Part shown: positions 1 through 64,000 of the stretch, piece by piece
How the letters are laid out: every line of letters begins with the position of its first letter
Numbering within the stretch: the stretch's first letter is position 1
From: Candidatus Woesearchaeota archaeon
GTDB taxonomy: Archaea; Nanobdellota; Nanobdellia; Woesearchaeales; UBA11576
Assembly (NCBI GenBank): GCA_018668595.1
Contig: JABJCP010000033.1
Span: 1 to 64,000 of the forward strand
Length of the DNA: 64,000 nucleotides
Direction: 5' to 3'
Notes under the pieces: model-generated
Seen by the model: the letters and a program-made list of their open reading frames with translations, nothing else
Database searches by the model: none
Told to the model about the DNA's origin: nothing
Translations under genes and position numbers: made by a program

Positions 1-164
1 AATAAATAAAAAATAAATAATAACTATTCAAAATAATAGAATATAAACTAATCAAAGTACAAAATAATAGAATACCAAATAAAACATAAATAGAATATAA
101 TACAAAATAAGAGATAATACACTACAATATAAATACACGATAATATAATAAAGGTATTTGATTA

Positions 165-2846
165 ATGAATGAAACTCTAAAAGAAAAAAAAACAGGAGAA
201 CCAGAGCAAAAACCTGATTGGTATTTATTATCTCCTAAAGATATTTTTTCTAAATTGACTAGTTCTCCTAAAGGATTAAGCAGTGCAGATGCAACAAAAC
301 GTCTTGAAGAATTTGGACATAACGAACTTGCACAAGGAAAACAGGAAACTTGGTTTGACCTTATTTTAGCTCAATTCAAATCACCTATTGTTTGGATTCT
401 TATTGGTGCTATCATTATTTCATTAATTGTACGAGAGTATGTTGATGCAACAGTTATAATTATTATTTTAATTCTTAATGCAGTTTTGGGTTTTATTCAG
501 GAATTTAAGGCTGAAAAATCAATTCAAGCTCTAAAAAAGATGACAAGTCTTAAGGCAACGGTTCTTAGAGATGGTAGACATATAAAAATCGATGCCAAAG
601 ATTTGGTTCCTGGAGATATTTTAATTCTTGAAACTGGTGAAAAAGTTCCTGCAGATTGTCGTTTGATAGAAGTTGTTGGTCTTCAAATTCAAGAATCTGC
701 TTTGACTGGAGAATCTGTTCCTGTAAATAAACGTCTTGATGAACTTACAAAAAAAGTTACTATTGGCGATCGTAAAAATATGATTTATTCGGGAACAATT
801 ATTACAGGCGGAAGAGGTATAGCAATTGTTTGTGAAACCGCAATGAATACTGAAATTGGAAAAATTGCTCATATGATTCAAACTGCTGAAAAAAAATTAA
901 CTCCTCTTCAAAAAAAGCTTGAAAAATTAGGTAGGTTTTTAGGAATTTTAGTTGTTATAATCGCAATCATTACATTTATTGCGGGTATGATGAAAGGCGG
1001 TAGTACTATTGAAATGCTATTGGCAGCAATTTCTTTAGCAGTTGCTGCAATTCCTGAAGGGTTACCTGCAGTTGTTACTATTTCTTTAGCATTAGGTGTT
1101 CAAAGAATGATTAAACGTAATGCTCTAATGCGTCATCTCCCTAGCGTCGAGACTCTTGGTGCAACTACTGTTATTTGTAGTGATAAAACAGGAACCTTAA
1201 CTCATAATCAAATGACTGTAAAAAGAATTTTTTATGAAAACAAAGATATTTCTGTTTCTGGAGAGGGTTACAAATCAGATGGTGAATTTTCTGTTAAAAA
1301 AGAAAATCTTAAACTAATTCTTACTATTGGCGCACTTACTAATGATGCTAAACTTGATCGTCAAAAGTGGGAAGTAATGGGTGATCCAACAGAAGGTTGT
1401 TTGCTAACAAGTGCACTTAAAGGTAATCTTGATTATGAAGAACTTAATAAAAAATATCCTCGTGTTGATGAAATTCAATTTACTAGTGAAAGAAAGTGCA
1501 TGACTACTGTTCACAAAACAGACAAAGCAAACAAAAGAGTTGTGTATACTAAAGGTGCTGTTGATGTTATTCTTAACAAATGTGAATTTGTTTGGTTAAA
1601 TGGTCAACGCCAAAGAATGAATAGAGATATGAAAAAAATGCTTTTAGAAAAAAATGATGAATACTCTTCTCAAGCATTAAGAGTTCTTGGTTTTGCATTT
1701 AAAGAAATATCAAATAAAACTAAAAAAGAAGATTATGAAAAACAATTAATTTTTGTTGGAATGCAGTGTATGATTGATCCTCCAAGAAGAGAAGTTAAGG
1801 ATGCTATTGTAAAATGTAAAACTGCAGGTATTAAAGTTGTTATGATTACAGGAGATTACCTTAAGACTGCTGTAGCTATTGGCCGTGACCTGGGTATTGA
1901 AGGCAGGGCGATGATGGGCTCTGAATTAGATGATATGAGTGATAAAGAAATTGAAGCAATAGTAAGAGACATTGGAATTTATGCACGAGTAAATCCTGAA
2001 CATAAATTAAAAATTGTTACTGCATTAAAAAACAATGGTCATGTTGTTGCTATGACTGGTGATGGAGTTAATGATGCACCTGCTCTAAAAAAAGCAGATA
2101 TTGGTATTGCCATGGGTATTGCAGGAACTGATGTTGCAAAAGAAGCTAGTGAAATGATCCTTACTGACGACAATTTCGCATCTATTGTTAGTGCTATTGA
2201 AGAAGGAAGAAATATTTTTGATAATATAAGAAAATTTGTTGAATATCTTCTTTCATGTAATCTTGGAGAAGTTCTTACTATTTTTGTAGCAATTATTCTG
2301 GGATTTCCACTCCCATTAATTGCTCTTCAAATTTTATGGGTTAATCTCACAACAGATGGACTTCCCGCTCTCGCATTAGGAGTCGATCCACCAAGTCCTA
2401 ATATCATGAAGAGAAAACCTAAAAAAGTTGAGTCTGGTATTCTTGATCGCCACAGAATTGTGTTTATGTTTTTTGTAGGAATTATTATGATGCTTGGAAC
2501 ACTTGCACTGTTTTACAAATATGATCCTATCAATAATCTTATGTATGCTCAGACTGTTGCATTTTGTACGCTTATGATGTTTCAAATGTTCAATGTATTT
2601 AATGCAAAAGCAGAGTCTAATTCACTTTTCAAAGAAGGAATATTTTCAAATCCAAAACTATGGTATGCAGTAGGATCATCAATCATATTTCAACTCATTG
2701 TAATTTATACTCCCCTCAGCGTGTTCTTTAAAACAGTTCCACTAACATTAATTGATTGGGGCTGGATAATAGCAGTTAGCTCATCAGTATTAATTCTTGG
2801 AGAACTAGTTAAGTTCATGTGGAAAGTCACAGGACATGATGATTAA
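165..2846 (+). CDS. Cation-transporting P-type ATPase (SERCA/Ca2+-type)
   Basis: 893-aa ORF with CSDKTGTLT phosphorylation motif, TGES, MTGDGVNDAPALKKADIGIAMG and PEGLPAVVTISLALG in TM4. Confidence 0.95.
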   Translation: MNETLKEKKTGEPEQKPDWYLLSPKDIFSKLTSSPKGLSSADATKRLEEFGHNELAQGKQETWFDLILAQFKSPIVWILIGAIIISLIVREYVDATVIIIILILNAVLGFIQEFKAEKSIQALKKMTSLKATVLRDGRHIKIDAKDLVPGDILILETGEKVPADCRLIEVVGLQIQESALTGESVPVNKRLDELTKKVTIGDRKNMIYSGTIITGGRGIAIVCETAMNTEIGKIAHMIQTAEKKLTPLQKKLEKLGRFLGILVVIIAIITFIAGMMKGGSTIEMLLAAISLAVAAIPEGLPAVVTISLALGVQRMIKRNALMRHLPSVETLGATTVICSDKTGTLTHNQMTVKRIFYENKDISVSGEGYKSDGEFSVKKENLKLILTIGALTNDAKLDRQKWEVMGDPTEGCLLTSALKGNLDYEELNKKYPRVDEIQFTSERKCMTTVHKTDKANKRVVYTKGAVDVILNKCEFVWLNGQRQRMNRDMKKMLLEKNDEYSSQALRVLGFAFKEISNKTKKEDYEKQLIFVGMQCMIDPPRREVKDAIVKCKTAGIKVVMITGDYLKTAVAIGRDLGIEGRAMMGSELDDMSDKEIEAIVRDIGIYARVNPEHKLKIVTALKNNGHVVAMTGDGVNDAPALKKADIGIAMGIAGTDVAKEASEMILTDDNFASIVSAIEEGRNIFDNIRKFVEYLLSCNLGEVLTIFVAIILGFPLPLIALQILWVNLTTDGLPALALGVDPPSPNIMKRKPKKVESGILDRHRIVFMFFVGIIMMLGTLALFYKYDPINNLMYAQTVAFCTLMMFQMFNVFNAKAESNSLFKEGIFSNPKLWYAVGSSIIFQLIVIYTPLSVFFKTVPLTLIDWGWIIAVSSSVLILGELVKFMWKVTGHDD

Positions 2847-2940
2847 ACATGAATTAAACAGTCTCAGCTCAAAGAAACAATCAAATCAGTAAAAACAACA
2901 GTAAACCTTTATATACAAAACCCTATTTTTCTAAGTTATT

Positions 2941-4779
2941 ATGTCGCTAGGTACACAAGATAAAATAAATAAAGAAGATCACTTAAAACCTTTTTTCCAA
3001 GAGTTAGTAGATATAATCAAGTTAGAAAAACCTTCAAAAGAAAAACTTGCAAATCTAAAAATCAAACTTTGCGCAAAACACAAAGTAAAAAAAATTCCTA
3101 CAGATATTGAAATTCTTCTCAATGCTCCTAATTCTGATTTTTCAAAAATAAAAAAATTAATTCAAACAAAACCGACTAGAACAATTAGTGGTGTTGCAAT
3201 TGTTGCAGTTATGACAAAACCTCATAAGTGTCCTCATGGTAAGTGTACAATTTGCCCAGGAGGAATTAAATCTACATTCGGAACTGTTCCTCAAAGCTAT
3301 ACAGGACACGAACCTGCAACAATGAGAGGTATTAGAAACAAATTTGAACCATACACTCAAGTGTTTAATCGTCTTGAACAATATATTGTATTAGGTCATG
3401 TCCCTGATAAAGTTGAATTAATTATAATGGGCGGAACTTTTATTTCAACAAATCAAAACTACAAATTAAACTACGTTACTGGTTGTTTTCAGGCAATGAA
3501 TGATTTCTCAAAATTATTTTTTTCTAAAGGAAAACTTAATATTAAAAAGTTCAAAGAATTTTTTGAATTACCTGGGCGAGTAGGTGATGAGAAAAGAACT
3601 AAATTAATTCATGCTAAAATTAACAAATTAATTGAAAAAACAAAACAAAAAAAGACAAAAAACAAAAAACAATTAAACAAAACAGAATTAAAAAAAGAAC
3701 TCATTCATGCTCAGAAAAATAATGAAAAAACAAAAATTCGTTGTGTAGGATTAACTATTGAAACTCGTCCAGATCAAGGTCGCGCTTCACACGGAAATGA
3801 AATGTTAGACCTTGGAACCACACGTGTTGAATTAGGCATCCAATCAGTATTTGATCATGTTCTTCAAAAAATTAATAGAGGTCATGATGTTAATGAGTCA
3901 ATAAAATCTATCCAAGAACTAAAGGATCTTGGTTTTAAACTTAACTTTCATTACATGCTTGGACTTCCAGGATCTAATCCAAAAAAAGATTTAGAGGGGT
4001 TAAATGAACTCTTCAAAAATCAAAACTTTCGTCCAGACATGCTTAAAATTTATCCTTGCATGGTAATGCCTGGAACAAAACTTGAAAAAGAATTGGAAAA
4101 TAATGAATACAAACCAATCTCTACAAAAACAGCTGCAGAAATTATTGCTAAATTTAAAAAATTTATTCCAACTTATTGCAGAATTATGCGTGTTCAAAGA
4201 GATATTCCTCCTCAGCTTGCAGTTGCAGGAGTTGATAGATCAAACTTACGTCAAATTGTAGATCAAGTTTGCAAAAAACAAAATATACGCTGTAGATGCA
4301 TTCGTTGCAGAGAGATTGGAAGAGCAAAAAAAGTAGAAAAAATAGAACTAATTGATCAAAAGTATAAAGCAAGCAATGGAACTGAATTTTTCATTTCTGC
4401 AGAAGATAAAAAAAATGATGTTATTGCAGGTTTTTGTCGTCTAAGATTTCCTTCAAAACAAGCATTTCACCCAAAACAAATTAGATCTGAAATTACAAAA
4501 GATTCTGCATTAATCAGAGAGCTTCATGTTTATGGAGAAGCAGAATCAATAAAACAAAACAAAGAAAAAAACAAAAAAATAAATAAATCAACACAAATAA
4601 ACGCAAAAACAGCAACACAACATAAAGGTCTTGGTAAAAAACTTTTAAATCACGCAGAGCAAATTGCAAAACAAAACAAAAAAAACAAAATAATAGTAAT
4701 TTCAGGCATTGGTGCACGAGAGTACTACAGAAAACTAGGATACAAAAAACAAGGACCTTACATGGTTAAAAATATATAA
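2941..4779 (+). CDS. elp3: Elp3-type tRNA U34 carboxymethyltransferase (radical SAM + GNAT)
   Basis: KPHKCPHGKCTICPGG cysteine cluster, MGGTF, TIETRPD, GLPG; C-terminal GNAT HKGLGKKLL and GAREYYRKLGY. Confidence 0.95.
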   Translation: MSLGTQDKINKEDHLKPFFQELVDIIKLEKPSKEKLANLKIKLCAKHKVKKIPTDIEILLNAPNSDFSKIKKLIQTKPTRTISGVAIVAVMTKPHKCPHGKCTICPGGIKSTFGTVPQSYTGHEPATMRGIRNKFEPYTQVFNRLEQYIVLGHVPDKVELIIMGGTFISTNQNYKLNYVTGCFQAMNDFSKLFFSKGKLNIKKFKEFFELPGRVGDEKRTKLIHAKINKLIEKTKQKKTKNKKQLNKTELKKELIHAQKNNEKTKIRCVGLTIETRPDQGRASHGNEMLDLGTTRVELGIQSVFDHVLQKINRGHDVNESIKSIQELKDLGFKLNFHYMLGLPGSNPKKDLEGLNELFKNQNFRPDMLKIYPCMVMPGTKLEKELENNEYKPISTKTAAEIIAKFKKFIPTYCRIMRVQRDIPPQLAVAGVDRSNLRQIVDQVCKKQNIRCRCIRCREIGRAKKVEKIELIDQKYKASNGTEFFISAEDKKNDVIAGFCRLRFPSKQAFHPKQIRSEITKDSALIRELHVYGEAESIKQNKEKNKKINKSTQINAKTATQHKGLGKKLLNHAEQIAKQNKKNKIIVISGIGAREYYRKLGYKKQGPYMVKNI

Positions 4780-4830
4780 ACAAAACAATTAAAAGAAAAA
4801 TAGTTGCCATAACTGTAAATTACTAAATCA

Positions 4831-5065
4831 GCACTACCTTGGCACAATAGTTAAAATGAGCTTGCGAATTTTAATGTTGTCAAAGTTTACTTTGATTAAA
4901 TCAACGACGAGTAAAACGAGGAGTTAATGTAAATCAGAAAACAAGCTGATCCATGCAAGCTTATTTTCGATATGTGAAATTCATACTTCAGCTTTGCAAA
5001 GCAAAGATGAAGGCTTGCGAATCTCGAAGAGATTTGAAAGAGAATTTCATAAATTGCCGTAGTGC
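4831..5065 (+). ncRNA. Structured intergenic element A (GATYYATGCA-loop family)
   Basis: Closing stem GCACTAC(ctt)GGCA 4831-4844 / TGCC-GTAGTGC 5055-5065; internal hairpins TTAAAAT/ATTTTAA, TCAAAG-TTTA-CTTTGA, AAGCT-GATCCATGCA-AGCTT (4943-4962), AATCTC-GAA-GAGATT. Confidence 0.6.
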
Positions 5066-5096
5066 TACAAAAAAAATAAAACAAACCAACAAAAAA

Positions 5097-6017
5097 ATGC
5101 AATCAATAATCCAAACCCTAATCCAAGAAATTAAAAAAAAGAAAACTCTATCCAAACTAGATGACAAAATAGTAGAAACTAAATTAAATACATTACTAAA
5201 TCAAAATCCTAAAACAAAAAAACTAATATCATCTGAAGAAAATTATGAAAAAATTAAAAAATCTAAACTCGTCAAAGAAATTATAAAACAAACAAGAAAT
5301 GATTTTAATATTATTTATGGTCAATTTCAATCAAAAGAACCAAAACATACAAATAAACTACTAGAACAATTAAAAAAAGAATTAAACTCTACAAATTTAA
5401 CTGAACAAAATATTTTAGAGCTTCACAATAATCTTTTAAAAACTCATCTCTCGACGAAAGAAAGAATTAAAGATCAAGAAAAAATCATTAAAGAAATTAT
5501 AGTTGAACTAAACAAAAATAAAACTCGTGAAACAGATTCTTTAAACATTCTTGATCTTGCTTGCGGGTTTAATCCTTTTTCAATTCCCTTCTGGTTAAAT
5601 ATTACAAAAATAAAAAAGATTTCCTACACTTGCAGTGATTTTACTAAACAAGATCAAGAAATAATAGAAAATTACTTTAAAATATTATCAAACAAATATA
5701 ATGAGTTAAAAGGTGAATCGATTCAATTGGATATTTCTAAACCAGACTCAGAAAATCATAAAATATTTTCCAAAAAATATGATTTTGCATTAATTTGGAA
5801 AACATTAGACCTCATCGACCACAAACAAGCGGAAAATTTTATAAACAAAATTGATTCTGACTTAATCATAATCAGTTTTTCGACAGTTACTGTCAAAAAC
5901 AGACGTATGAATGTTAAAAAACGTAGTTGGCTACATAAATTACTAAGAAGATTAAATTTAAAATATGAAATAAAAGAATACAGTAATGAATTATTTTATT
6001 TTATTGAAAAAAAATAA
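5097..6017 (+). CDS. 16S rRNA methyltransferase of the FmrO/Rmt/ArmA (m7G1405) family, putative
   Basis: HLSTKERI, ILDLACGFNPFSIPFWL, IWKTLDLIDHKQ, IISFSTVTVKNRRMN match the conserved blocks of the family. The track ORF starts at 4953 inside element A; ATG 5097 is the more likely start. Confidence 0.75.
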   Translation: MQSIIQTLIQEIKKKKTLSKLDDKIVETKLNTLLNQNPKTKKLISSEENYEKIKKSKLVKEIIKQTRNDFNIIYGQFQSKEPKHTNKLLEQLKKELNSTNLTEQNILELHNNLLKTHLSTKERIKDQEKIIKEIIVELNKNKTRETDSLNILDLACGFNPFSIPFWLNITKIKKISYTCSDFTKQDQEIIENYFKILSNKYNELKGESIQLDISKPDSENHKIFSKKYDFALIWKTLDLIDHKQAENFINKIDSDLIIISFSTVTVKNRRMNVKKRSWLHKLLRRLNLKYEIKEYSNELFYFIEKK

Positions 6018-6069
6018 AAAAATAATAGCTCCATTAAAAAAAATAAACCAACAAAATTAAAATAATAAA

Positions 6070-7014
6070 ATGACAAATCTAACCAAAAATCCAAATATAG
6101 AAAAACTCGAGTGGAAGCCAAAAATGGTAGAACGCTACTCTAAACTAACAGATTTTGATAAGTTCAAAGAATACAGCGAATATTATCTTACCAAATCTAT
6201 CAGAATTAATACTTTAAAAAAATCTATTGAAGAAGTAAAAAAAAGAATTGAAAAACAAGGTTTCAAACTTACTCAAGTTCCTTGGTGCAAAGAAGGTTTT
6301 TGGATTCAAGGTGAACGAACAGATATTGGCAATCTTTTAGAACATACTTTAGGTTATATTTATGTGCAAGAAGCAGCTTCAATGATTCCACCAGTAGTAC
6401 TAGATCCACAACCAGGAGATATTGTTCTTGATATGTGCGCGGCACCCGGTTCTAAAACAACCCAAATCGCAGCAATGATACAAAACAAAGGTTTTATTAT
6501 TGCAAATGAGATTGAATGGAAAAGAGGGATTTCTCTAGGTATTAATGTTCAGCGTTGTGGAATCCAAAATTATGTATTAACAAACATGAGAGGTCAAGAC
6601 ATCAAAGGGAGTTTTGATAAAATACTTATTGATGCTCCTTGTACAGCCACAGGAACTATACGAAAAAGTGCAACTTCTCTTCTTGAATGGAATCCTACCC
6701 GAGTAAAAAGGGTTGCAAAAATCCAAAGAGAATTACTAGAACATGGATTTAACCTACTAAAACCAGGAGGGATTTTGGTATATAGTACATGCACATTAGA
6801 ACCTGAAGAAAATGAAGGAGTAGTAGATTTCTTAATAAATAAATTCGAAAATGCAAAAGTAGAACCTATAGATCTAACAATAAACAGAACACCCGCAGTA
6901 ACTGAATTTGAAGGAGCAACTTACAGCGACGAGGTAAAAAAAACTTTAAGAATCTGGCCGCAAGATAATGATAGTGAAGGTTTTTTTGTTGCAAGAATAA
7001 AGAAAGAAGAATAA
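6070..7014 (+). CDS. NSUN/RsmB-type RNA cytosine-C5 methyltransferase
   Basis: DMCAAPGSKTTQIA, DAPCTATGT, YSTCTLEPEENE. Confidence 0.93.
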   Translation: MTNLTKNPNIEKLEWKPKMVERYSKLTDFDKFKEYSEYYLTKSIRINTLKKSIEEVKKRIEKQGFKLTQVPWCKEGFWIQGERTDIGNLLEHTLGYIYVQEAASMIPPVVLDPQPGDIVLDMCAAPGSKTTQIAAMIQNKGFIIANEIEWKRGISLGINVQRCGIQNYVLTNMRGQDIKGSFDKILIDAPCTATGTIRKSATSLLEWNPTRVKRVAKIQRELLEHGFNLLKPGGILVYSTCTLEPEENEGVVDFLINKFENAKVEPIDLTINRTPAVTEFEGATYSDEVKKTLRIWPQDNDSEGFFVARIKKEE

Positions 7015-7015
7015 A

Positions 7016-7195
7016 TATTACTGCCTTGGCATAGATATTTGAACACAGATTGTTCAATTGTTTCAAAGCTTGCTTTGATTTTGTCAACAATGAGTCAAGC
7101 GAATTGTTGATGTATTGCAAGAGCAAGTCCGATTTATGCAGGACTTGCGACGTGATGTCATACGCCATAGGCGATGATAAACTGCAGCAGTAATA
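7016..7195 (+). ncRNA. Structured intergenic element B (GATYYATGCA-loop family)
   Basis: Closing stem TATTACTGC 7016-7024 / GCAGTAATA 7187-7195; hairpins TTGAACA/TGTTCAA, TCAAAG-CTTG-CTTTGA, TCAACAAT/ATTGTTGA, GCAAGTCC-GATTTATGCA-GGACTTGC, CGCC-ATA-GGCG. Confidence 0.65.
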
Positions 7196-7231
7196 CAAGA
7201 AAAAATAAAAAAAATATAAAAAGAAAAAAAA

Positions 7232-7918
7232 ATGCAACCAAACATAACTCCTCTAAAAACCTCTGACGATTCAATTACTTTTCACAATTCTGACGTCGAT
7301 GAAACGTACCATTCTAAATCCGGAGCAATAGAAGAATCTTTAAAAAAATTCATCCAACCTTCAAATTTAAACAAACTACGACGCGCAGTTATTCTAGATT
7401 TTTGTTTTGGCATAGGTTACAATTCTGCATGTGCAATAGATAATTTCCAAGGTGATGAAATTGAAATTATTGCATTAGAAAATGATGAAAATATTCTCAA
7501 TAAAATACCTGATCTAAATCCTGATTTCAAAAACTTCAAAATAATTAAAGAATTGATAAAAAATAATGAAAACCGACAAATAAAAATTTTAAATACTCCT
7601 ATAAATCAAGACAATCGACCTGACATTCCTCTAAAAATTACATTAATTGTTGATGATGCAAAAAATACACTAAAAGATCTCCCTGATAATTTCTTCGACA
7701 TAATTTATTTCGATCCTTTTTCTCCAAAAAAATGTCCTGATCTTTGGACAGAAGATGTATTCAAAGAAATAGCAAGAGTTATGAAAAAAGGAGCAAATCT
7801 AACAACTTACAGCTGTGCATCCCAAGTTAGAAAAAACATGATTGCAGCAAACCTACTTCCAAAAGATGGTCCAATAGTTGGAAGACGTGCGCCCAGCACA
7901 ATTGCGATAAAAGAATAA
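7232..7918 (+). CDS. MnmC-like (DUF752) SAM-dependent methyltransferase
   Basis: YHSKSGAIEES, ILDFCFGIGYNS, DIIYFDPFSPKKCPDLWT, TYSCASQVRKNM, VGRRAPSTIA. Confidence 0.8.
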   Translation: MQPNITPLKTSDDSITFHNSDVDETYHSKSGAIEESLKKFIQPSNLNKLRRAVILDFCFGIGYNSACAIDNFQGDEIEIIALENDENILNKIPDLNPDFKNFKIIKELIKNNENRQIKILNTPINQDNRPDIPLKITLIVDDAKNTLKDLPDNFFDIIYFDPFSPKKCPDLWTEDVFKEIARVMKKGANLTTYSCASQVRKNMIAANLLPKDGPIVGRRAPSTIAIKE

Positions 7919-8015
7919 AAAAATAAACAAACTCATTCAATAATTCTCTAAACTTAATATATCTTTAAAGATTTATAAGATCTAAGTTATAACCCTCCAA
8001 GTCATATCTAATAGT

Positions 8016-8849
8016 ATGAACGCAGGAATTGATTTCGGAACTACATTCACAAAAGCTGTGTGGAAAGCAAAAGATAAAGATGAATACAGATTCTATTCTA
8101 CAGCAGAAAATCAATTAGAAGAAATTATAAATCAAATGAAAGCAGATGATATTACACAAATCTACGCTGCAGGAATTAATTATAAATGTGCAAAAAAACT
8201 AAAAAAAGAATTTAAAATTATTAAGAATGGCGAAGATAAAATTCAAAATGAGATTTGTCTTCAAGTAGATGGCGTAAGAAAACTACTTAATCTCAAAAAT
8301 AAAAATAAAACCCTAGATGAATTTCTCATTGTATCAATTGGTTCTGGAACATCATACACTCTTGTAAGGGAAAATAAAAAATTAAAATTCCCTTTTGGAA
8401 GCTGTATCGGAGGAGATTTTATTAAAGGGCTCAGCACCACATATGGATCAAATGATTATAATAAAATGCTAAAATTAGCAAATAAAGGAAAATCATTAGA
8501 TATAAAAATCAAAGACTTGTTACCTAATAAAAAATTTACATTTGAAGGAAATCTAATAATATCTTGCTTTGGAAAAGCAACAAATGAATCAAAACTGGAA
8601 GATATTTATCATAGCATTATAAACTGCGTAGCTGTTTCAACTATAAAAGATATTTTAGTTATGAATATGATTCCAAAATATGTTATTCCCAAGAATATTG
8701 TCTATATTGGATCGACAATTCCAAATAGTCCTCTAAAAAAATTGCTATCAAAATATACCCTATTTATAGGTAAAAAAGCTCATTTCCCAAAAAAGCCAGA
8801 ATATGCATTGGCAATGGGCGCATATCAACAAGCCCTTAAATATGAGTGA
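8016..8849 (+). CDS. Type II pantothenate kinase-like protein (ASKHA fold)
   Basis: GIDFGTTFTKAVW, VSIGSGTSYTLV, GSCIGGDFIKGLSTTYGSNDYNKMLKLANKG, VYIGSTIPN, ALAMGAYQQA. Confidence 0.75.
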   Translation: MNAGIDFGTTFTKAVWKAKDKDEYRFYSTAENQLEEIINQMKADDITQIYAAGINYKCAKKLKKEFKIIKNGEDKIQNEICLQVDGVRKLLNLKNKNKTLDEFLIVSIGSGTSYTLVRENKKLKFPFGSCIGGDFIKGLSTTYGSNDYNKMLKLANKGKSLDIKIKDLLPNKKFTFEGNLIISCFGKATNESKLEDIYHSIINCVAVSTIKDILVMNMIPKYVIPKNIVYIGSTIPNSPLKKLLSKYTLFIGKKAHFPKKPEYALAMGAYQQALKYE

Positions 8850-8947
8850 AAATCATATTAAAATCACAATAAACTTTTTAAACAACCACTTAATTCTACT
8901 AACCAATCAACTAAACAAACAACAATAAACAGCATCCTATTAACAAT

Positions 8948-9091
8948 GCCCCTGTAGTTTAGCCTGGTTGTCAAATAAGACTCTGACAAGGCAAATATGA
9001 CGTAAGATTGCGGATCTTATAACCCGGGTTCGAAACAAAATTTAAAAAAAACAAAAAAATTTTGAATTTTGCGTATTTCCCGGCAGGGGCG
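8948..9091 (+). tRNA. tRNA-Arg(GCG)-like gene with putative D-loop and T-loop introns
   Basis: Acceptor GCCCCTG 8948-8954 / CAGGGGC 9084-9090; anticodon stem TAAGA 9003-9007 / TCTTA 9015-9019 with loop TTGCGGA (GCG 9010-9012); T-stem CCGGG 9024-9028 / CCCGG 9079-9083. About 28 extra nt sit in the D-loop (containing TTGTCA...TGACAA) and about 43 extra nt in the T-loop (CAAAATTT...AAATTTTG). Confidence 0.7.
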
Positions 9092-9148
9092 TTTCTTTTA
9101 TTCTATATAAATTTTATAACTAAACTTTCTGGAATATTACGACCTATA

Positions 9149-9898
9149 TTATTTTGGTTTTGCCAATTTCCAAAAAGCATTAAAATAAGATTTAAATCCC
9201 TTACTTACTTCTTTGTCTTCTATTGCCAATGCGATCGAATCTTTACTTAGAAAAAAAATAAATGATTTATTTTTGTAAAATAGAATAATCATATTGTTCA
9301 TTAAATATTCTGGCAGGAATCTGATTTTAGATTTAGAATAAATGTTTTTAACCAGTAACTCTTTAGCGTCTTGATTTACCAACATTTTTACTTTAATTCC
9401 TTTCTTTGCCCTTTGTCTATGATAATTTTCAAAGAACTCTCTAACTCCTGGAAGATTTAGGCCATAATTAACTCCAATAACATAATATTCTTCTCCTTTT
9501 TTTAGTTCTTCTAAAATTGCTTTGTAAATATTTTTTATGGCAATTAATCCTCTGTACAAAACAGCTTTACTATCTTCTTTTTGTAAATAATTTTCTAATA
9601 GAGGAATTGTTTTTTCAAGCTCTTTTTTTTGTTGTTCTACTTTTGCTGTTTTTTCATTAAAGAAATCCATTAATCTTTTTGGTTCCATTGCTTGAAAATG
9701 TTTTTTCTTTTCTTTTATTATAGATCCAACAATTCCTTTTTTCTGCAGCCTTGCACAAATTTCATATACTTTCGACGATGAAACTCCTGCTTCATTTGCA
9801 AGTTTTGTTTTTCTTGCTTCTCCAAGTTTAAGCAAAGCTAAGTAAACTTTAATTTCTCCTTCTGTCAATCCAATCTCTCTAAGTATTTGTTTATTCAC
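9149..9898 (-). CDS. TrmB-family transcriptional regulator
   Basis: N-terminal HTH LREIGLTEGEIKVYLALLKLGEARKTKLANEAGVSSSKVYEI; C-terminal effector-type domain. Confidence 0.88.
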   Translation of the reverse strand: MNKQILREIGLTEGEIKVYLALLKLGEARKTKLANEAGVSSSKVYEICARLQKKGIVGSIIKEKKKHFQAMEPKRLMDFFNEKTAKVEQQKKELEKTIPLLENYLQKEDSKAVLYRGLIAIKNIYKAILEELKKGEEYYVIGVNYGLNLPGVREFFENYHRQRAKKGIKVKMLVNQDAKELLVKNIYSKSKIRFLPEYLMNNMIILFYKNKSFIFFLSKDSIALAIEDKEVSKGFKSYFNAFWKLAKPK

Positions 9899-9939
9899 AT
9901 TACTGATATTCTTTTCAATCTTTAAATACTTTACTATTT

Positions 9940-9962
9940 TTAGCCCCCTTATGGGGCGCTAA
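9940..9962. promoter_or_regulatory. Palindrome TTAGCCCCCTTATGGGGCGCTAA between divergent promoters
   Basis: Inverted repeat between the TATA-like boxes of the TrmB gene (-) and ORF 10021 (+). Confidence 0.6.
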
Positions 9963-10020
9963 GTATTAAATAGAATGCAGTTACAACTAAACAATAGTCA
10001 AACAAACAAGAGGTAATAAA

Positions 10021-10911
10021 ATGACAGAACAACAACCAAAAACAAAAACAGATGTAAAACCAGAATTCAAAATAAGAAAAACTAAATGCCTAGGATATCC
10101 TATTAGTGAAAGACATAACCTATTAACCCCTCAACTCACAGAAGAACAAATTTTATCACTTGCACAAAAAGTTCCACAAGAAAACTGGAAAATAAGTTCA
10201 GACATTCTAGATAGATGTGTAAACCTAGAGGGATACTTATCTAACGCAGGAAGAATTAATATCGGAATTCCACAGAACAAATATTTAGGTTTTGGTCCAC
10301 AAGTACAAAAAGTAGATGTGTATTCTGCTAGATTTACTTTTTTATATGAACCTGGAAATATTACTGATTTTGATTATTTTTTTAAGGGAATTACTTATGG
10401 AAAAAATCTTCGTGATTTTTATGAATCAATTGTCCCCCTAGCCTTAAGAAGAAAAAAAGCAAAAGAAAAAGCAGAAGAGGAAGCTAAAAATAAAGCAGAT
10501 AAGAAAACAAAAATTAGCACATTAAAAAAACTTGAAAATATTATAGGTAAAAAGGAGGAACTATCTGAAAAAGATATATTGCATTTAGCTCAAGCAGTAA
10601 AACCAGATAACTGGAATACATTTTGGAATCATATTGAAGGCAGAATTGAAAGAACAGATATCCACATTAGAGTAGAAGATCCGAGAAAAAAATACATTTT
10701 GTTCGGTCCAATTACACAAAAAGTTGAAGTTGGTCTTTTATATAGCGGGATGATGTGGCCTACTTTATTTAAAGAAAATATAGCAGATACTAAACTGCAA
10801 GATTTTTATCATCAAACACACCAATCAACCGAAAAATCAAAAAAAAATTATCAAGCTGAAATGTTATCAGACAGTTTTGAAAAAATTCAAAAAGCAACAA
10901 ACGATAATTGA
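10021..10911 (+). CDS. Uncharacterised protein with internal duplication
   Basis: 296-aa ORF preceded by aagaggtaataa; two repeat units (see findings). Confidence 0.75.
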   Translation: MTEQQPKTKTDVKPEFKIRKTKCLGYPISERHNLLTPQLTEEQILSLAQKVPQENWKISSDILDRCVNLEGYLSNAGRINIGIPQNKYLGFGPQVQKVDVYSARFTFLYEPGNITDFDYFFKGITYGKNLRDFYESIVPLALRRKKAKEKAEEEAKNKADKKTKISTLKKLENIIGKKEELSEKDILHLAQAVKPDNWNTFWNHIEGRIERTDIHIRVEDPRKKYILFGPITQKVEVGLLYSGMMWPTLFKENIADTKLQDFYHQTHQSTEKSKKNYQAEMLSDSFEKIQKATNDN

Positions 10912-10956
10912 ATATTATGATGCTCAGAAAAAAAAATATAAAAAAAGGTTAGAAAA

Positions 10957-11607
10957 ATGGACACAAAAATTAAACAGTTAATGCCTGGTGAATTAACTTT
11001 ATTAGAAACACCAAAATTATACAAAAGAGCAACAAAAGTACTAAACAGGATTAAAGAAAATAAAACTACATACAGAGAATTAAATAGAACCAACTTAAGA
11101 GGAATTAGCTTAGATATACAAAATCCTCACTTAAGAGATATTGATTTCGCCAAGGGAATAACAATTTTAGCAAGAAAATCAGAAGCATACGGTTTTGCAT
11201 TAGACCCCCTAATATTAAATGCATATAAAGGAGAAAGTCTTGGTTTAGATCTAGAAAAAGAAAAAAAATGTGATTTGCTAAGTTTTTATAGAAAATTTTG
11301 GATAGGCAAATTGGAAGAAGATTTCGAAATAACTAAGAGAAGATTGTTCAAAGAAAATTCTATTACTAAAACATACTTGGGAACAATACATATGGATAGC
11401 CCTTTACCAGATCCAATCGAAGATGAAAAAAATAAAGGTTACATACTTACAGTCGGAGGAACAATGTACATTAAACGAAAGCAAGTACAGTTTGATCAAC
11501 CCAAAACAGAATTAATATTTCCACAGACCGCAGTATATCCTCTTTATCAAGAAGATCTAGACGAACTAGTAGAACTTTATTCTAAAACAAAAAGGTTTCG
11601 CAAGTAA
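10957..11607 (+). CDS. Uncharacterised protein
   Basis: 216-aa ORF directly downstream of 10021, same strand. Confidence 0.7.
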   Translation: MDTKIKQLMPGELTLLETPKLYKRATKVLNRIKENKTTYRELNRTNLRGISLDIQNPHLRDIDFAKGITILARKSEAYGFALDPLILNAYKGESLGLDLEKEKKCDLLSFYRKFWIGKLEEDFEITKRRLFKENSITKTYLGTIHMDSPLPDPIEDEKNKGYILTVGGTMYIKRKQVQFDQPKTELIFPQTAVYPLYQEDLDELVELYSKTKRFRK

Positions 11608-11877
11608 AATAATTAGTGTTGACTTCTCCATTCACCATTCTAAAACAACAAAAAACACACTAAAAATTCCAAAAATTTCGCACAAAAACCAAACTTCTTT
11701 CAACTCATTTATTAACATTTTAAAAATTCATACAACCAAACCACAAAACCCTCTAACTTTTCTAAAAATCTTTCTGAAATTTCCACTGAAAGTTTATAAA
11801 CCCAAACAAACACAATTATCGTCGAGAAAAAAAGGGATGAAAAAAAACAAAACTAAAAAACAAGAAAAATAGGTGAT

Positions 11878-13311
11878 TTGATGAAACAAAAAAAAATAAA
11901 AAACAAAAAAACAAAAAATAAAACAATTAAAAATAAATCAATAAACAAAATAAATTTAATTCTAATAACTCTGATATTATTCTCTTTTCTCACCCCTTTC
12001 GCCTTTGCCGCCCCTAATGATATCGTTATCAGCGAAGTATATCCAAATCCGATTTCATCAGAGACTGGCGGCGAGGCCATTATTCTATTTAATCCAACTG
12101 AAAACAAAATAAATTTAAGTCAATACGTAATTAAAACAGAATCATCCAACACAGACGTTATTTTTCCAGATAATAAAACAATTGAATCATATCATTACTT
12201 TCTAATTACTGATTCTGGATGGGGTGAAGCAAAAGATGATCCAACTTGGCCAAACGCAGACCTCCAAGATGCATTCACCCTATCCAATTCTAATGCAGGA
12301 GTTGCACTTGTAAAACAAGATCAAATTATCGACGCAGTTGGTTGGGGATCTTCTGAAAACATAGATGAAGGATTATTTGAAAATACACCTGTAAAAAATC
12401 CTAATGAAGGTAAAAGTATAACCCGATCAAATCTATTCACAGATTCAAACAACAACAGTGCAGATTTTGAATTAACAAACCCTACTCCAAAAAACTCAGA
12501 GTATTCAGAATTACCTCCAGAAAATCCAGATGAAGAAGAAGGCGAGGATATAGACATTGATGTTAATATAGATAATATTGCTCCAACCATAAATAAAATA
12601 ACAATCTTAACTGACGATGATGAGCTAGCAGACGATATTCAAATTGCTCCAAATCCCGGTTCAGAAAAAGAAATAGAAATTCAAACAACAATCACAGATC
12701 TTAATGGAATAGATGAAATAACACAAATAATAGCAAGTATAGACTCCATTAACTCGACAACAAATTTTACATTAATTCAAGAAATTAATGAAACAACAGC
12801 GCTATTCAATGGAACTATTTCAATTCCATTCTACATAACACCAGGAGAAACAAATCTTAAAATAACTGCCAATGATTCAGAATTAGATTCAGAATTAACA
12901 ACAAAATTCACAGTCCTTAGCGTTACTGCATTATCTGTAGATAGTAATTCGATTAAATTTTTAGATCCAATACCTAATGCGTTCACCAATCTACTAGGAG
13001 ACTTAAATTCACAAACCAACAACCCAACTATCAAAAATATAGGGAATACTAATTTAAATATTGGAATTTATGGCATGGATTTGACTAGTTCAACAAATAC
13101 TCTTGATGTAAATAATATTGAATACTCATTTACTGATGAAATTAATGAGCAAAATAGCATTTCACTTTCAAACGATTTAGTAATTAATAATCTAAACCTT
13201 ATTTATGGTAAACTTTCTGTTGCTCCATTGAGTTTTAGATTGTTTATTCCAGCGTCGACAAAAAGTGGAAATTATTCAGGAAGTGCTACTCTTGTTGCAT
13301 TAAGTGATTAA
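11878..13311 (+). CDS. Secreted lamin-tail-domain (LTD) protein
   Basis: Signal peptide LILITLILFSFLTPFAFAA then NDIVISEVYPNPISSETGGEAIILFNPTENKINLSQYVI. Confidence 0.8.
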   Translation: MMKQKKIKNKKTKNKTIKNKSINKINLILITLILFSFLTPFAFAAPNDIVISEVYPNPISSETGGEAIILFNPTENKINLSQYVIKTESSNTDVIFPDNKTIESYHYFLITDSGWGEAKDDPTWPNADLQDAFTLSNSNAGVALVKQDQIIDAVGWGSSENIDEGLFENTPVKNPNEGKSITRSNLFTDSNNNSADFELTNPTPKNSEYSELPPENPDEEEGEDIDIDVNIDNIAPTINKITILTDDDELADDIQIAPNPGSEKEIEIQTTITDLNGIDEITQIIASIDSINSTTNFTLIQEINETTALFNGTISIPFYITPGETNLKITANDSELDSELTTKFTVLSVTALSVDSNSIKFLDPIPNAFTNLLGDLNSQTNNPTIKNIGNTNLNIGIYGMDLTSSTNTLDVNNIEYSFTDEINEQNSISLSNDLVINNLNLIYGKLSVAPLSFRLFIPASTKSGNYSGSATLVALSD

Positions 13312-14161
13312 AATGCAAAAAAAAAAGAAGTTAAAAAAAATAAATTTTATTTTTTTGTTATTATTAATAGGATTACTTATTTATTCGAGTCAAGCTTCTG
13401 CGTTAGGAATAGGCGTTTCGCCAAACAAAATAGAATTTAAAGGTTTATTCCAAAATAGAACATATGGTGCTGAATTTACTATTTATAATCCAAATAATCA
13501 AGCCATAAATATAAAGTTTGAAGTTGCTGGTTTTGATTGTTTTGAATTTACTCCAAAAAAAATAAAAATAGAATCAAAAGACAACGCAAAAATTCTTTTA
13601 ACTTGCACAATAAAAGAGATGACAAACTCTGGAAGCTATGATTCTACAATAATTATCAAACCAGAATCAGATCAAAAAAACATAGGTATAATTCCTAGCG
13701 CAGGAATAATAGTAATAACCCAAGTTATAGGAACCAATTCAGAAAATCAAATAACAATTGCAAATCAAAGTAAAAAAATATTAAAAATAAACTCGCAAGA
13801 AAATAATAAATCAAAAATAAATTTATCAAAACTAAAATCTAAAGAACAAAACACCCTCAATAATAGCACCCATAATAATCAAGAAGAACAAGAAACTAAA
13901 GAAAACGAAAACGAAAAAAATATACAAAAAAATAAAAATATATTTACTCAAATAAAGTCAACTAATTATTTGATCTACGCAGGAATATTAATACTAATAA
14001 CCTTAATTACTTACTCATTGCTCGAATACAAAATAAAGAATAAACCAAATATACTAATAAATAAAAAACTAAGAATAGACTCTAAATTAAAAATTAAATC
14101 TAAAAAATCTATCGAACCAATCAAAAAAACAAAAACCAACATACAATTATCAAAAAAATGA
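13304..14161 (+). CDS. Secreted/membrane-anchored protein with Ig-like N-domain and C-terminal TM
   Basis: N-terminal signal, LGIGVSPNKIEFKGLFQNRTYGAEFTIYNPNNQAINI, TM YLIYAGILILITLITYSLL, basic tail. Confidence 0.7.
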   Translation: MIKMQKKKKLKKINFIFLLLLIGLLIYSSQASALGIGVSPNKIEFKGLFQNRTYGAEFTIYNPNNQAINIKFEVAGFDCFEFTPKKIKIESKDNAKILLTCTIKEMTNSGSYDSTIIIKPESDQKNIGIIPSAGIIVITQVIGTNSENQITIANQSKKILKINSQENNKSKINLSKLKSKEQNTLNNSTHNNQEEQETKENENEKNIQKNKNIFTQIKSTNYLIYAGILILITLITYSLLEYKIKNKPNILINKKLRIDSKLKIKSKKSIEPIKKTKTNIQLSKK

Positions 14162-14334
14162 AAGAAACAAAAAAAGATTTTACTAAAAAATGGGAAGTAT
14201 CTATCCTTAGATTAACCAACAATGGAGAACGATTTAAAGTAACTCGAAAGCATCCAGATCTTGCAATCTCAGAAACTAGAATTTACAGTTCTAAAGAAGA
14301 TGCGAAACATCAATTTGATGAGTGGTTAAAATAA
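14158..14334 (+). CDS. Small uncharacterised protein (58 aa)
   Basis: MKETKKDFTKKWEVSILRLTNNGERFKVTRKHPDLAISETRIYSSKEDAKHQFDEWLK; absent from the 60-aa-cutoff track; overlaps the previous stop. Confidence 0.6.
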   Translation: MKETKKDFTKKWEVSILRLTNNGERFKVTRKHPDLAISETRIYSSKEDAKHQFDEWLK

Positions 14335-14676
14335 ATCTAACATACTTTTTTTTAAAAGCTCTACTAACTCAGGTTGATCTCGTCTAAAAATATCAGGAAC
14401 TTCCATATTCAAAATACGTTTTTGTAAATAAATGCAAGGAAATCTTTTAGAAATTTCTATGCGTTGGTGTTCTTCCATAACAAAAACAATATCTGCCCAA
14501 GAAATATCTGATTTACAAACGGGTTTTTCATTAAAAAGTCCTGCAGATTTAGTCTCGAATAAATCTTTAAACAAATATTCTGCAGTTTTGCTTCTATGTT
14601 GATTTTGATTACAAATAAATAATGCTTTTTTCAATATGCTAACCTCTTCCCCTTTGAGAATGAAATAAATCTTCAA
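14326..14676 (-). CDS. Low-molecular-weight tyrosine-phosphatase-like protein
   Basis: KALFICNQNQHRSKTAEYLF P-loop-like motif; probably starts at the internal Met MLKKALF. Confidence 0.75.
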   Translation of the reverse strand: MKIYFILKGEEVSILKKALFICNQNQHRSKTAEYLFKDLFETKSAGLFNEKPVCKSDISWADIVFVMEEHQRIEISKRFPCIYLQKRILNMEVPDIFRRDQPELVELLKKSMLDLF

Positions 14677-16402
14677 TCAACTCAATATCACTTACTTCAT
14701 CTGCTCGTCGATCTTCCCTTAATCTAATCAATCTAGGAAAACGAAGAGCAAATCCTGATGAATAATTTGGACTATGTTGAATTTCTTCGTAATTAACTTC
14801 GATAACAACAACAGGCTTTATTTTTACTTCTCGACCTTTTTCTTTAATAATGTGAGGTTTTAATAATTCAGTCATTTCTCCAAAACTTGTTCCTTCTTCT
14901 TTTAATTCTTTAATTCCAGTTCCTACTTTTCCAATTTCTAAAAATTCACCAGTATCTGGATCAACGCAAGCAAGAGTATAACTAGTTAACCAGCCTCCTC
15001 TTTTTCCAGTTCCCCATTCTGCAGCTACAATTACTAAATCCAAAGATTCCATAACTGGTTTTACTTTAACCCCATAGCCAACTCTACTTCCAGGTTTGTA
15101 AATTCCATCTAAATTTTTCATCATAATTCCTTCTTCACCTGCTGCTAATGCTTCTTCATAGAAATTTTGTGCTTCTTGTTCATCAGAAGTTATTATTTGT
15201 TTGGCATAAATTATTTTATAAGGTACGGGTTTAATTATTTTTTCAAGTATTTCTCGTCGAAATTTAAACGGTTTTTTGATAATATTTTCCCCATTAAAAT
15301 TCATTATATCAAAAACATTGAGTTCCACAGGAAATTGATTTGCCAACTCACCAATATTATATTTTCTCTTAATTCGTTGAGATATTTTTTGAAAAGGAAG
15401 ATACTTTTTAGTTTTTTGATCATAACCAACTGCTTCTGAATCTAGAATAAATGAATCTGCATCAATATTTTCTTTAACATATTCAACAACTTCAGGAAAT
15501 TGAGTTGTTACATCTTCAAGTCTTCGAGTATAAAGAATTATTTTTCCATCAAACTTATGAATTTGCATTCTAAATCCATCATATTTAAATTCTAATGCTG
15601 CAGGCTTACCAACTTTTTCAAATGCATCTGCAATAACAGTTACTTTTTGGTATAACATAACTTTAATTGGATTTCCAACAGACAATTCTAACTTTTTTAA
15701 ACCTTCTACGCCTTCTTCTTTTGCAATACGTGCAACTTTTGCAAAGTCATTAACCACATCAAATGCTTCTTGAACAATATTAACAAATTTATTATATTGT
15801 TCACGATCATCAGGAGTTATTGCTTTTGTTTCAGAATCATAATTTACTTTAATTTCTTCTTCAAAGTTTGCCCACACAATTGCATCACGAATTATTCCTT
15901 CACCAATTCCTACCCTCAAGTCTTCAAGAACATTTCTAACAATATATCTTGCTTCTGTAGGACTAGCACTAGTCAATAATTCAGAAATTAACCCAACTTT
16001 ATGATCAACAGATCCTGTGCCTTCAAGAGTTGTTAGTTTTCGCATATTATCAAAAACTTTTTTAACATTTAGCTCTGTTTGAAATAAAGTAACTTGTCTT
16101 TTAGTTTTGACTAATTCTTCTGCCACTCGACCCAAATCACCCATTTTTTTCCAGGTTTCTTCAATAGTATCCACGCTTCGGCCAGTACTTTTAGAAATTG
16201 CTTTTATTACCATCTTTGTAGCAACACCTATTTTTCGCTCATCCCAACTAGGAAAAATTCGACCCTGCAACAATAAAATAATCATCGACAAATCAGAAAC
16301 AATTGTTTTTTTAAGAAATTTTGAAACTAAGTAAGTCTTTTCTAGTCGTTTGGATGTCGACTCGATTTTTTCATATAGTTCTACTAGTTCTTTATAATGC
16401 AT
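14639..16402 (-). CDS. lig: ATP-dependent DNA ligase
   Basis: ALEFKYDGFRMQIH (KxDG), FILDSEAVGYD, EGIMMKNLDGIYKPGSR, LKVKP-type motif GVKVKPV. Confidence 0.95.
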   Translation of the reverse strand: MHYKELVELYEKIESTSKRLEKTYLVSKFLKKTIVSDLSMIILLLQGRIFPSWDERKIGVATKMVIKAISKSTGRSVDTIEETWKKMGDLGRVAEELVKTKRQVTLFQTELNVKKVFDNMRKLTTLEGTGSVDHKVGLISELLTSASPTEARYIVRNVLEDLRVGIGEGIIRDAIVWANFEEEIKVNYDSETKAITPDDREQYNKFVNIVQEAFDVVNDFAKVARIAKEEGVEGLKKLELSVGNPIKVMLYQKVTVIADAFEKVGKPAALEFKYDGFRMQIHKFDGKIILYTRRLEDVTTQFPEVVEYVKENIDADSFILDSEAVGYDQKTKKYLPFQKISQRIKRKYNIGELANQFPVELNVFDIMNFNGENIIKKPFKFRREILEKIIKPVPYKIIYAKQIITSDEQEAQNFYEEALAAGEEGIMMKNLDGIYKPGSRVGYGVKVKPVMESLDLVIVAAEWGTGKRGGWLTSYTLACVDPDTGEFLEIGKVGTGIKELKEEGTSFGEMTELLKPHIIKEKGREVKIKPVVVIEVNYEEIQHSPNYSSGFALRFPRLIRLREDRRADEVSDIELIEDLFHSQRGRG

Positions 16403-16556
16403 TTTATATTCTAAAAGAATTAATTCTGGTTTATATATATTATTGTTAATAAATGCTAAAACAAGGTAAAATACAGCAAGTATGCAGTAAGTTTAAATAC
16501 TAAAAATCCAATACACTTATTTAAGTCATGCAATTCAAATAAAAAGAGGTTTAAAA

Positions 16557-17819
16557 ATGGGCTTTCCAGCAGAGAAAATAATCACTGACTTCAATCCCCA
16601 CACATTAACAGATCCAATTAAAAAAAAAATAGACTTTGTTCTAAAAAATTTCTCAGGTCTTAAAAGAAACAATGATAAATCTCACAAACCAGTAACTTTT
16701 AACTATTTAATTGATAAAAAATATCCTAAAAAAGAATTATTTGATAAATTAAATTCATTTTATTATGAATTAAAACATGAATTAGAACAAATATATTTAC
16801 CCTGGGAAAATTTCATAAAAGCAATTAATTATTTTAGAAATTCAAAAGAAAAAAAAACAATTTATTCTATTTATGTATCTGTAGATCAAGAAATAAATAC
16901 TCAAAAATTAATTGAAAATTTATTAAGAAAAGTTAATTTAAAAAAAGATGTTCCAAGAATAACTGATGAAAAAAGAAGTAAAAAACGAGTAGAAGATATA
17001 TCTCCTAAAGTATTTAAACTAATAAATAAATATTTTGGAAATAGAGACTTAATTGCAAAAACAAACGCATCAGGACAATTTCTTATTCTTAATGCTTCTG
17101 CTAAAAAAAATATAGGAGAATTTAGACTTTATCTAGACGTAAAACAAAATTATTGCATTGAATTTATGGAAAATATAAGTTTAAAAATTATAAAAAAAGT
17201 AGATTCGTTTACAGAAGTTAAAGCAACAACCATAGGTGGAAAAAACAGAGAAGATTCAATAGTTATTTATTTCACAGACAGATTAACAAAAAACGAATTA
17301 AAAATTGTTCTTGAATCAATTAACGAAATATATGACGAATATTTGAAAAAAGGATTAAAAGACTTGTTTGAAACCTATGATTTATTTATTCCTTGGGGTA
17401 GCAGGATATTTATTAAAGGACAACGCAGACCAATAGGTTTAATATCTCATCACCCTCTAAGATCTTCTCGAGAAGATTTAATGATCTACTACAACAAAAC
17501 TAGCAAAAAGGGTTCGACAACTCATGATGTTTTAAATACAATAATAGAAATTGCTAAAGAATTACAAATAGAAACAAAAAGCAAGAAAAAAATTGCAGAG
17601 ATTATCACAAACTCGAAATTAGGAATAACATGGGGACATGTATCTGAAGCAACAGAGTTTAGAAAAAAACTCCTAGCAGATAAACTTAAATTCTCAGATT
17701 ATATGCTTGAGTGTATGGAACAAATAAAAAAAGTAATTCCTGATAAATATAAACGTCGACCAGGTTTTTTAGAAAAATTAGATCAAAAATTCAACATTCT
17801 TAGTACAAAATTTAATTAG
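16557..17819 (+). CDS. Uncharacterised protein (420 aa)
   Basis: Long ORF preceded by aaagaggtttaaaaatg. Confidence 0.75.
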   Translation: MGFPAEKIITDFNPHTLTDPIKKKIDFVLKNFSGLKRNNDKSHKPVTFNYLIDKKYPKKELFDKLNSFYYELKHELEQIYLPWENFIKAINYFRNSKEKKTIYSIYVSVDQEINTQKLIENLLRKVNLKKDVPRITDEKRSKKRVEDISPKVFKLINKYFGNRDLIAKTNASGQFLILNASAKKNIGEFRLYLDVKQNYCIEFMENISLKIIKKVDSFTEVKATTIGGKNREDSIVIYFTDRLTKNELKIVLESINEIYDEYLKKGLKDLFETYDLFIPWGSRIFIKGQRRPIGLISHHPLRSSREDLMIYYNKTSKKGSTTHDVLNTIIEIAKELQIETKSKKKIAEIITNSKLGITWGHVSEATEFRKKLLADKLKFSDYMLECMEQIKKVIPDKYKRRPGFLEKLDQKFNILSTKFN

Positions 17820-17885
17820 ATATAATAAGGTAAATAACAAAACATACAACAACATTTATAAATAAAGAAATCTCCTTCTAATATA

Positions 17886-18578
17886 ATGGAAACCTTTGAA
17901 GCCATTGAAAAGAGACGCACTTGTAGAAAGTATCTTAATTCCCCTATTGAATGGGAAAAAGTCGGCAATATTCTATTAGCTGGATCTATGGCACCATCTG
18001 CAGGAAATCTACAAGATTGGAAGTTTATCGTCGTGACAAATAAAGAAAAAAGAAGAGCAGTTTCTAAAGCATGTCTTAAACAATTCTGGATGGAAGAAGC
18101 ACCAGTACACATCGTTGTTTGTTCTGAACCTAAAAAATGCGAAAGATTTTATGGTCTTAGAGGAGACAAATTATATTCTATTCAAAATGCAGCAGCAGCA
18201 ATACAAAATATGCTTATTGCGGCAACAGATCAAGGATTAAGTAGTGCATGGATAGGTGCTTTTGATGAAGATGAACTAGTAAAAGTTCTTAACATTCCAA
18301 AATATGCTAGACCTCAAGCAATTATTCCTATTGGTTATCCTGCAGGAGAACCAAATAAACCTGCTAAATTCAGTTTAGTAGATCTTGTTTTCTTAGACAA
18401 CTGGGGAGGAAAAATTGTTAATGTTGATTTAGTTATGGATTACTGGAGCGAAGTTATACGTAACAAAATTATTGAAGCAAAAGAAACTCTTGAAAATGAA
18501 GGAAAATCATTTGGTTCTGAATTCTTGAAAAAAAGTAAAGAAAAACTGAATAAATTAACAAAAAAACCTAAGAAATAA
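17886..18578 (+). CDS. Nitroreductase-family protein
   Basis: METFEAIEKRRTCRKYLN, APSAGNLQDWKFIVV, IPIGYPAGEPNKP. Confidence 0.9.
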   Translation: METFEAIEKRRTCRKYLNSPIEWEKVGNILLAGSMAPSAGNLQDWKFIVVTNKEKRRAVSKACLKQFWMEEAPVHIVVCSEPKKCERFYGLRGDKLYSIQNAAAAIQNMLIAATDQGLSSAWIGAFDEDELVKVLNIPKYARPQAIIPIGYPAGEPNKPAKFSLVDLVFLDNWGGKIVNVDLVMDYWSEVIRNKIIEAKETLENEGKSFGSEFLKKSKEKLNKLTKKPKK

Positions 18579-18681
18579 AAAAAATAATCCATATTTTAAT
18601 TCTAATTTTTCTAAAACATATACAAACTAATTCAAACAAAAATAGTTAGTTCAATTTCAATAGAAATAATAATTCAAAAAA

Positions 18682-18782
18682 AAAGAAAAAAAGCTCCATT
18701 GCCAAACGGCAATGAAGACAGATAATTGCCTTCATCAATTAAGTTGTTGGGGGTGGTTAAAAAATGAAGGCCAGAAAGGAGC
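18682..18782 (-). ncRNA. C-rich-loop small RNA candidate
   Basis: Minus strand: GCTCC/GGAGC closing; GCCTTCAT (18771-18764) / ATGAAGGC (18735-18728) stem with loop containing CCACCCCCAACAAC; terminator hairpin CATTGCC-GTTT-GGCAATG then GAGCTTTTTTTC. Confidence 0.65.
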
Positions 18783-18845
18783 GTAATATACTTTATGATC
18801 TAAGTAAATATGATATAATCCTGACCCCTATAATAAAAAATTTGG

Positions 18846-18872
18846 CAGCCCTCAAAATATTTACTGAGCTGC
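18846..18872 (-). terminator. ftsZ terminator hairpin
   Basis: Minus strand GGCAGCTCA...TTGAGGGCTGCC followed by AAATTTTTT. Confidence 0.6.
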
Positions 18873-18891
18873 CTTATCACCTCTTCTGGTT

Positions 18892-19965
18892 TTATCTTAC
18901 GATATCTATCCCCAGCTCATTGCTAATATGTACTGCGTTATAACTTGGTTGTTTGTTATCATTTTTACCAAGTATCCATGGAGAGTTTACTCCTGTAATA
19001 ATTGACATCACAGTTAACTTACCTTTCATATCTTCTGAAACTCTTGCTCCCCATATTACATTTGCGTCTTGATCCATAGCTTCTGTAATCAAATCTCCAA
19101 CTCTAGAGATTTCATCCAATGTTAGATCTGGACCACCACTTACATGGATTATTGCTCCTGTTGCTCCTTCATAATTTATATCTAGTAGAGGGTTTGATAA
19201 AGCTCCTCTTACTGCTTCGTCTACTCTATTTGCAGTATCAGATGCTCCTACTCCAATTGCAGCAACTCCACCGTCTGTCATAATTGCTTTTACATCTGCA
19301 TAATCCAGGTTTACTAAACTTGGAATTGCAATTGTCTCAACTATTCCTTTAATCATTGTCGAGATTAATTCATTTGCTACAGCGAATGCTTGCTGCACTG
19401 GCAAATTTCCTGCAATAGCTACTAATCGATTATTATCAATTACAATTACAGTATCAGAAACTTGCCTTAGTCGTTGAAGTCCAAATTCGGCTTTGTCAAC
19501 TCTTGCTCGCTCTATTTTGAATGGCATTGTCACAGTTCCAATAACAATCGCACCTTGGTCTTTTGCTGCTTGAGCAATTACTGCTGCAGCACCTGTACCA
19601 GTTCCTCCACCCATTCCTGCACACACAAAAACCATGTCTGAGTCTTTTAGTGTTTCTTTTATTTTTTGCATACTCTCTTTTGCTGCTTCTGCTCCTTTTT
19701 CTGGGAAGCCTCCACAACCAAGTCCACGAGTAAGTTCTTTTCCAATCAAGAACTTTTTATCAGCATCTGTTATTTGAATATGTTGTTGGTCAGTATTACA
19801 AGCTAAAATTTCTGCGCCTTGTATGCCCTTTTTATAGAGCCAATTAACCATATTATTTCCTGCGCCTCCAACACCCATAACTTTAATGTTTGCCTGATTT
19901 ATTTCTATTTCCGTATTACAACATTGGTCAGCAGTCTTCAATGCGTTTTGTACTAAAAAATCCAT
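18892..19965 (-). CDS. ftsZ: Cell division GTPase FtsZ
   Basis: [32 protein letters not shown] tubulin signature. Confidence 0.97.
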
Positions 19966-20073
19966 TTTAAAAAACCCCCTTTATTCGCCTTCGTTTTTTT
20001 ATTTTCAATTATAGAGTTAACTAACTAAACAGAAACATTTAAATAGTAGTTTAAACTCTATTCTACTTAAGAA

Positions 20074-20133
20074 TTCGCCAAAATTCGATAACAACATCCG
20101 GTTGAGTGCCAGCTCAACTTTTTCTTTTTTAAC
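20074..20133 (+). ncRNA. Possible short transcript with terminator hairpin
   Basis: TATA-like atttaaatag upstream, hairpin GTTGAG-TGCCAG-CTCAAC followed by TTTTTCTTTTTT. Confidence 0.35.
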
Positions 20134-20441
20134 TTTATGAATATGAGTTATTAATTCTCCATTGAAAAGTATAATTTATTTCCTATTTAAAGATTTCTCA
20201 AATGCGAACTATATTTTACAAAACAATAATCCATTATACGAATTTGTATATTGGTAAGAGCATAAGCTATACTGCCACATTTACAAAATCAATGAACATA
20301 AAAAATAGTCCAGTATACTAAAAACACAACCAGATTAAACAAACAAACCACTAATTAATGAGAACACACAACAAAAACATAAAATAGCTTATTTTGATTC
20401 AATTCAAAAACTTTTAATACTACCTCCACGATCCAAAACAC

Positions 20442-21197
20442 ATGACACTATTTTTTATAGGAATTGGACTTGACAATGAACAAGATATAACTGTCAAAGG
20501 ACTAAACATTGTAAAAAACTGTAAAAAAGTTTTCCTTGAAGCTTACACCTCAAAACTAAATTGCGATCTAAAAAAATTAGAAGAACTCTATGGAAAAAAA
20601 ATAATAATCGCAAATAGAGATCTTGTTGAAAAAAATCCAGATCAAATTCTTGATCCTACTTGCGATGTTGCCTTTTTAGTAATTGGTGATCCACTTGGAG
20701 CAACAACTCATGTTGATCTTATGCTTCGAGCAAAAGAACTCAACATCCAAATCAAAGTAATTCATAATGCTTCAATCATGAATGCTATCGGATCGATAGG
20801 ATTAGAATTATACAAGTTTGGTAAAACCACATCAATGCCATTTTTTGAGCCTAATTTCAAAGCAGAAACTCCTTATTTGATTATTGAACAAAATAATTCT
20901 ATTAAAGCTCACACATTAGTTCTTTTAGATATTAAGATGGATCAAAATAGATTCATGACAGTAAATCAAGCTATTGAGCAACTTCTCGAATTAGAAGAAA
21001 AACATCAAAAAGGAATATTTACAGAAAAAACATTATGTATTGGCTGCGCAAGGATTGGAGCAGATGATCAAATCATAAAAGCAGGTACTGCAAAAGAACT
21101 GCAAGAATTTGATTTCGGACCAGAACTTCATTCTTTAATTGTTCCTTCGCAGCTTCATTTCATGGAAGAAGATGCATTAAAAATATGGAGTAAGTGA
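20442..21197 (+). CDS. dphB: Diphthine synthase
   Basis: FFIGIGLDNEQDITVKGL, VIGDPLGATTHVDL, HNASIMNAIGSIGLELYKFG. Confidence 0.95.
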   Translation: MTLFFIGIGLDNEQDITVKGLNIVKNCKKVFLEAYTSKLNCDLKKLEELYGKKIIIANRDLVEKNPDQILDPTCDVAFLVIGDPLGATTHVDLMLRAKELNIQIKVIHNASIMNAIGSIGLELYKFGKTTSMPFFEPNFKAETPYLIIEQNNSIKAHTLVLLDIKMDQNRFMTVNQAIEQLLELEEKHQKGIFTEKTLCIGCARIGADDQIIKAGTAKELQEFDFGPELHSLIVPSQLHFMEEDALKIWSK

Positions 21198-21277
21198 GTT
21201 TAAGACGTTTTATCTCATAAGTTTAGTTAAGTTTATAAACAACTGATTTTTCCAAAAGCTTACAAAAACACTAAAAC

Positions 21278-21384
21278 AGTCCCGTAGTGTAGCGGCCAAT
21301 CATCTCGGACTTTGGAGATTAGGCCCAAAAAACATCAGGGTTCGAAGACATCCGAGGACCGCGGTTCAAATCCGCGCGGGACTA
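21278..21384 (+). tRNA. tRNA-Gln(TTG) with 37/38 intron (about 21316-21349)
   Basis: Acceptor AGTCCCG/CGGGACT, anticodon stem TCGGA/TCCGA, loop CTTTGGA with TTG at 21312-21314, T-arm CGCGG-TTCAAAT-CCGCG. Confidence 0.92.
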
Positions 21385-21632
21385 TTATTTTCAATTTCTA
21401 TTCTAAAACAAAATAATCAAAATATTTCCGAATTATTATAACATAGCCTATTAAATAATAAACCACACTATAAACTACAAACAAGTTCAATTTAAACAAT
21501 CACTACTACGAAGAGACAAAAAACGAAACATTTATATACTTGCTAAAACTCCATATATCTATAATCAATAAAAATCATTCTATAAAGTTCACGTAAGTAA
21601 ATAATGTAAATTAAATACAAAACGAGACTAAA

Positions 21633-23363
21633 ATGTTTATACATGTAACGCCCGGACAAGAAATAATGATGCATGTACTTCGCGATTGCGGCCACATGAT
21701 CATGGACGATATGTATGGATTTAATCAGTCTAATCCTTCTTATAGCGGAAGAGATAATTTATATCAAGATCAAAGCAGAGGAGGATATTATTGGGGTAGA
21801 GCAGAAGCCGAACTAAGAACTGCTTTAATGTTAGCAGAAACCTCGAAGCCCGAACTTACTTTGCCAGAGTCAACACCAGTTATAGATTTTATGAGAATAA
21901 CTCAACCCGATGAACCTCTTGTCAAAACAGGAGATAACTCATTATGGCTAGACAACACTCCACCTTATGATGCATGTAAAAATAGTGTTTTTTGTAATCC
22001 TCAAACCACGCCAATAGAAGAAACAGTTGATCCATTTATTTATTCTGCAGTTCCAATTGCTGATTATTTAACAGCAGACTTAATTCCAGATAGTGAAGGA
22101 CTCGACTTAATGCAAGATTGTTTAGATATAATGCATAAATTTGCAAAGCCCGAAGATTTTTATAAACCCCCTGTAGGCATTCCTACTCCAACCATTTTAA
22201 TTCCTGACGTCACATTTGGTTTAGATATTGAAAAACTCGACAGTAGACTTAAATTTGAATATCATAAAGTAATGGACGCAGTTAGAGAACAAGGATTAAA
22301 ACAACCTCCAGTTACAGATACTTCCGCAATTTCAATGTTACCAAAAGGCATTTTTTTTGGAAAAAGACAGTCAGCGTTGTATACTCCAGATACAAAAATA
22401 ATATCTGGTAAAATTAAATATGATGTGTTAGCTGAACAAATGAGACTTAATGCGCATAGAATTAGATCTCGATTAATAAAAGATAAAAAACCAACTGTAT
22501 TTAGTAATCCATTTAACGAGTATCAACCAAGACATAAAACACGCACCACTTATGAACCCCCCGTACCAACTACAAACTTATTTTCTGAAAAAAAATCAAG
22601 AGTACCAAATGTTAATTTAGTTGAACCTCTAAATCAAAAACATAGACCAACAGGCATTAAGTTTCCAGAACCACTCATCCAAGATACTAATTTAGATGAT
22701 AAAGTAGGTAGTGGATTGTTCGAAGTTAAACCTAAAGATTGGACAACAGACTCAATTGATACTAAAACAACAATAGCAACACCCTTTGTACCACGCATGC
22801 CTTCATTAGATAGTCCAAATGTAGAAGAACCTTCAATAGGATTAGTAAATTCTAATCACACATTTCCCGGGTTTAGAGAAACTACAGACCCAATTAGTCC
22901 TGAAGAAATTGCAAGAATTAGAACTGCCTTAAGTCCCGCACAAGATCATCAAAGATATTCCCGAGATACTCCTAACGTTCGTAAAATAAGAACAATTTCT
23001 GATCTTAAAGCTTCAAACAAAAAAGTAAAAAGATCTACAGAGCAAACTAAAAATACTCATTTAAGAAAACCAAGAACTAGCGGGTTCCGTGATTTAGACG
23101 GAAAACCAATTGATTTTAGCAAATATCAAAAACAAGATCCAGAACCTGAATCATATTCAGAAAAAATTAATAGACAACTCAAAGAAGCTTTAGCAGGAGA
23201 TCCCAAATATCTTAGAGGTTTAGAATTAGATGATGAACCTTCTCCCAAACCAAAAACTGCCCCCCCTAGAGATAGTTACCAAGAAATGGGAAAGAACTTA
23301 CACGAAGGGTTAAAAAAAGCAATTCCATTCTTCAAATCATTACTTGATCCAAAAAAGAAATAA
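21633..23363 (+). CDS. Uncharacterised, proline-rich, probably largely disordered protein
   Basis: 576-aa ORF; low-complexity Pro/Lys/Asp-rich composition; no recognised domain. Confidence 0.65.
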   Translation: MFIHVTPGQEIMMHVLRDCGHMIMDDMYGFNQSNPSYSGRDNLYQDQSRGGYYWGRAEAELRTALMLAETSKPELTLPESTPVIDFMRITQPDEPLVKTGDNSLWLDNTPPYDACKNSVFCNPQTTPIEETVDPFIYSAVPIADYLTADLIPDSEGLDLMQDCLDIMHKFAKPEDFYKPPVGIPTPTILIPDVTFGLDIEKLDSRLKFEYHKVMDAVREQGLKQPPVTDTSAISMLPKGIFFGKRQSALYTPDTKIISGKIKYDVLAEQMRLNAHRIRSRLIKDKKPTVFSNPFNEYQPRHKTRTTYEPPVPTTNLFSEKKSRVPNVNLVEPLNQKHRPTGIKFPEPLIQDTNLDDKVGSGLFEVKPKDWTTDSIDTKTTIATPFVPRMPSLDSPNVEEPSIGLVNSNHTFPGFRETTDPISPEEIARIRTALSPAQDHQRYSRDTPNVRKIRTISDLKASNKKVKRSTEQTKNTHLRKPRTSGFRDLDGKPIDFSKYQKQDPEPESYSEKINRQLKEALAGDPKYLRGLELDDEPSPKPKTAPPRDSYQEMGKNLHEGLKKAIPFFKSLLDPKKK

Positions 23364-23420
23364 AAAAAAAGTCAACTAAAAGCACCAACTTATTTAAATA
23401 ACCAATCAATTTAATTTTTT

Positions 23421-24224
23421 ATGTTCTCAACAACTAAATCATCAGACAAAACAATCAAACTAGATTTCTCAGAAGGATACAGCAGTGTAATAATCCCTTC
23501 AAAAAATAATAAATTCACACTCTGCATTTCTTCTCAGATTGGTTGCCCCATAGGATGCAAGTTCTGCAGATCTGGAAATCAAAAATTCATAAGAAACCTA
23601 ACAACAAAGGAAATTATAGAACAAGTGAGGATTAGCAATGACTTGCTCAAAAAAGAAAACAAAGATCACTCAATAACCTCTGTCGTATTTATGGGAATGG
23701 GCGAGCCAATGCTCAATATAAACAATGTATTAAATTCTATCAATATAATAAATAAAGAATTCCATATTCCATTCAGAAGAATAACTCTATCAACAATAGG
23801 AATAGATCTTGACAAATTATTAAGTGCAAAATTCAATATTGCAATTTCTCTTCACAGTCCTAATGAAGAAATTAGACAAGAAATAACAAACTCTTTAACT
23901 TCTATTAATAATATACTAGATTTCTGTAAAGAATTCTCAAAAAATAGAAAAAATCAAAACGGAGTTATGATTGAATATGCACTAATAAAAGATATTAATG
24001 ATTCAGATGAAGATTTAAACCCACTCCTTAACCTAGACTGGCCAAGCAACACTAATTTCAATCTTATCGAGTTTAATGACTACAAAGAGTTTCAAGCTTC
24101 AGACAAATCAAAACTAAATTATTTCAAAAAAAAAATAATCAATGCAGGTTTCAAATGTTTTATCCGAGAATCTCGAGGTAAAGATATTGATGCTGCGTGC
24201 GGAATGTTAAATGTAAACCTTTAA
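23421..24224 (+). CDS. RlmN/Cfr-family radical SAM methyltransferase
   Basis: GCPIGCKFCRSG (CxxxCxxC), VVFMGMGEPMLN, ISLHSPNEEIR, RESRGKDIDAACGML. Confidence 0.85.
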   Translation: MFSTTKSSDKTIKLDFSEGYSSVIIPSKNNKFTLCISSQIGCPIGCKFCRSGNQKFIRNLTTKEIIEQVRISNDLLKKENKDHSITSVVFMGMGEPMLNINNVLNSINIINKEFHIPFRRITLSTIGIDLDKLLSAKFNIAISLHSPNEEIRQEITNSLTSINNILDFCKEFSKNRKNQNGVMIEYALIKDINDSDEDLNPLLNLDWPSNTNFNLIEFNDYKEFQASDKSKLNYFKKKIINAGFKCFIRESRGKDIDAACGMLNVNL

Positions 24225-24243
24225 AAACAATAAAATTATTCAC

Positions 24244-26001
24244 ATGAATATGCCATACAAACTTGGTAAATGGGATCTTTCTCATTTGTTAAAAAAAGGA
24301 GATAAAAAAGAAATTCTTGCTAAAGTTAATACTGTAGAAAAGAAAGTTAATTTTGTTGCTAGTTACAAAACTAAATTAAAAACATTAAAACCAATCGAAT
24401 TTAAAAAATTAATCAAAACCATGGAAAAAATTGATCATGACATGGGTGTTGTTTCTGTTTATCTCAGTTTAAGATTTTATGCAAATACTAATGATCAAGA
24501 AGCTGCTGCTTTAATGTCTCAACTTGATTTAAAATCTGCAGAATTCAGTAATAAATTATTATTTTTCTCATTATGGTTCAAAAAATTACCAACAAATAAA
24601 GCTAATAAATATATTGCTGCAGCTAAAGAATATGATTATTATCTCGAGGAGATTAGACGCAGTAAGCCACACACTTTATCTGAAAAAGAAGAACGAGTTG
24701 TTAACTTTTTGTCTCAACATGGAAGTTCGGCTTTAAAATCAGTTTATGATATGTTTACTAACAATTTTTTATTTGTATTTAATGGTAAAAAAGTTACACA
24801 AGAAGAACTCACAACTCATGTTAGATCTAATAAATCTCAAATTCGTAAAAAAGCATATGCCACATTACTAAATAAGTATGAAGAAAATAAATTAGTTCTT
24901 AATGAAATTTACAAAAATGTTGTTTTGGACTGGAAAGCTAGAGGTATTGATCTTCGAAAACATAAATCACCTATTGGAATTAGATCTTTTTATCAAAACA
25001 TTGACGAGAAAACAGTTAATTTAATGATGGAAGTTTGCAGAGAAAATGCTCATCTTTTTCAAAGATATTTTAAGCTTAAAGCAAAATTGTTAAAAGTAAA
25101 AAAACTTAGAAGATATGATATTTATGCTCCTCTTAAAAGCGTTGATAAATCATTTTCATATGATAAAGCAGTTAATATGGTTGTTGATACTTATTCTAAG
25201 TTTGATAAAGAAATGGGTTTGCTTGCAAAATCTATGTTTGATAAAAATATGATCGATTCAGAAATTCGTAAAGGTAAACGCTCAGGTGCTTTTTGTATGT
25301 CTTACATGACTGATCTCAAACCATATGTTCTTTTGAATTATGTAAACAAGTGGAAGGACGTATCTACTCTAGCTCACGAAATAGGTCATGCAATTCATCA
25401 CATGTTAGCATCTAAGAAAAATACTGAATTTACAGCTCATGCCGAGCTTCCTGTTTGTGAAACCGCATCTATTTTTGGAGAAAAACTTTTAGCAGAGGTT
25501 GCATTAAAAAATGCGAGTAAAAAACTTAAGATAGATATTTTAGCTCAACAATTAGATTCTGTTTATGCAACTATTATGAGGCAGATTTATTTTGTTATTT
25601 TTGAAACTCTTGCTCATGAAGCTTACAAAAATGGAGCTACCCTTGACGAGATTGCGAAAATTTATTATGGTACATTAAAAGAACAATTTGGAGATTCTAT
25701 TGATATTTCTAAAGATTTTATGTGGGAATGGTTATACATCCCTCATATTTTCCATACTCCTTTTTATTGTTATGCTTATACTTTTGGAAATCTTTTAACA
25801 TTTGCACTTTACAAAAAATACCAAGTAGATGGTAAAAAGTTTGTTCCTAAAATCAAAAAAATCCTAGAACTAGGAGGTTCTATGAATCCAAGAGATATTG
25901 TGTTAAGTGCAGGTTTTGACATTGACAAAAAAGAATTCTGGCAAGGCGGTTTTGAAGTTGTTAAAGAAATGGTTGATGAGATCGAATTACTTTTAAAATA
26001 G
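24244..26001 (+). CDS. pepF: Oligoendopeptidase F (M3 family)
   Basis: TLAHEIGHAIHHML zinc motif, M3 C-terminal pattern. Confidence 0.93.
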   Translation: MNMPYKLGKWDLSHLLKKGDKKEILAKVNTVEKKVNFVASYKTKLKTLKPIEFKKLIKTMEKIDHDMGVVSVYLSLRFYANTNDQEAAALMSQLDLKSAEFSNKLLFFSLWFKKLPTNKANKYIAAAKEYDYYLEEIRRSKPHTLSEKEERVVNFLSQHGSSALKSVYDMFTNNFLFVFNGKKVTQEELTTHVRSNKSQIRKKAYATLLNKYEENKLVLNEIYKNVVLDWKARGIDLRKHKSPIGIRSFYQNIDEKTVNLMMEVCRENAHLFQRYFKLKAKLLKVKKLRRYDIYAPLKSVDKSFSYDKAVNMVVDTYSKFDKEMGLLAKSMFDKNMIDSEIRKGKRSGAFCMSYMTDLKPYVLLNYVNKWKDVSTLAHEIGHAIHHMLASKKNTEFTAHAELPVCETASIFGEKLLAEVALKNASKKLKIDILAQQLDSVYATIMRQIYFVIFETLAHEAYKNGATLDEIAKIYYGTLKEQFGDSIDISKDFMWEWLYIPHIFHTPFYCYAYTFGNLLTFALYKKYQVDGKKFVPKIKKILELGGSMNPRDIVLSAGFDIDKKEFWQGGFEVVKEMVDEIELLLK

Positions 26002-26128
26002 GACTCTATACCCCTTATAACTATCAAAGATCAAGTTCTATAACTTCAACATTCATTGAAATTATAATAATCTATTTATATTTGCTATACTTATTATCAA
26101 ATAGATCAATTAAAAGCTACTTAGTGAG

Positions 26129-26941
26129 GTGCTTAATATGAAAAAATCAGAAAATAAAAATAATTTTATGAATTGTTGTCATGGAATAAGTTTCGTTGTA
26201 ATTATTGGATTAATTATTGCAGTTCTTGTTTTGTCGTTTAGTAATGCGAGTTCTAGCAATATAGATCTTGGCAAGATAACTTTAGATCAAGAAACTAATG
26301 TAATTTCAGTTTTAGGAAATGGTGAAGTTACTGTTGATCCTGATGAAGCTACAATATATGTTGAAATTGAAGTTTTAAAAGATACTGCTAGTGAAGCTCA
26401 GGAAAGTGCTGCAAAAATTGCATCTGATGTTATTGCTGCTCTAAAAAAGGCAGGCATTAAGGAAGATAATATTGAAACTGATTATTATAATTTATATCCT
26501 AAAACAGAATGGAATCAAGATACAAGAAAATCTGAATTTGTAGGTTATGAAGTTAGTAACAGTCTTAAAGTAAAAACAACTGATGTTGATAATGTTGGCA
26601 AGTATTTAGATGTTGCAGTAAACGCTGGAGCTAATAGAGTTAATAGAATTAGTTTTGGTTTGAGTAAATCTCTTGAACTTGAAATTAATGATCTTGCTTT
26701 AAACAAAGCTGCACAATCTGCTACTGAAAAAGCAGAGTCTATCTCGTCTGCATTAGGTGTATCTTTAGGTAAAATAAGCAAAGTTTCAGAGAGTAATGTG
26801 AATTATATTGCGTATGATTATTATCCTAAATCTGCAGGTATTGAAATGGCAATGGATGAAAGTTTTGAATCTACACCTATTAATGCTGAAAAACTCGAGA
26901 TTACTGCTAGAATCAGTGTTGAATATGAAATAGTTCAATAA
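26129..26941 (+). CDS. SIMPL (DUF541) domain secreted protein
   Basis: Signal/TM plus VISVLGNGEVTVDPDEATIYVEIEV; probable start at the internal MKKSENKNN. Confidence 0.85.
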   Translation: MLNMKKSENKNNFMNCCHGISFVVIIGLIIAVLVLSFSNASSSNIDLGKITLDQETNVISVLGNGEVTVDPDEATIYVEIEVLKDTASEAQESAAKIASDVIAALKKAGIKEDNIETDYYNLYPKTEWNQDTRKSEFVGYEVSNSLKVKTTDVDNVGKYLDVAVNAGANRVNRISFGLSKSLELEINDLALNKAAQSATEKAESISSALGVSLGKISKVSESNVNYIAYDYYPKSAGIEMAMDESFESTPINAEKLEITARISVEYEIVQ

Positions 26942-26997
26942 TAAATTAATAAAATATTAAATTATAATTTTTTCTTTTTTATTTATCTTTTTAATTA

Positions 26998-27720
26998 TTA
27001 TTTGAATGATCCTTTCCACAACATCTTAAAAAAACTGTTATAAGAATCTGCCGCTACCTTATTATAAATTAAAACACCCAGTGGTTTTTTTGTCCAAATG
27101 ATTATTCCTATTTTATTATTTCTAATTATTGTTTCAGTCAAAGGTTCAAAACCTATTGACGTATATCTAATTGTTGACTTAGGATATTTTGTTTCTGCTT
27201 TCCAAAATTGTAAAGATTCATTAAAAATAAGTTTAGCAACAATTCCTTTTTTTGCTCTTTTCTTATGATAATTTACCCACCATGCATCTCCCAACATCAA
27301 TGATTCTTTTGTTGAACCAAATGTATTGTGTTCAGTTCCACCCGCATCTAATAACTCCAAAAGTAACTCTTTAATTCCCCTTATTCCTCTAAAAGATATT
27401 ATTTCAGGTTTTTCTTTAGCAGTTTTTTGTTTTATGAGTAATTCTGGAAGAATTTCTTGGAATCTTTCCTTTTTATCATTAATAAATTCTATAATATGAT
27501 TTGGATCTGCTGCTTGATAATGATTTATTTTCCCTTCTTTAACAAATGTTACAAAACCTTTGTCAACCAACTTTTTAATGGTCATATGTACAACCGAATT
27601 TTGTAAGCCTGATTTTTCTAAGATAGGTCCTGCTGTTGATGTTCCTAATTCTAATAGAGCAAGATATATTTTTATCTCAGCATTTGTTAGTCCTATATCT
27701 TCTAATATTTTTGTGTCCAT
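26998..27720 (-). CDS. TrmB-family transcriptional regulator
   Basis: LEDIGLTNAEIKIYLALLELGTSTAGPILEKSGLQNSVVHMTIKKLVDKGFV; FRGIRGIKELL. Confidence 0.9.
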   Translation of the reverse strand: MDTKILEDIGLTNAEIKIYLALLELGTSTAGPILEKSGLQNSVVHMTIKKLVDKGFVTFVKEGKINHYQAADPNHIIEFINDKKERFQEILPELLIKQKTAKEKPEIISFRGIRGIKELLLELLDAGGTEHNTFGSTKESLMLGDAWWVNYHKKRAKKGIVAKLIFNESLQFWKAETKYPKSTIRYTSIGFEPLTETIIRNNKIGIIIWTKKPLGVLIYNKVAADSYNSFFKMLWKGSFK

Positions 27721-27763
27721 AATTCTTAACAGTTCTTTGTATTATTTAAACTTTTCTTTAGTT

Positions 27764-27777
27764 CTCCATTTTTGGAG
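27764..27777. promoter_or_regulatory. Palindrome CTCCA-TTTT-TGGAG between divergent TATA boxes
   Basis: Lies between TATA-like sequences of TrmB (-) and ORF 27867 (+). Confidence 0.5.
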
Positions 27778-27866
27778 GATAAATATTTATATGCTCTTCT
27801 TTAACTACTAATAAATAACAAACAAAAGAATTTATTATATTTTTAAAAAAAAAGAGGAGATAAAAA

Positions 27867-28784
27867 ATGAAAAAAAAATATGAAATTAATGTAAACGAAC
27901 AAAATATTGAAAAATACATAAAAAAAAGAACCATAACAGGAGTAGAAGAAGTAGTGTATACAGAACCTATTGACAACCCCTTAACAAGTAGAAAATATAT
28001 TGTTTACTTGGATGGAGATTATTTTGATAAAATTGGATTCTGTTTAGCTAAAGAAAAAGATGAATTTGATGCACACATATGTATTGCACAAGAATATTTG
28101 GATCTAAAGAAAAGAACAAGACCCCAATATCGTGACGAATGGTCAGAATACTTTAAACCCGAATTTGTAGAAACATTAAAATCAGAATTTGAAGAACCAA
28201 GACAAGGATTTAGAACTTTTCCAGGCCATAGAAAACTTCAAGCAGAAGATGCTAATATTAAAACAGTAGATGAATATGTACAATTTCATATAAACCAGTA
28301 TGAAAAAGAAATAAACGAGAGAAAACAAAAATGCAAAATAATTACATTTAGAGATACTGTAGCATATTTAACATTAAAACACAAAGATATCTTAGAAGCA
28401 AATCCTACAATCCAAGAGGGATTAAACGGACTTCATGAAATGATTGCTAAACATGAAGAACGATTTTCTTTAAACAAAGATAACTCTGAAAACAGAGTAT
28501 ACATTGTCATTGGAGGAGGAATGTTCACATACTGCGAAGAAGATAATGGAATAAATCTGTATGAACAATCAGGTAGTTTTAATCAAGAACCCCGAGAAAT
28601 AAGACGCCAAGTTGCGAATGCAGTTGTTGATGAGTTCAATGCAAGAGGATTAACAAATAACGCTACAGCATATTCAGGAAGAAACTCCTGTTGGTTAGAT
28701 TGGACAAAAGAACAACCTGAAAAAATAAAATGGATTAATGCTTGGATGGACTTTGTTGAATTAGTAAAAGAAAAGGAGGTATAA
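27867..28784 (+). CDS. Uncharacterised protein
   Basis: SD agaggag before ATG; 305 aa; no recognised family. Confidence 0.75.
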   Translation: MKKKYEINVNEQNIEKYIKKRTITGVEEVVYTEPIDNPLTSRKYIVYLDGDYFDKIGFCLAKEKDEFDAHICIAQEYLDLKKRTRPQYRDEWSEYFKPEFVETLKSEFEEPRQGFRTFPGHRKLQAEDANIKTVDEYVQFHINQYEKEINERKQKCKIITFRDTVAYLTLKHKDILEANPTIQEGLNGLHEMIAKHEERFSLNKDNSENRVYIVIGGGMFTYCEEDNGINLYEQSGSFNQEPREIRRQVANAVVDEFNARGLTNNATAYSGRNSCWLDWTKEQPEKIKWINAWMDFVELVKEKEV

Positions 28785-28789
28785 TAAAA

Positions 28790-29203
28790 ATGAAAACTGA
28801 AAAAAAATTAGAAGAAAAAATTATTAAAGCAGAAGAACTTTTGCCAGGAGTTGGAGATCAACTGAAACCAAAATTTATTAAGACTATTGGCGGTGGTTAC
28901 CAAATAGATGTTACAGACGTGGAATATTTGGAAGTGGGAGAACATAAAGTTGTAGCAGCAAAATGGCAAAGGGAATGTTTGGCTTATGGAAGATCTGAAA
29001 TTATGGAATTCGTTACAGTATATTTTCCTAGTGAAGAAGGAAAATTAAAAAAAGTAGTTCCTGAAAATATATTTGTAAGAAACTTCTATAAATCTTGTTA
29101 TGATAGAGATGATCTTTTTGATAAATTTCCCTATGTTAGTTTAGAAAATTTAGCAAAAGATCAAATAAAAGTTGCTTGGCTTGATAAAGATAAAAAGAAA
29201 TGA
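28790..29203 (+). CDS. Uncharacterised protein
   Basis: 137 aa, 5 nt after the previous ORF; SD aaggaggt. Confidence 0.75.
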   Translation: MKTEKKLEEKIIKAEELLPGVGDQLKPKFIKTIGGGYQIDVTDVEYLEVGEHKVVAAKWQRECLAYGRSEIMEFVTVYFPSEEGKLKKVVPENIFVRNFYKSCYDRDDLFDKFPYVSLENLAKDQIKVAWLDKDKKK

Positions 29204-29333
29204 CCTACCTATGTTGTTGAGTTGAAATAATTTTTTTTTCTTAAATATTAATTTTTTAAGTTCGTGTTTAGTTTACTTTTTTCTACATTATCGACACAAT
29301 ATATTTATAGTTGCTCGTCTATAATGCATATAA

Positions 29334-29726
29334 ATGGTTGCTAAACCTAAAAAACCAAAAACAAGTCCATCATCTACAAGTCAAGATATGTTATGGATTT
29401 TAGGACTTTTTCTTCGTGAATCTGATAGGCGTTTTGCTAAATTTCCTTTAGGTGTTTCAATTTCTAAAGTTGAATTTATTGAATCTATTGTTAAACTTAA
29501 AGTTACAAACAAACAAGAACGTGCTATTTACAAAAATTTAGAAGAGCTTGAAAAAAGAAAATTTATAATTTACAAAAACAGGGAACTTTGTCTTTCTAAA
29601 AAAGGTTTTACCAAATTTAGTAAACAGCTTGGAGAATTTAATGCTAAAAAAACTATGGAAAAAATTCTTTCTCCTTCTAACATTGCAAAAACTTCCAGGG
29701 GCAAACAAACTAAATTAAGAAATTAG
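29334..29726 (+). CDS. Small winged-helix-like uncharacterised protein
   Basis: Leaderless-type TATA upstream; helix-rich LYKNLEELEKRKFIIYKNRELCLSKKG pattern. Confidence 0.55.
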   Translation: MVAKPKKPKTSPSSTSQDMLWILGLFLRESDRRFAKFPLGVSISKVEFIESIVKLKVTNKQERAIYKNLEELEKRKFIIYKNRELCLSKKGFTKFSKQLGEFNAKKTMEKILSPSNIAKTSRGKQTKLRN

Positions 29727-29776
29727 AGAACTTATTTACTCTTTTAATTCAATTTGTATAATTCGCGCGATATAAT

Positions 29777-30238
29777 TCACTTTGTATACTGGCAATTCTT
29801 AATACAACTAACTTCTGCTGTTGCACCATCTATTTGTAGTGTTGTTTCATAAGGCGCGTCAGGTTCTTGAACTACTAAATTTACAATATAGTCTCCTCCT
29901 GTTTCATTCAAATCTATATCTTTAGAAGTTATATATGAATTTATTAGTCGAGCTTTTATTCCAGATAATGATGTATATGCATTAACATAAATATCTGCCA
30001 TTTTTTCTGCATCTCTATGATCAATAGTTAATTCTTTATTGAATTTACAATATTGTTCTGATGATCTAATTAAACCATCAGGACATACAAGTTGTTTTTT
30101 ACAGGTAGATTCATCTTTTGTTTGTTTTCCATTCGGACAAACATATATTGTTCTACAACCAGTTATTAAAATTAGAATGATTAATAATGAAATTAAGATG
30201 CAGCTTTTATGAACATTAAGTTTATAATTTTTTTTCAT
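29777..30238 (-). CDS. Lipoprotein, paralogue of 30269-30739
   Basis: Lipobox-like LILITGC; Cys-rich CPNGKQTKDESTCKK; shared C-terminus NCQYTK. Confidence 0.7.
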   Translation of the reverse strand: MKKNYKLNVHKSCILISLLIILILITGCRTIYVCPNGKQTKDESTCKKQLVCPDGLIRSSEQYCKFNKELTIDHRDAEKMADIYVNAYTSLSGIKARLINSYITSKDIDLNETGGDYIVNLVVQEPDAPYETTLQIDGATAEVSCIKNCQYTK

Positions 30239-30268
30239 TTTATTTTTCGTAATTTTATTTTTATAATA

Positions 30269-30739
30269 TTAACCTTTAGTATACTGGCAATTTTTTGTAC
30301 AAGTCACATCTCCCGTTACTGAATCAATTTCGACAATTGTTTCATAAGGATTATCTTTCTCTTGAACAATTAATGTAACTATAAATCTTTTATTCCCTAT
30401 TTTATTTTCTTTATCATCTGTATTAGACTCTGGTTCTGTCTCATATGAACTAATTAATTTTGCAGTTATTTTATCTACCCAAGTATATGCATTAACATAT
30501 GTTGAAGCTATTTTTTCTGCATCTTGTTTTTCTATTTTTGGAATATCTACAATATTGCATCTTTTGCTATCAGTCACTTTAGTTCCATCAAAACAAATAT
30601 ATTGTTTACGACATTTTTTAGGATTTACATCTTCAGATCCATCTGCACATTTGTAAGTAACACTGCATCCTGAAAGTAATATAGAACTAATAAATATAAG
30701 AATAATACACATTACTAAAAATATTCGCCTCTTTTGCAT
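30269..30739 (-). CDS. Lipoprotein, paralogue of 29777-30238
   Basis: Lipobox-like SILLSGC; CADGSEDVNPKKCRK; shared AEKIASTYVNAYT and NCQYTK. Confidence 0.72.
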   Translation of the reverse strand: MQKRRIFLVMCIILIFISSILLSGCSVTYKCADGSEDVNPKKCRKQYICFDGTKVTDSKRCNIVDIPKIEKQDAEKIASTYVNAYTWVDKITAKLISSYETEPESNTDDKENKIGNKRFIVTLIVQEKDNPYETIVEIDSVTGDVTCTKNCQYTKG

Positions 30740-31059
30740 TAAATCACCTATACTAAATCATTTAAAAAGTCTTTTTTATATAAATTTTGTGAAAACAAGC
30801 TGTAAAACTCCGCATTATTCAGTTAATTTTATAAATAAACACCCTTTTCTTAATAACTATTGTTTATCAATGGGTAAATCGGTCTAAATAAAAGTAATAT
30901 TAAGTTTAGGCTTGTTTATGCTGGAGGTTAGCGAATAAATCACTTATTCTCCTTAATTTGAAAACAAGATTAACAAAAAAGTATGATATACAAACAAGAA
31001 CAACTTAGCATAGTTAGTTGTATCTACCAGTATATACAAAATTGAACAGGTGAAAAACC

Positions 31060-31515
31060 ATGGCTAGAATGTATTCAAGAAAAAAAGGTAACTCTAGTTC
31101 AAAGAGACCTATTAAAAAAACTGTCCCATCATGGATGGGCTACAAACCAAAAGAAGTCGAATTATTAATTGCAAAACTTGCAAAAGAAGGTAAAACTGTT
31201 GCTCAGATTGGCCTTCATTTAAGAGACAATTATGGAATTCCTGATGTAAAAGCAGTAACCAAGAAAAAAATAAGTAAAATTTTAGGAGAGAAAAAATTAT
31301 TACATCCAATTCCTGAAGATTTAAGAGACCTTATTAAAAGAAGTCTTGCGATTAGAAGACATTTAGAAGAAAATCACAAGGATCAACCTGCTAAGAGAGG
31401 TTTAACTTTGACAGAAAGTAAAGTTAGAAGACTTGTTAAATATTACAAACAAGTTGGAAAGCTTTCTGTAGATTGGAAATATGATTTTAGAAAAGCAATT
31501 ACATATTTAGAGTGA
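31060..31515 (+). CDS. rps15: Archaeal ribosomal protein S15
   Basis: ARMYSRKKGNSSSKRP, PSWMGYKPKEVELLI, IGLHLRDNYGIPDVK. Confidence 0.97.
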   Translation: MARMYSRKKGNSSSKRPIKKTVPSWMGYKPKEVELLIAKLAKEGKTVAQIGLHLRDNYGIPDVKAVTKKKISKILGEKKLLHPIPEDLRDLIKRSLAIRRHLEENHKDQPAKRGLTLTESKVRRLVKYYKQVGKLSVDWKYDFRKAITYLE

Positions 31516-31522
31516 TTCCGCA

Positions 31523-32965
31523 ATGAAATCCTCTCAATTTTTTTCTTTTTTAGAAAAGTCTGCAAATAAATTCAATGATCTGTTTAAAGATGTTTCCAAG
31601 TTTAATAGTGTTAAGCTTATTTCTCATCTCGACACAGATGGAATTACTGCAGCATCTATTTTTATTAAATCATTAGAACGCGCAAACATTATACACTCAG
31701 TTTCAATTGTTCCAACTCTTGATTCTGAAACTATTGAATCTCTTTGTAAAGATGATGCAGATGTTTTTGTATTTACAGATCTTGGCTCAGGTCAAATTTC
31801 ATTAATTCAAGAACGAATTACAGATAAACCTGTTTTTATTTTAGATCATCATACTCTCGAAGAAACTAAAATTAATAAAAACATAACTCATGTAAATCCT
31901 CATTTATTTGATATTGATGGGGGAACGCAAATTAGTGGAAGTGGAGTTGTATACTTTTTTTGTAAAGCGTTAAATCCAATTAATAAAGATCTTGCGCATT
32001 TAGCAATTATTGGTGCAATCGGAGATGTTCAAGAATCAAGAGGTTTTAAACCGTTAAATAAATTAATTCTCGACGAAGCAATAACAAATAAAAAAATTAA
32101 AGTGACTAATAGCTTAAGATTATTTGGCATAGAAACTAGACCACTTCATAAAGTATTAGAATTTAGTTCTGATCCATTCATCCCCGGAGTTAGTGGAAGT
32201 GAAAGCGGATCTATTCAGTTTTTACAAGAAATTGGTATTGAACCAAAGAAAAATGATACTGGACACGAATATAATTATAATAATTGGAAAAAAATGTCTG
32301 ATTTGAATAAAGAAGAAATCAAAAAATTACATTCTGCAATAATTATGAAACGTATGGAAGAAAAAAATCCTGAAGATATTTTTGGACCAGTTTATAGTTT
32401 AATTGATGAAAAACCTGAAACTCCATTTAGAGATATTAGAGAATTTTCAACTTTATTAAATTCTTGTGGTCGAATGGGGAATTCATCTTTAGGTATTGGT
32501 GTATGTCTTGATAATCCTAAGATTAAGAAAAAAGCACTTCGAAACTTAACACAATATCGTAAGCAAATAATAAACGCGCTTGAATGGTTCCATGCAAATA
32601 GAGGTACAAGTAGAATTATTGAAGGAGATGGTTATGTTATAATTAATGCCAAGGAAAATATTTTACATACAATTATTGGCACATTAGCATCTATTCTTTC
32701 TAAAGGTAAATTTTTTCCAGAAGGTACTTTAATTTTATCACTTGCAAGAAATTCTAATGAATTAACTAAAGTAAGTTTGAGAGTAACTTCATTAAAGCCA
32801 ATGTTTGATATTGATTTAAGAAAAGTTATTAATAAAATAACAGTCAGTGTTGGTGGAGAATCTGGAGGACACCAATACGCGTCAGGCGCAGTTATTGAAA
32901 CAATTAAAGAAAATGTTTTTATTGATGCTGCCAAAAAAGTTCTTAGTAATGGTTTTGAAAACTAA
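31523..32965 (+). CDS. DHH-family nuclease/phosphoesterase (archaeal RecJ/GAN-like)
   Basis: LISHLDTDGITAASIF, FTDLGSGQ, ILDHHTLE (DHH), C-terminal GGESGGHQYASGA. Confidence 0.92.
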   Translation: MKSSQFFSFLEKSANKFNDLFKDVSKFNSVKLISHLDTDGITAASIFIKSLERANIIHSVSIVPTLDSETIESLCKDDADVFVFTDLGSGQISLIQERITDKPVFILDHHTLEETKINKNITHVNPHLFDIDGGTQISGSGVVYFFCKALNPINKDLAHLAIIGAIGDVQESRGFKPLNKLILDEAITNKKIKVTNSLRLFGIETRPLHKVLEFSSDPFIPGVSGSESGSIQFLQEIGIEPKKNDTGHEYNYNNWKKMSDLNKEEIKKLHSAIIMKRMEEKNPEDIFGPVYSLIDEKPETPFRDIREFSTLLNSCGRMGNSSLGIGVCLDNPKIKKKALRNLTQYRKQIINALEWFHANRGTSRIIEGDGYVIINAKENILHTIIGTLASILSKGKFFPEGTLILSLARNSNELTKVSLRVTSLKPMFDIDLRKVINKITVSVGGESGGHQYASGAVIETIKENVFIDAAKKVLSNGFEN

Positions 32966-33119
32966 AATCAAATTAAAATATTATATAAATTGTAAAATAA
33001 ACTAGAAATTGATTTAATTAGACATAGTTTAATATTAAACAAATTCAAAAAAATAAAATTAATAAACAAAAAATAATAAAAAAAGAAAAATAGAAAAACA
33101 CTAAAAAAAAATAAAATTA

Positions 33120-33416
33120 TTAAAGTAATGTTCTTATTTTATCTATATGCTCTGCAACTTCACGACCTTTCTTTGTTAATGTTAACAATTTAAGTCTACC
33201 TTGTTTATCAAACTCAATTAATCCTGCATCTTCCATTTGCTGCAATATTTTAACAACATGAGAATATGTACAGTCTATTTGCTTTGCTAGATTTGAAGCG
33301 TATATGTCAGATTTAGCATTATTAAGTGTAATTAAAAGTGTTGCTGGTTTTTCACGAAAAAACACGTTAAAAATTTGTTCTTTTTTAGTTTTTCCAGTAC
33401 CGCCTGGTCTCTCCAT
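33120..33416 (-). CDS. Winged-helix DNA-binding protein (MarR/ArsR-like)
   Basis: IYASNLAKQIDCTYSHVVKILQQMEDAGLIEFDKQGRLKLLTLTKKGREVAEH. Confidence 0.8.
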   Translation of the reverse strand: MERPGGTGKTKKEQIFNVFFREKPATLLITLNNAKSDIYASNLAKQIDCTYSHVVKILQQMEDAGLIEFDKQGRLKLLTLTKKGREVAEHIDKIRTLL

Positions 33417-33670
33417 TTTATGTACCCCCGCCTATTGTTTTAATTAAAATAGTCAACCCTTTTTGAGTAAAAACATAAAAAATTTAATATAGATATTTGG
33501 TTATATGTTTTCAAATATGTGGTATTGAACCTTATTTATATATCTTTCTATAAAGTTTTCAACTATTTTTCAAACAAATTTCCAATAAAAAAAATAATTA
33601 CAAAAATAGTAATTCTGCACACAAGGTTACACAAAAAATTTATAAAACAAACCTTAATTCGTATTCAAAT

Positions 33671-34549
33671 ATGGACGAAAACAAACTAAAAAAATTATTA
33701 ATGCATCACAATAACATTGAAATTAAAGATATTAATAATCTAAATGAAAAAATATTAAAGTTCAAATCAGACAGACCAGAATCAATTCACATCATTTCAG
33801 ATTTTGATAAAACACTTACTAAAGTTTGTGTTAATGGTGTTAAACATAAAAGTACATACGCATATCTTAGAGATGAAAATTATTTTGATTCTGCTTATAG
33901 CAAAAAATCACACGAGCTACACGATAAATATTATCCGTTAGAAATTTCAATGAATATTTCGCAAGAAGAAAAAATTAAAGCAATGGAAGAATGGTGGACT
34001 CTTCATTGGAAACTTATGCAAGAAAGTGGAATAAATAAAAATGCAATTCTGGACGTAATTAAAAAAAAGTTAGTTTATGAAAGAGAAGGTATGTTTGATT
34101 TTTTAGAACAATTAAACAAAAAAAGTATTCCTTTATTGATTTTCTCAGCAGGTATTGGAAACATTATTGAAGAATTTCTTAAATCTAAAAATAAGTATCA
34201 TAAAAATATCCACATCATTGCAAATTTTTTTAAATTTGATATCCAAGGAAATTCAATAGGTTACACTCACCCTATGATTCATGTCTTTAATAAAAATGAA
34301 GTATCTATTAAGAACTCTTCGCATTTCAAAAACATTAACAATCGAAAAAATGTTATTTTGCTAGGAGACTCTCTAGGTGATTTGGGAATGTCTAAAGGAA
34401 TAGACCATGAAAAAATAATCAAGATTGGTTTTCTTAATGACCAAATTGAAGAAAGTTTAAAAGAATATAAATCTAAATTTGACATTGTAATCAAAAATGA
34501 TGGTTCTATGATTTTTGTTAATGAGCTATTAAACCTACTCCTTAATTAA
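33671..34549 (+). CDS. Cytosolic 5'-nucleotidase III (UMPH-1/NT5C3)-like
   Basis: ISDFDKTLTK, YYPLEI, EEWWTLHWKLM, REGMFDFLEQLNKKSIPLLIFSAGIGNIIEE, GDSLGDLGM. Confidence 0.82.
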   Translation: MDENKLKKLLMHHNNIEIKDINNLNEKILKFKSDRPESIHIISDFDKTLTKVCVNGVKHKSTYAYLRDENYFDSAYSKKSHELHDKYYPLEISMNISQEEKIKAMEEWWTLHWKLMQESGINKNAILDVIKKKLVYEREGMFDFLEQLNKKSIPLLIFSAGIGNIIEEFLKSKNKYHKNIHIIANFFKFDIQGNSIGYTHPMIHVFNKNEVSIKNSSHFKNINNRKNVILLGDSLGDLGMSKGIDHEKIIKIGFLNDQIEESLKEYKSKFDIVIKNDGSMIFVNELLNLLLN

Positions 34550-34680
34550 AAATCTTTAATTAAATTTGTTCTATGTTAAAATTAAATAAAACTGAATATT
34601 TTTCGATAATTTTAAAAAATTTTTTAACCACCCGCGTATAATTCTAAAGTTATTTAAAACACCTATAATTTATCTCTTAG

Positions 34681-36642
34681 ATGCCTGATAAACCAACTAA
34701 TAAGCATGTTGAAGAATCAATTAATCCGCATAATTCAGAAACAGAAATTCATTCTAGCGAAAATGTTAATGAGTTCAAAAGAGATTTTTGGTTTCCATTT
34801 GATACTGTCAGAGACATTCAAGTAGATCTTCTAAAAAAAATACATCAAACAATAAAAACAAAATCTCATCTTATAGCACATGCCCCCACAGGTCTTGGTA
34901 AAAGTGCTGCAGCTTTGGCTCCTGCTCTCAAGTATGCATTTGATCACGGGAAAAAAGTTTTTTTTTTAACTTCCAGACATACTCAGCACAATATTGCAAT
35001 AGATACTTTAAAAAAAATCAAAGAAGAGTTTAATCTTAATTTTCAAGTTGTTGATATGATTGGAAAAAAACACATGTGTTCTGTTGAAGGTATTGAAAAT
35101 TTATACTCTAATGAATTCTCTGATTTTTGTAAAAAACAAAAAGAAGAACAAAAATGCGAATTTTACACAAATACTAAAAAAAATAACAAACTAACTACTG
35201 AAGCTCAAATTGTTTTGAAAAAACTTAAAGATGCTTCGCCAGCACACATAGAGGAATTCAAAGAACAATGTAAAAATTCAGATCTTTGTGCTTATGAAAT
35301 GGCTTCTTCTCTCGCAAAAGATGCGCAAGTTATTGTTGCTGATTATTATTACATATTTAATCCTCTGATTCGAGATCTGTTCTTTGCAAAATCTCAAATT
35401 ACTTTAAACGATTGCATAGTTATTGTCGATGAAGGTCATAATCTTCCTGATAGGATTAGAAATTTAATGACCTCTCAAATTTCAAGCAACACATTAAAAA
35501 GAGCAATTAAAGAAGCTAAGAAATTTAGTTATGCAGATACATTAAAAAAATTAGTTAAGCTTCAAGATGTTTTGCTCAAGCTTTCTGGAACTATTGAAAA
35601 AAAAGAAAAATTGGTTTCTAAACAAGAATTTATGGAACCTCTTGGAACTAAGGATGATTATGAATCAGTTATTGAAGATTTTGATTTTGTTGGAGGAATT
35701 GTCAGGGATAAAGATAAAAGAAGTTCTATTGGAGCAATTGGTTCATTTCTTGACTCATGGCGAGGAAATGATGAAGGTTATGTTAGAATAGTTTCTCATA
35801 AATATTACAAAGGAGAATCTAATCTTATGATTTCATATCGTTGTCTTGATCCTAGTCTTGTTTCTTCAGAAATTATTGATGGTTGTCATTCAGTAATTTT
35901 AATGTCCGGGACACTTACTCCCACGTCAATGTTTAGAGATATTTTAGGTTTTCCAAAAAATACAGAAGAAGAAACTTATCCATCTCCTTTTCCAGAAGAT
36001 AATAAACTTAGCATGATTGTAACTCAAACGACTACAAAATTTAGTATGCGAAGTGATCAACAATATAAAAGAATGGGTGCTATTTGTGCAAACATTACAA
36101 ATCATGTTCCTGGTAATTGTGCAGTTTTTTTTCCAAGTTATTTTTTACGAGATCAAGTGTATAAAACATTTATGCAAGTCTCTAAAAAAACAGCATTTAT
36201 GGAACAACCTAATATGACCAAAGAAGAAAAAGGAGATTTTCTTGAGAGATTTAAAAGTTACAAAAATAGCGGTGCTGTTCTTTTAGGGGTTATGAGTGGA
36301 AGTTATAGTGAAGGTATTGATCTTCCAGGTGATCTTCTCAAGTGTGTTGTCGTCGTCGGTCTTCCATTAGGTCAACCAGATATTGAAACAAAAAAATTAA
36401 TTGATTATTATGATGTGAAATTCGGTAAAGGGTGGGATTATGGTTATGTTGCTCCTGCGTTTTCTAAATGTCTTCAAAGTGCTGGACGATGTATCCGATC
36501 TGAAACAGATAGAGGACTCGTTGTGTTCTTAGATGAACGTTATACTTGGTCTACTTACAAAAAACATTTTCCCAGGGATTGGAATATTAAAGTTGCAATG
36601 GATTATCCTGCAATTATTGATGAATTCTTTTCTGAGTATTAA
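34681..36642 (+). CDS. XPD/DinG-like (DEAD_2) DNA helicase
   Basis: AHAPTGLGKSAAALAP Walker A, VDEGHNLPD, MSGTLTP, QSAGRCIRSETDRG; Cys residues for a possible Fe-S cluster. Confidence 0.93.
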   Translation: MPDKPTNKHVEESINPHNSETEIHSSENVNEFKRDFWFPFDTVRDIQVDLLKKIHQTIKTKSHLIAHAPTGLGKSAAALAPALKYAFDHGKKVFFLTSRHTQHNIAIDTLKKIKEEFNLNFQVVDMIGKKHMCSVEGIENLYSNEFSDFCKKQKEEQKCEFYTNTKKNNKLTTEAQIVLKKLKDASPAHIEEFKEQCKNSDLCAYEMASSLAKDAQVIVADYYYIFNPLIRDLFFAKSQITLNDCIVIVDEGHNLPDRIRNLMTSQISSNTLKRAIKEAKKFSYADTLKKLVKLQDVLLKLSGTIEKKEKLVSKQEFMEPLGTKDDYESVIEDFDFVGGIVRDKDKRSSIGAIGSFLDSWRGNDEGYVRIVSHKYYKGESNLMISYRCLDPSLVSSEIIDGCHSVILMSGTLTPTSMFRDILGFPKNTEEETYPSPFPEDNKLSMIVTQTTTKFSMRSDQQYKRMGAICANITNHVPGNCAVFFPSYFLRDQVYKTFMQVSKKTAFMEQPNMTKEEKGDFLERFKSYKNSGAVLLGVMSGSYSEGIDLPGDLLKCVVVVGLPLGQPDIETKKLIDYYDVKFGKGWDYGYVAPAFSKCLQSAGRCIRSETDRGLVVFLDERYTWSTYKKHFPRDWNIKVAMDYPAIIDEFFSEY

Positions 36643-36760
36643 ATAGCTCCAAATCAGTTAAAACCTACAAATTCTAACCGCTCAATCAAAAAACTCATTT
36701 TGTAACCAATATACACATTTCCCAACTAGTTACCTGAATAACAACATTTATATATCAGTT

Positions 36761-37192
36761 GTGTTTTATAAGACAAGAGGTGTCGAAATGGTGTTATTGT
36801 TTGATCAATTCCACCTACCAGAAGACGTATTTGAAATAGTTTTTGCTACAGAACAACAGAAAATAGTTGCGAGAATGCTATTCGAGGAATTCAAAGAGAA
36901 TGGGTGGGTGATGGGAAAAACTGAAATGTCGCTTTTTGCTAATCGTATCCACGACGGTACTTCCGTTGAAATTGAAGAACCCATAGGCCCTGTAAGTAGA
37001 AAAAAGAAAATCAGAATATCATATAATAAAAGACAATTTTATGATCGAATCCTTACCCCTATGAAAGCAATGGGCATGGTTGATTACGATCTATACAAAA
37101 AAAAATATTTGATATCAGAAAAATTTGTTGACGCATTAAAAAAAATTAGCCTTATGTGGCGAAAAGAACTCGAACAAGCAAAATTAGGATGA
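36761..37192 (+). CDS. Uncharacterised protein, winged-helix-like
   Basis: 143-aa ORF; actual start likely ATG after tcgaaatggtg (MVLLFDQFHL). Confidence 0.6.
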   Translation: MFYKTRGVEMVLLFDQFHLPEDVFEIVFATEQQKIVARMLFEEFKENGWVMGKTEMSLFANRIHDGTSVEIEEPIGPVSRKKKIRISYNKRQFYDRILTPMKAMGMVDYDLYKKKYLISEKFVDALKKISLMWRKELEQAKLG

Positions 37193-37320
37193 TAAATCAG
37201 AAATAATCAAACACAACCCCCTTACTCAATTCGTAAACACAGCATAAATCAATACAATATAATAATAAATTAAAAAAAAGAGGAAAAATCCAAAAATTAA
37301 GAGGTGACACTAAAAAAAAG

Positions 37321-37391
37321 GGAACTTCTCATAAACCCTAAATTCTTAAACCCACCCCCAACAACCCTGAGAAGTTCCTTTTTTTCTTTTT
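37321..37391 (+). ncRNA. C-rich-loop small RNA / terminator hairpin
   Basis: Perfect 11-bp stem GGAACTTCTCA 37321-37331 / TGAGAAGTTCC 37368-37378, 36-nt loop containing CCACCCCCAACAAC (37352-37365), U-tract TTTTTTTCTTTTTT. Confidence 0.75.
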
Positions 37392-37494
37392 TCATTACAT
37401 ATTTTCTTTATTTAATCAATTCAATCCCTTACTTAATTTTCTATTGTTCATACGCGATAAATTTTTATACTAGAAACATCTATATTCTATTATT

Positions 37495-37950
37495 ATGGCT
37501 CCAGCAAATACAAGAAAAAAAGCGACACGAAAAAAGAAGTTTTCTGGCAAAGCAAAAGCACACGAAGATCTTGATTTAGAAATTCGACGTGTTGAGCGAA
37601 GAATCAAAGAAGGTAATTCACTCATTGATTTTAGTAATGGTTATGCCCATTTTATCATATACCTTTTGGCAAATAATAAACCAATGGAAATTGAAAAAAG
37701 AATCAGATTAGACAAACCCGAAAAAATGTTGCGCAAATTTTTATCAAAAATTGAAGTTTATGCAGAAACTAGACATAAAGAACGAAAATATTTCATTTCT
37801 CAAAAACCTGCGCCAGACAAAATCACAACAACAATCACAAATAAAGATACTGTTGCTGATGGAATGATAACAATATTTGAAGAAATTAATCAATTTTTGA
37901 AAACTAAAAAAGCATCACAAGTAAAAACAACGGTTTTAGTGTTTAAATGA
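37495..37950 (+). CDS. Uncharacterised basic protein
   Basis: 151 aa, Lys/Arg-rich N-terminus, leaderless-type promoter. Confidence 0.65.
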   Translation: MAPANTRKKATRKKKFSGKAKAHEDLDLEIRRVERRIKEGNSLIDFSNGYAHFIIYLLANNKPMEIEKRIRLDKPEKMLRKFLSKIEVYAETRHKERKYFISQKPAPDKITTTITNKDTVADGMITIFEEINQFLKTKKASQVKTTVLVFK

Positions 37951-38046
37951 AAAAAAAACATAAAGAAAACACAAAAAAATATGAACAATCACAAAAAACC
38001 ATAACACAAATTTTTATTCTATTTTATTTATTTTTTAAAATTTAAA

Positions 38047-38670
38047 ATGACTAAAAACTACAATCTAAAAACCAGAACAGATAAAGTTCAAGAACTTCTA
38101 ACCTATATTGAACAAAATCAAAATGATATTTGGAATATAAGCCCTGATGCAGGGATGTTTCTATCAATAATAGTTAAACTAAAAAAACCAAAAAATATTT
38201 TAGAAATCGGAACTGCTCAGGGTTACTCAACGATTTGGTTAGCAAATTCATTAAAAGAAACAAATCCCTTAGGAAAATTAACAACTATTGAAACAAGTCC
38301 TAGATCAATAAAACTTGCAAAAGAGAATTTTAAAAAATCAAATCTAAACAATATCAATCTACTCGAAGGTAATGCTATTGAAATAATTGACAAATTAAAC
38401 CAAAAAGAAGACGTTAATAATTTTAATAAAATACCCCTACAATTTGATTTAGTTTTTATCGACGCTAGAAAAGATGAATATTTACAATATTTAAAAAAAT
38501 TAGAATCAAATAATCTTCTCTCAAAAAACCACATAATTATTGCAGATGATGTAATATCGCACAAAGAACGATTGCAAAATTATTTAGACTATGTTCAAAA
38601 CAATTCTAATTACAAATCAACAACAATAAACATAGATACTGGAATGGAAATTAGCATAAAACAAAATTAA
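38047..38670 (+). CDS. Class I SAM O-methyltransferase (COMT-like)
   Basis: ILEIGTAQGYSTIWLANSL, LTTIETSPRSIKLAKENF, FDLVFIDARKDEY. Confidence 0.88.
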   Translation: MTKNYNLKTRTDKVQELLTYIEQNQNDIWNISPDAGMFLSIIVKLKKPKNILEIGTAQGYSTIWLANSLKETNPLGKLTTIETSPRSIKLAKENFKKSNLNNINLLEGNAIEIIDKLNQKEDVNNFNKIPLQFDLVFIDARKDEYLQYLKKLESNNLLSKNHIIIADDVISHKERLQNYLDYVQNNSNYKSTTINIDTGMEISIKQN

Positions 38671-38788
38671 CTACATTAAATACACCCAACAACTAAAATT
38701 GAATATATCAAAAATGTATTCAAAAAATAAAAAGATTAATATAAACAATAAATAACATAACCAATAATTGAACAAATAGTCCAAAAAA

Positions 38789-39247
38789 ATGAAAAAACAA
38801 CAACTAAGTAACCGAGATGTTAAAAATATAATAAAAGTTCTCAAAGAAGATTTTAATATAGAAGGACTTATATCAAAAAAAGACAAATCTGAATTAATAG
38901 ACGATAAAACTATAATGATAAATGATAAACCTTATTTTTTCTATTACAATAAACGATTAATTCCCACACTAAGATTGCTTTTAACAAATAATTTTCTTCC
39001 AAAAGTTGTTATTGACATGCCTGCTATAAAATTTATTACAGGTGGAGCAGATGTTATGCGCCCAGGTATTAAAGAAGTTGATGAGTTTCAAAAGGAAAAA
39101 ATAGTATCAATCGTCGACGAAAATCACAAAAAACCCTTGGCAATAGGTATTGCTTCATTTTCATCTGAAGAAATTAAATTTATGAAATCAGGAAATGTTA
39201 TTCAAAACATTCACCAAGTAGGTGATGAAATTTGGAATTCTATATAA
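38789..39247 (+). CDS. PUA-domain protein (MCT-1/Tma20-like)
   Basis: IKFITGGADVMRPGIKEVDEFQKEKIVSIVDENHKKPLAIGIA. Confidence 0.85.
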   Translation: MKKQQLSNRDVKNIIKVLKEDFNIEGLISKKDKSELIDDKTIMINDKPYFFYYNKRLIPTLRLLLTNNFLPKVVIDMPAIKFITGGADVMRPGIKEVDEFQKEKIVSIVDENHKKPLAIGIASFSSEEIKFMKSGNVIQNIHQVGDEIWNSI

Positions 39248-39453
39248 AATAAAATAACTACAATTTTATATAGTTAATAATCCTAACCAACCACAATAAT
39301 AATAATTCAAAAATTATTCAACACCCACATCACTCATAATCTCCCCAAGACATTGCACCCTAACAAAAACAATATCTCAAACTATCCGCGCTGCTGCGTT
39401 TTTCTGCTTATTCTATTTTATTTTTTCTCCATTTACAAGTTAGCTTATTTGAA

Positions 39454-39705
39454 TTACAAAATAATTCTATAACTGCGCAACCTTGCCTTAATCACCCCCT
39501 CATGCATTAACTCAGGCACAGGTATGCCCCCTATAGTAACATTAATTGCTACCGCATCTTCTATCGTTTGTATATTCATTTGTTCATACATTTGAATTGC
39601 TTTATTTCCAAAATCAATTGCATTTTGGACATCAAATTTTTCTGCTGCAACAATTGCTTTCACATATAATCTCTCAGCAGAATCTTTAAGTTCTTCTTTT
39701 GTCAT
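39454..39705 (-). CDS. Small uncharacterised helical protein
   Basis: 83 aa, MTKEELKDSAERLYVKAIVAAEKFDVQNAIDFGNKAIQMYEQM; same-strand cluster. Confidence 0.6.
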   Translation of the reverse strand: MTKEELKDSAERLYVKAIVAAEKFDVQNAIDFGNKAIQMYEQMNIQTIEDAVAINVTIGGIPVPELMHEGVIKARLRSYRIIL

Positions 39706-39763
39706 TTTATTTTTCCTCCCTAATCTAGTTTTGCTTCATTGCGCCGTGCTCAATTTATAAAAA

Positions 39764-40189
39764 TTATCCAAACCTTGCCATAACCTTAACTAAATCTCCA
39801 CCATCTTTTTGCGAAAAACATTTTTTATATTCCAATCCTTCAAACTCTCCGTCTAAAACTTTAATAAAATATTCATCAGTTTTTCTTTCATAGTTTCTGA
39901 ATACTGGCTCCATACACTCAATTGAAAACTCAAATTCTCCAGTCATTTCAGATCCAGACTCTTCTATTTCATAATGAACATATCTAATTTTTGCGCCCTC
40001 TAATGCTTTTGAATGAACTCTAAAAGGAACTACTATTTCGTCTAAACCTTCATTGGTTTTTACATGAAAAATCGATTTTTCTAAACCCTCTTCTTCGAAT
40101 TTAACAACTGTTGCTTCTCCAATAAACGAAGTATAATTTGTTTTTCTAATCCCATTCAAATAAGATTCGTGTTTTTTTTCTCGTTTCAT
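39764..40189 (-). CDS. Uncharacterised protein
   Basis: 141-aa ORF, SD gaggtaaact upstream. Confidence 0.65.
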   Translation of the reverse strand: MKREKKHESYLNGIRKTNYTSFIGEATVVKFEEEGLEKSIFHVKTNEGLDEIVVPFRVHSKALEGAKIRYVHYEIEESGSEMTGEFEFSIECMEPVFRNYERKTDEYFIKVLDGEFEGLEYKKCFSQKDGGDLVKVMARFG

Positions 40190-40251
40190 TAGTTTACCTC
40201 ACAATCATTTTAGTTCAACCACCAAATAGTTGCTCATCCATCTAGTTTAGT

Positions 40252-40728
40252 TTATTTGACACGTCTAATATTCATAACTGTTTTTCTAACAAATCTTTGC
40301 AGTGGTTCGTATATGTTATCACAACCCATTTTACTAAGAACAATTATCAATCTGGCAAGTTCTTCTTTCTTATTTTCATCTCTTAATTTGAAAACTTGTT
40401 CTCCAAATTTTTCCATTATTTTTTTCTCATCACCATAAATTGCCGCAGCAAATTCGTATTGACCTAATTCCCTGAACTTATCGCCACAATTATTTAAAAT
40501 ATTTACTGGTGCGAATGATAATAATCCCTTATTTTTAAAAACAAGTTCAAAAGCATCCACATATTTTCCAGTAGTCAAAAGCTCACTAAAATTAGTCTGA
40601 ATCATCTGCAATTTATCTTGACGCTGCATTAATACAAGCTCTCCTAAATCCTCAGATAATTCTAATCCTTCTTGCCTCGCAATATCTTCTAATTTGTATT
40701 TAGGTAATTCAACAGGTAAAACATACAT
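40252..40728 (-). CDS. Uncharacterised helical-repeat-like protein
   Basis: 158-aa ORF; SD ggaggagat upstream. Confidence 0.65.
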   Translation of the reverse strand: MYVLPVELPKYKLEDIARQEGLELSEDLGELVLMQRQDKLQMIQTNFSELLTTGKYVDAFELVFKNKGLLSFAPVNILNNCGDKFRELGQYEFAAAIYGDEKKIMEKFGEQVFKLRDENKKEELARLIIVLSKMGCDNIYEPLQRFVRKTVMNIRRVK

Positions 40729-40745
40729 TTTTTATCTCCTCCATT

Positions 40746-41462
40746 TTACATTTTTTCATAAGCTTCTTGCAAAGCTTCTGCTATTTTACTTGCAATATAT
40801 CTTGGTTCATTTCTTAGCGACTCACAAATTTCTATTTGCATCGCATGATGATCTGTTCCTGCATGATATTGTATTCCTCTTTCTTGTTTCCACGCTGCAA
40901 AATATTTTCCAATCCATGCTCTTTTTCCTTTTTCTGTTTTCAATTCGCCATCTATTTTTCTTCTCATTTTTGCAGTCATTTCTATGTTGGCTCTGACCTT
41001 TCCACCACATCTTTTTCCAGTTTCAAAATCCACTGCTTCAGGATGATATTTTGCTCCTTGGTATTTTTTCTTTTTCTTATTCCATTTTGCACCAATTCCT
41101 ATATCTATTCCGTGATCTCCCCTGTTTTTCATTCCGTGTATGTGCACTATTACTGCGTGTTCGCATCCATCATGTTCTTTTGCAGAATATTGTTTTGCAT
41201 CCTCTGCTATTTCATCTATATCTCTGTAAAACCTATTTTTTCTAGAATTTAGTTCTATGTCTTTTATATTGTTCAAGTCACACTCAATTCTCTTGTATCT
41301 AGTATTGACTACAAACCCAGCACTCATTATTTTTGCAATCTCTTCTGCAATTTCTGCAGTCATTAAGTCGTCTTTTGCGCCATGAGTCGCTACAATCACA
41401 AACTTACTTTTACTTTGTTTTTTTGCGCCATACTCTGTTTGTACCCTATTATCTAATGTCAT
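40746..41462 (-). CDS. N-formylglutamate-amidohydrolase-like protein (tentative)
   Basis: VIVATHGAKDD, VNTRYKRIECDLN, VIVHIHGMKNRGDHGIDIGIG; distant pattern only. Confidence 0.45.
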   Translation of the reverse strand: MTLDNRVQTEYGAKKQSKSKFVIVATHGAKDDLMTAEIAEEIAKIMSAGFVVNTRYKRIECDLNNIKDIELNSRKNRFYRDIDEIAEDAKQYSAKEHDGCEHAVIVHIHGMKNRGDHGIDIGIGAKWNKKKKKYQGAKYHPEAVDFETGKRCGGKVRANIEMTAKMRRKIDGELKTEKGKRAWIGKYFAAWKQERGIQYHAGTDHHAMQIEICESLRNEPRYIASKIAEALQEAYEKM

Positions 41463-41515
41463 TTTTCACCTCTTACTAACTATCGAATAATGACTACTAA
41501 GAAGTACTTAATTAT

Positions 41516-41539
41516 TTGTTGTAGAAATATAAACAACAA
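41516..41539 (-). promoter_or_regulatory. Operator copy 1 (TTGTTGTAGAAATATAAACAACAA)
   Basis: 24-bp element shared with 42644, 46187, 47418; upstream of ORF 41462(-). Confidence 0.8.
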
Positions 41540-41608
41540 TACACAATAATAGAAATAATAAGATAATGTAAAATAAAACAAAATAAAACTATTACAATTT
41601 ACAATTAA

Positions 41609-41770
41609 TCAATCATACAATTCTTGTTTTACCAAATCATACAATTTCAATTCTTCTAAAAACTCGCTTTTATCCTTAATTAAATATTCTGCATTCAATA
41701 CTCCAAATTCTAAATCTTTTTTCCTCGCCTCAACCAAATCACACAAATATTTTTTCACTGTTTCATTCAT
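41609..41770 (-). CDS. Small uncharacterised protein (53 aa)
   Basis: MNETVKKYLCDLVEARKKDLEFGVLNAEYLIKDKSEFLEELKLYDLVKQELYD; below track cutoff; SD gggagg. Confidence 0.6.
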   Translation of the reverse strand: MNETVKKYLCDLVEARKKDLEFGVLNAEYLIKDKSEFLEELKLYDLVKQELYD

Positions 41771-41828
41771 TTTATCCCTCCCAAGTCTAGCTTAAACAAT
41801 TTCGAATTTAAAAAATCAGAAAATTAAT

Positions 41829-42353
41829 TTAACTCAAATGATCTAAAACCCTATTTGCTCTTTCTTCTATTGTTCCAAAACCTATTTTAACAAGATCATA
41901 ACCAAAATCAACATAAATTTGTTTTATTTTATTTCCTATCTTTAAAGCTTCATCTTCATTTTCTCGTCTGACTTCTGTTTTTTTTGTATGCCCTAACTGA
42001 TCAATTAAGAAAACTCCCGCATAATGAATTTTTTCGGATTCAGCTTTAATCTCCTTGTACTGCCAAGTTCCCATTTTTACATATGCAAGACCATCAAGTA
42101 GTCCTCTGTCTATGAATACTCTACTAACTCCTAAAGGAATTTTTCGTTCATAATCAATTTGTATTTTTAGAATTTGTATTTGAAAATCATCTTCAAGCCA
42201 AGGTTCATTTACTCCTTGTGCTTGTTTAAGTTTAATGTATTCTTCTGCTGCTTCAGGAATGACACATTCTCCTCTTTTTTTTAATTCCTCAATTATTGAA
42301 CTTTTTCCAGTTCCAGGTCCGCCTGTTAAAACATATTTTTTTATTTCAAACAC
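41829..42353 (-). CDS. P-loop NTPase (AAA_28-like)
   Basis: KKYVLTGGPGTGKSSIIEELKKRGECVIPEAAEEYI. Confidence 0.8.
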   Translation of the reverse strand: MFEIKKYVLTGGPGTGKSSIIEELKKRGECVIPEAAEEYIKLKQAQGVNEPWLEDDFQIQILKIQIDYERKIPLGVSRVFIDRGLLDGLAYVKMGTWQYKEIKAESEKIHYAGVFLIDQLGHTKKTEVRRENEDEALKIGNKIKQIYVDFGYDLVKIGFGTIEERANRVLDHLS

Positions 42354-42484
42354 CCATCAATTTAGTTTAAATATTCTTATAACTCAATTTATTAAATTTA
42401 ATCAATTTAATCAATTTAATCAATTTATTCTATTAATTTGATGAATTTGATTTATTATTTATTAAAGCAAAGATTATTTATTTT

Positions 42485-42607
42485 TTATTGCACAAGCCCT
42501 ATTAGTTTTAGTGCCACAAATCTTACTTTCTCTTGCGTCCACTCAGGGTGTACTTGTCTTACTCTAATCTGTGCTTCTTTCATTTCTTGAATTATTTTTT
42601 GGTCCAT
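42485..42607 (-). CDS. Small uncharacterised protein (40 aa)
   Basis: MDQKIIQEMKEAQIRVRQVHPEWTQEKVRFVALKLIGLVQ, immediately downstream of operator copy 2. Confidence 0.5.
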   Translation of the reverse strand: MDQKIIQEMKEAQIRVRQVHPEWTQEKVRFVALKLIGLVQ

Positions 42608-42643
42608 CTTAATTATTAGATAAGACCTAAATTATATCAATAC

Positions 42644-42667
42644 TTGTTGTAGAACAATCAACAACAA
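42644..42667 (-). promoter_or_regulatory. Operator copy 2 (TTGTTGTAGAACAATCAACAACAA)
   Basis: Same 24-bp element, followed on minus strand by GATATAATTT. Confidence 0.8.
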
Positions 42668-42686
42668 ACAAAGGATCATCAAATAA

Positions 42687-43514
42687 TCAATTCAATCTAT
42701 TAATCGCTTCAACTAAAGATGCTACTTTCTCATCATCAATTTCATTTTTCCAAAAACCATCTTTCTTAAAAAATGATCCAACAATAAAAAGATCTGCATC
42801 TTGAAACAAGTGAATATTTTTATCAGTTATTCCAGATCCTACTAACACAGAAACCTTAACCTTTAACTTAACAGAACTAACCTCTTCAGGCGATGCTTCT
42901 TTTCCAGTACTAGTTCCTGTAATTATCAAACCATCTGATAAAAAGAATTCTGCAGTGTGTGCAGTTTCTAAAAGATCTACATCAGAAGTTATTGCATGTG
43001 ATGAATGTTTCTTTTTTATATCTGTGAAAACAAGAACATTTTCTGCACCTATTTGTTTTCTATACCTCAGTAAGTCTCCTGCACAGGATTCAATGTAGCC
43101 TTCATCTGCAACATGCGCGTAAACAAATCCTTCGACGCGAATAAAATCAAGATCTGCTGCTTTTGCTACAGCCAGTGCTTCTTTATTTGCAGCAGCAAGT
43201 ATTTGTATCCCACAATAAAGTCCTAGATTTTTTATTTCTTTACCAATTACTGCCATCAAAGCAGTTACTTCAGGACCAATATTTTTAGTGTAAGGAATAT
43301 CATGCATGTTTTCAATAGCAACAATGTTTATTCCACATTTCAAATATAATTTTGCTTCCTCAATTGCTTTGTCAATAATTTCCTGAGAACTCAATTTATT
43401 ACAAGGTGTTCCTGGTAAAGCCTGGACGTGAATCATTCCAATAATTGATTTATTTCCATTAATATATTCTTTAAATTTCATTATAACCACCCTTACACCC
43501 TCCCCTAATTTCAA
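42687..43514 (-). CDS. BtpA/SgcQ-family TIM-barrel protein
   Basis: IGMIHVQALPGTP, ENMHDIPYTKNIGPEVTALM, GSGITDKN. Confidence 0.88.
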   Translation of the reverse strand: MKLGEGVRVVIMKFKEYINGNKSIIGMIHVQALPGTPCNKLSSQEIIDKAIEEAKLYLKCGINIVAIENMHDIPYTKNIGPEVTALMAVIGKEIKNLGLYCGIQILAAANKEALAVAKAADLDFIRVEGFVYAHVADEGYIESCAGDLLRYRKQIGAENVLVFTDIKKKHSSHAITSDVDLLETAHTAEFFLSDGLIITGTSTGKEASPEEVSSVKLKVKVSVLVGSGITDKNIHLFQDADLFIVGSFFKKDGFWKNEIDDEKVASLVEAINRLN

Positions 43515-43519
43515 ATCAT

Positions 43520-44116
43520 CTATTTATTCCAAGCACCATATTCAAAAATATCTATGCCAAACTTATTTAACATTTGAACTAATTTATGAAGCGGAAGTCC
43601 GATAACATTCGAGTTACAACCTTCAAGTTTCTCGACGAATACTGCACCCCTTCCCTGTATTGCAAATGCTCCTGCTTTATCAAGAGGCTCACCTGTTGCA
43701 ACATATTGTTCAATATCTTTTTTTGACATTTTGCGCATTTTTACTTTAGTTAATTCATAGTCGACTAATTCTTTTCCAGTTGATGCATCAATGATAGCAA
43801 CACCTGAATAAATTTTTAAAACCTTACCTGATATTTTTCTCAGAGTTTTTTTGGCAACATCTGCAGTATGTGGTTTTCCAATTCTGTGTTTTCCCAAAAC
43901 AATAAATGTATCAACTCCAATTACAATTCCTGATTTTAATCGATCTGCAACATCTACTGCTTTTCCACGAGCAAGCACCATCGCAAGTTTATGCGGTAAC
44001 AAATCTAGAGTCATATCTTCTTCATAATTACTTGGAACTATTTTAAATTCTAATCCTATTTGCTGTAATAATCCTTTTCGTCGAGGACTTGTTGATGCTA
44101 GAATTATTTCTTTCAT
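43520..44116 (-). CDS. maf: Maf-like nucleotide pyrophosphatase
   Basis: ILASTSPRRKGLLQQIGLEF, GVDTFIVL, AGAFAIQGRGAVFVEKLEGCNSNVIGLPLHKL. Confidence 0.93.
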   Translation of the reverse strand: MKEIILASTSPRRKGLLQQIGLEFKIVPSNYEEDMTLDLLPHKLAMVLARGKAVDVADRLKSGIVIGVDTFIVLGKHRIGKPHTADVAKKTLRKISGKVLKIYSGVAIIDASTGKELVDYELTKVKMRKMSKKDIEQYVATGEPLDKAGAFAIQGRGAVFVEKLEGCNSNVIGLPLHKLVQMLNKFGIDIFEYGAWNK

Positions 44117-44155
44117 TTTATTACCTCCTAAGTTATTGTTTTTATATTTATCTAT

Positions 44156-45112
44156 TTAATTTTTATGTAAGTATGTATTGCAAAGGCACATTACCTCCTT
44201 TTTACCATTTTTATTAAATTTGACATTAAATGCAATTGGATTTTTTGCAACTTTATCAATGCTTGAGTCAAACATTCCAATTCTTTGATTATTAGGACGC
44301 ATTAGTTCAAGCATATCTCTTACTTGTTGAACTAATTCATAATCTGTTAATGGTCTATTTTTCCCTCTGTCAATCTCCCCTTGCATTCTTCTTGCATAGA
44401 GGGTTTTTGGAGTTGGATTAACTGCCATCAGCGTGATAAATTTAGCATTTGTTTCATTTAGTAATAATGCTGTTTCAGCCACATGGGGTTCATAATGTTT
44501 AATCCCTCCTAATCCAGGCATAATCATTACTGATAATTCCATATCACTGTCATGTGCAATCTCTACAGCATTTAACATTTGATTTTTTGTAGTTCCTTTA
44601 TTGACATAATTTAACACATCATCAGATCCTGATTCAATTCCCCAATATACTAAGTTTAATCCCTCTCTTCTAAGATTACTTATTTTTGTTCTGCCCTTCT
44701 CCACAATTGCATCTGCCCTACCATATGTTGCGATTCCTTTTAGATCAAAATCATTTGTTATTCTTTCAATTGCATTTAGTAATGTGCTCTGCTGAGCTTG
44801 CAAGGCATTGCCCCCACCAATGAACACTTTTCTAATATTGTGTCCATAGTCATTGAGCGTTTCAAGCACTCCCCTATAATGATTCATGAATTCATCAAAT
44901 GATTTTTCGGTAAAGCGCACTAAATTATATCTATTACAATATGTGCATCTTTGAAAATCACAACCAGTAGTTAATTCCAGCATCAACGCATGTGGTTGGC
45001 GTTCAGAGGGTGGAAATAACATATCAGGAGAACTATACAAATCTGGATTAGAGTATACCTCTGCTAATTCATGTGATAAATTTATTGTTTTTTTATTCAT
45101 TTTTCTTCTCAA
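44156..45112 (-). CDS. Radical SAM protein
   Basis: MLELTTGCDFQRCTYCNRYNLVRF, VFIGGGNAL, LVYWGIESGSDDVLNYVNKG, MIMPGLGG. Confidence 0.9.
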   Translation of the reverse strand: MRRKMNKKTINLSHELAEVYSNPDLYSSPDMLFPPSERQPHALMLELTTGCDFQRCTYCNRYNLVRFTEKSFDEFMNHYRGVLETLNDYGHNIRKVFIGGGNALQAQQSTLLNAIERITNDFDLKGIATYGRADAIVEKGRTKISNLRREGLNLVYWGIESGSDDVLNYVNKGTTKNQMLNAVEIAHDSDMELSVMIMPGLGGIKHYEPHVAETALLLNETNAKFITLMAVNPTPKTLYARRMQGEIDRGKNRPLTDYELVQQVRDMLELMRPNNQRIGMFDSSIDKVAKNPIAFNVKFNKNGKKEVMCLCNTYLHKN

Positions 45113-45845
45113 TTTCTAATATCAAATCTAAATTCTCCCACAACATCTTTAATTTCCATCCATCATTTTCACCATCAAAAATATCTGCATTATCACGACT
45201 TAATCGAGCAAATATCGCATTTTCAATACCTAATTTATTCTGGTTTCTCTGACGAGAATCCATAGCACCATACATTTCTAATTTTTCTTCTCTACCAAGT
45301 AATTTTTCTCCCTTTTTTTCAAAATAATTTTTTATTAATTTTTTTTCATGTTCAGCATATCCAACTAATTTGTCCCCTTCGTTTAGTTCATTTTCTACAA
45401 TTTTTCTAAGAGTGTCTCTTCCTCCGCAATCAGACCAAATAATAGACAATTCATTTTCTTTAGCAAATTCTTGTTTTTTATTTTTACTGCAGTCACACGC
45501 TACCAACACAACATTTGTTTTCATTCCTTGTTCAACCATATTTTTAATATATTCAAATGCTGGACCTGCACCATTAGCACCTAAATAAAAATAACATCTA
45601 TCAATCCTATTGGCAAAAGATTTTCTTTCGTTTTCTGCAGATTCATAAGCAAATTTTACTTGTTCACTAGTTGCAGTTAATTGCCCACCAAATGTTTCTC
45701 CAGTACGCCAACTTTCTTCTAAGCCAGATACTTCAGCACCAGTTATAATCACATTTCTTTCAAAACCTTCATGATATCCCTTACTAAAACCATCAACTCC
45801 ACGATATGTTACAACATAAGTTATTGGTTTCTCTTCAATTTCCAT
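45093..45845 (-). CDS. Uncharacterised protein upstream of radical SAM gene
   Basis: 250-aa ORF overlapping the start of the radical SAM gene; SD gaggg upstream. Confidence 0.7.
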   Translation of the reverse strand: MEIEEKPITYVVTYRGVDGFSKGYHEGFERNVIITGAEVSGLEESWRTGETFGGQLTATSEQVKFAYESAENERKSFANRIDRCYFYLGANGAGPAFEYIKNMVEQGMKTNVVLVACDCSKNKKQEFAKENELSIIWSDCGGRDTLRKIVENELNEGDKLVGYAEHEKKLIKNYFEKKGEKLLGREEKLEMYGAMDSRQRNQNKLGIENAIFARLSRDNADIFDGENDGWKLKMLWENLDLILEIEKKNE

Positions 45846-45898
45846 TTCAATCCCTCCTAAAAAACCTAACTAATTCACAAAATCAAAAACTAAAAAAA

Positions 45899-46123
45899 TT
45901 AAAAACTCAATTGTTTTCTATAAAAACCTCTTGCTGCAAAATAGCAATTTCTTGCTTGATCTCTATACTCTGCTTTTTTCCGCATATTTATCTCGCCAAG
46001 ATATTGTTCTCGTCTAAGATCTCCTGCTTCTAGCATCAGCTGTTCTTTTGTTTTCAAATCTTTTGTTGCTTTTACAACACTAAAAATATTGTTTATGGTT
46101 TGTTCTATGCTTGTTTGTTCCAT
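45899..46123 (-). CDS. Small uncharacterised helical protein
   Basis: Likely start MEQTSIEQTINNIFSVVKATKDLKTKEQ within the 79-aa track ORF; SD ggaggg. Confidence 0.6.
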   Translation of the reverse strand: MEQTSIEQTINNIFSVVKATKDLKTKEQLMLEAGDLRREQYLGEINMRKKAEYRDQARNCYFAARGFYRKQLSF

Positions 46124-46186
46124 TTTCCCACCCTCCAAAAAGTTAATTTGCTTCTATCTAAGAAAACCTTGCTCAAATATAACATC

Positions 46187-46210
46187 TTGTTGTAGAAACT
46201 CAAACAACAG
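46187..46210. promoter_or_regulatory. Operator copy 3 (TTGTTGTAGAAACTCAAACAACAG) in divergent promoter
   Basis: Flanked on each side by TATA-like boxes (minus TTATATTT; plus TTATTTATA). Confidence 0.85.
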
Positions 46211-46244
46211 AAACTTATTTATACCATAACAACATTCAAACCCG

Positions 46245-46979
46245 TTGGAGGAAGATATTATGCAAAAAATCGAAACTGTTCTTGAAAACGTAGGATTTAG
46301 TCCTAATGAAATTAAAATTTATCTCACACTTAATGATCATGGATCATGTAAAGCAGGAAAAATTGCAAAGATTGCAAAAATAGATCGTAGTAGCTGTTAT
46401 AATTCAATAAAAAAATTAATAGAAAAAGGACTTGTAAGTTATGTTTGTATAGGAAAAGTTAAATGGTTTCAAGCAACAGGTCCAAAAAGAATTCTTGATT
46501 TCCTAAAAGAACAAGAAGAAGATGTTAAAGAAATTATGCCTGAGCTCGACGCAAGACATAAAATGAGCAAACTCCAGGGCCAAGTCCGAATGTTCAAAGG
46601 TTTTAAAGGAGTACGAACAATTTTCCAAGATATTATTGCAACAGAAAAAGAAAATATTGTTTTTGGTAATGAAGGACAATTAGAAGAACGAATGCCAGCT
46701 TATCAAAAACAATTTGTAAGACAACTAAAAGAAAAAAATCTAAAAGTAAGAACTATTGTTCGAGAAGATAGAGATACAAAAACTTCAAATCCTAAATTAA
46801 CTAGATTTGTTCCAAAAACAGTTGAGTCTCCTGTTGTTACAAATATTTATGGAGATAAAATCGCATTAATAATTTGGACTGATGATCCTGAAGGGATAAT
46901 AATTGAAAATGAAGCTGCTGCAAAAGCATATAGAAGTTACTTTGAATTTATGTGGAAACATGCTAAAAAGAAAAAATGA
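46245..46979 (+). CDS. TrmB-family transcriptional regulator
   Basis: LENVGFSPNEIKIYLTLNDHGSCKAGKIAKIAKIDRSSCYNSIKKLIEKGLVSYV; probable start MQKIETVL at 46260. Confidence 0.9.
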   Translation: MEEDIMQKIETVLENVGFSPNEIKIYLTLNDHGSCKAGKIAKIAKIDRSSCYNSIKKLIEKGLVSYVCIGKVKWFQATGPKRILDFLKEQEEDVKEIMPELDARHKMSKLQGQVRMFKGFKGVRTIFQDIIATEKENIVFGNEGQLEERMPAYQKQFVRQLKEKNLKVRTIVREDRDTKTSNPKLTRFVPKTVESPVVTNIYGDKIALIIWTDDPEGIIIENEAAAKAYRSYFEFMWKHAKKKK

Positions 46980-46993
46980 TTTGTACAAACAAG

Positions 46994-47148
46994 GGCTAAT
47001 ATAAAATCCTCTATGTTCCTGAGCAAAAGCCTTGGAGTGATTGCGTAAGAACGCCCGATTCATGCAGGGCGTTCGTCGTTTTTGTTTTGGCCATAGGCCA
47101 AAATAATACTCCGCCTTTGCTCAGATTTTTAAGGAGTTCATATTAGCC
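46994..47148 (+). ncRNA. Structured intergenic element C (GATYYATGCA-loop family)
   Basis: GGCTAATAT 46994-47002 / ATATTAGCC 47140-47148; CTGAGCAAA 47019-47027 / TTTGCTCAG 47116-47124; GAACGCCC-GATTCATGCA-GGGCGTTC 47049-47074; TTTTGGCC-ATA-GGCCAAAA 47085-47103. Confidence 0.7.
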
Positions 47149-47219
47149 ACAGACAAGCGTATAAATAAATATTAGAATTCTGTTTAATTTTATCTTTTTA
47201 TTTTTTTCAACCTTTAAGC

Positions 47220-47381
47220 CTATTCGCTTCCTTTTATTTCTGTTATCACTCTATTAACTACCAGTCCAACTTTTACTCCATAATTATTTGCCACTTCTAT
47301 TTGTCCACCGTATTTTATTTGATCTATTGCTCCTACTAGGCTGCAGGCACTCATTCCAAGGTCATTTATTGTTTGTTTCAT
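47220..47381 (-). CDS. Small uncharacterised protein (53 aa)
   Basis: MKQTINDLGMSACSLVGAIDQIKYGGQIEVANNYGVKVGLVVNRVITEIKGSE, downstream of operator copy 4. Confidence 0.55.
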   Translation of the reverse strand: MKQTINDLGMSACSLVGAIDQIKYGGQIEVANNYGVKVGLVVNRVITEIKGSE

Positions 47382-47417
47382 CTTATTATATACAGAATAT
47401 TCTAACTATATAACAAT

Positions 47418-47441
47418 TTGTTGTAGAAAATAAAACAACAA
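47418..47441 (-). promoter_or_regulatory. Operator copy 4 (TTGTTGTAGAAAATAAAACAACAA)
   Basis: Same 24-bp element, followed on minus strand by TTATATAG. Confidence 0.8.
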
Positions 47442-47482
47442 ATTAGAAAAACAAAATGATATCAATAATGACTCAGACCTTA

Positions 47483-48442
47483 TCAAATATTTAGTTTATT
47501 CATAAGTTTAGAAACATGTTTAGATGTTTGCATTACATAAAAGTGGATCGCAGGAACATCTCTATTAAGAAGTTCTTCTACTTGCCTTGCAGCCCAATCA
47601 ACACCTATATCTTTCACATGTTTAGCTTTTGCAAGTCTAACTTCCTCAGACAGCTCATAAGGAATATCAATATTAAACACTTTTGGAAGCGTAGATAATT
47701 GATTTTTAGAAGAAAGAATTTTTATACCCGGAATAATCGGAACTAAAATACCTTCCGATCGACACAAATCAACAAAATTAAAATAATCATTATTATCATA
47801 AAACATTTGAGTTACAATATAATCTGCACCTGATAAAACCTTTTTCTTTAAATAATCAATATCTGTTTTTATATTAGGAGATTCATAATGTTTTTCAGGA
47901 TATCCTGCAACACCTATACAAAAATTTGTTTTCTCAGCATCCAATAAATTACTCAAATACTTTCCTTGGTTCATACTACTAATTTGATCGACGAGATCAC
48001 CTGCATAATCATTAATAGTTCTATCAATTCTAGGAGGTTTTTTATAACTTACATCATCTCCCCTCAAAGCAAGAACATTCTCAATCCCACTATAATGAAA
48101 CTCGATTAAAATATCTTCTGTTTCTTCACGAGTAAAACCTCTACAAAGAATATGCGGAACTGCATCAATTCCATATTTATGTTTAATCAACACACACAAT
48201 CCTAACGTACCAGGTCTTTTTCTTTTAACTTGTCGTTTAATTCCAGAATCTGTTTCTTCATAGATTGCTTCAGCAGCATGACTAGTTATATCAATATAAG
48301 GAGGATCAAATTTTTTTAAATCTTCAACAACCGAAATTAAATCAGACAAATTTCCCCCTCGTTTAGGAGGAATAATTTCATAACTAAATATAGGGTTATT
48401 TCTTTTTTCAATATGTTCTATCACTTTCATATACAACAACAA
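47483..48442 (-). CDS. Methylenetetrahydrofolate reductase (MetF-like)
   Basis: FSYEIIPPKRGG, DITSHAAE, NVLALRGDDV, ADYIVTQMFYDNNDYFNFVD, PGIKILSS. Confidence 0.92.
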   Translation of the reverse strand: MLLYMKVIEHIEKRNNPIFSYEIIPPKRGGNLSDLISVVEDLKKFDPPYIDITSHAAEAIYEETDSGIKRQVKRKRPGTLGLCVLIKHKYGIDAVPHILCRGFTREETEDILIEFHYSGIENVLALRGDDVSYKKPPRIDRTINDYAGDLVDQISSMNQGKYLSNLLDAEKTNFCIGVAGYPEKHYESPNIKTDIDYLKKKVLSGADYIVTQMFYDNNDYFNFVDLCRSEGILVPIIPGIKILSSKNQLSTLPKVFNIDIPYELSEEVRLAKAKHVKDIGVDWAARQVEELLNRDVPAIHFYVMQTSKHVSKLMNKLNI

Positions 48443-48578
48443 AAAAACAAGATATAAATAGATTCTTAAAGAACATAATATAGGTTATAAGTATTAAATT
48501 CAAAAAAATGATAAGAAAGCCCTTATAATATTAAAAGAGAGCAAATTATTTAAATAAAGGCACCAACCATACAATAAA

Positions 48579-49211
48579 ATGCTTAAAAAAAGAGAGCTTA
48601 AAAAAGAACAAGAAAAATTTGCTAAAAAAGTCATCACTACTGATAATTTTGATGATATTAAGCTAATTGCAGGTGTTGATCAAGCATTTATAGATGATAA
48701 AATTATTTCGGGAATTGTTGTATTAGACATCAAAACAATGGAAATTGTTGATAAAAAATATGCAGTTGTTGAAACTGAAATACCTTATATTCCAGGCTAT
48801 ATGGCTTACCGTGAAGCACCCGCAGTGGTTGAAGCATTCCATAAGCTAACTAAAAAACCAGATTTATTAGTTATTGATGGAAATGGAATACTCCACCCAA
48901 GAAGAATAGGTATGGCAACACACATAGGTATTCTTTTGGATACTCCTACAATTGGCGTAACTAAAAGTCAATCAATCGGAGAGTTAAAAGAAGATACTGT
49001 TTATGTTGAAAAAGAAGCAAGAGCAAAAAAAATAGCAACTAAAGAACATGCAAACCCTATTTTTATAAGTCCAGGTCACAAAATATCTCTTAAAACATCT
49101 ATTGAAATAATTAAAGACATGATGAAAGGCCATAAACTTCCAGAACCGTTACACATAGCTCACAGTTATTCAAATAAAATTAAAAAAAAATTGCAAAAAA
49201 AAGAAAAATAA
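48579..49211 (+). CDS. nfi: Endonuclease V
   Basis: LIAGVDQAFI, YIPGYMAYREAP, LLVIDGNGILHPRRIGMATHIG. Confidence 0.95.
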   Translation: MLKKRELKKEQEKFAKKVITTDNFDDIKLIAGVDQAFIDDKIISGIVVLDIKTMEIVDKKYAVVETEIPYIPGYMAYREAPAVVEAFHKLTKKPDLLVIDGNGILHPRRIGMATHIGILLDTPTIGVTKSQSIGELKEDTVYVEKEARAKKIATKEHANPIFISPGHKISLKTSIEIIKDMMKGHKLPEPLHIAHSYSNKIKKKLQKKEK

Positions 49212-49224
49212 AAAAGGTGATCAT

Positions 49225-49539
49225 ATGACAGAACCTGAATTAACAGAAGATGAAAAAAAATTAGAAATGGATGAAGGCAAAAAAGATGAAGATGTATATG
49301 ATAAAGAAGGTCTTGAACAATTAAGAGAAGATGATGAAATTGAAACATGGGAAGAAGGATTTGCAGAAGGTGCTAATGAAGATGGGCAACTTGGAAAATG
49401 TGCTAATTGTGGACAACCTTTAATGGGAACTGAAGATGTTATTGAAACAAAAATAAATGATGAAATTAAAAGATTTTGTTCGCGCTTTTGTGTTGATGAA
49501 TATAAAGAAAAAAATGGAATTGAAGAAGAAACTGCTTAA
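49225..49539 (+). CDS. Acidic Zn-ribbon-like protein
   Basis: CANCGQPL ... FCSRFCVDEY; acidic N-terminus. Confidence 0.65.
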   Translation: MTEPELTEDEKKLEMDEGKKDEDVYDKEGLEQLREDDEIETWEEGFAEGANEDGQLGKCANCGQPLMGTEDVIETKINDEIKRFCSRFCVDEYKEKNGIEEETA

Positions 49540-49605
49540 GTCTTTTTTTATAGTAAACTAATAATTAAATAATAACTAAAACGAGTAGGGAAGATATAGA
49601 GAAAA

Positions 49606-52203
49606 TTGAAAATGTTAAAGACAGACAAAGAACTAAAAAAAGAATTTAAAATAGTTGCTAGTGAAAAGCCAGAGGATTATTATGCAACCGATGTACTAAA
49701 AGAAGAAGGATTCATGAGAAAAAGTTGCGAAAAGTGCAACACTTTTTTTTGGACAATAAATAAAGATCAAATAATTTGTGGCGATCCTGCGTGTCAAGGA
49801 GGAGTTAAAATTGTCGACGGTACGCCTGCAAAAAATAAACTTACATTTACAGAAACATGGAAATTGTTTGAAGATATGTTTACAAAGAAAGGTTACAAAT
49901 CTGTTGCTAGATATCCAGTTATTGCGCGTTGGAATCCAACTACTGAATTTACTAATGCATCTATTGCAGCATTTCAACCTTTTGTTATTAGCGGAGAAGT
50001 TGAACCTCCTGCTAAAAAATTAGTTATTCCCCAATTTAGTTTAAGATTTGTTGATGTCGATAATGTAGGCATTACTGGATCTCACATGACTGGTTTTGTA
50101 ATGATTGGCCAACACATGTTTGTATCACCCGAAGAATGGGATCAAAATAAAGTTTTCAGAGACATTTATGAATTTATAATTGATGGTGTGGGTCTTGAAA
50201 AATCAGAACTTACAATGCACGAAGATGCTTGGGCAGGGGGAGGAAATTTTGGTCCTTGTATGGAATTTTTTTCTAAAGGTATTGAACTTTTCAATCAAGT
50301 CTATATGATGTTTGAACAACTTCCTGATGCAAGCACAAAAAAACTTGATCTTAAAGTTCTTGATATGGGCATGGGAATGGAACGTGTTGCTTGGTTTTCT
50401 CAAGGAGTTCCAAATATTTATGAAGCTACGTTTCCAGAAATTATAACCAAACTTAAAAATGCCACTAAAGTAGAATACGATGCTAAACTATTTTCTGAAT
50501 TTTCACTCCACTCAGCACTACTTAATGTAGATGAAGTGGAAGACATGAAAACAGCCTGGGAAGATGTTGCGAAAAAAGTAGGAGAATTAACAGGAGTTGA
50601 ACTAAAAAAGAAAATTCTTCCAATGACTGCTATTTATTCTATTGCAGAACACGCAAGAGCGCTTTTATTTGCAATTGTTGACGGAGGTCTTCCTTCAAAT
50701 GTCGGAGGAGGATATAATTTAAGAGTTATTCTTAGACGTGCATTGACATTTATCGATCAATTTAACTGGAATATTAATTTTATTGATGTTTGTAAATGGC
50801 ATGCGCAAGATCTTAAAGAATTATTTCCAGAACTTTTAGAAAATATTGATCAAGTTGAAAATATAATTACTGTCGAAACTGAAAAATTTAAAACAACTAG
50901 ACAAAAAGCACAGCAAATTATTGAACGCCTTTTAAAAAAAGGAGATATAACCACTCAAGATTTGTTAGAGCTATATGATTCTCAAGGAATTTCTCCAGAA
51001 ATTGTAAAAAAAGAAGCGCAAAAATTAGGAAAGAGTATTTCAATACCTGATGATTTTTACAAAAAGGTTGCAGCACTTCATGAAAAAAAAGAACAAGTAT
51101 CTGCAACAAGAAAATTACACGAAATAGAAATCCCCCCAGATATTCCAAAAACAAATGCTAAATATTTCGATGATTACAAAGAATTAAAATTCAAATCAAA
51201 AATTATCAAAATTATAGAACAAAACAATAAAACACATATCATTCTAGACGACACATATTTTTATCCTACATCAGGAGGTCAACTTTGTGATAAAGGAACA
51301 ATTGGATCTGCAAAGGTTATTAATGTTTTCAAACAAGGAAATCACATTGTTCACGTTCTAGAAAATATCCAAGACAAAAAAGTATGCTTAAAAGAAACCG
51401 ACTCTGTTGAATGTGAAATTGAGTTTGATAGAAGAAAAATATTAACTCAACATCACACTGCAACTCACGTCATTAACGGAGTCTGCAGAAGAATTCTTGG
51501 AAATCATATTTGGCAAGCAGGTGCTGCAAAATCATTAACAAAAGCTCGCCTAGATATAACCCACTACGAAAGTTTAAATCAATCTCAACTCGAACAAATA
51601 GAAGAAGAAGCAAATAAAATTGTACAAGAAGATCTTCCTGTTTATAAAAAATTCTTACCAAGAAATCTTGCTGAAGCAGAATATGGTTTTAGACTCTACC
51701 AAGGCGGCGCTGTTCCTGGACGAGAAATTCGGATTGTTGAAATTCCAGGATTAGATGTTGAAGCATGCGGCGGAACACATCTTGATTTAACTGGAGAAAT
51801 TGAACAAATAAAAATTCTTAGATCTACAAAAGTTCAAGATGGAATTGTAAGAATTGAATTTGCAGTTGGTGCTGCAGCATCTAAAGTAGAAGACAGTATT
51901 GATGATGTTCTTTCTGAAATTAGTAAAATATTAAATGTTAAATCAACCCAAATTCCTGGAAGAGTAAATGAACTGTTTAGTAAATGGAAGATTGTAAGAA
52001 AAGCAATCAAAAAGAAAAAAAGCATAGACATTACCCAACTAAATTTATCAAGCACAGAAGAATTTGATGGAGAATATCAAGATATTTTAAAAAATATTTG
52101 CGCAACACTTAAAACTCAACCAGAAGTTGTAATTAACACAATCAATCGTTTCTTAAAAGAATTAGAAGAATTAAAAAAAAAATTAACTAAACCTAATAAA
52201 TAA
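49606..52203 (+). CDS. alaS: Alanyl-tRNA synthetase (archaeal type)
   Basis: N-terminal Zn-binding CEKCNTFFWTINKDQIICGDPAC, HHTATHVING editing motif, ACGGTH. Confidence 0.97.
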   Translation: MKMLKTDKELKKEFKIVASEKPEDYYATDVLKEEGFMRKSCEKCNTFFWTINKDQIICGDPACQGGVKIVDGTPAKNKLTFTETWKLFEDMFTKKGYKSVARYPVIARWNPTTEFTNASIAAFQPFVISGEVEPPAKKLVIPQFSLRFVDVDNVGITGSHMTGFVMIGQHMFVSPEEWDQNKVFRDIYEFIIDGVGLEKSELTMHEDAWAGGGNFGPCMEFFSKGIELFNQVYMMFEQLPDASTKKLDLKVLDMGMGMERVAWFSQGVPNIYEATFPEIITKLKNATKVEYDAKLFSEFSLHSALLNVDEVEDMKTAWEDVAKKVGELTGVELKKKILPMTAIYSIAEHARALLFAIVDGGLPSNVGGGYNLRVILRRALTFIDQFNWNINFIDVCKWHAQDLKELFPELLENIDQVENIITVETEKFKTTRQKAQQIIERLLKKGDITTQDLLELYDSQGISPEIVKKEAQKLGKSISIPDDFYKKVAALHEKKEQVSATRKLHEIEIPPDIPKTNAKYFDDYKELKFKSKIIKIIEQNNKTHIILDDTYFYPTSGGQLCDKGTIGSAKVINVFKQGNHIVHVLENIQDKKVCLKETDSVECEIEFDRRKILTQHHTATHVINGVCRRILGNHIWQAGAAKSLTKARLDITHYESLNQSQLEQIEEEANKIVQEDLPVYKKFLPRNLAEAEYGFRLYQGGAVPGREIRIVEIPGLDVEACGGTHLDLTGEIEQIKILRSTKVQDGIVRIEFAVGAAASKVEDSIDDVLSEISKILNVKSTQIPGRVNELFSKWKIVRKAIKKKKSIDITQLNLSSTEEFDGEYQDILKNICATLKTQPEVVINTINRFLKELEELKKKLTKPNK

Positions 52204-52399
52204 AAATTAACTAAATTTGACAAATAAAAATTAACTAAATTTGATTAGTTAGTATTCAAAAGTAAAAACTAAAAAACAACTATGTGCTATTTCTCGTCTT
52301 AAATCAAGAAAAGATTTAAATACTATTAAATCAAAACATAAAATAAATAGTGTAATTCATGTTAATGAATATAGTTCAATCAAAAAGAGGTGGATTTTA

Positions 52400-52624
52400 A
52401 TGGCAACAAAAAGAAAAAGAGTAACTAAAAAAGCTGCTGCTCCTGCTAAAAAGGAAGTATGTTGTGAACACAAACATTGCAATTGCTTTGGCTGGGGTCT
52501 AGTGATTCTTATTTTAGGAATCTTATTTGTAGCAAAAGACTATGGCATGCTAACTTGGTTTAAATTTAGTTGGTGGAGTATAGTTTTTGTATTAATGGGT
52601 TTACATCACGTTTTCAAAAAATAA
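52400..52624 (+). CDS. Small membrane protein with Lys-rich N-terminus
   Basis: SD agaggtgg; ATKRKRVTKKAAAPAKK then hydrophobic helices. Confidence 0.65.
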   Translation: MATKRKRVTKKAAAPAKKEVCCEHKHCNCFGWGLVILILGILFVAKDYGMLTWFKFSWWSIVFVLMGLHHVFKK

Positions 52625-52826
52625 GAATAATAAAGATTTGAAAACACAAATAACTGTAAATCAAAATAAAAACAATAAATTTGTTTTAAATTTTTTCATT
52701 TCAAATTTTTTATTTCTATAAACTCAAATCACCACAACACCCATAATAACCATAAATAATAATGATAATAATAATAATAGCAATAACCATAATAAGGTAA
52801 TGCTGAATTAAAAAGTTTAAATTAAT

Positions 52827-54038
52827 CTAATTAAAATGATTCAATTTTATTTGAGAATTTATTTCATTTAATAGATCACTCTGTCGTAAAATAGGATCTA
52901 TATTCATTCCAAATTTCTTCTGTGCAAACTTTCGAACATAATCTAACATTAATTCTTTACTTCCAAACTCAAGTGGTTTTGATTCAATTGATTTTCTAGT
53001 TGCATTTCTACACACCCAAACTCCTAACGGCGCCCAGTATTCATTTGTAATAAAACGCAAACATAAAACTGATGCCTGTCGTCGAATCTTTTTTAGACCT
53101 TCAAGCACGCCAAGTCGTGCAGCATAATATCCTCCCGCCGTACTGTGAGCATATTCTCTACGACCAGAATAATTTTCATAATCAGTTGCAAATGAATCTG
53201 TTTGACCTGCAAGCATTTCAAATAACTCATATCTCCACACATCAGGAAAACATAAAACAAGATAATAATTTCCAAGGTATCCTCCAAAATAAGCAAGATA
53301 ATCAGAACTTGAATAATTTTTAATATCTTCTATCATTTTCTTACCTAAAATATCGTCAACAGCAGTAATAGACCATCTTGTTGGAACTATTTTACGTCGA
53401 GACTCAGAACCAAGATTGCCTAAACTAAGAACTTTAGTTATGTAATGTTCATCAAAATTTGATTTAGAAATTAAATTAACAGCCTCGGCAGCTTTCAAAT
53501 CATCATCAACAATTTTTTCTACTTTATGAGGAATTTTAGGATTTTCAGTAATTCTTGCTTGTTTTACAGAAACGCGAGGTCCGTGAGGCATAGCATCTTG
53601 ATTAAAACTCAATGAAAAACTTGGTTTTTTATTTAGATTTATCTCAACATCAACAGGCTTATGTGCAAGAGAAACTTCTTGACTCATTTGCATAAACCTA
53701 TCATCAAAACTTTTTATATGCGCTCTAAAACTACTATTAACTAGTTCAGTTCTTAAATTTATAACTTGTTGAATGCCAACTCCTTCTTTAACCCATTTTT
53801 TTGGTGCATCATGATCTTTGTATTCTTCAGTACTAAGAAATCCTACATTCACATTAGGATAACCATACTTTCCAACAAATATATTAGGGGTTTCTCCAAA
53901 AAAGTCTTGTTTTGCTCCCAAATTAACTTTTTTCTGACTACTTATTTTAGCCATTATTGGACAATATGGCCGCCCACATAAATTTCTCCCTTTACACTTA
54001 ACACACAAAACATTCATGTAACGTAAAAAGAAGTTCAC
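52827..54038 (-). CDS. NreA-like archaeal DNA repair protein
   Basis: CVKCKGRNLCGRPYCPI zinc finger, FVGKYGYPNVNVG, RWSITAVDD, C-terminal PIP-like QIKLNHF; probable start MNVLCVKC. Confidence 0.85.
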   Translation of the reverse strand: MNFFLRYMNVLCVKCKGRNLCGRPYCPIMAKISSQKKVNLGAKQDFFGETPNIFVGKYGYPNVNVGFLSTEEYKDHDAPKKWVKEGVGIQQVINLRTELVNSSFRAHIKSFDDRFMQMSQEVSLAHKPVDVEINLNKKPSFSLSFNQDAMPHGPRVSVKQARITENPKIPHKVEKIVDDDLKAAEAVNLISKSNFDEHYITKVLSLGNLGSESRRKIVPTRWSITAVDDILGKKMIEDIKNYSSSDYLAYFGGYLGNYYLVLCFPDVWRYELFEMLAGQTDSFATDYENYSGRREYAHSTAGGYYAARLGVLEGLKKIRRQASVLCLRFITNEYWAPLGVWVCRNATRKSIESKPLEFGSKELMLDYVRKFAQKKFGMNIDPILRQSDLLNEINSQIKLNHFN

Positions 54039-54189
54039 ATATATATTTTTGAAGGTTTTACAATTAAACTATTTTATCACATAATTAATCAGAAGGGTAG
54101 CAGCAATAACTGCAATAGCAACTAACAATAATAACCACTAATAAAGCAAATTATATCAAAATAAGCAGTTAGAATCATAATAAAAAGAA

Positions 54190-54275
54190 AAGACACCTAA
54201 GGTAGGTTTAGGGGGGCTTCTTAAGTAAGAAGTGATCTGACCTCAGGTTTCAAAGCATTAAATGCTTTTTGTCTC
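54190..54275 (-). ncRNA. Tandem C-rich small RNA candidate 1
   Basis: Minus strand: TATA (54299-54306), hairpin AAAGCATT/AATGCTTT, CCTGAGG 54247-54241 / CCTTAGG 54202-54196, CTTCTT-ACTT-AAGAAG, CCCCCC, U-rich 3' end. Confidence 0.65.
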
Positions 54276-54429
54276 TCATACAGCACAATACAGAGATGAT
54301 ATATAAATGTTTCTATTATGTACTTTCTTGATAGTAGTAACAAGAATTTAAATGTTTAAACGAATATTAAATCTAATTAAAAATAAGAAAATTTAACATT
54401 TTAAAACAAATCTCGAATAAGAAAAAGTA

Positions 54430-54522
54430 AAAACCCAAGGGATCTTTTCGGGGGGGCTTGAGAAGAATATAACACCTCGGGCTTTAACATCGTAAAAAAC
54501 AACAAATATTATTTGTTGTTTC
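54430..54522 (-). ncRNA. Tandem C-rich small RNA candidate 2 (paralogue)
   Basis: Minus strand: TATA (54547-54554), AACAACAAATAATATTTGTTGTT hairpin, CCCGAGG 54481-54475 / CCTTGGG 54440-54434, CAAGCCCCCCC, U-rich 3' end. Confidence 0.65.
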
Positions 54523-54640
54523 TATTAAGTAGTAACTTCGAAATACTATATAAATATTTCTATACTCCAGAATATGCCATTTATAAATAGGGACATAAAA
54601 GTCAAGTAATTCAACAAAAATTAAAAAAATAGCTCGAAAT

Positions 54641-56608
54641 TCAAACAGCTAAAAACAGAGGAATAAACACCAAACTAACTATGCTCATTAATTTTATCAG
54701 AATATTAATTGCAGGTCCACTAGTATCTTTAAATGGATCTCCCACAGTATCTCCAACTACTGCTGCTTTATGTGCAAAACTTCCCTTTCCACCACAACCT
54801 TTGCATTCACCAGATTCAATATACTTTTTAGCATTATCCCAAGCTCCTCCTGCATTTGCCATCATTATTGCCATCAAAACACCAGTAACTAATCCTCCGC
54901 CTAAAAATCCACCAAGTGCTTCAACACCCAAAAACAATCCTACAAGAATCGGAACAAATATTGCAAGAAGTCCTGGAAGCACCATTTGTTTCAATGCCTC
55001 TTGCGTTGCAATATCAACACATTTTGCATAATCAGGTTTTGCTTTTCCGTTCATAAGTCCAGGAATATTCTTAAATTGATAGCGAACTTCTTCTATCATT
55101 TTAAATGCAGAAACTCCAACCGCACGAAGAGTAAGTGAACTAAAAATAAAAGGCATCAGTCCTCCCAAAAATAAACCAATAAGAACAATGGGTTCTGTAA
55201 TACTTATCACTTTCAAATCTACTCTCACAATATATGCTGAAAAAAATGCAAGAGTTGTAAGCGCTGCACTTCCAATTGCAAATCCTTTTCCCATTGCAGC
55301 AGTTGTATTTCCAACAGCGTCAAGAGCATCAGTTCTTTTTCTAACAGCTTTTCCAAGTTTTGCCATTTCAGCAATTCCTCCTGCATTATCTGCAACAGGA
55401 CCATACGCATCTATTGCTAAACTAATTCCAAGAGTCGACAACATTCCTACTGCAGCAATTGAAATTCCATAAATTCCCCCCATTTTAAACGAGATAAATA
55501 TAGCAATCACAATAACCAAAACAGGTAATGCTACTGATTCCATTCCTAAAGCCAATCCTTGAATAATATTTGTTGCAGCACCTGTTTTTGAAGCTTCAGA
55601 AACTTTACGCGTCGGATAATGTTTTGCAGATGTATAAAATTCAGTTATCAATCCAATCAACACACCACTAATTAATCCAACAACTAATGCCCACCAAATA
55701 TCCACACTTCCTAAAAAATGTTTTGTTAAAAAATATGAACCAATTAATACAAGCAAACTTGAAACTAATAATCCTCGTCTTAAAACAGTTTGAATTTTCT
55801 TTTCAGAATCAGTTCTCACAAACAAAGTTCCAATAATAGATGCTATTAATCCCACTGCTGCAATTGTTAAAGGTAAGTAAATTCCATTTTTTCCATAAAT
55901 AAATACACCTATAGCCATTGCTGCAATTATTGAACCAACATAACTTTCAAAAAGATCTGCACCCATCCCTGCAACATCTCCAACATTGTCCCCTACATTA
56001 TCTGCAATTACTGCAGGATTTCTTGGATCATCTTCAGGAATTCCTTTTTCTATTTTACCGACGAGATCTGCACTAACATCTGCAGCTTTTGTGAAAATCC
56101 CTCCGCCAACTCTCGCAAATAATGCAATTGAACTTGCTCCAAAACTAAATCCATAAATTATTTCAGGATTTCCAAACCATAAATATAAAATACTTATCCC
56201 CAGTATTCCTAAACTCGAAACAAAAAGTCCATTTACAACTCCTGAACTAAAAGCAATACAAAGAGCACCTAAAATATTTTTTCTAGCAGCATTTGCACAT
56301 CTTACATTTGCACTAGTCGCAGTTCTCATTCCAACAAAACCTGCTAATGCAGAAAGTATCGCTCCAAAAATAAATGATACTGCAGTTTCCCATCCAATCA
56401 AAATCCATAAAATCAACGAAACAATAATTACAAATATAGATAAAATTCTATACTCTCTCAAAAGAAATGCCATTGCTCCTTCTTGAATATAACTTGCAAT
56501 CTCTTGCATTCGATTATTACCTGCATTTTTTGAATTAATCCACATAGAAAAAACTAAAGCAACAATAATTCCAATCCCTGAACTTGCAACAACTAGACTA
56601 AGTATCAG
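54641..56608 (-). CDS. hppA: Membrane-bound H+-translocating pyrophosphatase
   Basis: [47 protein letters not shown], multi-TM. The track ORF starts at ATG 56545; the conserved TM1 extends upstream to a non-AUG start. Confidence 0.9.
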
Positions 56609-56751
56609 TTAATTCACCTCTTTTGATAATTAAATAAAGTATTGAAATATAAAGTTTCCTAAGTCAACCCACCAAAAAACTTAAAAACATCCTAAATCTA
56701 CATCTACACAGATCGCAAATAGTCGGTCTATCAGGTAAATAAATCCCTGAG

Positions 56752-58164
56752 GTGATATATATGAAAGAAAAATTAGAAAAAGTAAATGATAATGAGTGGA
56801 TTCTACCCAAGAGCGTTAGAGAAGGAATGCTTGTGGATGCAAAAATTATTGGTAATCAATTTATTATGGATTCTTTAGAGAATGAAACTCTAAACCAACT
56901 TACTAATGTTGCAATGCTTCCAGGAGTAGTTGCCCCAGTTTGTGCAATGCCTGATGCCCATATTGGTTATGGTCTTCCAATGGGCGCAGTTGGCGCTTTT
57001 GATTCTGAAGAAGGAGTAATTAGTTGTGGTTGTACTGGTTTTGATATTAATTGTGGAATTAATATGATTAGAACTAACTTAACATATAATGATGTTAAAG
57101 ATAAACTTAGACCTTTGATTGGAAAATTATTTGAAAATATTCCTTGCGGCGTCGGTAGTAAAGGTAAGCTAAGAATTGAACGTTCTAAATTTAATGATGT
57201 TCTTACTAACGGTGTTGATTGGTGTGTGGAAAATGATTATGGTGTAAAAGAAGATGGAATGAACACTGAAGAAAATGGAAAAATGGAAGGTGCTGACCCA
57301 AGCAAGGTTAGTGATTTAGCAATCAAAAGAGGACTTCCTCAACTTGGAACTTTGGGTGCTGGAAATCATTTTTTAGAAATTCAAAAAGTAGATCAAATCT
57401 TCGACGAGACTTATGCAAAAAAATACAAACTTTTACCTGATCAAGTAGTTATCATGCTTCATTGTGGTAGTCGAGGTTTTGGTCACCAAGTTGCATCAGA
57501 TTATTTAAAAATTCATGCTAAAGCTGCAGAGAAATATAAAATTAAACTTCCTGATAAACAATTAGTTTGTGCTCCTGTAAATAGCGATGAAGGTCAAAAT
57601 TATTATAAGGCGATGAAGTGCGCAGTTAATTACGCATTCGCAAATCGTTTAGTTATGACTCAATGGATTCGTGAAACTTTCCAACAAGTGTTTAACAAAG
57701 ATTGGGAAACTATGGACATGCACACAATTTATGCACTCGCACATAATATTTGTAAAATGGAGGATCACATTGTCGACGGTAAAAAAAGAAAACTTTATGT
57801 TCATAGAAAAGGTGCCACTAGAAGTTTTCCAGATACTCCTGCATTAATTGCTGGAAGTATGGGTACTGCTTCATATATTTTACATGGAACAGAGAATGCA
57901 ATGCTTAAAACATTTGGTAGTACTTGCCACGGTGCTGGACGAAGAATGTCTCGACACAAAGCAATAGACTCATTCCGCGGAGAAGATATTAGAGAATCTC
58001 TTTTGAAAAAAGGAATTGTTGCAAGAGCTACTAGTCCCAAAGTTTTAGCAGAAGAAGCTCCTGGTGCTTACAAAGATATTGATCAAGTAATTGAATCAGT
58101 TCATAAAGCAGATATTTCAAAAAAAGTTGCAAGAATGGTTCCAATGGGAGTTGTTAAAGGTTAA
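56752..58164 (+). CDS. rtcB: RNA-splicing ligase RtcB
   Basis: AMPDAHIGYGLPMGAVGAF, SCGCTGFDINCGI, GAGNHFLEIQ, HCGSRGFGHQV, HGAGRRMSR. Confidence 0.97.
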   Translation: MIYMKEKLEKVNDNEWILPKSVREGMLVDAKIIGNQFIMDSLENETLNQLTNVAMLPGVVAPVCAMPDAHIGYGLPMGAVGAFDSEEGVISCGCTGFDINCGINMIRTNLTYNDVKDKLRPLIGKLFENIPCGVGSKGKLRIERSKFNDVLTNGVDWCVENDYGVKEDGMNTEENGKMEGADPSKVSDLAIKRGLPQLGTLGAGNHFLEIQKVDQIFDETYAKKYKLLPDQVVIMLHCGSRGFGHQVASDYLKIHAKAAEKYKIKLPDKQLVCAPVNSDEGQNYYKAMKCAVNYAFANRLVMTQWIRETFQQVFNKDWETMDMHTIYALAHNICKMEDHIVDGKKRKLYVHRKGATRSFPDTPALIAGSMGTASYILHGTENAMLKTFGSTCHGAGRRMSRHKAIDSFRGEDIRESLLKKGIVARATSPKVLAEEAPGAYKDIDQVIESVHKADISKKVARMVPMGVVKG

Positions 58165-58263
58165 AAAAAAAAAAAAATCATGAAACATATTTGTAAAAAG
58201 AATTAAGAAAATAATTTTTTAAATTTTTTAATAAATTTTATTTTTCAACTTATTGAAACTAAT

Positions 58264-58653
58264 TTATTCTGCTATTGAAGTGTGCATTATTTCTATCACA
58301 AAATTAATAAATACATCGGGCAAATCAAACCACAATTCTTTATCAGACCACTCACCTTGTCTAAAATTTACATTTTTATTTTTAGACCAATTTTTAATTT
58401 GTTCAATATCTTCTTTAGGCATGTTGGATAAAAATGCTATATGAGTATTAGTTTTCTGATCAATAGAAATGGGTTTATCATTTGTTTCGATTATTTGAAT
58501 ACTCACAGGAATCGAATTTTGTTGAATCATACACCATCGCGCATTCTCTTCTCTATAAGAAAGCTTACATCCTATTTTTTCTAGAAGTTCTAAAACTAAT
58601 TCTAATTTATCAGGTCTAATATTATAAGCAAAGTGATGTAGTTTTAAATTCAT
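58264..58653 (-). CDS. VOC/glyoxalase-like protein
   Basis: LHHFAYNIRPDKLELVLELLEKIGCKLSYRE; terminal IAFLSNMP. Confidence 0.6.
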   Translation of the reverse strand: MNLKLHHFAYNIRPDKLELVLELLEKIGCKLSYREENARWCMIQQNSIPVSIQIIETNDKPISIDQKTNTHIAFLSNMPKEDIEQIKNWSKNKNVNFRQGEWSDKELWFDLPDVFINFVIEIMHTSIAE

Positions 58654-58779
58654 AAAGCCTAGTTATTAGTAAATCTTTATAAATTTATAGATCAATCTTA
58701 TTACTCACAATATACTAATAACTATAATAAATAAAATAAAAATTGCAACTAATCAAAATATCAAATAACCACTCAAACA

Positions 58780-59421
58780 TCAATTATACTCAGAAGCAAT
58801 CTCAGTTACTGCAGTTAGATGATCAGAAGAATTAAACATTACAACATCTGCTTTTGCAGTTTCATCACCCGTATTATTTATTTCAATTACAGATACAGCA
58901 GTGTTTTCTCGTGGACAAAATTTACCATAATGCATCGCAGGTAAGTTTACTGCTTGTGCAATAACACAACCTATTGGACCACCATGACTTACCAAAAGAA
59001 CTGTTTCATCAGAGTGTCTTTCTTTGATATCATTAAAAAAAATTTTTGTTCTTTCAAAAACTTCTATCATAGATTCTCCGCCCAGTGGTCTAAATTTAAA
59101 ATAAGGTAATTCAGAACTTTTGACACCTTCAGAAATAACATCTCTTGAAAGTCCTTCGTAAACTCCTTTTGCTTGCTCGCGAAGTTCTTTGCAAGGAACA
59201 AGAGCTATATTAGAATGAAATTGTAATATTTCTTTTGCAGTATGCATTGCTCTATCTAAGTCACTAGAATATATCACATCAATTTTTTCAGAGCTCAATC
59301 TTACTGCTACTTTTTTTGCTTGTTCAACACCTGATTCAGTTAACTGAGAATTTTTTTGACCTTGACTTATTCCTTCTCTGTTTTCGTATGTCTCTCCATG
59401 CCTCACTATAATCAATTTCAT
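58780..59421 (-). CDS. Histidine-phosphatase/phosphoglycerate-mutase family
   Basis: LIIVRHGETYENREGISQGQ, SDLDRAMHTA, LLVSHGGPIG. Confidence 0.93.
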   Translation of the reverse strand: MKLIIVRHGETYENREGISQGQKNSQLTESGVEQAKKVAVRLSSEKIDVIYSSDLDRAMHTAKEILQFHSNIALVPCKELREQAKGVYEGLSRDVISEGVKSSELPYFKFRPLGGESMIEVFERTKIFFNDIKERHSDETVLLVSHGGPIGCVIAQAVNLPAMHYGKFCPRENTAVSVIEINNTGDETAKADVVMFNSSDHLTAVTEIASEYN

Positions 59422-59574
59422 ACTAAAAAGGATTTCGAACTGGTTAATAAATTATTTGATTTTGTAAAATGTAATAAATTTAATAAATAGTATAAATATG
59501 ATAAAAAATATTAAATGATTGTTAAAAAGAAAATTGAGAAAGGTTTAAAAACTTACAATAGATAATAATAGTAA

Positions 59575-60765
59575 ATGGTTAACAAAACGAGTATTCTAAG
59601 CAAACAATTGGCTCAAACACCAATAGCAGTTCCAGGAAGTCCTTTTTGGGAAGTGTTTAAAACATTTGGACGCGATGAAGCATATGCCTGGATTTTTAAT
59701 ACGCTTGGAACATTATTAATGGAATTTGCTCTTATTTCTTGGTTAACAATTGGCGCAGGATCTCATAAAATAGTGCTTGCACTCACAGGACCAATAATTG
59801 AAAAATTCGGTTTTTTTATAGGTCATTTCAAAGATGCACATAATATTTACAAAACAACACCTCTCGAAGACAGAGAAAAATTATCTGTTTATTTAAAAAA
59901 AGCATTCAAAGCAGGATCGAAAAGTTTAACTTATGATTTACTAGTTCACGATCCAGTATATATTATCATAATGCTCGTCGGACAATATGTTCTTCCAACA
60001 ACGCCCGCATGGGTTTTGGCAATGTCCAGTTTTGTTGCAGCAGTATTTATTGTTGCAGGTCTCGACGTAGGAGTTCAAGAATTAAGATACTTCTTATTCA
60101 AACTAAAATTAAAAAAATTAGGTTTTGAATCTGAAAAATATCTCGAATCCAGATTTTTAATTAGTTCAAAACAAAATCCCGCTAAATTAATTAAAGAATT
60201 CGCAAAAGAATTCGGATTGAAAAAAACAAGATCGATAAATTATTACGATACTTATTACAAAAACAAACTAAAAACATACTCTGGAAGAAAACCCAAATTA
60301 AGATTAAGAAAAAGAACCGCTACAAAAGGAGATTGGTTCAAAACAGTTCAGGTCACATACAATATAGCGTCAAGAATAGAATCTAAAACTTTTGAACAAT
60401 TTAACTTTTTTCCTCAAAGAAAAGAAAAAATTTATTTTGTCATTAAAGAAAAAATGCCCCTCAACATAGAACATGTAAAAAATAAAAAAATAAAACATTT
60501 TTTAATAAATGCGACAAACAATAAACAAGAAAAAAATACCCCCTTAAAAATTCAGTTTGAAAGATTTTTCGCATTCGGTCCAGAATTAGTAATTTGCGTT
60601 GATAAAATTAAAAAATTAAAAAGAGATTTTTATGTTGTTGAATTAAAAACTCACAGAGATCAAAACTTATTAAAAGAAGCAATGCGTTTTGTGATGATGC
60701 ATTATCCTGTTGTGCAAACAACGCATGGAAAACTAGAGATAAAAAGTAACAGTAAACACAAATAA
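59575..60765 (+). CDS. Membrane protein with C-terminal CYTH-like domain (tentative)
   Basis: N-terminal TM segments; C-terminal YYDTYYKNKL...LRLRKRTATK...VVELKTH pattern. Confidence 0.55.
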   Translation: MVNKTSILSKQLAQTPIAVPGSPFWEVFKTFGRDEAYAWIFNTLGTLLMEFALISWLTIGAGSHKIVLALTGPIIEKFGFFIGHFKDAHNIYKTTPLEDREKLSVYLKKAFKAGSKSLTYDLLVHDPVYIIIMLVGQYVLPTTPAWVLAMSSFVAAVFIVAGLDVGVQELRYFLFKLKLKKLGFESEKYLESRFLISSKQNPAKLIKEFAKEFGLKKTRSINYYDTYYKNKLKTYSGRKPKLRLRKRTATKGDWFKTVQVTYNIASRIESKTFEQFNFFPQRKEKIYFVIKEKMPLNIEHVKNKKIKHFLINATNNKQEKNTPLKIQFERFFAFGPELVICVDKIKKLKRDFYVVELKTHRDQNLLKEAMRFVMMHYPVVQTTHGKLEIKSNSKHK

Positions 60766-60906
60766 CCTATATAATAAAAAAGTAAGAATAATTAAAAAAT
60801 AATATTAATAAAAGGAATTAAACTAAATAAAAAATAATTAGTTTCTTATAAGTAGTTACAAACGAAAGATTTATATATCATTTCGCATCACCCCTCTATG
60901 ATAACC

Positions 60907-60966
60907 ATGAAACAAACTTTAAACGAGGCTAAGGCGCGAAGCGCTGATTGTATTCATTGTCAGTAA
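60907..60966 (+). CDS. Possible leader peptide MKQTLNEAKARSADCIHCQ
   Basis: Short ORF spanning a 36-bp repeat also present at 61496. Confidence 0.3.
   Translation: MKQTLNEAKARSADCIHCQ
60925..60960 (+). repeat. 36-bp direct repeat, copy 1
   Basis: 33/36 identical to 61496-61531. Confidence 0.85.
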
Positions 60967-61051
60967 ATCTGATTCTATTAGAAGTAAATATTTAAATATC
61001 ACTTATAATCTCTTTATAAAAATTGCTAGCTTAGCCAATTATATTCGCAAT

Positions 61052-61150
61052 GGCGGTAGTCGTATAACGGCTAGTATACAGGACTGTGGAAAATCAAGCA
61101 ACTTATTTTGCAGATATCCTGTGACGCGGGTTCAATTCCCGCCTACCGCC
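61052..61150 (+). tRNA. tRNA-His(GTG) with 37/38 intron (about 61090-61115)
   Basis: G-1:C73, acceptor GCGGTAG/CTACCGC, anticodon stem CAGGA/TCCTG, GTG 61086-61088, T-arm GCGGG-TTCAATT-CCCGC. Confidence 0.92.
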
Positions 61151-61260
61151 CTCAAATGGTTACGCTCATTTGATACGCAAGAATCAAGTACGATTTCGCT
61201 AACGCTCGATCGTACGAATTTCCAATGTTCCTGCGAACAAATGGGCGGAACTTTTTTTCT
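61145..61260 (+). ncRNA. Multi-hairpin element D adjoining tRNA-His
   Basis: CCGCCC/GGGCGG closing, CAAATG-CATTTG, GTACGAT/ATCGTAC, TGTTC-CTGC-GAACA, then TTTTTTTC. Confidence 0.5.
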
Positions 61261-61411
61261 TAACTTTTTTCGACAATCACATCATTGCTAAATAGACTGC
61301 ATCCTATAACTTTCTTTACACGCATTTTGCACCATAAAGAACTAAATTAAAAAATAAATTACAAAAAAATAAAAAACAAAAATAAAAAAACCAAATTGGA
61401 GGAAACAAAAA

Positions 61412-61543
61412 ATGAAATCAAACACAAAAAAAAAACAAGAAGAAGTAAAACAAAAAATAAAACAAATAAACCAACAACCAACAAATATTTCACTGGAGGC
61501 TAAGGCGCAAAGCGCTGGTTGTATTCACTGTTCGTCCTTATAG
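61412..61543 (+). CDS. Small ORF MKSNTKKKQEEVKQKIKQINQQPTNISLEAKAQSAGCIHCSSL
   Basis: SD ttggaggaaac before ATG; overlaps the N-terminal coding region of the GNAT in another frame. Confidence 0.4.
   Translation: MKSNTKKKQEEVKQKIKQINQQPTNISLEAKAQSAGCIHCSSL
61496..61531 (+). repeat. 36-bp direct repeat, copy 2
   Basis: 33/36 identical to 60925-60960. Confidence 0.85.
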
Positions 61544-62135
61544 ACAATCTGATTTAGATGAAATCATTCAAGTTTACAAATCAGCATTTGCAGAACCTCC
61601 TTGGAACGAATATATGAAATGTGAATCATGCAGTGTCGAGTATGGCAAAGTTGAAGTAATACAAAAACCAGAAATATGCAAATCATGCAACACCGAGCTG
61701 AATCTTATTGAATTTTGGAGTAATAAAGAAATCATAGAAGATCTAGATTTCGCATGCGCTCAAAAAAATCCTATAATTTTAGTTGCTGAAAATTGCGACG
61801 GAATTGCAGGATTTACTTGGGGATATGATTTACCAATTGAGAAATTTAGATTTCTAACTGGAAAAACAAACAATGCAAATTACATGGATGAAATTTCTGT
61901 TAGAGGAGATAAACGCATTAAAGGAGTTGGTTCTATCTTGGTTAAAAATTACATCAAAGCACTAGTAGATAAACAAAAAAACGAATTGGTGTTGAGAACA
62001 GACAAAAGAAACCCTGCATCAATGGCTCTGTTTAAAAAACTTGATTTAACACCAATTATAGACGACAAAATAATAGGAAATGCAGTTTATGATCCTAATT
62101 ATCCCGACAGAATTTATCTAAAAAGAAAAATCTAA
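61518..62135 (+). CDS. GNAT acetyltransferase with inserted Zn-ribbon-like segment
   Basis: In-frame upstream extension VFTVRPYRQSDLDEIIQVYKSAFAEPPWNEYM joins the track ORF (61614); CxxC...CKSC; GVGSILVKNYIKAL; no canonical start codon for the extension. Confidence 0.7.
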   Translation, partial: VVFTVRPYRQSDLDEIIQVYKSAFAEPPWNEYMKCESCSVEYGKVEVIQKPEICKSCNTELNLIEFWSNKEIIEDLDFACAQKNPIILVAENCDGIAGFTWGYDLPIEKFRFLTGKTNNANYMDEISVRGDKRIKGVGSILVKNYIKALVDKQKNELVLRTDKRNPASMALFKKLDLTPIIDDKIIGNAVYDPNYPDRIYLKRKI

Positions 62136-62216
62136 ACCAAAATTGTTTTATTTTAAATTTTTATTTTTTTATTAATTTATTTTCAAAAATCAAAATAAAT
62201 AATATCAGAAATCAAA

Positions 62217-63287
62217 TCAAAAATCAGTCAACTTTTTTAACTTACAAATATTAATTATCGTAGTTCGCCCTTCAGTCCCGCCGCTAATGGATTTAGTTTC
62301 AATAAATCTATTATCTGCTAGCTTTCTAATTCTACGTTGGAATGTTTTATAAATAGCAGAACCTCCCTTTGCTTGATATACTTTGTAAATATCTCCTATT
62401 TTTTTACCTTCATTTTCAGCAATAATATCCAATATTATTTTCATATCTTCCTCGAGGTTATCAGGTTTTCTTGCAAAAAATTGTTCTGTTTTTGAAAGAG
62501 CTTCTTTAACATAATCTACAGTTATTTTTTTTGATGAATGTGATTCTGCCACAAGCCCGCTTTCTCTGAGAATATGCAATCCTCCTCTAATATCTCGTAT
62601 GTCTGCAGCTTTTTGTGCAGCAAGTGCAAATGCATCAGTTTCCCAAACGCCCGGAACAAATGCGAAATCAGATCTTTTTTTCATAATACCAAATGTTTCT
62701 TGAGCACTATATTGACGAAATTCCATTAATTCAGGAATGAGTCTAGACTTAACACGCATGTCAACTTCGTTGAGCCAATCCTTAAAATTAGTAATTAAGA
62801 AAATAGTTTTTTTAAAAATTTCTTCGATGATAGTATATAAAAAATCAAAGTCTTCAACTTTATCAACTTCATCAAATGCAAAAACAGCGCATTTCTTATT
62901 TATTATATCTTTTGCAATCCGAAATAGATCTTCTGTTTTTTTATTTTGAGTAAATTTATAACCTAATTGTTCGCATATCTCGATGACAATTTTATAAGTA
63001 GTATTTTTTTGCCAACAATTAACATAAATTACTTCAACCTCATCAGTCTCTTCTTCAAGATCTCTAAGAACAAAACGAATTGCTGCAGTTTTGCCAATAC
63101 CTGGCGCACCATAAATAAAAACATTCTTACCAGTTCTTCCTTGAAGTAAGGGTTTAATACATGCTGCCATTTTAAATTGCTCATTTTCTCTATATGGCAG
63201 CAGCTTTGGTAAGAAATCATAATCTAATGCTAATTCATTTCTAAACAACGATTCTGAAGCACCTAAACTATCATTAAATAATCCCAT
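62217..63287 (-). CDS. orc1/cdc6: Orc1/Cdc6 replication initiator
   Basis: VFIYGAPGIGKTAAIRFVLRDL, CAVFAFDEVDKVEDFDFLY, winged helix C-terminus. Confidence 0.92.
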   Translation of the reverse strand: MGLFNDSLGASESLFRNELALDYDFLPKLLPYRENEQFKMAACIKPLLQGRTGKNVFIYGAPGIGKTAAIRFVLRDLEEETDEVEVIYVNCWQKNTTYKIVIEICEQLGYKFTQNKKTEDLFRIAKDIINKKCAVFAFDEVDKVEDFDFLYTIIEEIFKKTIFLITNFKDWLNEVDMRVKSRLIPELMEFRQYSAQETFGIMKKRSDFAFVPGVWETDAFALAAQKAADIRDIRGGLHILRESGLVAESHSSKKITVDYVKEALSKTEQFFARKPDNLEEDMKIILDIIAENEGKKIGDIYKVYQAKGGSAIYKTFQRRIRKLADNRFIETKSISGGTEGRTTIINICKLKKLTDF

Positions 63288-63303
63288 ATAATGCTAGAAT
63301 AAT

Positions 63304-63324
63304 CCAAAATTTATATAATTTTGG
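63304..63324 (-). promoter_or_regulatory. Palindromic promoter CCAAAATT-TATAT-AATTTTGG of orc1/cdc6
   Basis: 8-bp inverted repeat centred on TATA, about 25 nt from ATG at 63287 (leaderless geometry). Confidence 0.65.
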
Positions 63325-63447
63325 GATATAACACCAAATAACAAAAATTTCTAAACTATAAACTTAAAATAAACATTGAAAATATTCCTGTCCATTGAAA
63401 ACCTCAATCACAACTCTTGATTCTAACTATTCGGAATTATCTCACCC

Positions 63448-63461
63448 CACTGGACACTGGA
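63448..63461. repeat. Tandem CACTGGA repeats, ORB-like
   Basis: cacCCCACTGGACACTGGAcattggtg; reverse strand TCCAGTGTCCAGTGGGGTG. Confidence 0.45.
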
Positions 63462-63504
63462 CATTGGTGTGTGTGAACTATTTAAACAAACCCAATCATC
63501 ATAG

Positions 63505-63580
63505 CTACTGATGGTTAAGAAAGGTAAGAGCTGCCAAACCTCTTTGAATAACTTCGCCACTTAACCATCCAAACCCCCCT
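63505..63580 (+). ncRNA. Candidate independent structured RNA
   Basis: TATTTAAA 63479-63486 about 25 nt upstream; GATGGTTAAG 63510-63519 / CTTAACCATC 63560-63569 perfect 10-bp stem. Confidence 0.5.
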
Positions 63581-63631
63581 TAATAAACCATATTAAACAA
63601 AAAAAATTAACAAATAAACGAGGTGAAACAA

Positions 63632-63781
63632 ATGATAGGAGCAAAACAATATGAACCTAATGATTTACGATTAAATACAATTGAAAATTTATTCTGGCAA
63701 CAAATCACACAAATTTCGAGAAGATCTACAAATGCACAATTAGATACAGTAGATATACAATTCAGTGATGTGTGTTTGTAA
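63632..63781 (+). CDS. Small uncharacterised protein (49 aa)
   Basis: MIGAKQYEPNDLRLNTIENLFWQQITQISRRSTNAQLDTVDIQFSDVCL; SD cgaggtga. Confidence 0.5.
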   Translation: MIGAKQYEPNDLRLNTIENLFWQQITQISRRSTNAQLDTVDIQFSDVCL

Positions 63782-63901
63782 ACTAATTCCAAACTTAGAT
63801 CACATAAAAACCCAAACATAACTATTTTCACAAAATGAACAAACAAAACAATACAAACAATACAACGAATAATATTAACTTATTATATGGGAGGTGAATA
63901 A

Positions 63902-64000
63902 ATGACACATAAATTTAAAAAAGTAAATGATTTTGATCGTAAAAAATTTTTTCAGGACTTTGAAAGAAACATGATTGGTAAAGATCAAGAGTTCTATGAA
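63902..64000 (+). CDS. Partial ORF running off window end
   Basis: SD gggaggtga then ATG ACA CAT AAA TTT; open to the window end. Confidence 0.5.
   Translation, partial: MTHKFKKVNDFDRKKFFQDFERNMIGKDQEFYE

What the first reader, a model, noticed from the sequence alone, without database searches (positions are those of the whole stretch)
5097..6017. Archaeal homologue of aminoglycoside-resistance 16S rRNA methyltransferases (ArmA/Rmt/FmrO)
HxSTxERI, ILDLACGFNPFSIPF and SFSTVTVKNRRM blocks match the m7G1405 methyltransferase family, known mainly from antibiotic producers and plasmids of bacteria. It sits with elp3, an NSUN methyltransferase and an MnmC-like enzyme, suggesting a native RNA-modification role and possibly an ancestral source for the family.
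Basis: partly seen in the sequence, partly recalled or inferred. Interest (0 to 1): 0.72.

Follow-up and report, generated by a model that had tools for sequence, protein, structure and literature searches.

The report
Archaeal sister of aminoglycoside-resistance rRNA methylases
A gene in a Woesearchaeota-type archaeon belongs to a widespread, chromosomal archaeal branch of the enzyme family that bacteria use to block aminoglycoside antibiotics, and its gene neighbours suggest that in these archaea it is an ordinary ribosome-modifying enzyme rather than a resistance gene.

Summary
The 306-aa ORF at 5097-6017(+) carries all three quoted motifs, passes the Pfam FmrO cut-off, and by sequence and predicted fold matches only the m7G1405 16S rRNA methyltransferases above background (Sgm, RmtB, RmtC, RmtF, ArmA), including their N-terminal 30S-recognition domain. 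Homologues of this archaeal type occur in about half of the sampled genomes of the window's phylum (Woesearchaeota, Pacearchaeota, Nanoarchaeota). In trees they form one side of a 100/99-supported branch; all clinical and producer genes, with chromosomal Chloroflexota genes, lie on the other side. They look like a sister lineage and are not shown to be the source of the resistance genes. In deep-branching relatives the gene overlaps pelota, or follows aIF1A and a Pno1-type KH gene; in the window it sits between elp3 and an NSUN m5C methyltransferase, a linkage conserved in relatives. No viral homologue was found. Best reading: a native small-subunit rRNA guanine-N7 methyltransferase, most likely acting on G1405, which is intact in this genome's 16S. 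Methylation itself is untested. A nanoarchaeal homologue was mentioned in one sentence in 2013; the breadth, the separation from the bacterial branch and the translation-gene context appear undescribed.

The parts
5097..6017 (+). FmrO-family (m7G1405-type) rRNA guanine-N7 methyltransferase, 306 aa: N-terminal recognition domain about residues 1-110, linker motif HxSTxER (117-123), SAM-binding motif DLACGFNP (153-160), conserved D229/K235, C-terminal SFSxxTxxxxxM (260-271) and E298
2941..4779 (+). elp3 (tRNA U34 modification radical SAM/GNAT), upstream neighbour; kept beside the fmrO-like gene in same-genus genome G001 and one other family, and two genes upstream in G004
   Evidence: TIGR01211 631.8 bits; clusters 24/0
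6070..7014 (+). NSUN/RsmF-type RNA m5C methyltransferase, 52 nt downstream; same order and strand in four related loci with gaps of 6-28 nt
   Evidence: TIGR00446 293.5 bits, PF01189 174.6 bits
7232..7918 (+). MnmC2-like methyltransferase (PF05430), part of the block conserved with G001
165..2846 (+). cation P-type ATPase, outer end of the five-gene block conserved with G001
4800..5090 (.). intergenic dispersed repeat upstream of the gene, with 27 further partial matches in the genome; not part of the coding sequence

Best explanation
The gene encodes a native, chromosomal, SAM-dependent small-subunit rRNA guanine-N7 methyltransferase of Woesearchaeota/Nanoarchaeota-type archaea. It most likely docks on assembled or nearly assembled 30S through its N-terminal helical domain and methylates N7 of G1405 in the decoding-site helix h44, as Sgm, RmtB, RmtC and ArmA do in bacteria. 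Its role is ribosome maturation or decoding fine-tuning, not drug resistance. Shown here: family membership, fold including the N-terminal domain, conservation of the residues shared by all family members, an intact G1405 in the host 16S, wide chromosomal distribution, and recurrent linkage to translation and ribosome-biogenesis genes. Inferred: the m7G product, the exact site, and the housekeeping role.
For: Pfam FmrO is above cut-off and no other family competes. NCBIfam and PDB sequence hits are the m7G1405 enzymes; the only other PDB hit is a lysozyme at E = 2. A close archaeal homologue searched against 72,556 plasmids finds RmtB (2e-16), RmtE (1e-15), RmtC, RmtF and ArmA as the top-scoring matches. 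The AlphaFold model (pLDDT 91.9, pTM 0.86) has only m7G1405 enzymes in the first ten VIA-align places: Z 18.3-26.6, aligned over model residues 1-306 except for the ArmA fragment; the best unrelated methyltransferase is at Z 16.4 and covers the catalytic part only. Ten residues are invariant across six archaeal, five plasmid and three Chloroflexota sequences: H117, S119, E122, R123, D153, N159, P160, D229, K235, E298. 16S of G000 and 13 other genomes of the order keeps GCCCGUC around G1405. About 182 of 371 genomes of the phylum have a homologue with E below about 1e-15 (counted by eye). The preceding gene is pelota in 27 of 89 loci, mostly overlapping it by 7-25 nt, and an arCOG04150/Pno1-type KH gene in about 10, several of them behind aIF1A. 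In the window's close relatives the NSUN gene follows by 6-52 nt. No viral-contig homologue was found.
Against: No modification data exist for this organism. The mapped 16S of the archaeon Haloferax volcanii has a modified C at 1404 and m6A at 1500 but no m7G at 1405 (PMC2584109), and three non-DPANN control archaea lack FmrO, so the activity has no archaeal precedent that I found. The bacterial C-terminal motif SLGGRxKGM is altered in archaea. The window's own protein has V264 where nearly all relatives have K, R or H, and N71 where bacteria have H and most archaea R or H. The score lies far below the NCBIfam Rmt equivalog cut-off. Distribution is patchy: for example G002 and G006 of the same family lack the gene.
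Confidence: 0.7

Rival explanations
1. Same fold and SAM chemistry but a different target: another guanine of 16S rRNA, 23S rRNA or a tRNA, with the archaeal enzymes having changed specificity since the split from the bacterial branch.
For: Archaeal and bacterial sequences are separated by a long branch. The C-terminal loop motif differs systematically (bacterial GxxKGMxxxY against archaeal MxxxxRxWF), and archaeal lineages share an R276-W278 pair not seen as such in bacteria. Neighbours in the window (Elp3, MnmC2-like, NSUN) act on tRNA at least in part.
Against: The N-terminal 30S-recognition domain aligns along its length, the linker motif HxSTxER is retained, and the commonest neighbours elsewhere are ribosome-centred (pelota, Pno1-type KH, aIF1A).
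Confidence: 0.2
2. An aminoglycoside self-protection or resistance gene acquired from bacteria, as in actinomycetes and clinical plasmids.
For: The family is best known for this, and the homologues are patchily distributed among relatives.
Against: Archaeal sequences form one side of a 100/99 branch, without mixing with bacterial ones. The gene was found here only in chromosomal contigs, next to translation genes, in about half of a whole phylum. None was found in viral contigs or, outside the known resistance genes, in plasmids or phage records.
Confidence: 0.05
3. A degenerate, catalytically inactive family member in this particular genus.
For: Window-specific substitutions V264 and N71 at positions otherwise basic.
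Against: The ORF is intact, every family-invariant residue is retained, the same-genus homologue has K at the position of V264, and synteny is conserved between the two species.
Confidence: 0.05

Closest known systems
Sgm of Micromonospora zionensis (16S rRNA m7G1405 methyltransferase; PDB 3lcu/3lcv)
   Same: Best PDB match by sequence (E 2.1e-6) and by structure (Z 26.6, 256 aligned residues, 22% identity); same two-domain layout and motifs
   Different: Producer self-resistance gene; lies with bacterial sequences in the tree
Acquired resistance methyltransferases RmtB, RmtC, RmtE, RmtF, ArmA
   Same: About 20-27% identity to the window protein, all ten invariant residues shared; RmtB, RmtC, RmtF and ArmA structures share the fold
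   Different: Plasmid or transposon-borne; separated from the archaeal clade by a 100/99 branch; full SLGGRxKGM-type C-terminal motif
Chromosomal FmrO genes of Chloroflexota
   Same: Members of the same Pfam family in 58 of 301 sampled genomes
   Different: Closer to Sgm/Rmt than to archaea; sometimes in tandem pairs (L166)
Homologue of bacterial 16S rRNA methyltransferase in Nanoarchaeum equitans and Nst1 (Podar et al. 2013, PMC3655853)
   Same: One sentence reports a homologue, citing the Sgm structure paper, shared by the two nanoarchaea and not found in other archaea then sequenced
   Different: No context, tree or distribution was given in the passage read; the present data extend it to Woesearchaeota and Pacearchaeota and place it apart from the resistance genes. 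That it is the same gene is inferred from the citation, not tested

Membership tests
Pfam FmrO (PF07091) / Arm-Rmt-Sgm fold family | Score above the curated family cut-off | tested here: met
   34.9 bits against 27
Pfam FmrO (PF07091) / Arm-Rmt-Sgm fold family | N-terminal helical 30S-recognition domain plus C-terminal Rossmann methyltransferase domain | tested here: met
   AlphaFold model aligned over 1-306 to Sgm, RmtB, RmtC and RmtF, Z 18-27
Pfam FmrO (PF07091) / Arm-Rmt-Sgm fold family | Residues invariant among known m7G1405 enzymes (HxSxxER, D..CG.NP, D/K of the later motifs, C-terminal E) | tested here: met
Pfam FmrO (PF07091) / Arm-Rmt-Sgm fold family | C-terminal loop S[LI]xGRxxGM of bacterial members | tested here: inconclusive
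   S260 and M271 kept; GR/KG positions changed, K to V at 264 in the window; most archaeal relatives keep K
NCBIfam Rmt equivalog NF000466 (resistance Rmt family) | Score above the equivalog cut-off of 250 bits | tested here: not met
   89.5 bits; best archaeal relative 158 bits. It is therefore not filed as an Rmt resistance equivalog
m7G1405 16S rRNA methyltransferase (function) | Target G1405 present in the host 16S rRNA | tested here: met
   GCCCGUC intact in G000 and relatives
m7G1405 16S rRNA methyltransferase (function) | Transfers methyl to N7 of G1405 in 30S | not testable with these tools
   needs biochemistry or RNA mapping
Aminoglycoside resistance determinant | Mobile-element or producer-cluster gene context | tested here: not met
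   chromosomal contigs, beside translation genes; no viral relatives
Aminoglycoside resistance determinant | Resistance phenotype | not testable with these tools
   needs an expression and susceptibility test

The most novel reading that the evidence does not exclude
A large part of the Nanoarchaeota/Woesearchaeota radiation constitutively methylates 16S rRNA at N7 of G1405, a decoding-site mark so far known only as an antibiotic-resistance modification. In these archaea it would be laid down by a housekeeping enzyme encoded with pelota, aIF1A and Pno1-type genes. The resistance function in bacteria would then be one specialised use of an older or parallel ribosome-maturation activity.
Probability: 0.55. 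Interest if true: 0.7.

Novelty: new variant of a known kind. Interest (0 to 1): 0.5.

Why it matters
If confirmed, m7G1405, treated in the literature read here as a drug-resistance mark that often carries a fitness cost in E. coli, would be a normal rRNA modification in a major archaeal lineage. That would give a native context in which to learn what the mark does to decoding, and it would change how 16S-methyltransferase hits in environmental metagenomes are read: archaeal hits would be housekeeping genes, not resistome. The tree also argues against looking in archaea for the direct donor of the clinical genes.

Tried and rejected
Archaea as source of the clinical genes: not supported, because archaeal and bacterial sequences separate at a 100/99 branch and the resistance genes fall with Chloroflexota; no outgroup was available, so direction remains open. 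A better match to another methyltransferase family: none found in Pfam, NCBIfam or PDB. A longer ORF from 4953: rejected, the extension is a dispersed repeat. Viral or mobile origin: no confirmed relative in viral contigs; the two phage-record hits, in contigs labelled Acinetobacter phage, match like ArmA. A link between carrying the gene and changes in 16S h44: none seen; A1499 to C is present in carriers and non-carriers alike, but only 14 genomes were usable. A genome-contig scan with the full alignment A1 failed for lack of a conserved stretch and was replaced by A2. The Sgm, RmtC-30S and RmtC-residue papers were not held, so mutational data on single residues could not be checked. Whether archaea outside this phylum carry the gene was tested only through three control genomes.

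Full report
What is there. All three quoted motifs are present. Pfam assigns FmrO above its curated threshold with no competing family. The NCBIfam general Rmt model matches nearly the whole protein (51-304, E 2.2e-25), but at 89.5 bits against an equivalog cut-off of 250. It is therefore a family relative and not a resistance-class Rmt. PDB sequence hits are Sgm, RmtC, ArmA, RmtB and RmtF; the only other hit is a lysozyme at E = 2.

Independent checks of the family call. A close archaeal homologue (L002) searched by tblastn against 72,556 plasmids returns RmtB (2e-16), RmtE (1e-15), RmtC, RmtF and ArmA as its top-scoring matches. A profile of 15 archaeal sequences, run over the ORFs of the loci then held, picked out only FmrO-type genes at E < 1e-8, including all five plasmid enzymes. 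An AlphaFold model from 38 homologues is confident (pLDDT 91.9, pTM 0.86). Foldseek ranks Sgm, RmtC and ArmA first. VIA-align 2 gives m7G1405 enzymes the first ten places, Z 18.3-26.6, aligned over both domains apart from the ArmA fragment; the first other methyltransferase has Z 16.4 and covers only the catalytic part. Ten residues are invariant across archaeal, plasmid and Chloroflexota sequences: H117, S119, E122, R123, D153, N159, P160, D229, K235, E298. The C-terminal loop differs: bacteria have S-L-G-G-R-x-K-G-M, archaea T-K-T-L-x-x-x-x-M followed by R-x-W. The window protein has V264 where nearly all others have K, R or H.

Distribution. In the window's phylum 228 of 371 sampled genomes match the archaeal profile, of which about 182 match at E below about 1e-15 (my count from the listing). 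Named relatives are Woesearchaeota, Nanoarchaeota and Pacearchaeota, with one Anaerolineaceae bacterium. Chloroflexota carry FmrO above cut-off in 58 of 301 genomes. Of 14 control genomes, which include three non-DPANN archaea, none has it. A viral-contig scan found no relative.

Phylogeny. In a 132-sequence tree the 94 archaeal sequences are one side of a branch with SH-aLRT 99. A careful 58-sequence tree gives 100/99 for the same split. Sgm, ArmA and RmtB, C, E and F fall with Chloroflexota on the other side. The archaeal genes are therefore a sister lineage; nothing here makes them the source of the resistance genes. There is no outgroup, so the root and the direction of any ancient transfer are open.

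Gene context. In the window the order is P-type ATPase, elp3, fmrO-like, NSUN, MnmC2-like. The same five-gene block is present in the other species of the genus, and elp3 and NSUN also flank the gene, less tightly, in G004. The NSUN gene follows the fmrO-like gene by 6-52 nt in five loci, the window and its close relatives. Elsewhere the commonest arrangement, spread over several deep archaeal branches, is pelota immediately upstream, usually overlapping by 7-25 nt, then a TrmB-type regulator and often pheS-pheT. In another group the gene follows aIF1A and an arCOG04150 KH protein of the Pno1/Krr1 type. Pelota acts in ribosome rescue, aIF1A binds the A site, and Pno1/Dim2 acts in small-subunit maturation (own knowledge). 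This recurrent linkage is the main evidence for a housekeeping role.

Target. The 16S rRNA of this genome (L036; located) has the G1405 region intact, as do 13 other genomes of the order, carriers and non-carriers alike. Sgm and KgmB methylate bacterial 30S but not yeast 40S or naked 18S rRNA (PMC2791848), so recognition depends on subunit architecture and an archaeal enzyme may well need its own contacts. Haloferax 16S has a modified C1404 and m6A1500 but no m7G1405 (PMC2584109).

What was known. Podar et al. 2013 (PMC3655853) noted in one sentence that two nanoarchaea share a homologue of a bacterial 16S rRNA methyltransferase, citing the Sgm structure. Searches for FmrO with archaea, and for Woesearchaeota with aminoglycoside and rRNA methyltransferase, returned nothing in the held library; most subscription journals are not in it.

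Judgement. Family membership is secure. A native rRNA-modifying role is likely. The site G1405 is the best guess but unproven, since the archaeal branch is long and its C-terminal loop has changed.

Noticed in passing
window 4800-5090: Intergenic DNA upstream of the gene is a dispersed repeat with 27 further partial matches elsewhere in the genome (68-96% identity); origin unknown.
   Followed up: partly
L036 (own 16S rRNA, G000:C26) and L040 (G001): Both genomes of the window's genus have U at E. coli position 1400 of 16S rRNA, where the other 12 genomes compared have C.
   Followed up: partly
L036-L053 (16S loci of the order): Position 1499 of 16S rRNA reads C in all 14 genomes of the order examined, where E. 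coli has A (E. coli numbering from own knowledge).
   Followed up: no
L166; G391, G559, G591 and G681: Several Chloroflexota genomes carry two adjacent FmrO genes in tandem, the second one divergent.
   Followed up: no
L094, L105, L024 and relatives: A recurrent archaeal block pelota - fmrO-like - TrmB-type regulator - pheS - pheT - SLOG-family gene, with two large genes without a Pfam match (clusters 3 and 5) on the opposite strand upstream.
   Followed up: partly
L108 2560-2877 and relatives: A 106-aa protein matching only the C-terminal part of NMD3 lies upstream of aIF1A in the Pno1-type arrangement.
   Followed up: no

Follow-up and report, generated by a model that had tools for sequence, protein, structure and literature searches.

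An interrupted tRNA-Arg gene

The window, meaning the whole stretch of 64,000 nucleotides that was analysed, comes from a draft genome of the Woesearchaeales (G000). It contains a tRNA-Arg(GCG) gene with inserts in both its D-loop and its T-loop, as well as a gene for the tRNA-splicing ligase RtcB (Table 1).

Table 1. Features of the interrupted tRNA-Arg(GCG) gene, and the ligase gene in the same window.
Feature	Coordinates	Strand	Details
tRNA-Arg(GCG) gene	8948-9091	+	Stems, anticodon, in silico splicing
Exon 1	8948..8967	+	Acceptor 5' strand GCCCCTG, T8 A9, D-stem 5' strand, D-loop through G18 G19
D-loop intron, 27 nt	8968..8994	+	Position 19/20 (after G19); strict bulge-helix-bulge
Exon 2	8995..9034	+	Remaining D-arm, anticodon arm, variable loop, T-stem 5' strand, T-loop through A59
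Anticodon GCG (Arg, CGC/CGU)	9010..9012	+	Loop TTGCGGA 9008-9014; ARAGORN on spliced sequence
T-loop intron, 43 nt	9035..9077	+	Position 59/60; bulge-helix-bulge with one mismatch
Exon 3	9078..9091	+	T60, T-stem 3' strand, acceptor 3' strand, discriminator G73
RtcB, tRNA-splicing ligase	56752..58164	+	Pfam PF01139, 544 bits

All pairs in the acceptor stem (7/7), anticodon stem (5/5) and T stem (5/5) are Watson-Crick, and the gene also has the U33 and TTCRA T-loop of functional tRNAs. Removal of both inserts leaves 74 nt, which ARAGORN recognises as tRNA-Arg(gcg). The same program calls no Arg tRNA in the unspliced gene, nor with just one insert removed, and the unspliced gene is also missed by Rfam at its gathering score. 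The original prediction, made from the letters alone, was right that both inserts have to be removed, and right in the start, end, strand and anticodon of the gene. Its length for the T-loop insert was exact, and its estimate of about 28 nt for the D-loop insert was slightly off. A different anticodon had been named as one way in which the prediction could fail; the assignment is agreed upon by ARAGORN and by the orthologs in the related genomes G001, G003, G005, G012, G016, G037, and G054.

An insert-tolerant tRNA finder returned 0 candidates scoring at least 35 in 60 Markov-randomised windows. Group I and group II introns were ruled out, as the inserts are far too short and none is found by Rfam, and low-scoring Rfam matches to other families in the region were dismissed as chance similarity in A/T-rich DNA. 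Elsewhere in the window, tRNA-His(GTG) (61053-61150, with a 26-nt intron at position 37/38) was the sole tRNA to pass the Rfam cut-off when the window was scanned; tRNA-Gln(TTG) (21278-21384, with a 34-nt intron at 37/38) fell below the gathering score there and was found in the genome search.

Splice junctions

Splice points were set from relatives in which the loop concerned is uninterrupted, independently of RNA structure: the D-loop of the G001 ortholog reads AGCCTGGATAGGACG, compared with AGCCTGG↓ATATGACG in the gene studied (arrows mark splice points), and the intact Arg(GCG) genes of G005, G016, G037, and G054 have 7-nt T-loops, that of G054 reading TTCGAAT compared with TTCGAA↓T. The mature sequence is identical to the spliced G001 ortholog at 68 of 74 positions, with a one-base difference in exon 1, and its spliced D-loop length and 7-nt T-loop match those of intact orthologs.

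At these fixed points the D-loop junction forms a strict bulge-helix-bulge (BHB) motif, GCCT-GG↓T-TGTCA ... TGACA-AGGC-AA↓A, in which the central helix GCCT/AGGC has 4/4 pairs, the bulges are GG↓T and AA↓A, and the inner helix is TGTCA/TGACA. The T-loop junction, TTCG-AA↓A-CAAAATTT ... GAATTTTG-CGTA-TT↓T, has exact bulges (AA↓A and TT↓T), an inner helix of CAAAATTT/GAATTTTG, and 3/4 pairs in the central helix TTCG/CGTA; the motif is slightly relaxed because that helix has one U.U mismatch. When the inserts were shuffled, an equally good fit at the fixed splice points was reached by 2 of 200,000 D inserts and 27 of 200,000 T inserts. Two 3-nt bulges around a 4-bp central helix, by which archaeal BHB introns are recognized, are therefore present at both sites, in relaxed form in the T-loop, and excision leaves a canonical tRNA colinear with its uninterrupted orthologs.

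The geometry of BHB splicing had been expected in the original prediction, and the motifs lie at the exact offsets, beyond what shuffling produces. The complementary arms that it had described within each insert are also present, with small corrections to their limits. For the D insert, TTGTCA/TGACAA becomes TGTCA/TGACA, the first T belonging to the 5' bulge and the last A to the central helix. For the T insert, the BHB-consistent pair is the inner helix given above, and the AAATTTTG named originally is a second copy seven bases upstream.

Introns in related genes

The presence of inserts in the D-loop and in the T-loop varies independently among Arg(GCG) orthologs. The gene in G001, of the same genus, has a 37/38 intron and a T-loop intron and no D-loop intron; that of G003, of the same family, has a D-loop insert of ~25 nt, at which a strict BHB was looked for and not found, and no T-loop insert; and that of G012 has a T-loop intron only. 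The T-loop site is therefore occupied in the G001 and G012 orthologs as well, and the genes of G005, G016, G037, and G054 have no introns. Furthermore, the same loop sites are used in the Glu, Asp, Ile, Lys, and Arg(CCT) tRNAs of the genome and order, and the intronless Glu(TTC) and Ile(GAT) genes of G001 closely match the spliced forms from G000. Sister genomes of this kind allow intron gain and loss to be followed.

A pattern for T-loop introns had 23 matches, spread over 17 of the 59 related genomes searched, compared with 5 for the reversed control. At least 3/4 central pairs are formed in 20 of the 23 matches, although pairing is absent from the definition of the pattern, and most of the 23 proved to be complete tRNA genes with the insert-tolerant finder. 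A looser version, tried on 371 genomes of the phylum, gave too much noise relative to its reversed control and was discarded. Introns at position 19/20 with a central helix derived from the D-loop are seen in Ile(GAT) and Lys(TTT) of the studied genome and its relatives; in other tRNAs, a BHB at 19/20 does not fit some of the D-arm inserts, which are not claimed for that position.

Intron load of the genome

Only 13 tRNAs in the genome lie above the Rfam cut-off, compared with 26 loci found by the more tolerant covariance model R1, which recovers tRNA-Arg(GCG) end to end; a general tRNA model misses half of the genes. R1 was built from tRNAs of G000 and G001, some fully and some only partly spliced. 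It was trained partly on the tRNA-Arg(GCG) studied here, so its score for that gene is not independent evidence. Because of this missed half, estimates of completeness and codon use that rely on tRNA counts may rest on numbers that are too low in DPANN archaea. This search-based census is itself partial, and the true gene number should exceed 26; the missing genes may be more heavily interrupted, split, or located in the absent tenth of the genome.

Interruption is the rule among the genes found (24 of 26, with only Pro(TGG) and Val(GAC) intronless), and by our own parsing the 26 genes hold at least 32 introns. Six of these are in the T-loop, in Glu, Ile(TAT), Ile(GAT), Asp, Arg(GCG), and Arg(CCT), and six in the D-arm, in Ile(GAT), Lys, Arg(TCG), Arg(TCT), Arg(GCG), and Arg(CCT); Ile(GAT) and Arg(CCT) have three introns each. 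A twice-interrupted tRNA-Arg(GCG) is ordinary for this Woesearchaeales genome. Parsing the anticodon-loop introns of G000 and G001 as 37/38 gave 37 cases: the central helix is perfect in 17 and has at least 3/4 pairs in 29. Relaxed BHB motifs seem to be common in this set, although misparsing may account for a few of the remaining introns.

Several individual genes illustrate the range of arrangements. The three introns of tRNA-Arg(CCT) (L160 1425-1628, on G000:C33) measure 28 nt in the D-arm, 41 nt in the anticodon arm, and 60 nt in the T-arm. tRNA-Thr(TGT) (L009 1501-1624; G000:C33:50550-50673) seemingly has two anticodon-arm introns, near 31/32 and at 37/38, positions that were judged against the Thr(TGT) gene of G001. 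At L011 1501-1654 and at L171, a tRNA has ~80 extra bases in its anticodon arm that hold a CTCATAA motif; it is possibly an elongator tRNA-Met with two introns, its anticodon being ambiguous. Four interrupted genes (Gly, Ile, Glu, and Val) lie on one strand at L003 237-959 (G000:C26).

Splicing enzymes

The genome also encodes the splicing endonuclease EndA (G000:C28:57702). One EndA-domain match per genome was found in 20 of 20 genomes, in open frames of 156-248 codons, and a search of the studied genome at E up to 10 gave no second EndA domain except weak fragments with stops. There is a single EndA gene, with neither the beta subunit of an (alpha-beta)2 enzyme nor the fused three-unit protein of an epsilon2 enzyme, and its size fits a short catalytic alpha4 subunit. 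Its best PDB match is the alpha subunit of Nanoarchaeum equitans (3iey_A), followed by the alpha4 EndA of M. jannaschii. A C-terminal Trp aligns with a Trp in N. equitans alpha; the corresponding residue in M. jannaschii is Tyr. The CSL/ASL specificity loop was defined as an insertion of 11-18 residues with a Lys; in the alignment to M. jannaschii alpha4 there is no insertion at this region, the position of the loop being inferred rather than directly aligned.

Efficient removal of relaxed BHB introns has been attributed to (alpha-beta)2 and epsilon2 enzymes only (review, PMC6379350). Judged from sequence, a single short EndA with no visible specificity loop seems to serve the whole intron load described above. 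We suggest, tentatively and with somewhat more doubt than confidence, that the Woesearchaeales may be a further hot spot for multi-intron tRNAs, in which a one-gene EndA lacking the known loops copes with many introns, including those with relaxed motifs. If true, this contradicts the view of one-gene alpha4 enzymes as narrow and paired with few introns. The system also makes it possible to ask directly whether the architecture of EndA restricts the range of tRNA introns.

Interpretation of the locus

The evidence taken together makes the locus very probably a functional gene for tRNA-Arg(GCG), present in single copy and interrupted by two BHB introns at positions other than the canonical one. 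The U.U mismatch in the T-loop central helix weighs against this reading, as do the D-stem mismatch, the distant TATA-like box and the incomplete assembly described below. In the proposed mechanism the 3' end of each intron would pair, in the folded transcript, with conserved loop bases: G15 to T17a for the D-loop intron and T54 to G57 for the T-loop intron. EndA would cut each 3-nt bulge behind its second base, and RtcB would join the exons into a normal 74-nt tRNA. Both enzymes are encoded in the genome; we infer that the tRNA is transcribed, cut, ligated, and charged.

It is improbable that the locus is instead a decaying pseudogene with two insertions, its CGC/CGU codons being read by another tRNA or by an undetected intact copy. 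The spliced D-stem does have a U13.U22 mismatch, and the nearest TATA-like box is unusually distant (73 nt upstream, compared with ~35-45 nt for many other tRNA genes in the genome). Against decay, the other three stems are intact, the inserts match BHB offsets at sites common to orthologs, and interruption is the norm in this genome. The original prediction had left open whether this is the only Arg(GCG) gene, and the searches found no other: when the genome was searched by BLAST with the mature 74-nt sequence, the matches were its own three exons and, elsewhere, weak similarities to the T-arm, and scans with Rfam and a custom model gave no second copy in an assembly that is 90.5% complete, a draft of 45 contigs in which an intact copy could lie in the missing part.

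That the mature tRNA keeps the inserts, with its D and T loops enlarged, is more improbable still: a 50-nt T-loop would break the D-loop/T-loop elbow, and BHB cutting returns the loops exactly to the form seen in relatives. An assembly or binning artefact, conceivable for a fragmented draft, is equally hard to credit, as introns interrupt these loops of tRNA-Arg(GCG) in the independent genomes G001, G003, and G012 too.

Comparison with known systems

The two-intron tRNA-Arg(GCG) gene belongs to a kind already known, with position 59/60, other non-canonical positions, and up to three introns per gene on record in archaea. The original prediction had associated such genes chiefly with Thermoproteota and some other lineages, which holds for the known Thermoproteales cases, although the host here is a DPANN archaeon of the Woesearchaeales; the named organisms with the closest matches to a neighbouring gene are Woesearchaeota and Nanoarchaeia MAGs. 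Within the open-access papers that the search covered, no survey of tRNA introns in the Woesearchaeales was found.

In the Thermoproteales, for example Pyrobaculum and Thermofilum, multi-intron tRNA genes have up to three introns per gene (PMC4090602; PMC8450103). That order belongs to a different phylum and has a two-gene (alpha-beta)2 EndA, whereas one EndA gene is seen in the studied genome. Crenarchaeal EndA carries a specificity loop, and none is visible here. The 59/60 junction is also known from permuted tRNAs: it occurs in Cyanidioschyzon merolae and in Thermofilum pendens, where it forms a BHB motif in the latter (PMC3218864); tRNA-Arg(GCG) shares this junction in a gene of normal order. 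A further parallel is in the Asgard Atabeyarchaeia and Freyarchaeia, described in 2024, in which 92-95% of tRNA genes are interrupted, often at non-canonical positions, and over half have several introns (PMC11291895); these are an unrelated lineage, and the multi-intron share in the studied genome is lower, as far as its partial census goes. Finally, N. equitans, whose EndA alpha is the closest PDB sequence match, has alpha and beta EndA genes and split tRNA genes, compared with the one EndA gene seen in the Woesearchaeales genome.

Follow-up and report, generated by a model that had tools for sequence, protein, structure and literature searches.

A probable TrmB-family regulon with a constant 40-aa microprotein and changing cargo in Woesearchaeota and allied DPANN archaea

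Introduction

Among the characterised members of the TrmB family, activation goes with sites upstream of BRE/TATA and repression with sites downstream (PMC4158304, PMC9426492); the OxsR motif for activation lies upstream of BRE/TATA (PMC9426492), and malE, which Pyrococcus TrmB represses, has the site at its BRE/TATA (PMC4158304). We found no TrmB regulon for Woesearchaeota in the literature, and gene regulation in DPANN archaea seems to be hardly described.

Here we analyse a locus of a woesearchaeotal genome (assembly GCA_018668595.1), using the first 64,000 nucleotides of contig JABJCP010000033.1 as ‘the window’. An initial annotation had described positions 39454-46123 as a possible undescribed system under a shared operator, built around a radical SAM enzyme and speculatively linked to peptide modification. 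All of the ORFs that it listed are present where it placed them, and the operator is real; the genes form one operator-linked set, with neighbourhood and operator conserved, for which we found no described regulon. The radical SAM enzyme as its centre did not hold up, as set out below.

Results

The candidate operator is a 22-bp palindrome, TGTTGTAGAA-N2-TTCTACAACA, with four copies, all within the studied locus; this compares with none in 100 shuffles, and an exact-pattern scan (not a weight matrix) of the 2.3-Mb genome returned none elsewhere. Operator 1 (41517-41538) lies at the promoter of the FGase-like operon, with a TATA-like box at about 41505-41512 on the minus strand; operator 2 (42645-42666) at that of the 40-aa gene (box at about 42633-42640, minus strand); operator 3 (46188-46209) between trmB and the 79-aa gene, flanked on each side by a TATA-like box (about 46176-46183, minus strand, and 46215-46225, plus strand); and operator 4 (47419-47440) at the promoter of a 53-aa gene at 47220 (box at about 47407-47414, minus strand). 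They lie at four minus-strand promoters and at the divergent TrmB-family gene. All of the window operators are upstream of BRE/TATA, with the operator edge extending to the BRE. In 23 of 63 promoter halves the TATA-like box is best placed at +5 from the operator edge, and the base profile at +5 to +12 is TTTATATA-like. A palindromic operator beside BRE/TATA, with the regulator's own promoter included, is the arrangement of TrmB regulators.

The gene set continues past 46123, where the initial annotation ended, to take in the TrmB gene, the fourth operator and the 53-aa gene behind it. The TrmB-family regulator (46260-46979, plus strand) has 239 aa from the ATG at 46260, in an ORF that opens with TTG at 46245. 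It matches the TrmB winged helix PF01978 (E 5.3e-13; 49.1 bits, cut-off 25.6), and its DNA-binding half matches the solved TrmB structure 3qph; past the winged helix, Pfam recognised no effector domain. Cys51, within the motif IDRSSC of the presumed recognition helix, is invariant among these regulators. Orthologs (57-79%) are present in 37 named Woesearchaeota/Pacearchaeota contigs, 27 of them with the operator within 100 bp upstream and 32 within 1.9 kb upstream, while the reversed-sequence control gave none in 517 kb. A strong operator within 1.9 kb upstream is missing for the other five, in some cases because the contig ends nearby. At the cut-off used, six operator-bearing genomes (G049, G191, G124, G242, G099 and G308) have no close TrmB ortholog.

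The signature target of the operator, and its most recurrent one, is w40, a 40-aa microprotein (42485-42607, minus strand) with the motif HPxWxQxKxxWxAxxxL; it is the sole tiny protein of the set to be conserved widely, and it also occurs in genomes without the radical SAM enzyme. An operator-blind six-frame search gave 12 w40 loci, ten of which start 8-61 bp from an operator centre. In 352 whole genomes, again searched blind to the operator, 11 of 13 strong matches have an operator within 1.5 kb, against none nearby for the seven weak matches. The link was independently confirmed in four of six genomes outside the training of either model.

Most of the listed ORFs have a Shine-Dalgarno-like sequence. 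The AAA_28 P-loop NTPase (41829-42353, minus strand; 174 aa), already recognised as AAA_28-like, is a firm assignment (PF13521 E 1.9e-31; 109.9 bits, gathering score 27) and lies behind the operator in nine loci; PHROG matches were weak, with the exception of this protein (‘thymidylate kinase’). Two products of known family, encoded in the same operon and absent from the earlier list, are a Maf-family nucleotide pyrophosphatase (43520-44116, minus strand), placed behind the operator also in loci L075, L090 and L105, and a BtpA/SgcQ-family protein (42687-43514, minus strand; TIGR00259 E 3.9e-57). That list was sound in the genes it named, which are real and probably co-regulated, and incomplete in omitting these two, the TrmB gene, operator 4 and the 53-aa gene.

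Among the small proteins (all minus strand), w53a (53 aa, 41609-41770) has a relative at the same place in a same-genus genome, and w53b (53 aa, 47220-47381), behind operator 4, has a 47% relative in that genome at the equivalent place behind an operator. The 79-aa ORF (45899-46123), the first gene after operator 3, probably starts at ATG 46123, giving 74 aa, and has a 57% relative within an operator-headed operon (L076). The 83-aa protein (39454-39705) carries a C-terminal GIxxPxxMHxxVxK-type motif common to its relatives, found at three other loci, two of these at an operator. A 158-aa protein (40252-40728) is included by operon position and a Shine-Dalgarno-like sequence only, and a 141-aa protein (39764-40189) by operon position only; our searches found relatives of neither. 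The 250-aa family and the FGase-like, 83-aa and 79-aa proteins each occur at two to four operator loci.

The FGase/poly-gamma-glutamate-hydrolase-like protein (40746-41462, minus strand; 238 aa) had been proposed from distant motifs. On sequence the proposal is weak, with PF05908 at E 0.003 and 17.5 bits (below the gathering score of 22), and all four members match weakly; the fold lends it support. For the model (mean pLDDT 71), the top three VIA-align matches, 2odf (Z 9.8), 5onj (Z 7.1) and 21dc (Z 6.5), all belong to the N-formylglutamate amidohydrolase/PGA hydrolase superfamily, with rmsd 3.5-3.8 over 163, 145 and 151 aligned residues and the next rows at Z 5.8 downward; VIA-align alone gave a significant match, a plain Foldseek search giving none. 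His27, Asp31, Asp32, His109 and Glu211 are invariant. By its modelled fold, the protein would belong to this superfamily. Four of the six genomes that have the gene carry the operator at it or in its neighbourhood.

The 250-aa protein (45093-45845, minus strand) represents a real family, with a conserved N-terminal domain of ~145 aa and a private C-terminal extension. A direct search found nothing in the genome contigs and 59 relatives, because its family members are short and divergent; a profile search recovered them, in seven of 352 genomes. Members stand at an operator in L073, L102 and L097. The family co-occurs with the operator, with the FGase-like or the 83-aa protein, or with receiver domains, and not with the radical SAM enzyme whose partner it had been called. 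The model (mean pLDDT 65) gave a best Foldseek E of 0.004 and a best VIA-align Z of 7.8, mostly to GTPase-like folds; an impression of a receiver-domain-like fold was not confirmed. Where relatives of the FGase-like or the 250-aa protein lie outside the TrmB locus (G195, G035, G189 and G317), no operator was found nearby, so that these two families are not tied exclusively to the operator.

In relatives, the operator-linked genes encode receiver domains, dCTP deaminase (four loci), a UMP-kinase-like AA_kinase, UPRTase and Ocnus-family proteins, and operators on other contigs head different operons (G206 and G154). Ubiquitin-like/E1/JAB-like/AAA clusters that carry the operator, with a TATA-like box placed at +5, are present in five genomes; by our reading, these operator-headed ThiF/E1, JAB-like and AAA clusters include ubiquitin-like and E2-like genes.

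Discussion

The operator is conserved, sits next to the TATA-like box, and is linked to both the TrmB ortholog and the microprotein. We consider it likely that the locus houses a so far undescribed TrmB-family regulon, shared by Woesearchaeota with allied DPANN archaea, in which the microprotein is constant and the cargo changes. In this model the TrmB protein, taken as the binder from co-occurrence only, probably binds the 22-bp palindrome as a dimer; the palindrome would abut the BRE/TATA of each controlled promoter, that of trmB included, and several short operons would be switched together. The microprotein may serve as the constant output, with AAA_28, the amidohydrolase of FGase/PGA-hydrolase fold, the 250-aa family, 83-aa proteins, Maf and others being exchanged between lineages.

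Because TrmB-family activators likewise have their sites upstream of BRE/TATA (PMC4158304, PMC9426492), we infer that this TrmB acts mainly as an activator; since the operator reaches the BRE edge, repression is nearly as plausible. A repressor sitting beside the TATA box would block TFB/TBP, with release by a ligand or oxidant inducing the whole set, trmB included. Autoregulated operators are typical of repressors, and the operator edge at the BRE, the malE precedent and the invariant Cys51 all fit such a mechanism, to which we would give somewhat less than an even chance, given that upstream sites go with activation in the characterised proteins and that every window site is upstream. That there is no regulon at all, and that repeats and neighbours are conserved by descent only, strikes us as extremely improbable: Maf, UMP kinase and dCTP deaminase do recur as plain neighbours, and may be old housekeeping ones, but the operators stand before different operons on other contigs and show a preferred spacing to the TATA box, and in genomes outside training the operator is predicted by the 40-aa gene.

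The radical SAM protein itself (44156-45100, minus strand) was correctly identified (PF04055 E 5.9e-13; CX4CX2C cluster motif), as was its overlap with the 250-aa gene, which is 8 nt with the most likely start, ATG 45100. With many tiny genes close by, this invited the idea that it is coupled to the 250-aa protein and modifies a tiny protein in a RiPP-like manner, a reading that we now regard as very improbable and, as a conserved system, largely refuted. The enzyme is operator-linked in this genome only: no relative occurs at operator loci of other genomes, one of 57 other near relatives searched has a match (29%), and the same-genus genome is without it. It is most closely related to the C-terminal parts of large fusion proteins (780-880 aa), and no RiPP-maturase family came near its curated cut-off (TIGR03975, 18.5 bits against 281.85). 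Nor did a conserved small substrate gene emerge beside it, since w40, further tiny proteins and the 250-aa family are all conserved where the enzyme is missing, and the enzyme is best read as a local extra, acquired locally. An antiviral or inter-cell conflict programme, acting through nucleotide depletion and ubiquitin-like tagging with rapidly exchanged cargo, fares a little better and still seems unlikely. Variable cargo under a constant regulator would suit it, as would dCTP deaminase in four loci and relatives' matches of E1 to PADLOC E1-E2 models and of the AAA protein to IetA/TRIP13 models; yet the AAA and ThiF matches are generic, PADLOC gave no match for a relative's dCTP deaminase, which may be a housekeeping enzyme, and the four window proteins tested are all without a PADLOC match at E 0.01. 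A viral origin was considered and rejected: viral contigs gave close relatives of neither TrmB nor the 250-aa protein, and the result for TrmB also speaks against a defence island.

As to what the TrmB regulon is for, the great variability of the cargo counts against assigning it one common physiological role. Tentatively, its output may be a response to stress or one of quality control, in which nucleotides are cleaned up and, in relatives, proteins are tagged. More doubtful still is a DPANN-wide response, with no described counterpart, in which one TrmB switch would drive the 40-aa effector or adaptor plus lineage-specific machinery in a quality-control or conflict programme. The machinery in question comprises orphan receiver domains, nucleotide enzymes, an amide hydrolase and, in several genomes, an operon for ubiquitin-like tagging with an AAA unfoldase. 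What is gained is a precise predicted operator together with its likely regulator, a new family of microproteins, and the rule that the promoters have a TATA-like box at +5. Orphan receiver domains and the ubiquitin-like operons of archaea are linked to one predicted switch, and shared operator control allows genes of unknown role to be grouped.

Ubiquitin-like conjugation operons (E1-E2-JAB; PADLOC ‘E1-E2’) share operator-headed ThiF/E1, JAB-like and AAA genes with the relatives only; none is at the window operators, and the E1 genes of the window genome lie elsewhere, without the operator. The modelled 238-aa protein has the fold of Atu2144 (2odf), YndL (5onj) and the phage PM1 hydrolase (21dc), and its invariant H, D/D, H and E would fit a metal amidohydrolase; unlike these N-formylglutamate/PGA hydrolases, it falls below the Pfam cut-off and has an intracellular archaeal setting. 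With the thiol-based OxsR of Haloferax volcanii, the regulator shares the TrmB family, a motif placed upstream of BRE/TATA (in OxsR, for activation) and a DNA-binding half that contains a conserved cysteine (PMC9426492). However, OxsR consists of one domain of ~120 aa, its site is CG-rich, and its Cys24 lies at the helix dimer interface (PMC9426492), whereas the woesearchaeotal ortholog group, at ~240 aa and with Cys51 in the presumed recognition helix, is not of this type. A close likeness is also to the Thermococcales and haloarchaeal TrmB regulons (Pyrococcus TrmB/TrmBL1, Thermococcus Tgr, Halobacterium VNG1451C; PMC4158304, PMC4706686), which have the same TrmB-type winged-helix half, palindromes placed relative to BRE/TATA, a self-targeted regulator and several operons per site. 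No sugar transport, sugar metabolism or glycolysis genes were found at the woesearchaeotal operators; unlike those regulons, this one has a different, 22-bp palindrome, a conserved 40-aa microprotein, and a cargo that comprises NTPase, amidohydrolase, receiver and ubiquitin-like genes.

Operator, likely regulator and linked microprotein

Established here are the operator and its conservation, the promoter position that it prefers and the microprotein linked to it. The window holds four copies of the motif TTGTTGTAGAA-N5-AACAACA (41517, 42645, 46188 and 47419), versus none in 100 shuffles, and across the whole genome (45 contigs, 2.3 Mb) only the window copies are found; in relatives the operator is a full palindrome, TGTTGTAGAANNTTCTACAACA. 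Scored with a weight matrix built from 29 sites, the four operators reach 24-31 bits, with no other site in the window down to 13 bits; the reversed window has none. A threshold of 18 bits gives 49 operators in 517 kb, versus none in reversed sequences, and places one within 100 bp upstream of 27 of the 37 named TrmB orthologs, and within 1.9 kb upstream of 32; as the matrix sites come partly from the same genomes, these ortholog and site counts are descriptive, the independent test being the microprotein search. The named contigs on which the TrmB relatives lie are MAGs; their titles read Woesearchaeota, Pacearchaeota, 'Nanoarchaeota' or archaeon.

For that search, the 40-aa protein of the window (42485..42607, minus strand) seeded an iterative profile, run blind to operator positions over all six-frame ORFs of 52 sequences. 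All 12 members recovered lie within 370 bp of an operator, and ten begin only 8-61 bp away from the operator centre. Across 352 whole genomes of the order, 11 of 13 strong matches (E <1e-9) have an operator within 1.5 kb, 7 of these 11 having already entered model building, as against none of seven weak matches (E >1e-4); of six new genomes with a strong match, four carry the operator (G308, G351, G108 and G099). The family has no convincing match in Pfam.

The regulator itself (46260..46979, plus strand; PF01978, E 5.3e-13) has orthologs at 57-79% identity, while its own genome holds 32 TrmB-like matches in all (E 0.001), of which those listed are at most 37% identical to it; another TrmB-like paralog sits inside the window (26998-27720, 32% identical). 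The DNA-binding half of the regulator matches the solved TrmB structure 3qph. Many columns of the ortholog alignment are invariant; among them is the stretch IDRSSCY, which contains Cys51 and whose Tyr falls, by eye, at about the expected position of Tyr50 of Pyrococcus TrmB, a DNA contact (PMC4158304). The regulator is likely to bind the operator.

A variable set of targets

All of the ORFs listed in the initial annotation are present, and its radical SAM (44156) and AAA_28 (41829) names are borne out by Pfam and NCBIfam, which also give firm families to two genes missing from its list, Maf (43520) and BtpA (42687). The 250-aa protein (45093..45845, minus strand) and the tiny proteins have no convincing Pfam match.

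Operators head AAA_28 (9 loci), the 250-aa family (4 loci: L073, L097, L102 and the window; a 145-147-aa protein outside the window), Maf and dCTP deaminase (4 each), FGase-like, UMP-kinase-like, receiver and 83-aa (39454) proteins (3 each, the receiver count coming from one reference sequence alone) and the 79-aa protein (45899; 2 loci). Gene order varies, with the 250-aa family preceding the FGase-like gene in L073 and following the 83-aa gene in L102. In one locus (L017:14252-17321, the same as L078), AAA_28 behind the operator is followed by three paralogs in tandem, 290-390 aa long and of unknown family. Conservation of the neighbourhood holds for AAA_28, the 250-aa family and the FGase-like protein, which recur at the operator, but not for the radical SAM gene, seen at no other. 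A genome of the same genus (G001) keeps, with two operators, the FGase-like, 40-aa, TrmB and both 53-aa genes (41609 and 47220 in the window) and is without the radical SAM, 250-aa and AAA_28 genes at this locus, so the window locus is an enlarged version.

The radical SAM gene does overlap the 250-aa gene, as first described, by 8 nt, and the two are therefore probably co-translated. Only one of 57 other near genomes has a distant relative (29%), and the phylum-wide relatives (34-41%) are the C-terminal part of 780-880-aa proteins; in neither set was one seen at an operator. The radical SAM protein is a local addition to the locus. Examples of the long DPANN proteins (L127:175-2511; L130:1291-3918), partly in tandem copies, join an N-terminal part of about 480 aa, of unknown family, to a CX4CX2C radical SAM domain.

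The 238-aa FGase-like protein (40746..41462, minus strand) has a weak poly-gamma-glutamate hydrolase match in Pfam (E 0.003). Its AlphaFold model, from four sequences (mean pLDDT 71), gave no significant match with Foldseek alone; on realigning the 1000 best Foldseek chains, the top three were all of N-formylglutamate/poly-gamma-glutamate amidohydrolase type: 2odf (Z 9.8; titled Atu2144, of the FGase family), 5onj (Z 7.1) and 21dc (Z 6.5), with unrelated chains at 5.8 and down. The invariant residues H27, D31, D32, H109 and E211 are consistent with a predicted metal amidohydrolase.

Operator-linked genes in relatives

Relatives also carry dCTP deaminase, AA_kinase (UMP-kinase-like), UPRTase, receiver-domain (PF00072, below cut-off) and Ocnus-family proteins (PF05005, E 4e-15). 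These archaeal Janus/Ocnus members, phosphohistidine phosphatase relatives, lie beside or under the operator (L058:2777-3130, L076:2503-2892, L057:210), that of L058 adjoining a receiver-domain protein.

Other clusters encode ThiF/E1, a proteasomal-type AAA with an OB domain and a protein resembling JAB (Prok-JAB, below cut-off at E 0.0016), together with putative ubiquitin-like and E2-like proteins, named by reading the sequences without a database match. Five such clusters, in five genomes of the order, are headed by the operator (L059:2238-10090, L067:1659-9650, L063:2948-9604, L056:12149-15962 and L055:282-2092) and comprise ThiF/E1, JAB-like, E2-like, small ubiquitin-like and proteasomal-type or ClpX-like AAA proteins. 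All five (G206, G049, G189, G192 and G154) have the TATA-like box at +5, and four of the genomes have a TrmB ortholog, G049 being without one at the cut-off used. The window's own genome has at least five related E1/ThiF-like loci (L133-L139, on other contigs: C40, C9, C14, C44 and C26), at which a whole-genome scan found no operator. We speculate, with more doubt than confidence, that the output of the regulon may serve stress or quality control; no description of such a regulon was found in the literature searched, whose coverage excludes most subscription papers and preprints.

Promoter position and direction of control

In 23 of 63 operator-to-gene directions the best TATA-like octamer begins precisely 5 bp beyond the edge of the operator, far above any other position, and the base profile from +5 to +12 is TTTATATA-like. 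On reading the sequence, each of the four minus-strand window promoters has its octamer at +5 to +12, and that of trmB lies a few bases beyond. Since TATA-like boxes thus stand at the operator in both directions, divergent gene pairs are probably switched from a single operator. The four window operators share one asymmetry: the intact half-site points toward the minus-strand targets and the weaker half toward trmB.

Repression by TrmB is a serious, if somewhat less probable, alternative to activation, because the operator edge extends to the BRE and because a TrmB site at BRE/TATA serves to repress malE in Pyrococcus (PMC4158304). Set against this is the upstream placement of the operator: characterised members of the TrmB family activate from sites upstream of BRE/TATA and repress from sites downstream (PMC4158304; PMC9426492), and for this reason we lean modestly towards TrmB as an activator of its targets.

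Follow-up and report, generated by a model that had tools for sequence, protein, structure and literature searches.

Two tandem units on the minus strand between hppA and an nreA-like gene appear to be paralogous genes for a small structured RNA, and the family to which they belong, apparently undescribed so far, is very probably real and conserved. Both copies lie in the window, by which we mean the whole 64,000-nt stretch of woesearchaeal DNA that was analyzed, and sequence comparison indicates that this RNA occurs across several families of DPANN archaea of the Woesearchaeota type. The most likely explanation, which we hold with moderate confidence, is a family of standalone sRNAs whose C-tract would mask G-run Shine-Dalgarno sequences in trans.

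The promoter, 5' hairpin (P1), conserved helix (P2), C-tract, and U-rich end that the preliminary description assigned to both minus-strand units could all be located in the sequence, and Pfam matches identify the two neighbors that it named: hppA, a membrane pyrophosphatase gene, upstream (54641..56545, minus strand; PF03030, E 2e-272), and the nreA-like gene downstream (52827..54017, minus strand; PF04894/PF04895, with a likely ATG at 54017 judged from the starts of relatives). The unit 1 promoter (54547..54560, minus strand) consists of a BRE-like GAAA and TTTATATA, the latter at 54554-54547, and the predicted sRNA of ~105 nt (54421..54529, from folding and covariance models) would start ~25 nt past the TATA box. 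It contains on the same strand a predicted 13-bp P1 hairpin (54495..54523) and the P2 helix with its loop (54433..54482), in which GCCCGAGG at 54482-54475 faces CCTTGGGT at 54440-54433 around a C7 tract (54450..54456) with a predicted unpaired probability of 0.99. Unit 2, likewise on the minus strand, has an upstream GAAA and TTTATATA (promoter 54300..54313; TTTATATA itself 54307-54300), a predicted sRNA of ~105 nt (54176..54282, again from fold and covariance models), a predicted 7-bp P1 hairpin (54252..54268), and P2 with its loop (54195..54248), formed by ACCTGAGG at 54248-54241 and CCTTAGGT at 54202-54195 around a C6 tract (54211..54216; predicted unpaired, 0.98). A promoter is thus present as claimed, but not in the TATATAAA form, the actual element being TTTATATA with its upstream GAAA.

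The P2 strands read GCCCGAGG/CCUUGGGU in unit 1 and ACCUGAGG/CCUUAGGU in unit 2, and in both units AAGCCCCCC lies inside the P2 loop and the 3' end is rich in U. The compensatory change from U-A to C-G first noticed between the units is present, P2 is kept with covariation in the homologues, and beside this double change the outermost pair also differs between the units, G-U versus A-U. P2 can be extended beyond the helix given above (10–11 bp in unit 1), and both units fold better than their shuffled sequences (z -3.5 for unit 1 and -2.6 for unit 2). Across the 2.3-Mb genome AAGCCCCCC occurs four times; the other two copies were set aside as unrelated, being without the helix, one antisense within a gene and one just 3' of a polB-like gene.

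Two units alone are thin evidence, and the observation is counted as settled because homologues were found. A DNA similarity search with both units returned from relatives only the promoter and chance AT-rich stretches, and synteny via nreA and hppA was therefore used. The same arrangement stands upstream of nreA in five genomes of the window's family (G006, G002, G008, G003, and G001), of which G008 matches the public Woesearchaeota MAG contig JABMQF010000095.1. Synteny and covariance models together yielded 11 more homologues with a promoter, from eleven other genomes in the same order, most of them syntenic and in the window's family, and the helix is kept in the homologues recovered. A model built from four sequences (R1) recovered G009 (E 2.3e-8) and G010 (E 4.4e-7), neither used in its building, and matched unit 2 (U2), G001, and G003 weakly, all three having been left out of it; a model of nine sequences (R2) recovered G105 (E 2.2e-4) and G014 (E 0.0078), from other families of the order and not in the model; and a model of the core only (R3) recovered G191 (E 7.5e-7) and G147 (E 1.2e-4), from the family of G105 and again not in the model, all of these E-values being rough, as they come from short model calibrations. 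Most of the matches to R3 at E > about 1e-3 can be put down to chance (about 400 genomes at E 0.1). The two window units fall within one covariance-model family, as their description as paralogues supposed: unit 2 reaches 51 bits (E 3.8e-8) against R2, which includes it, and only 19.4 bits with R1, which was built without it.

A TATA box lies shortly upstream of the RNA in all 13 members (the two window units and the 11 homologues), and weaker model matches almost never have one, just one being listed with a TATA box. Four matches in which a C-tract hairpin follows a stop codon without a TATA box (G506, at E 1.6e-8, and G458, G225, and G096) were excluded from the family. These four, which come directly or closely after stops and end in U-runs, are what would be expected if the elements were terminator-like 3' hairpins of neighboring genes, with the C-run there by chance and the likeness convergent. 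We regard this as very improbable for the family itself, given the TATA box before the element in the 13 core members and the preservation of position, P2 covariation, and C-tract across genera. Terminator-like hairpins with a similar C-run loop 3' of stops were noted in other families (L184, L182, L170, and L172), one after an ftsZ-like gene and two after homologous short genes, which could reflect convergence or 3'-UTR relatives.

A small protein gene was ruled out, since ATG-started frames differ or are missing across members and no small ORF is conserved among them. Nine homologues submitted to Rfam cmscan at E up to 1 gave no family match, only two chance-level matches to unrelated families.

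The case for a structured RNA rests chiefly on P2. Among the 13 core sequences 97.1% of P2 cells are paired and seven of the eight pairs show two-sided changes. For nine full-length members the proportion of paired cells is 89%, and 12 of their 17 pairs vary on both sides. The model structure is favored in such counts, because the alignments (A8-A10) were fitted to it. The covariation score of P2 over the 13 sequences was reached by none of 500 shuffles, sliding P2 by one to three columns lowers pairing to 32–61%, and P2 also appears in the minimum-energy fold of those single sequences that were folded. The minus-strand orientation, originally argued from a single G-U pair, is borne out by the same kind of count: the minus strand pairs 85 of 88 cells and the opposite strand 69 of 88, the latter pairing worse because 18 cells are G-U.

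The surroundings of the RNA are variable. Every genome of the window's family in which it was found has it close to hppA, nreA, or both, and in six of these it follows hppA, directly or past a divergent 364-aa ORF. This ORF, which two genomes carry between hppA and the RNA (L063:2175-3269 and L092:2638-3732), matches an HTH domain only weakly (Pfam E 3e-4). In G001 (L066), of the same genus, hppA was not detected and the RNA still adjoins nreA. A convergent YdjM-family gene separates the RNA from nreA in G006, G002, and G010, nreA is not adjacent to the RNA in G009, in G014, or in the rpr2-linked members, and the three members in family f16 are located 3' of rpr2, a gene for an RNase P subunit, one of them with an intervening ORF. 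Because the neighbors vary among genomes in this way (hppA, nreA, YdjM, rpr2), the RNA is best read as a standalone gene.

The RNA immediately precedes nreA, in the same orientation, in the window's genome (G000), G003, G008, and G001, and this placement could suggest instead that it is a 5' leader of nreA, akin to a riboswitch or thermosensor, and whether unit 1 might be such a leader had been raised at the outset. The synteny contradicts this: in addition to the intervening YdjM-like gene and the members that lack a neighboring nreA, the nreA gene of the window and its relatives has its own TATA-like box about 25–40 nt before the ATG and is near-leaderless (in the window the box is ATATATAT, at about 54047-54039). 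We therefore consider a leader function scarcely credible.

What the RNAs share beyond P2 is informative as to how they might act. The C-tract, C4 to C8 in length, is the best-conserved part and is predicted to be unpaired with a probability of 0.80–1.00 in all 13 members, versus 0.10–0.49 for other C residues; the f16 group has just CCCC-U-C. Each RNA has a single conserved C-tract, within P2, whereas the loop of P1 is short and made up of A and U. The main constant from family to family, besides P2, is this C-run, which folding predicts to be exposed.

Such a run might instead be a binding site for a protein (e.g. one with a KH domain or of the cold-shock type, or else Lsm bound to the U tail), with the same standalone RNA serving as a decoy or scaffold. 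In many members the tract has a fixed place in the covarying hairpin, which contains a small inner stem of U and A (UUUUC/GAAAA), and its flanking bases are conserved inside one genus (AUCCCCCUGAA), as a protein site might require. However, tract length and flanks differ between families, and beyond one genus just the C-run is constant, as it would be for a base-pairing seed; no candidate protein or linked gene was found, and on balance we think this function unlikely.

A housekeeping or guide role, in which the partner of the RNA would be rRNA, tRNA, or another sRNA, seems less probable still. The genes are standalone, present in one or two copies, and driven by a strong promoter shared with many protein genes, and synteny is maintained in family f1, all of which would suit such a role; yet at the search sensitivity applied the RNA was not found in the majority of the order's genomes, which is unusual for a housekeeping RNA. 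Inspection of the homologue sequences revealed neither C/D boxes nor an H/ACA hairpin with a 3' ACA, and there was no guide-RNA match in Rfam, so that a C/D or H/ACA guide RNA in particular was rejected.

Masking of ribosome-binding sites by the C-tract is favored because of the exposed C-run, the use of Shine-Dalgarno sequences, the enrichment of G5, and precedents in bacteria and archaea. Under this mechanism each of the duplicated genes would encode a standalone non-coding RNA of about 70–110 nt, transcribed from a strong archaeal promoter of its own, with a start inferred from the position of the TATA box, and comprising the 5' hairpin, the covarying 3' P2 hairpin with a large loop of four to eight cytosines predicted to be unpaired, and the U-rich tail. 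The C-tract would act as a seed, pairing in trans with mRNAs at their G-run Shine-Dalgarno sequences and so reducing translation, and two copies in one genome may provide dosage or different regulation. Even a short C-tract should be selective enough, because G-runs are rare outside ribosome-binding sites in an AT-rich genome.

Possible targets can be sought in the genome. In the window, SD-type motifs occur at -20..-2 of 19 of 54 genes, versus 3 and 2 in control stretches taken from upstream, and a GGGG run at these positions in just one of the 54. The pattern GGGGG-N3-12-ATG has 151 matches in the genome versus 67 for the reversed pattern, a crude control in a count that includes overlapping matches inside long G-runs. 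This enrichment marks possible targets and is expected in any genome with G-rich Shine-Dalgarno sequences. Among 25 distinct G5 cases inspected, 11 lead into an ORF no shorter than 60 aa, the G5 lying 4–9 nt upstream of it. No conserved mRNA target of the C-tract was found, and Pfam assignments of ten genes with G-run Shine-Dalgarno sequences show no common pathway. It can be suggested, more tentatively than the masking itself, that this new DPANN-archaeal sRNA family is a broad translational regulator of the class of mRNAs with G-run Shine-Dalgarno sequences, independent of 6C and IsrR, duplicated, and moved between loci (hppA/nreA and rpr2).

Several known sRNAs offer a model for this mode of action. 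The 6C RNA has three helices and two C-rich loops (PMC6582537), is called Actinobacteria-specific, and, as summarized elsewhere, is reported to bind several mRNAs through these loops (Mai et al. 2019, via PMC9569102). Like it, the archaeal RNA is small and standalone, presents a C-rich loop on a hairpin, and has extra gene copies in some genomes; unlike it, the archaeal RNA has one C-tract inside P2, a different fold, an archaeal host, and no Rfam match. IsrR and other Firmicutes sRNAs with C-rich regions use unpaired C-runs in AT-rich genomes that have few G-runs other than those of Shine-Dalgarno sequences (PMC9410917), and a conserved C-run (here predicted to be unpaired) in an AT-rich genome is found again in the present family. 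However, IsrR is bacterial, repressed by iron through Fur, and has three C-rich regions, and the searches indicate no homology. In Methanosarcina mazei the intergenic sRNA154 and sRNA41 are described as masking ribosome-binding sites, sRNA154 via a loop (PMC5867862); the present RNA is likewise an intergenic archaeal sRNA that may mask such sites, but the Methanosarcina RNAs belong to a methanogen, are tied to nitrogen fixation, and in the portion of their description consulted have no C-run seed. By analogy, the family may work like 6C, IsrR, or sRNA154, and none of the tests made points to homology with them.

Organisms of the Woesearchaeota type are mostly uncultivated and have small genomes. 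A search of the available literature for Woesearchaeota together with sRNA returned no match, though such papers may exist elsewhere. An RNA family supported by covariance offers a tangible way into the post-transcriptional regulation of DPANN archaea, and it is directly searchable in metatranscriptomes. If the proposed mechanism is true, recognition of ribosome-binding sites by C-tracts would seem to have arisen separately in archaea and bacteria.

A tRNA (61053-61150) is all that Rfam recognizes in the window; it may contain an intron, since its 98 nt exceed the 71-position model.

The promoter of the RNA is of an extended type, GTGACAACAAAA-NN-GAAA-N-ATTTATATA, that is found before many of the order's protein genes as well; allowing up to three mismatches it occurs in 128 of 295 genomes, with none of the reversed control among the matches listed. 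A GTCAC-N6-GTGAC element beside the TATA box was considered as a specific operator and dropped, because the extended sequence is a general promoter type of the order. A long conserved version, (A)GTRACAACAAAA-NN-GAAA-N-ATTTATATA, is found across the order (e.g. L124, L137, and L142), and its part upstream of the TATA/BRE suggests no obvious known factor. In genus g2 a palindrome, ACTTACATTGTAAGT, lies ~75 nt upstream of the TATA box of the RNA (L063, L067, L065, L092, and L093). It has few copies per genome (L196-L213) and is not in the window's genome. It recurs in the divergent valS/rfcL gap of G008, G002, G009, G010, and G003 and, about six copies to a cluster, close to a membrane protein gene (G008:C105 and G010:C61), and these sites are possibly a small regulon or a repeat.
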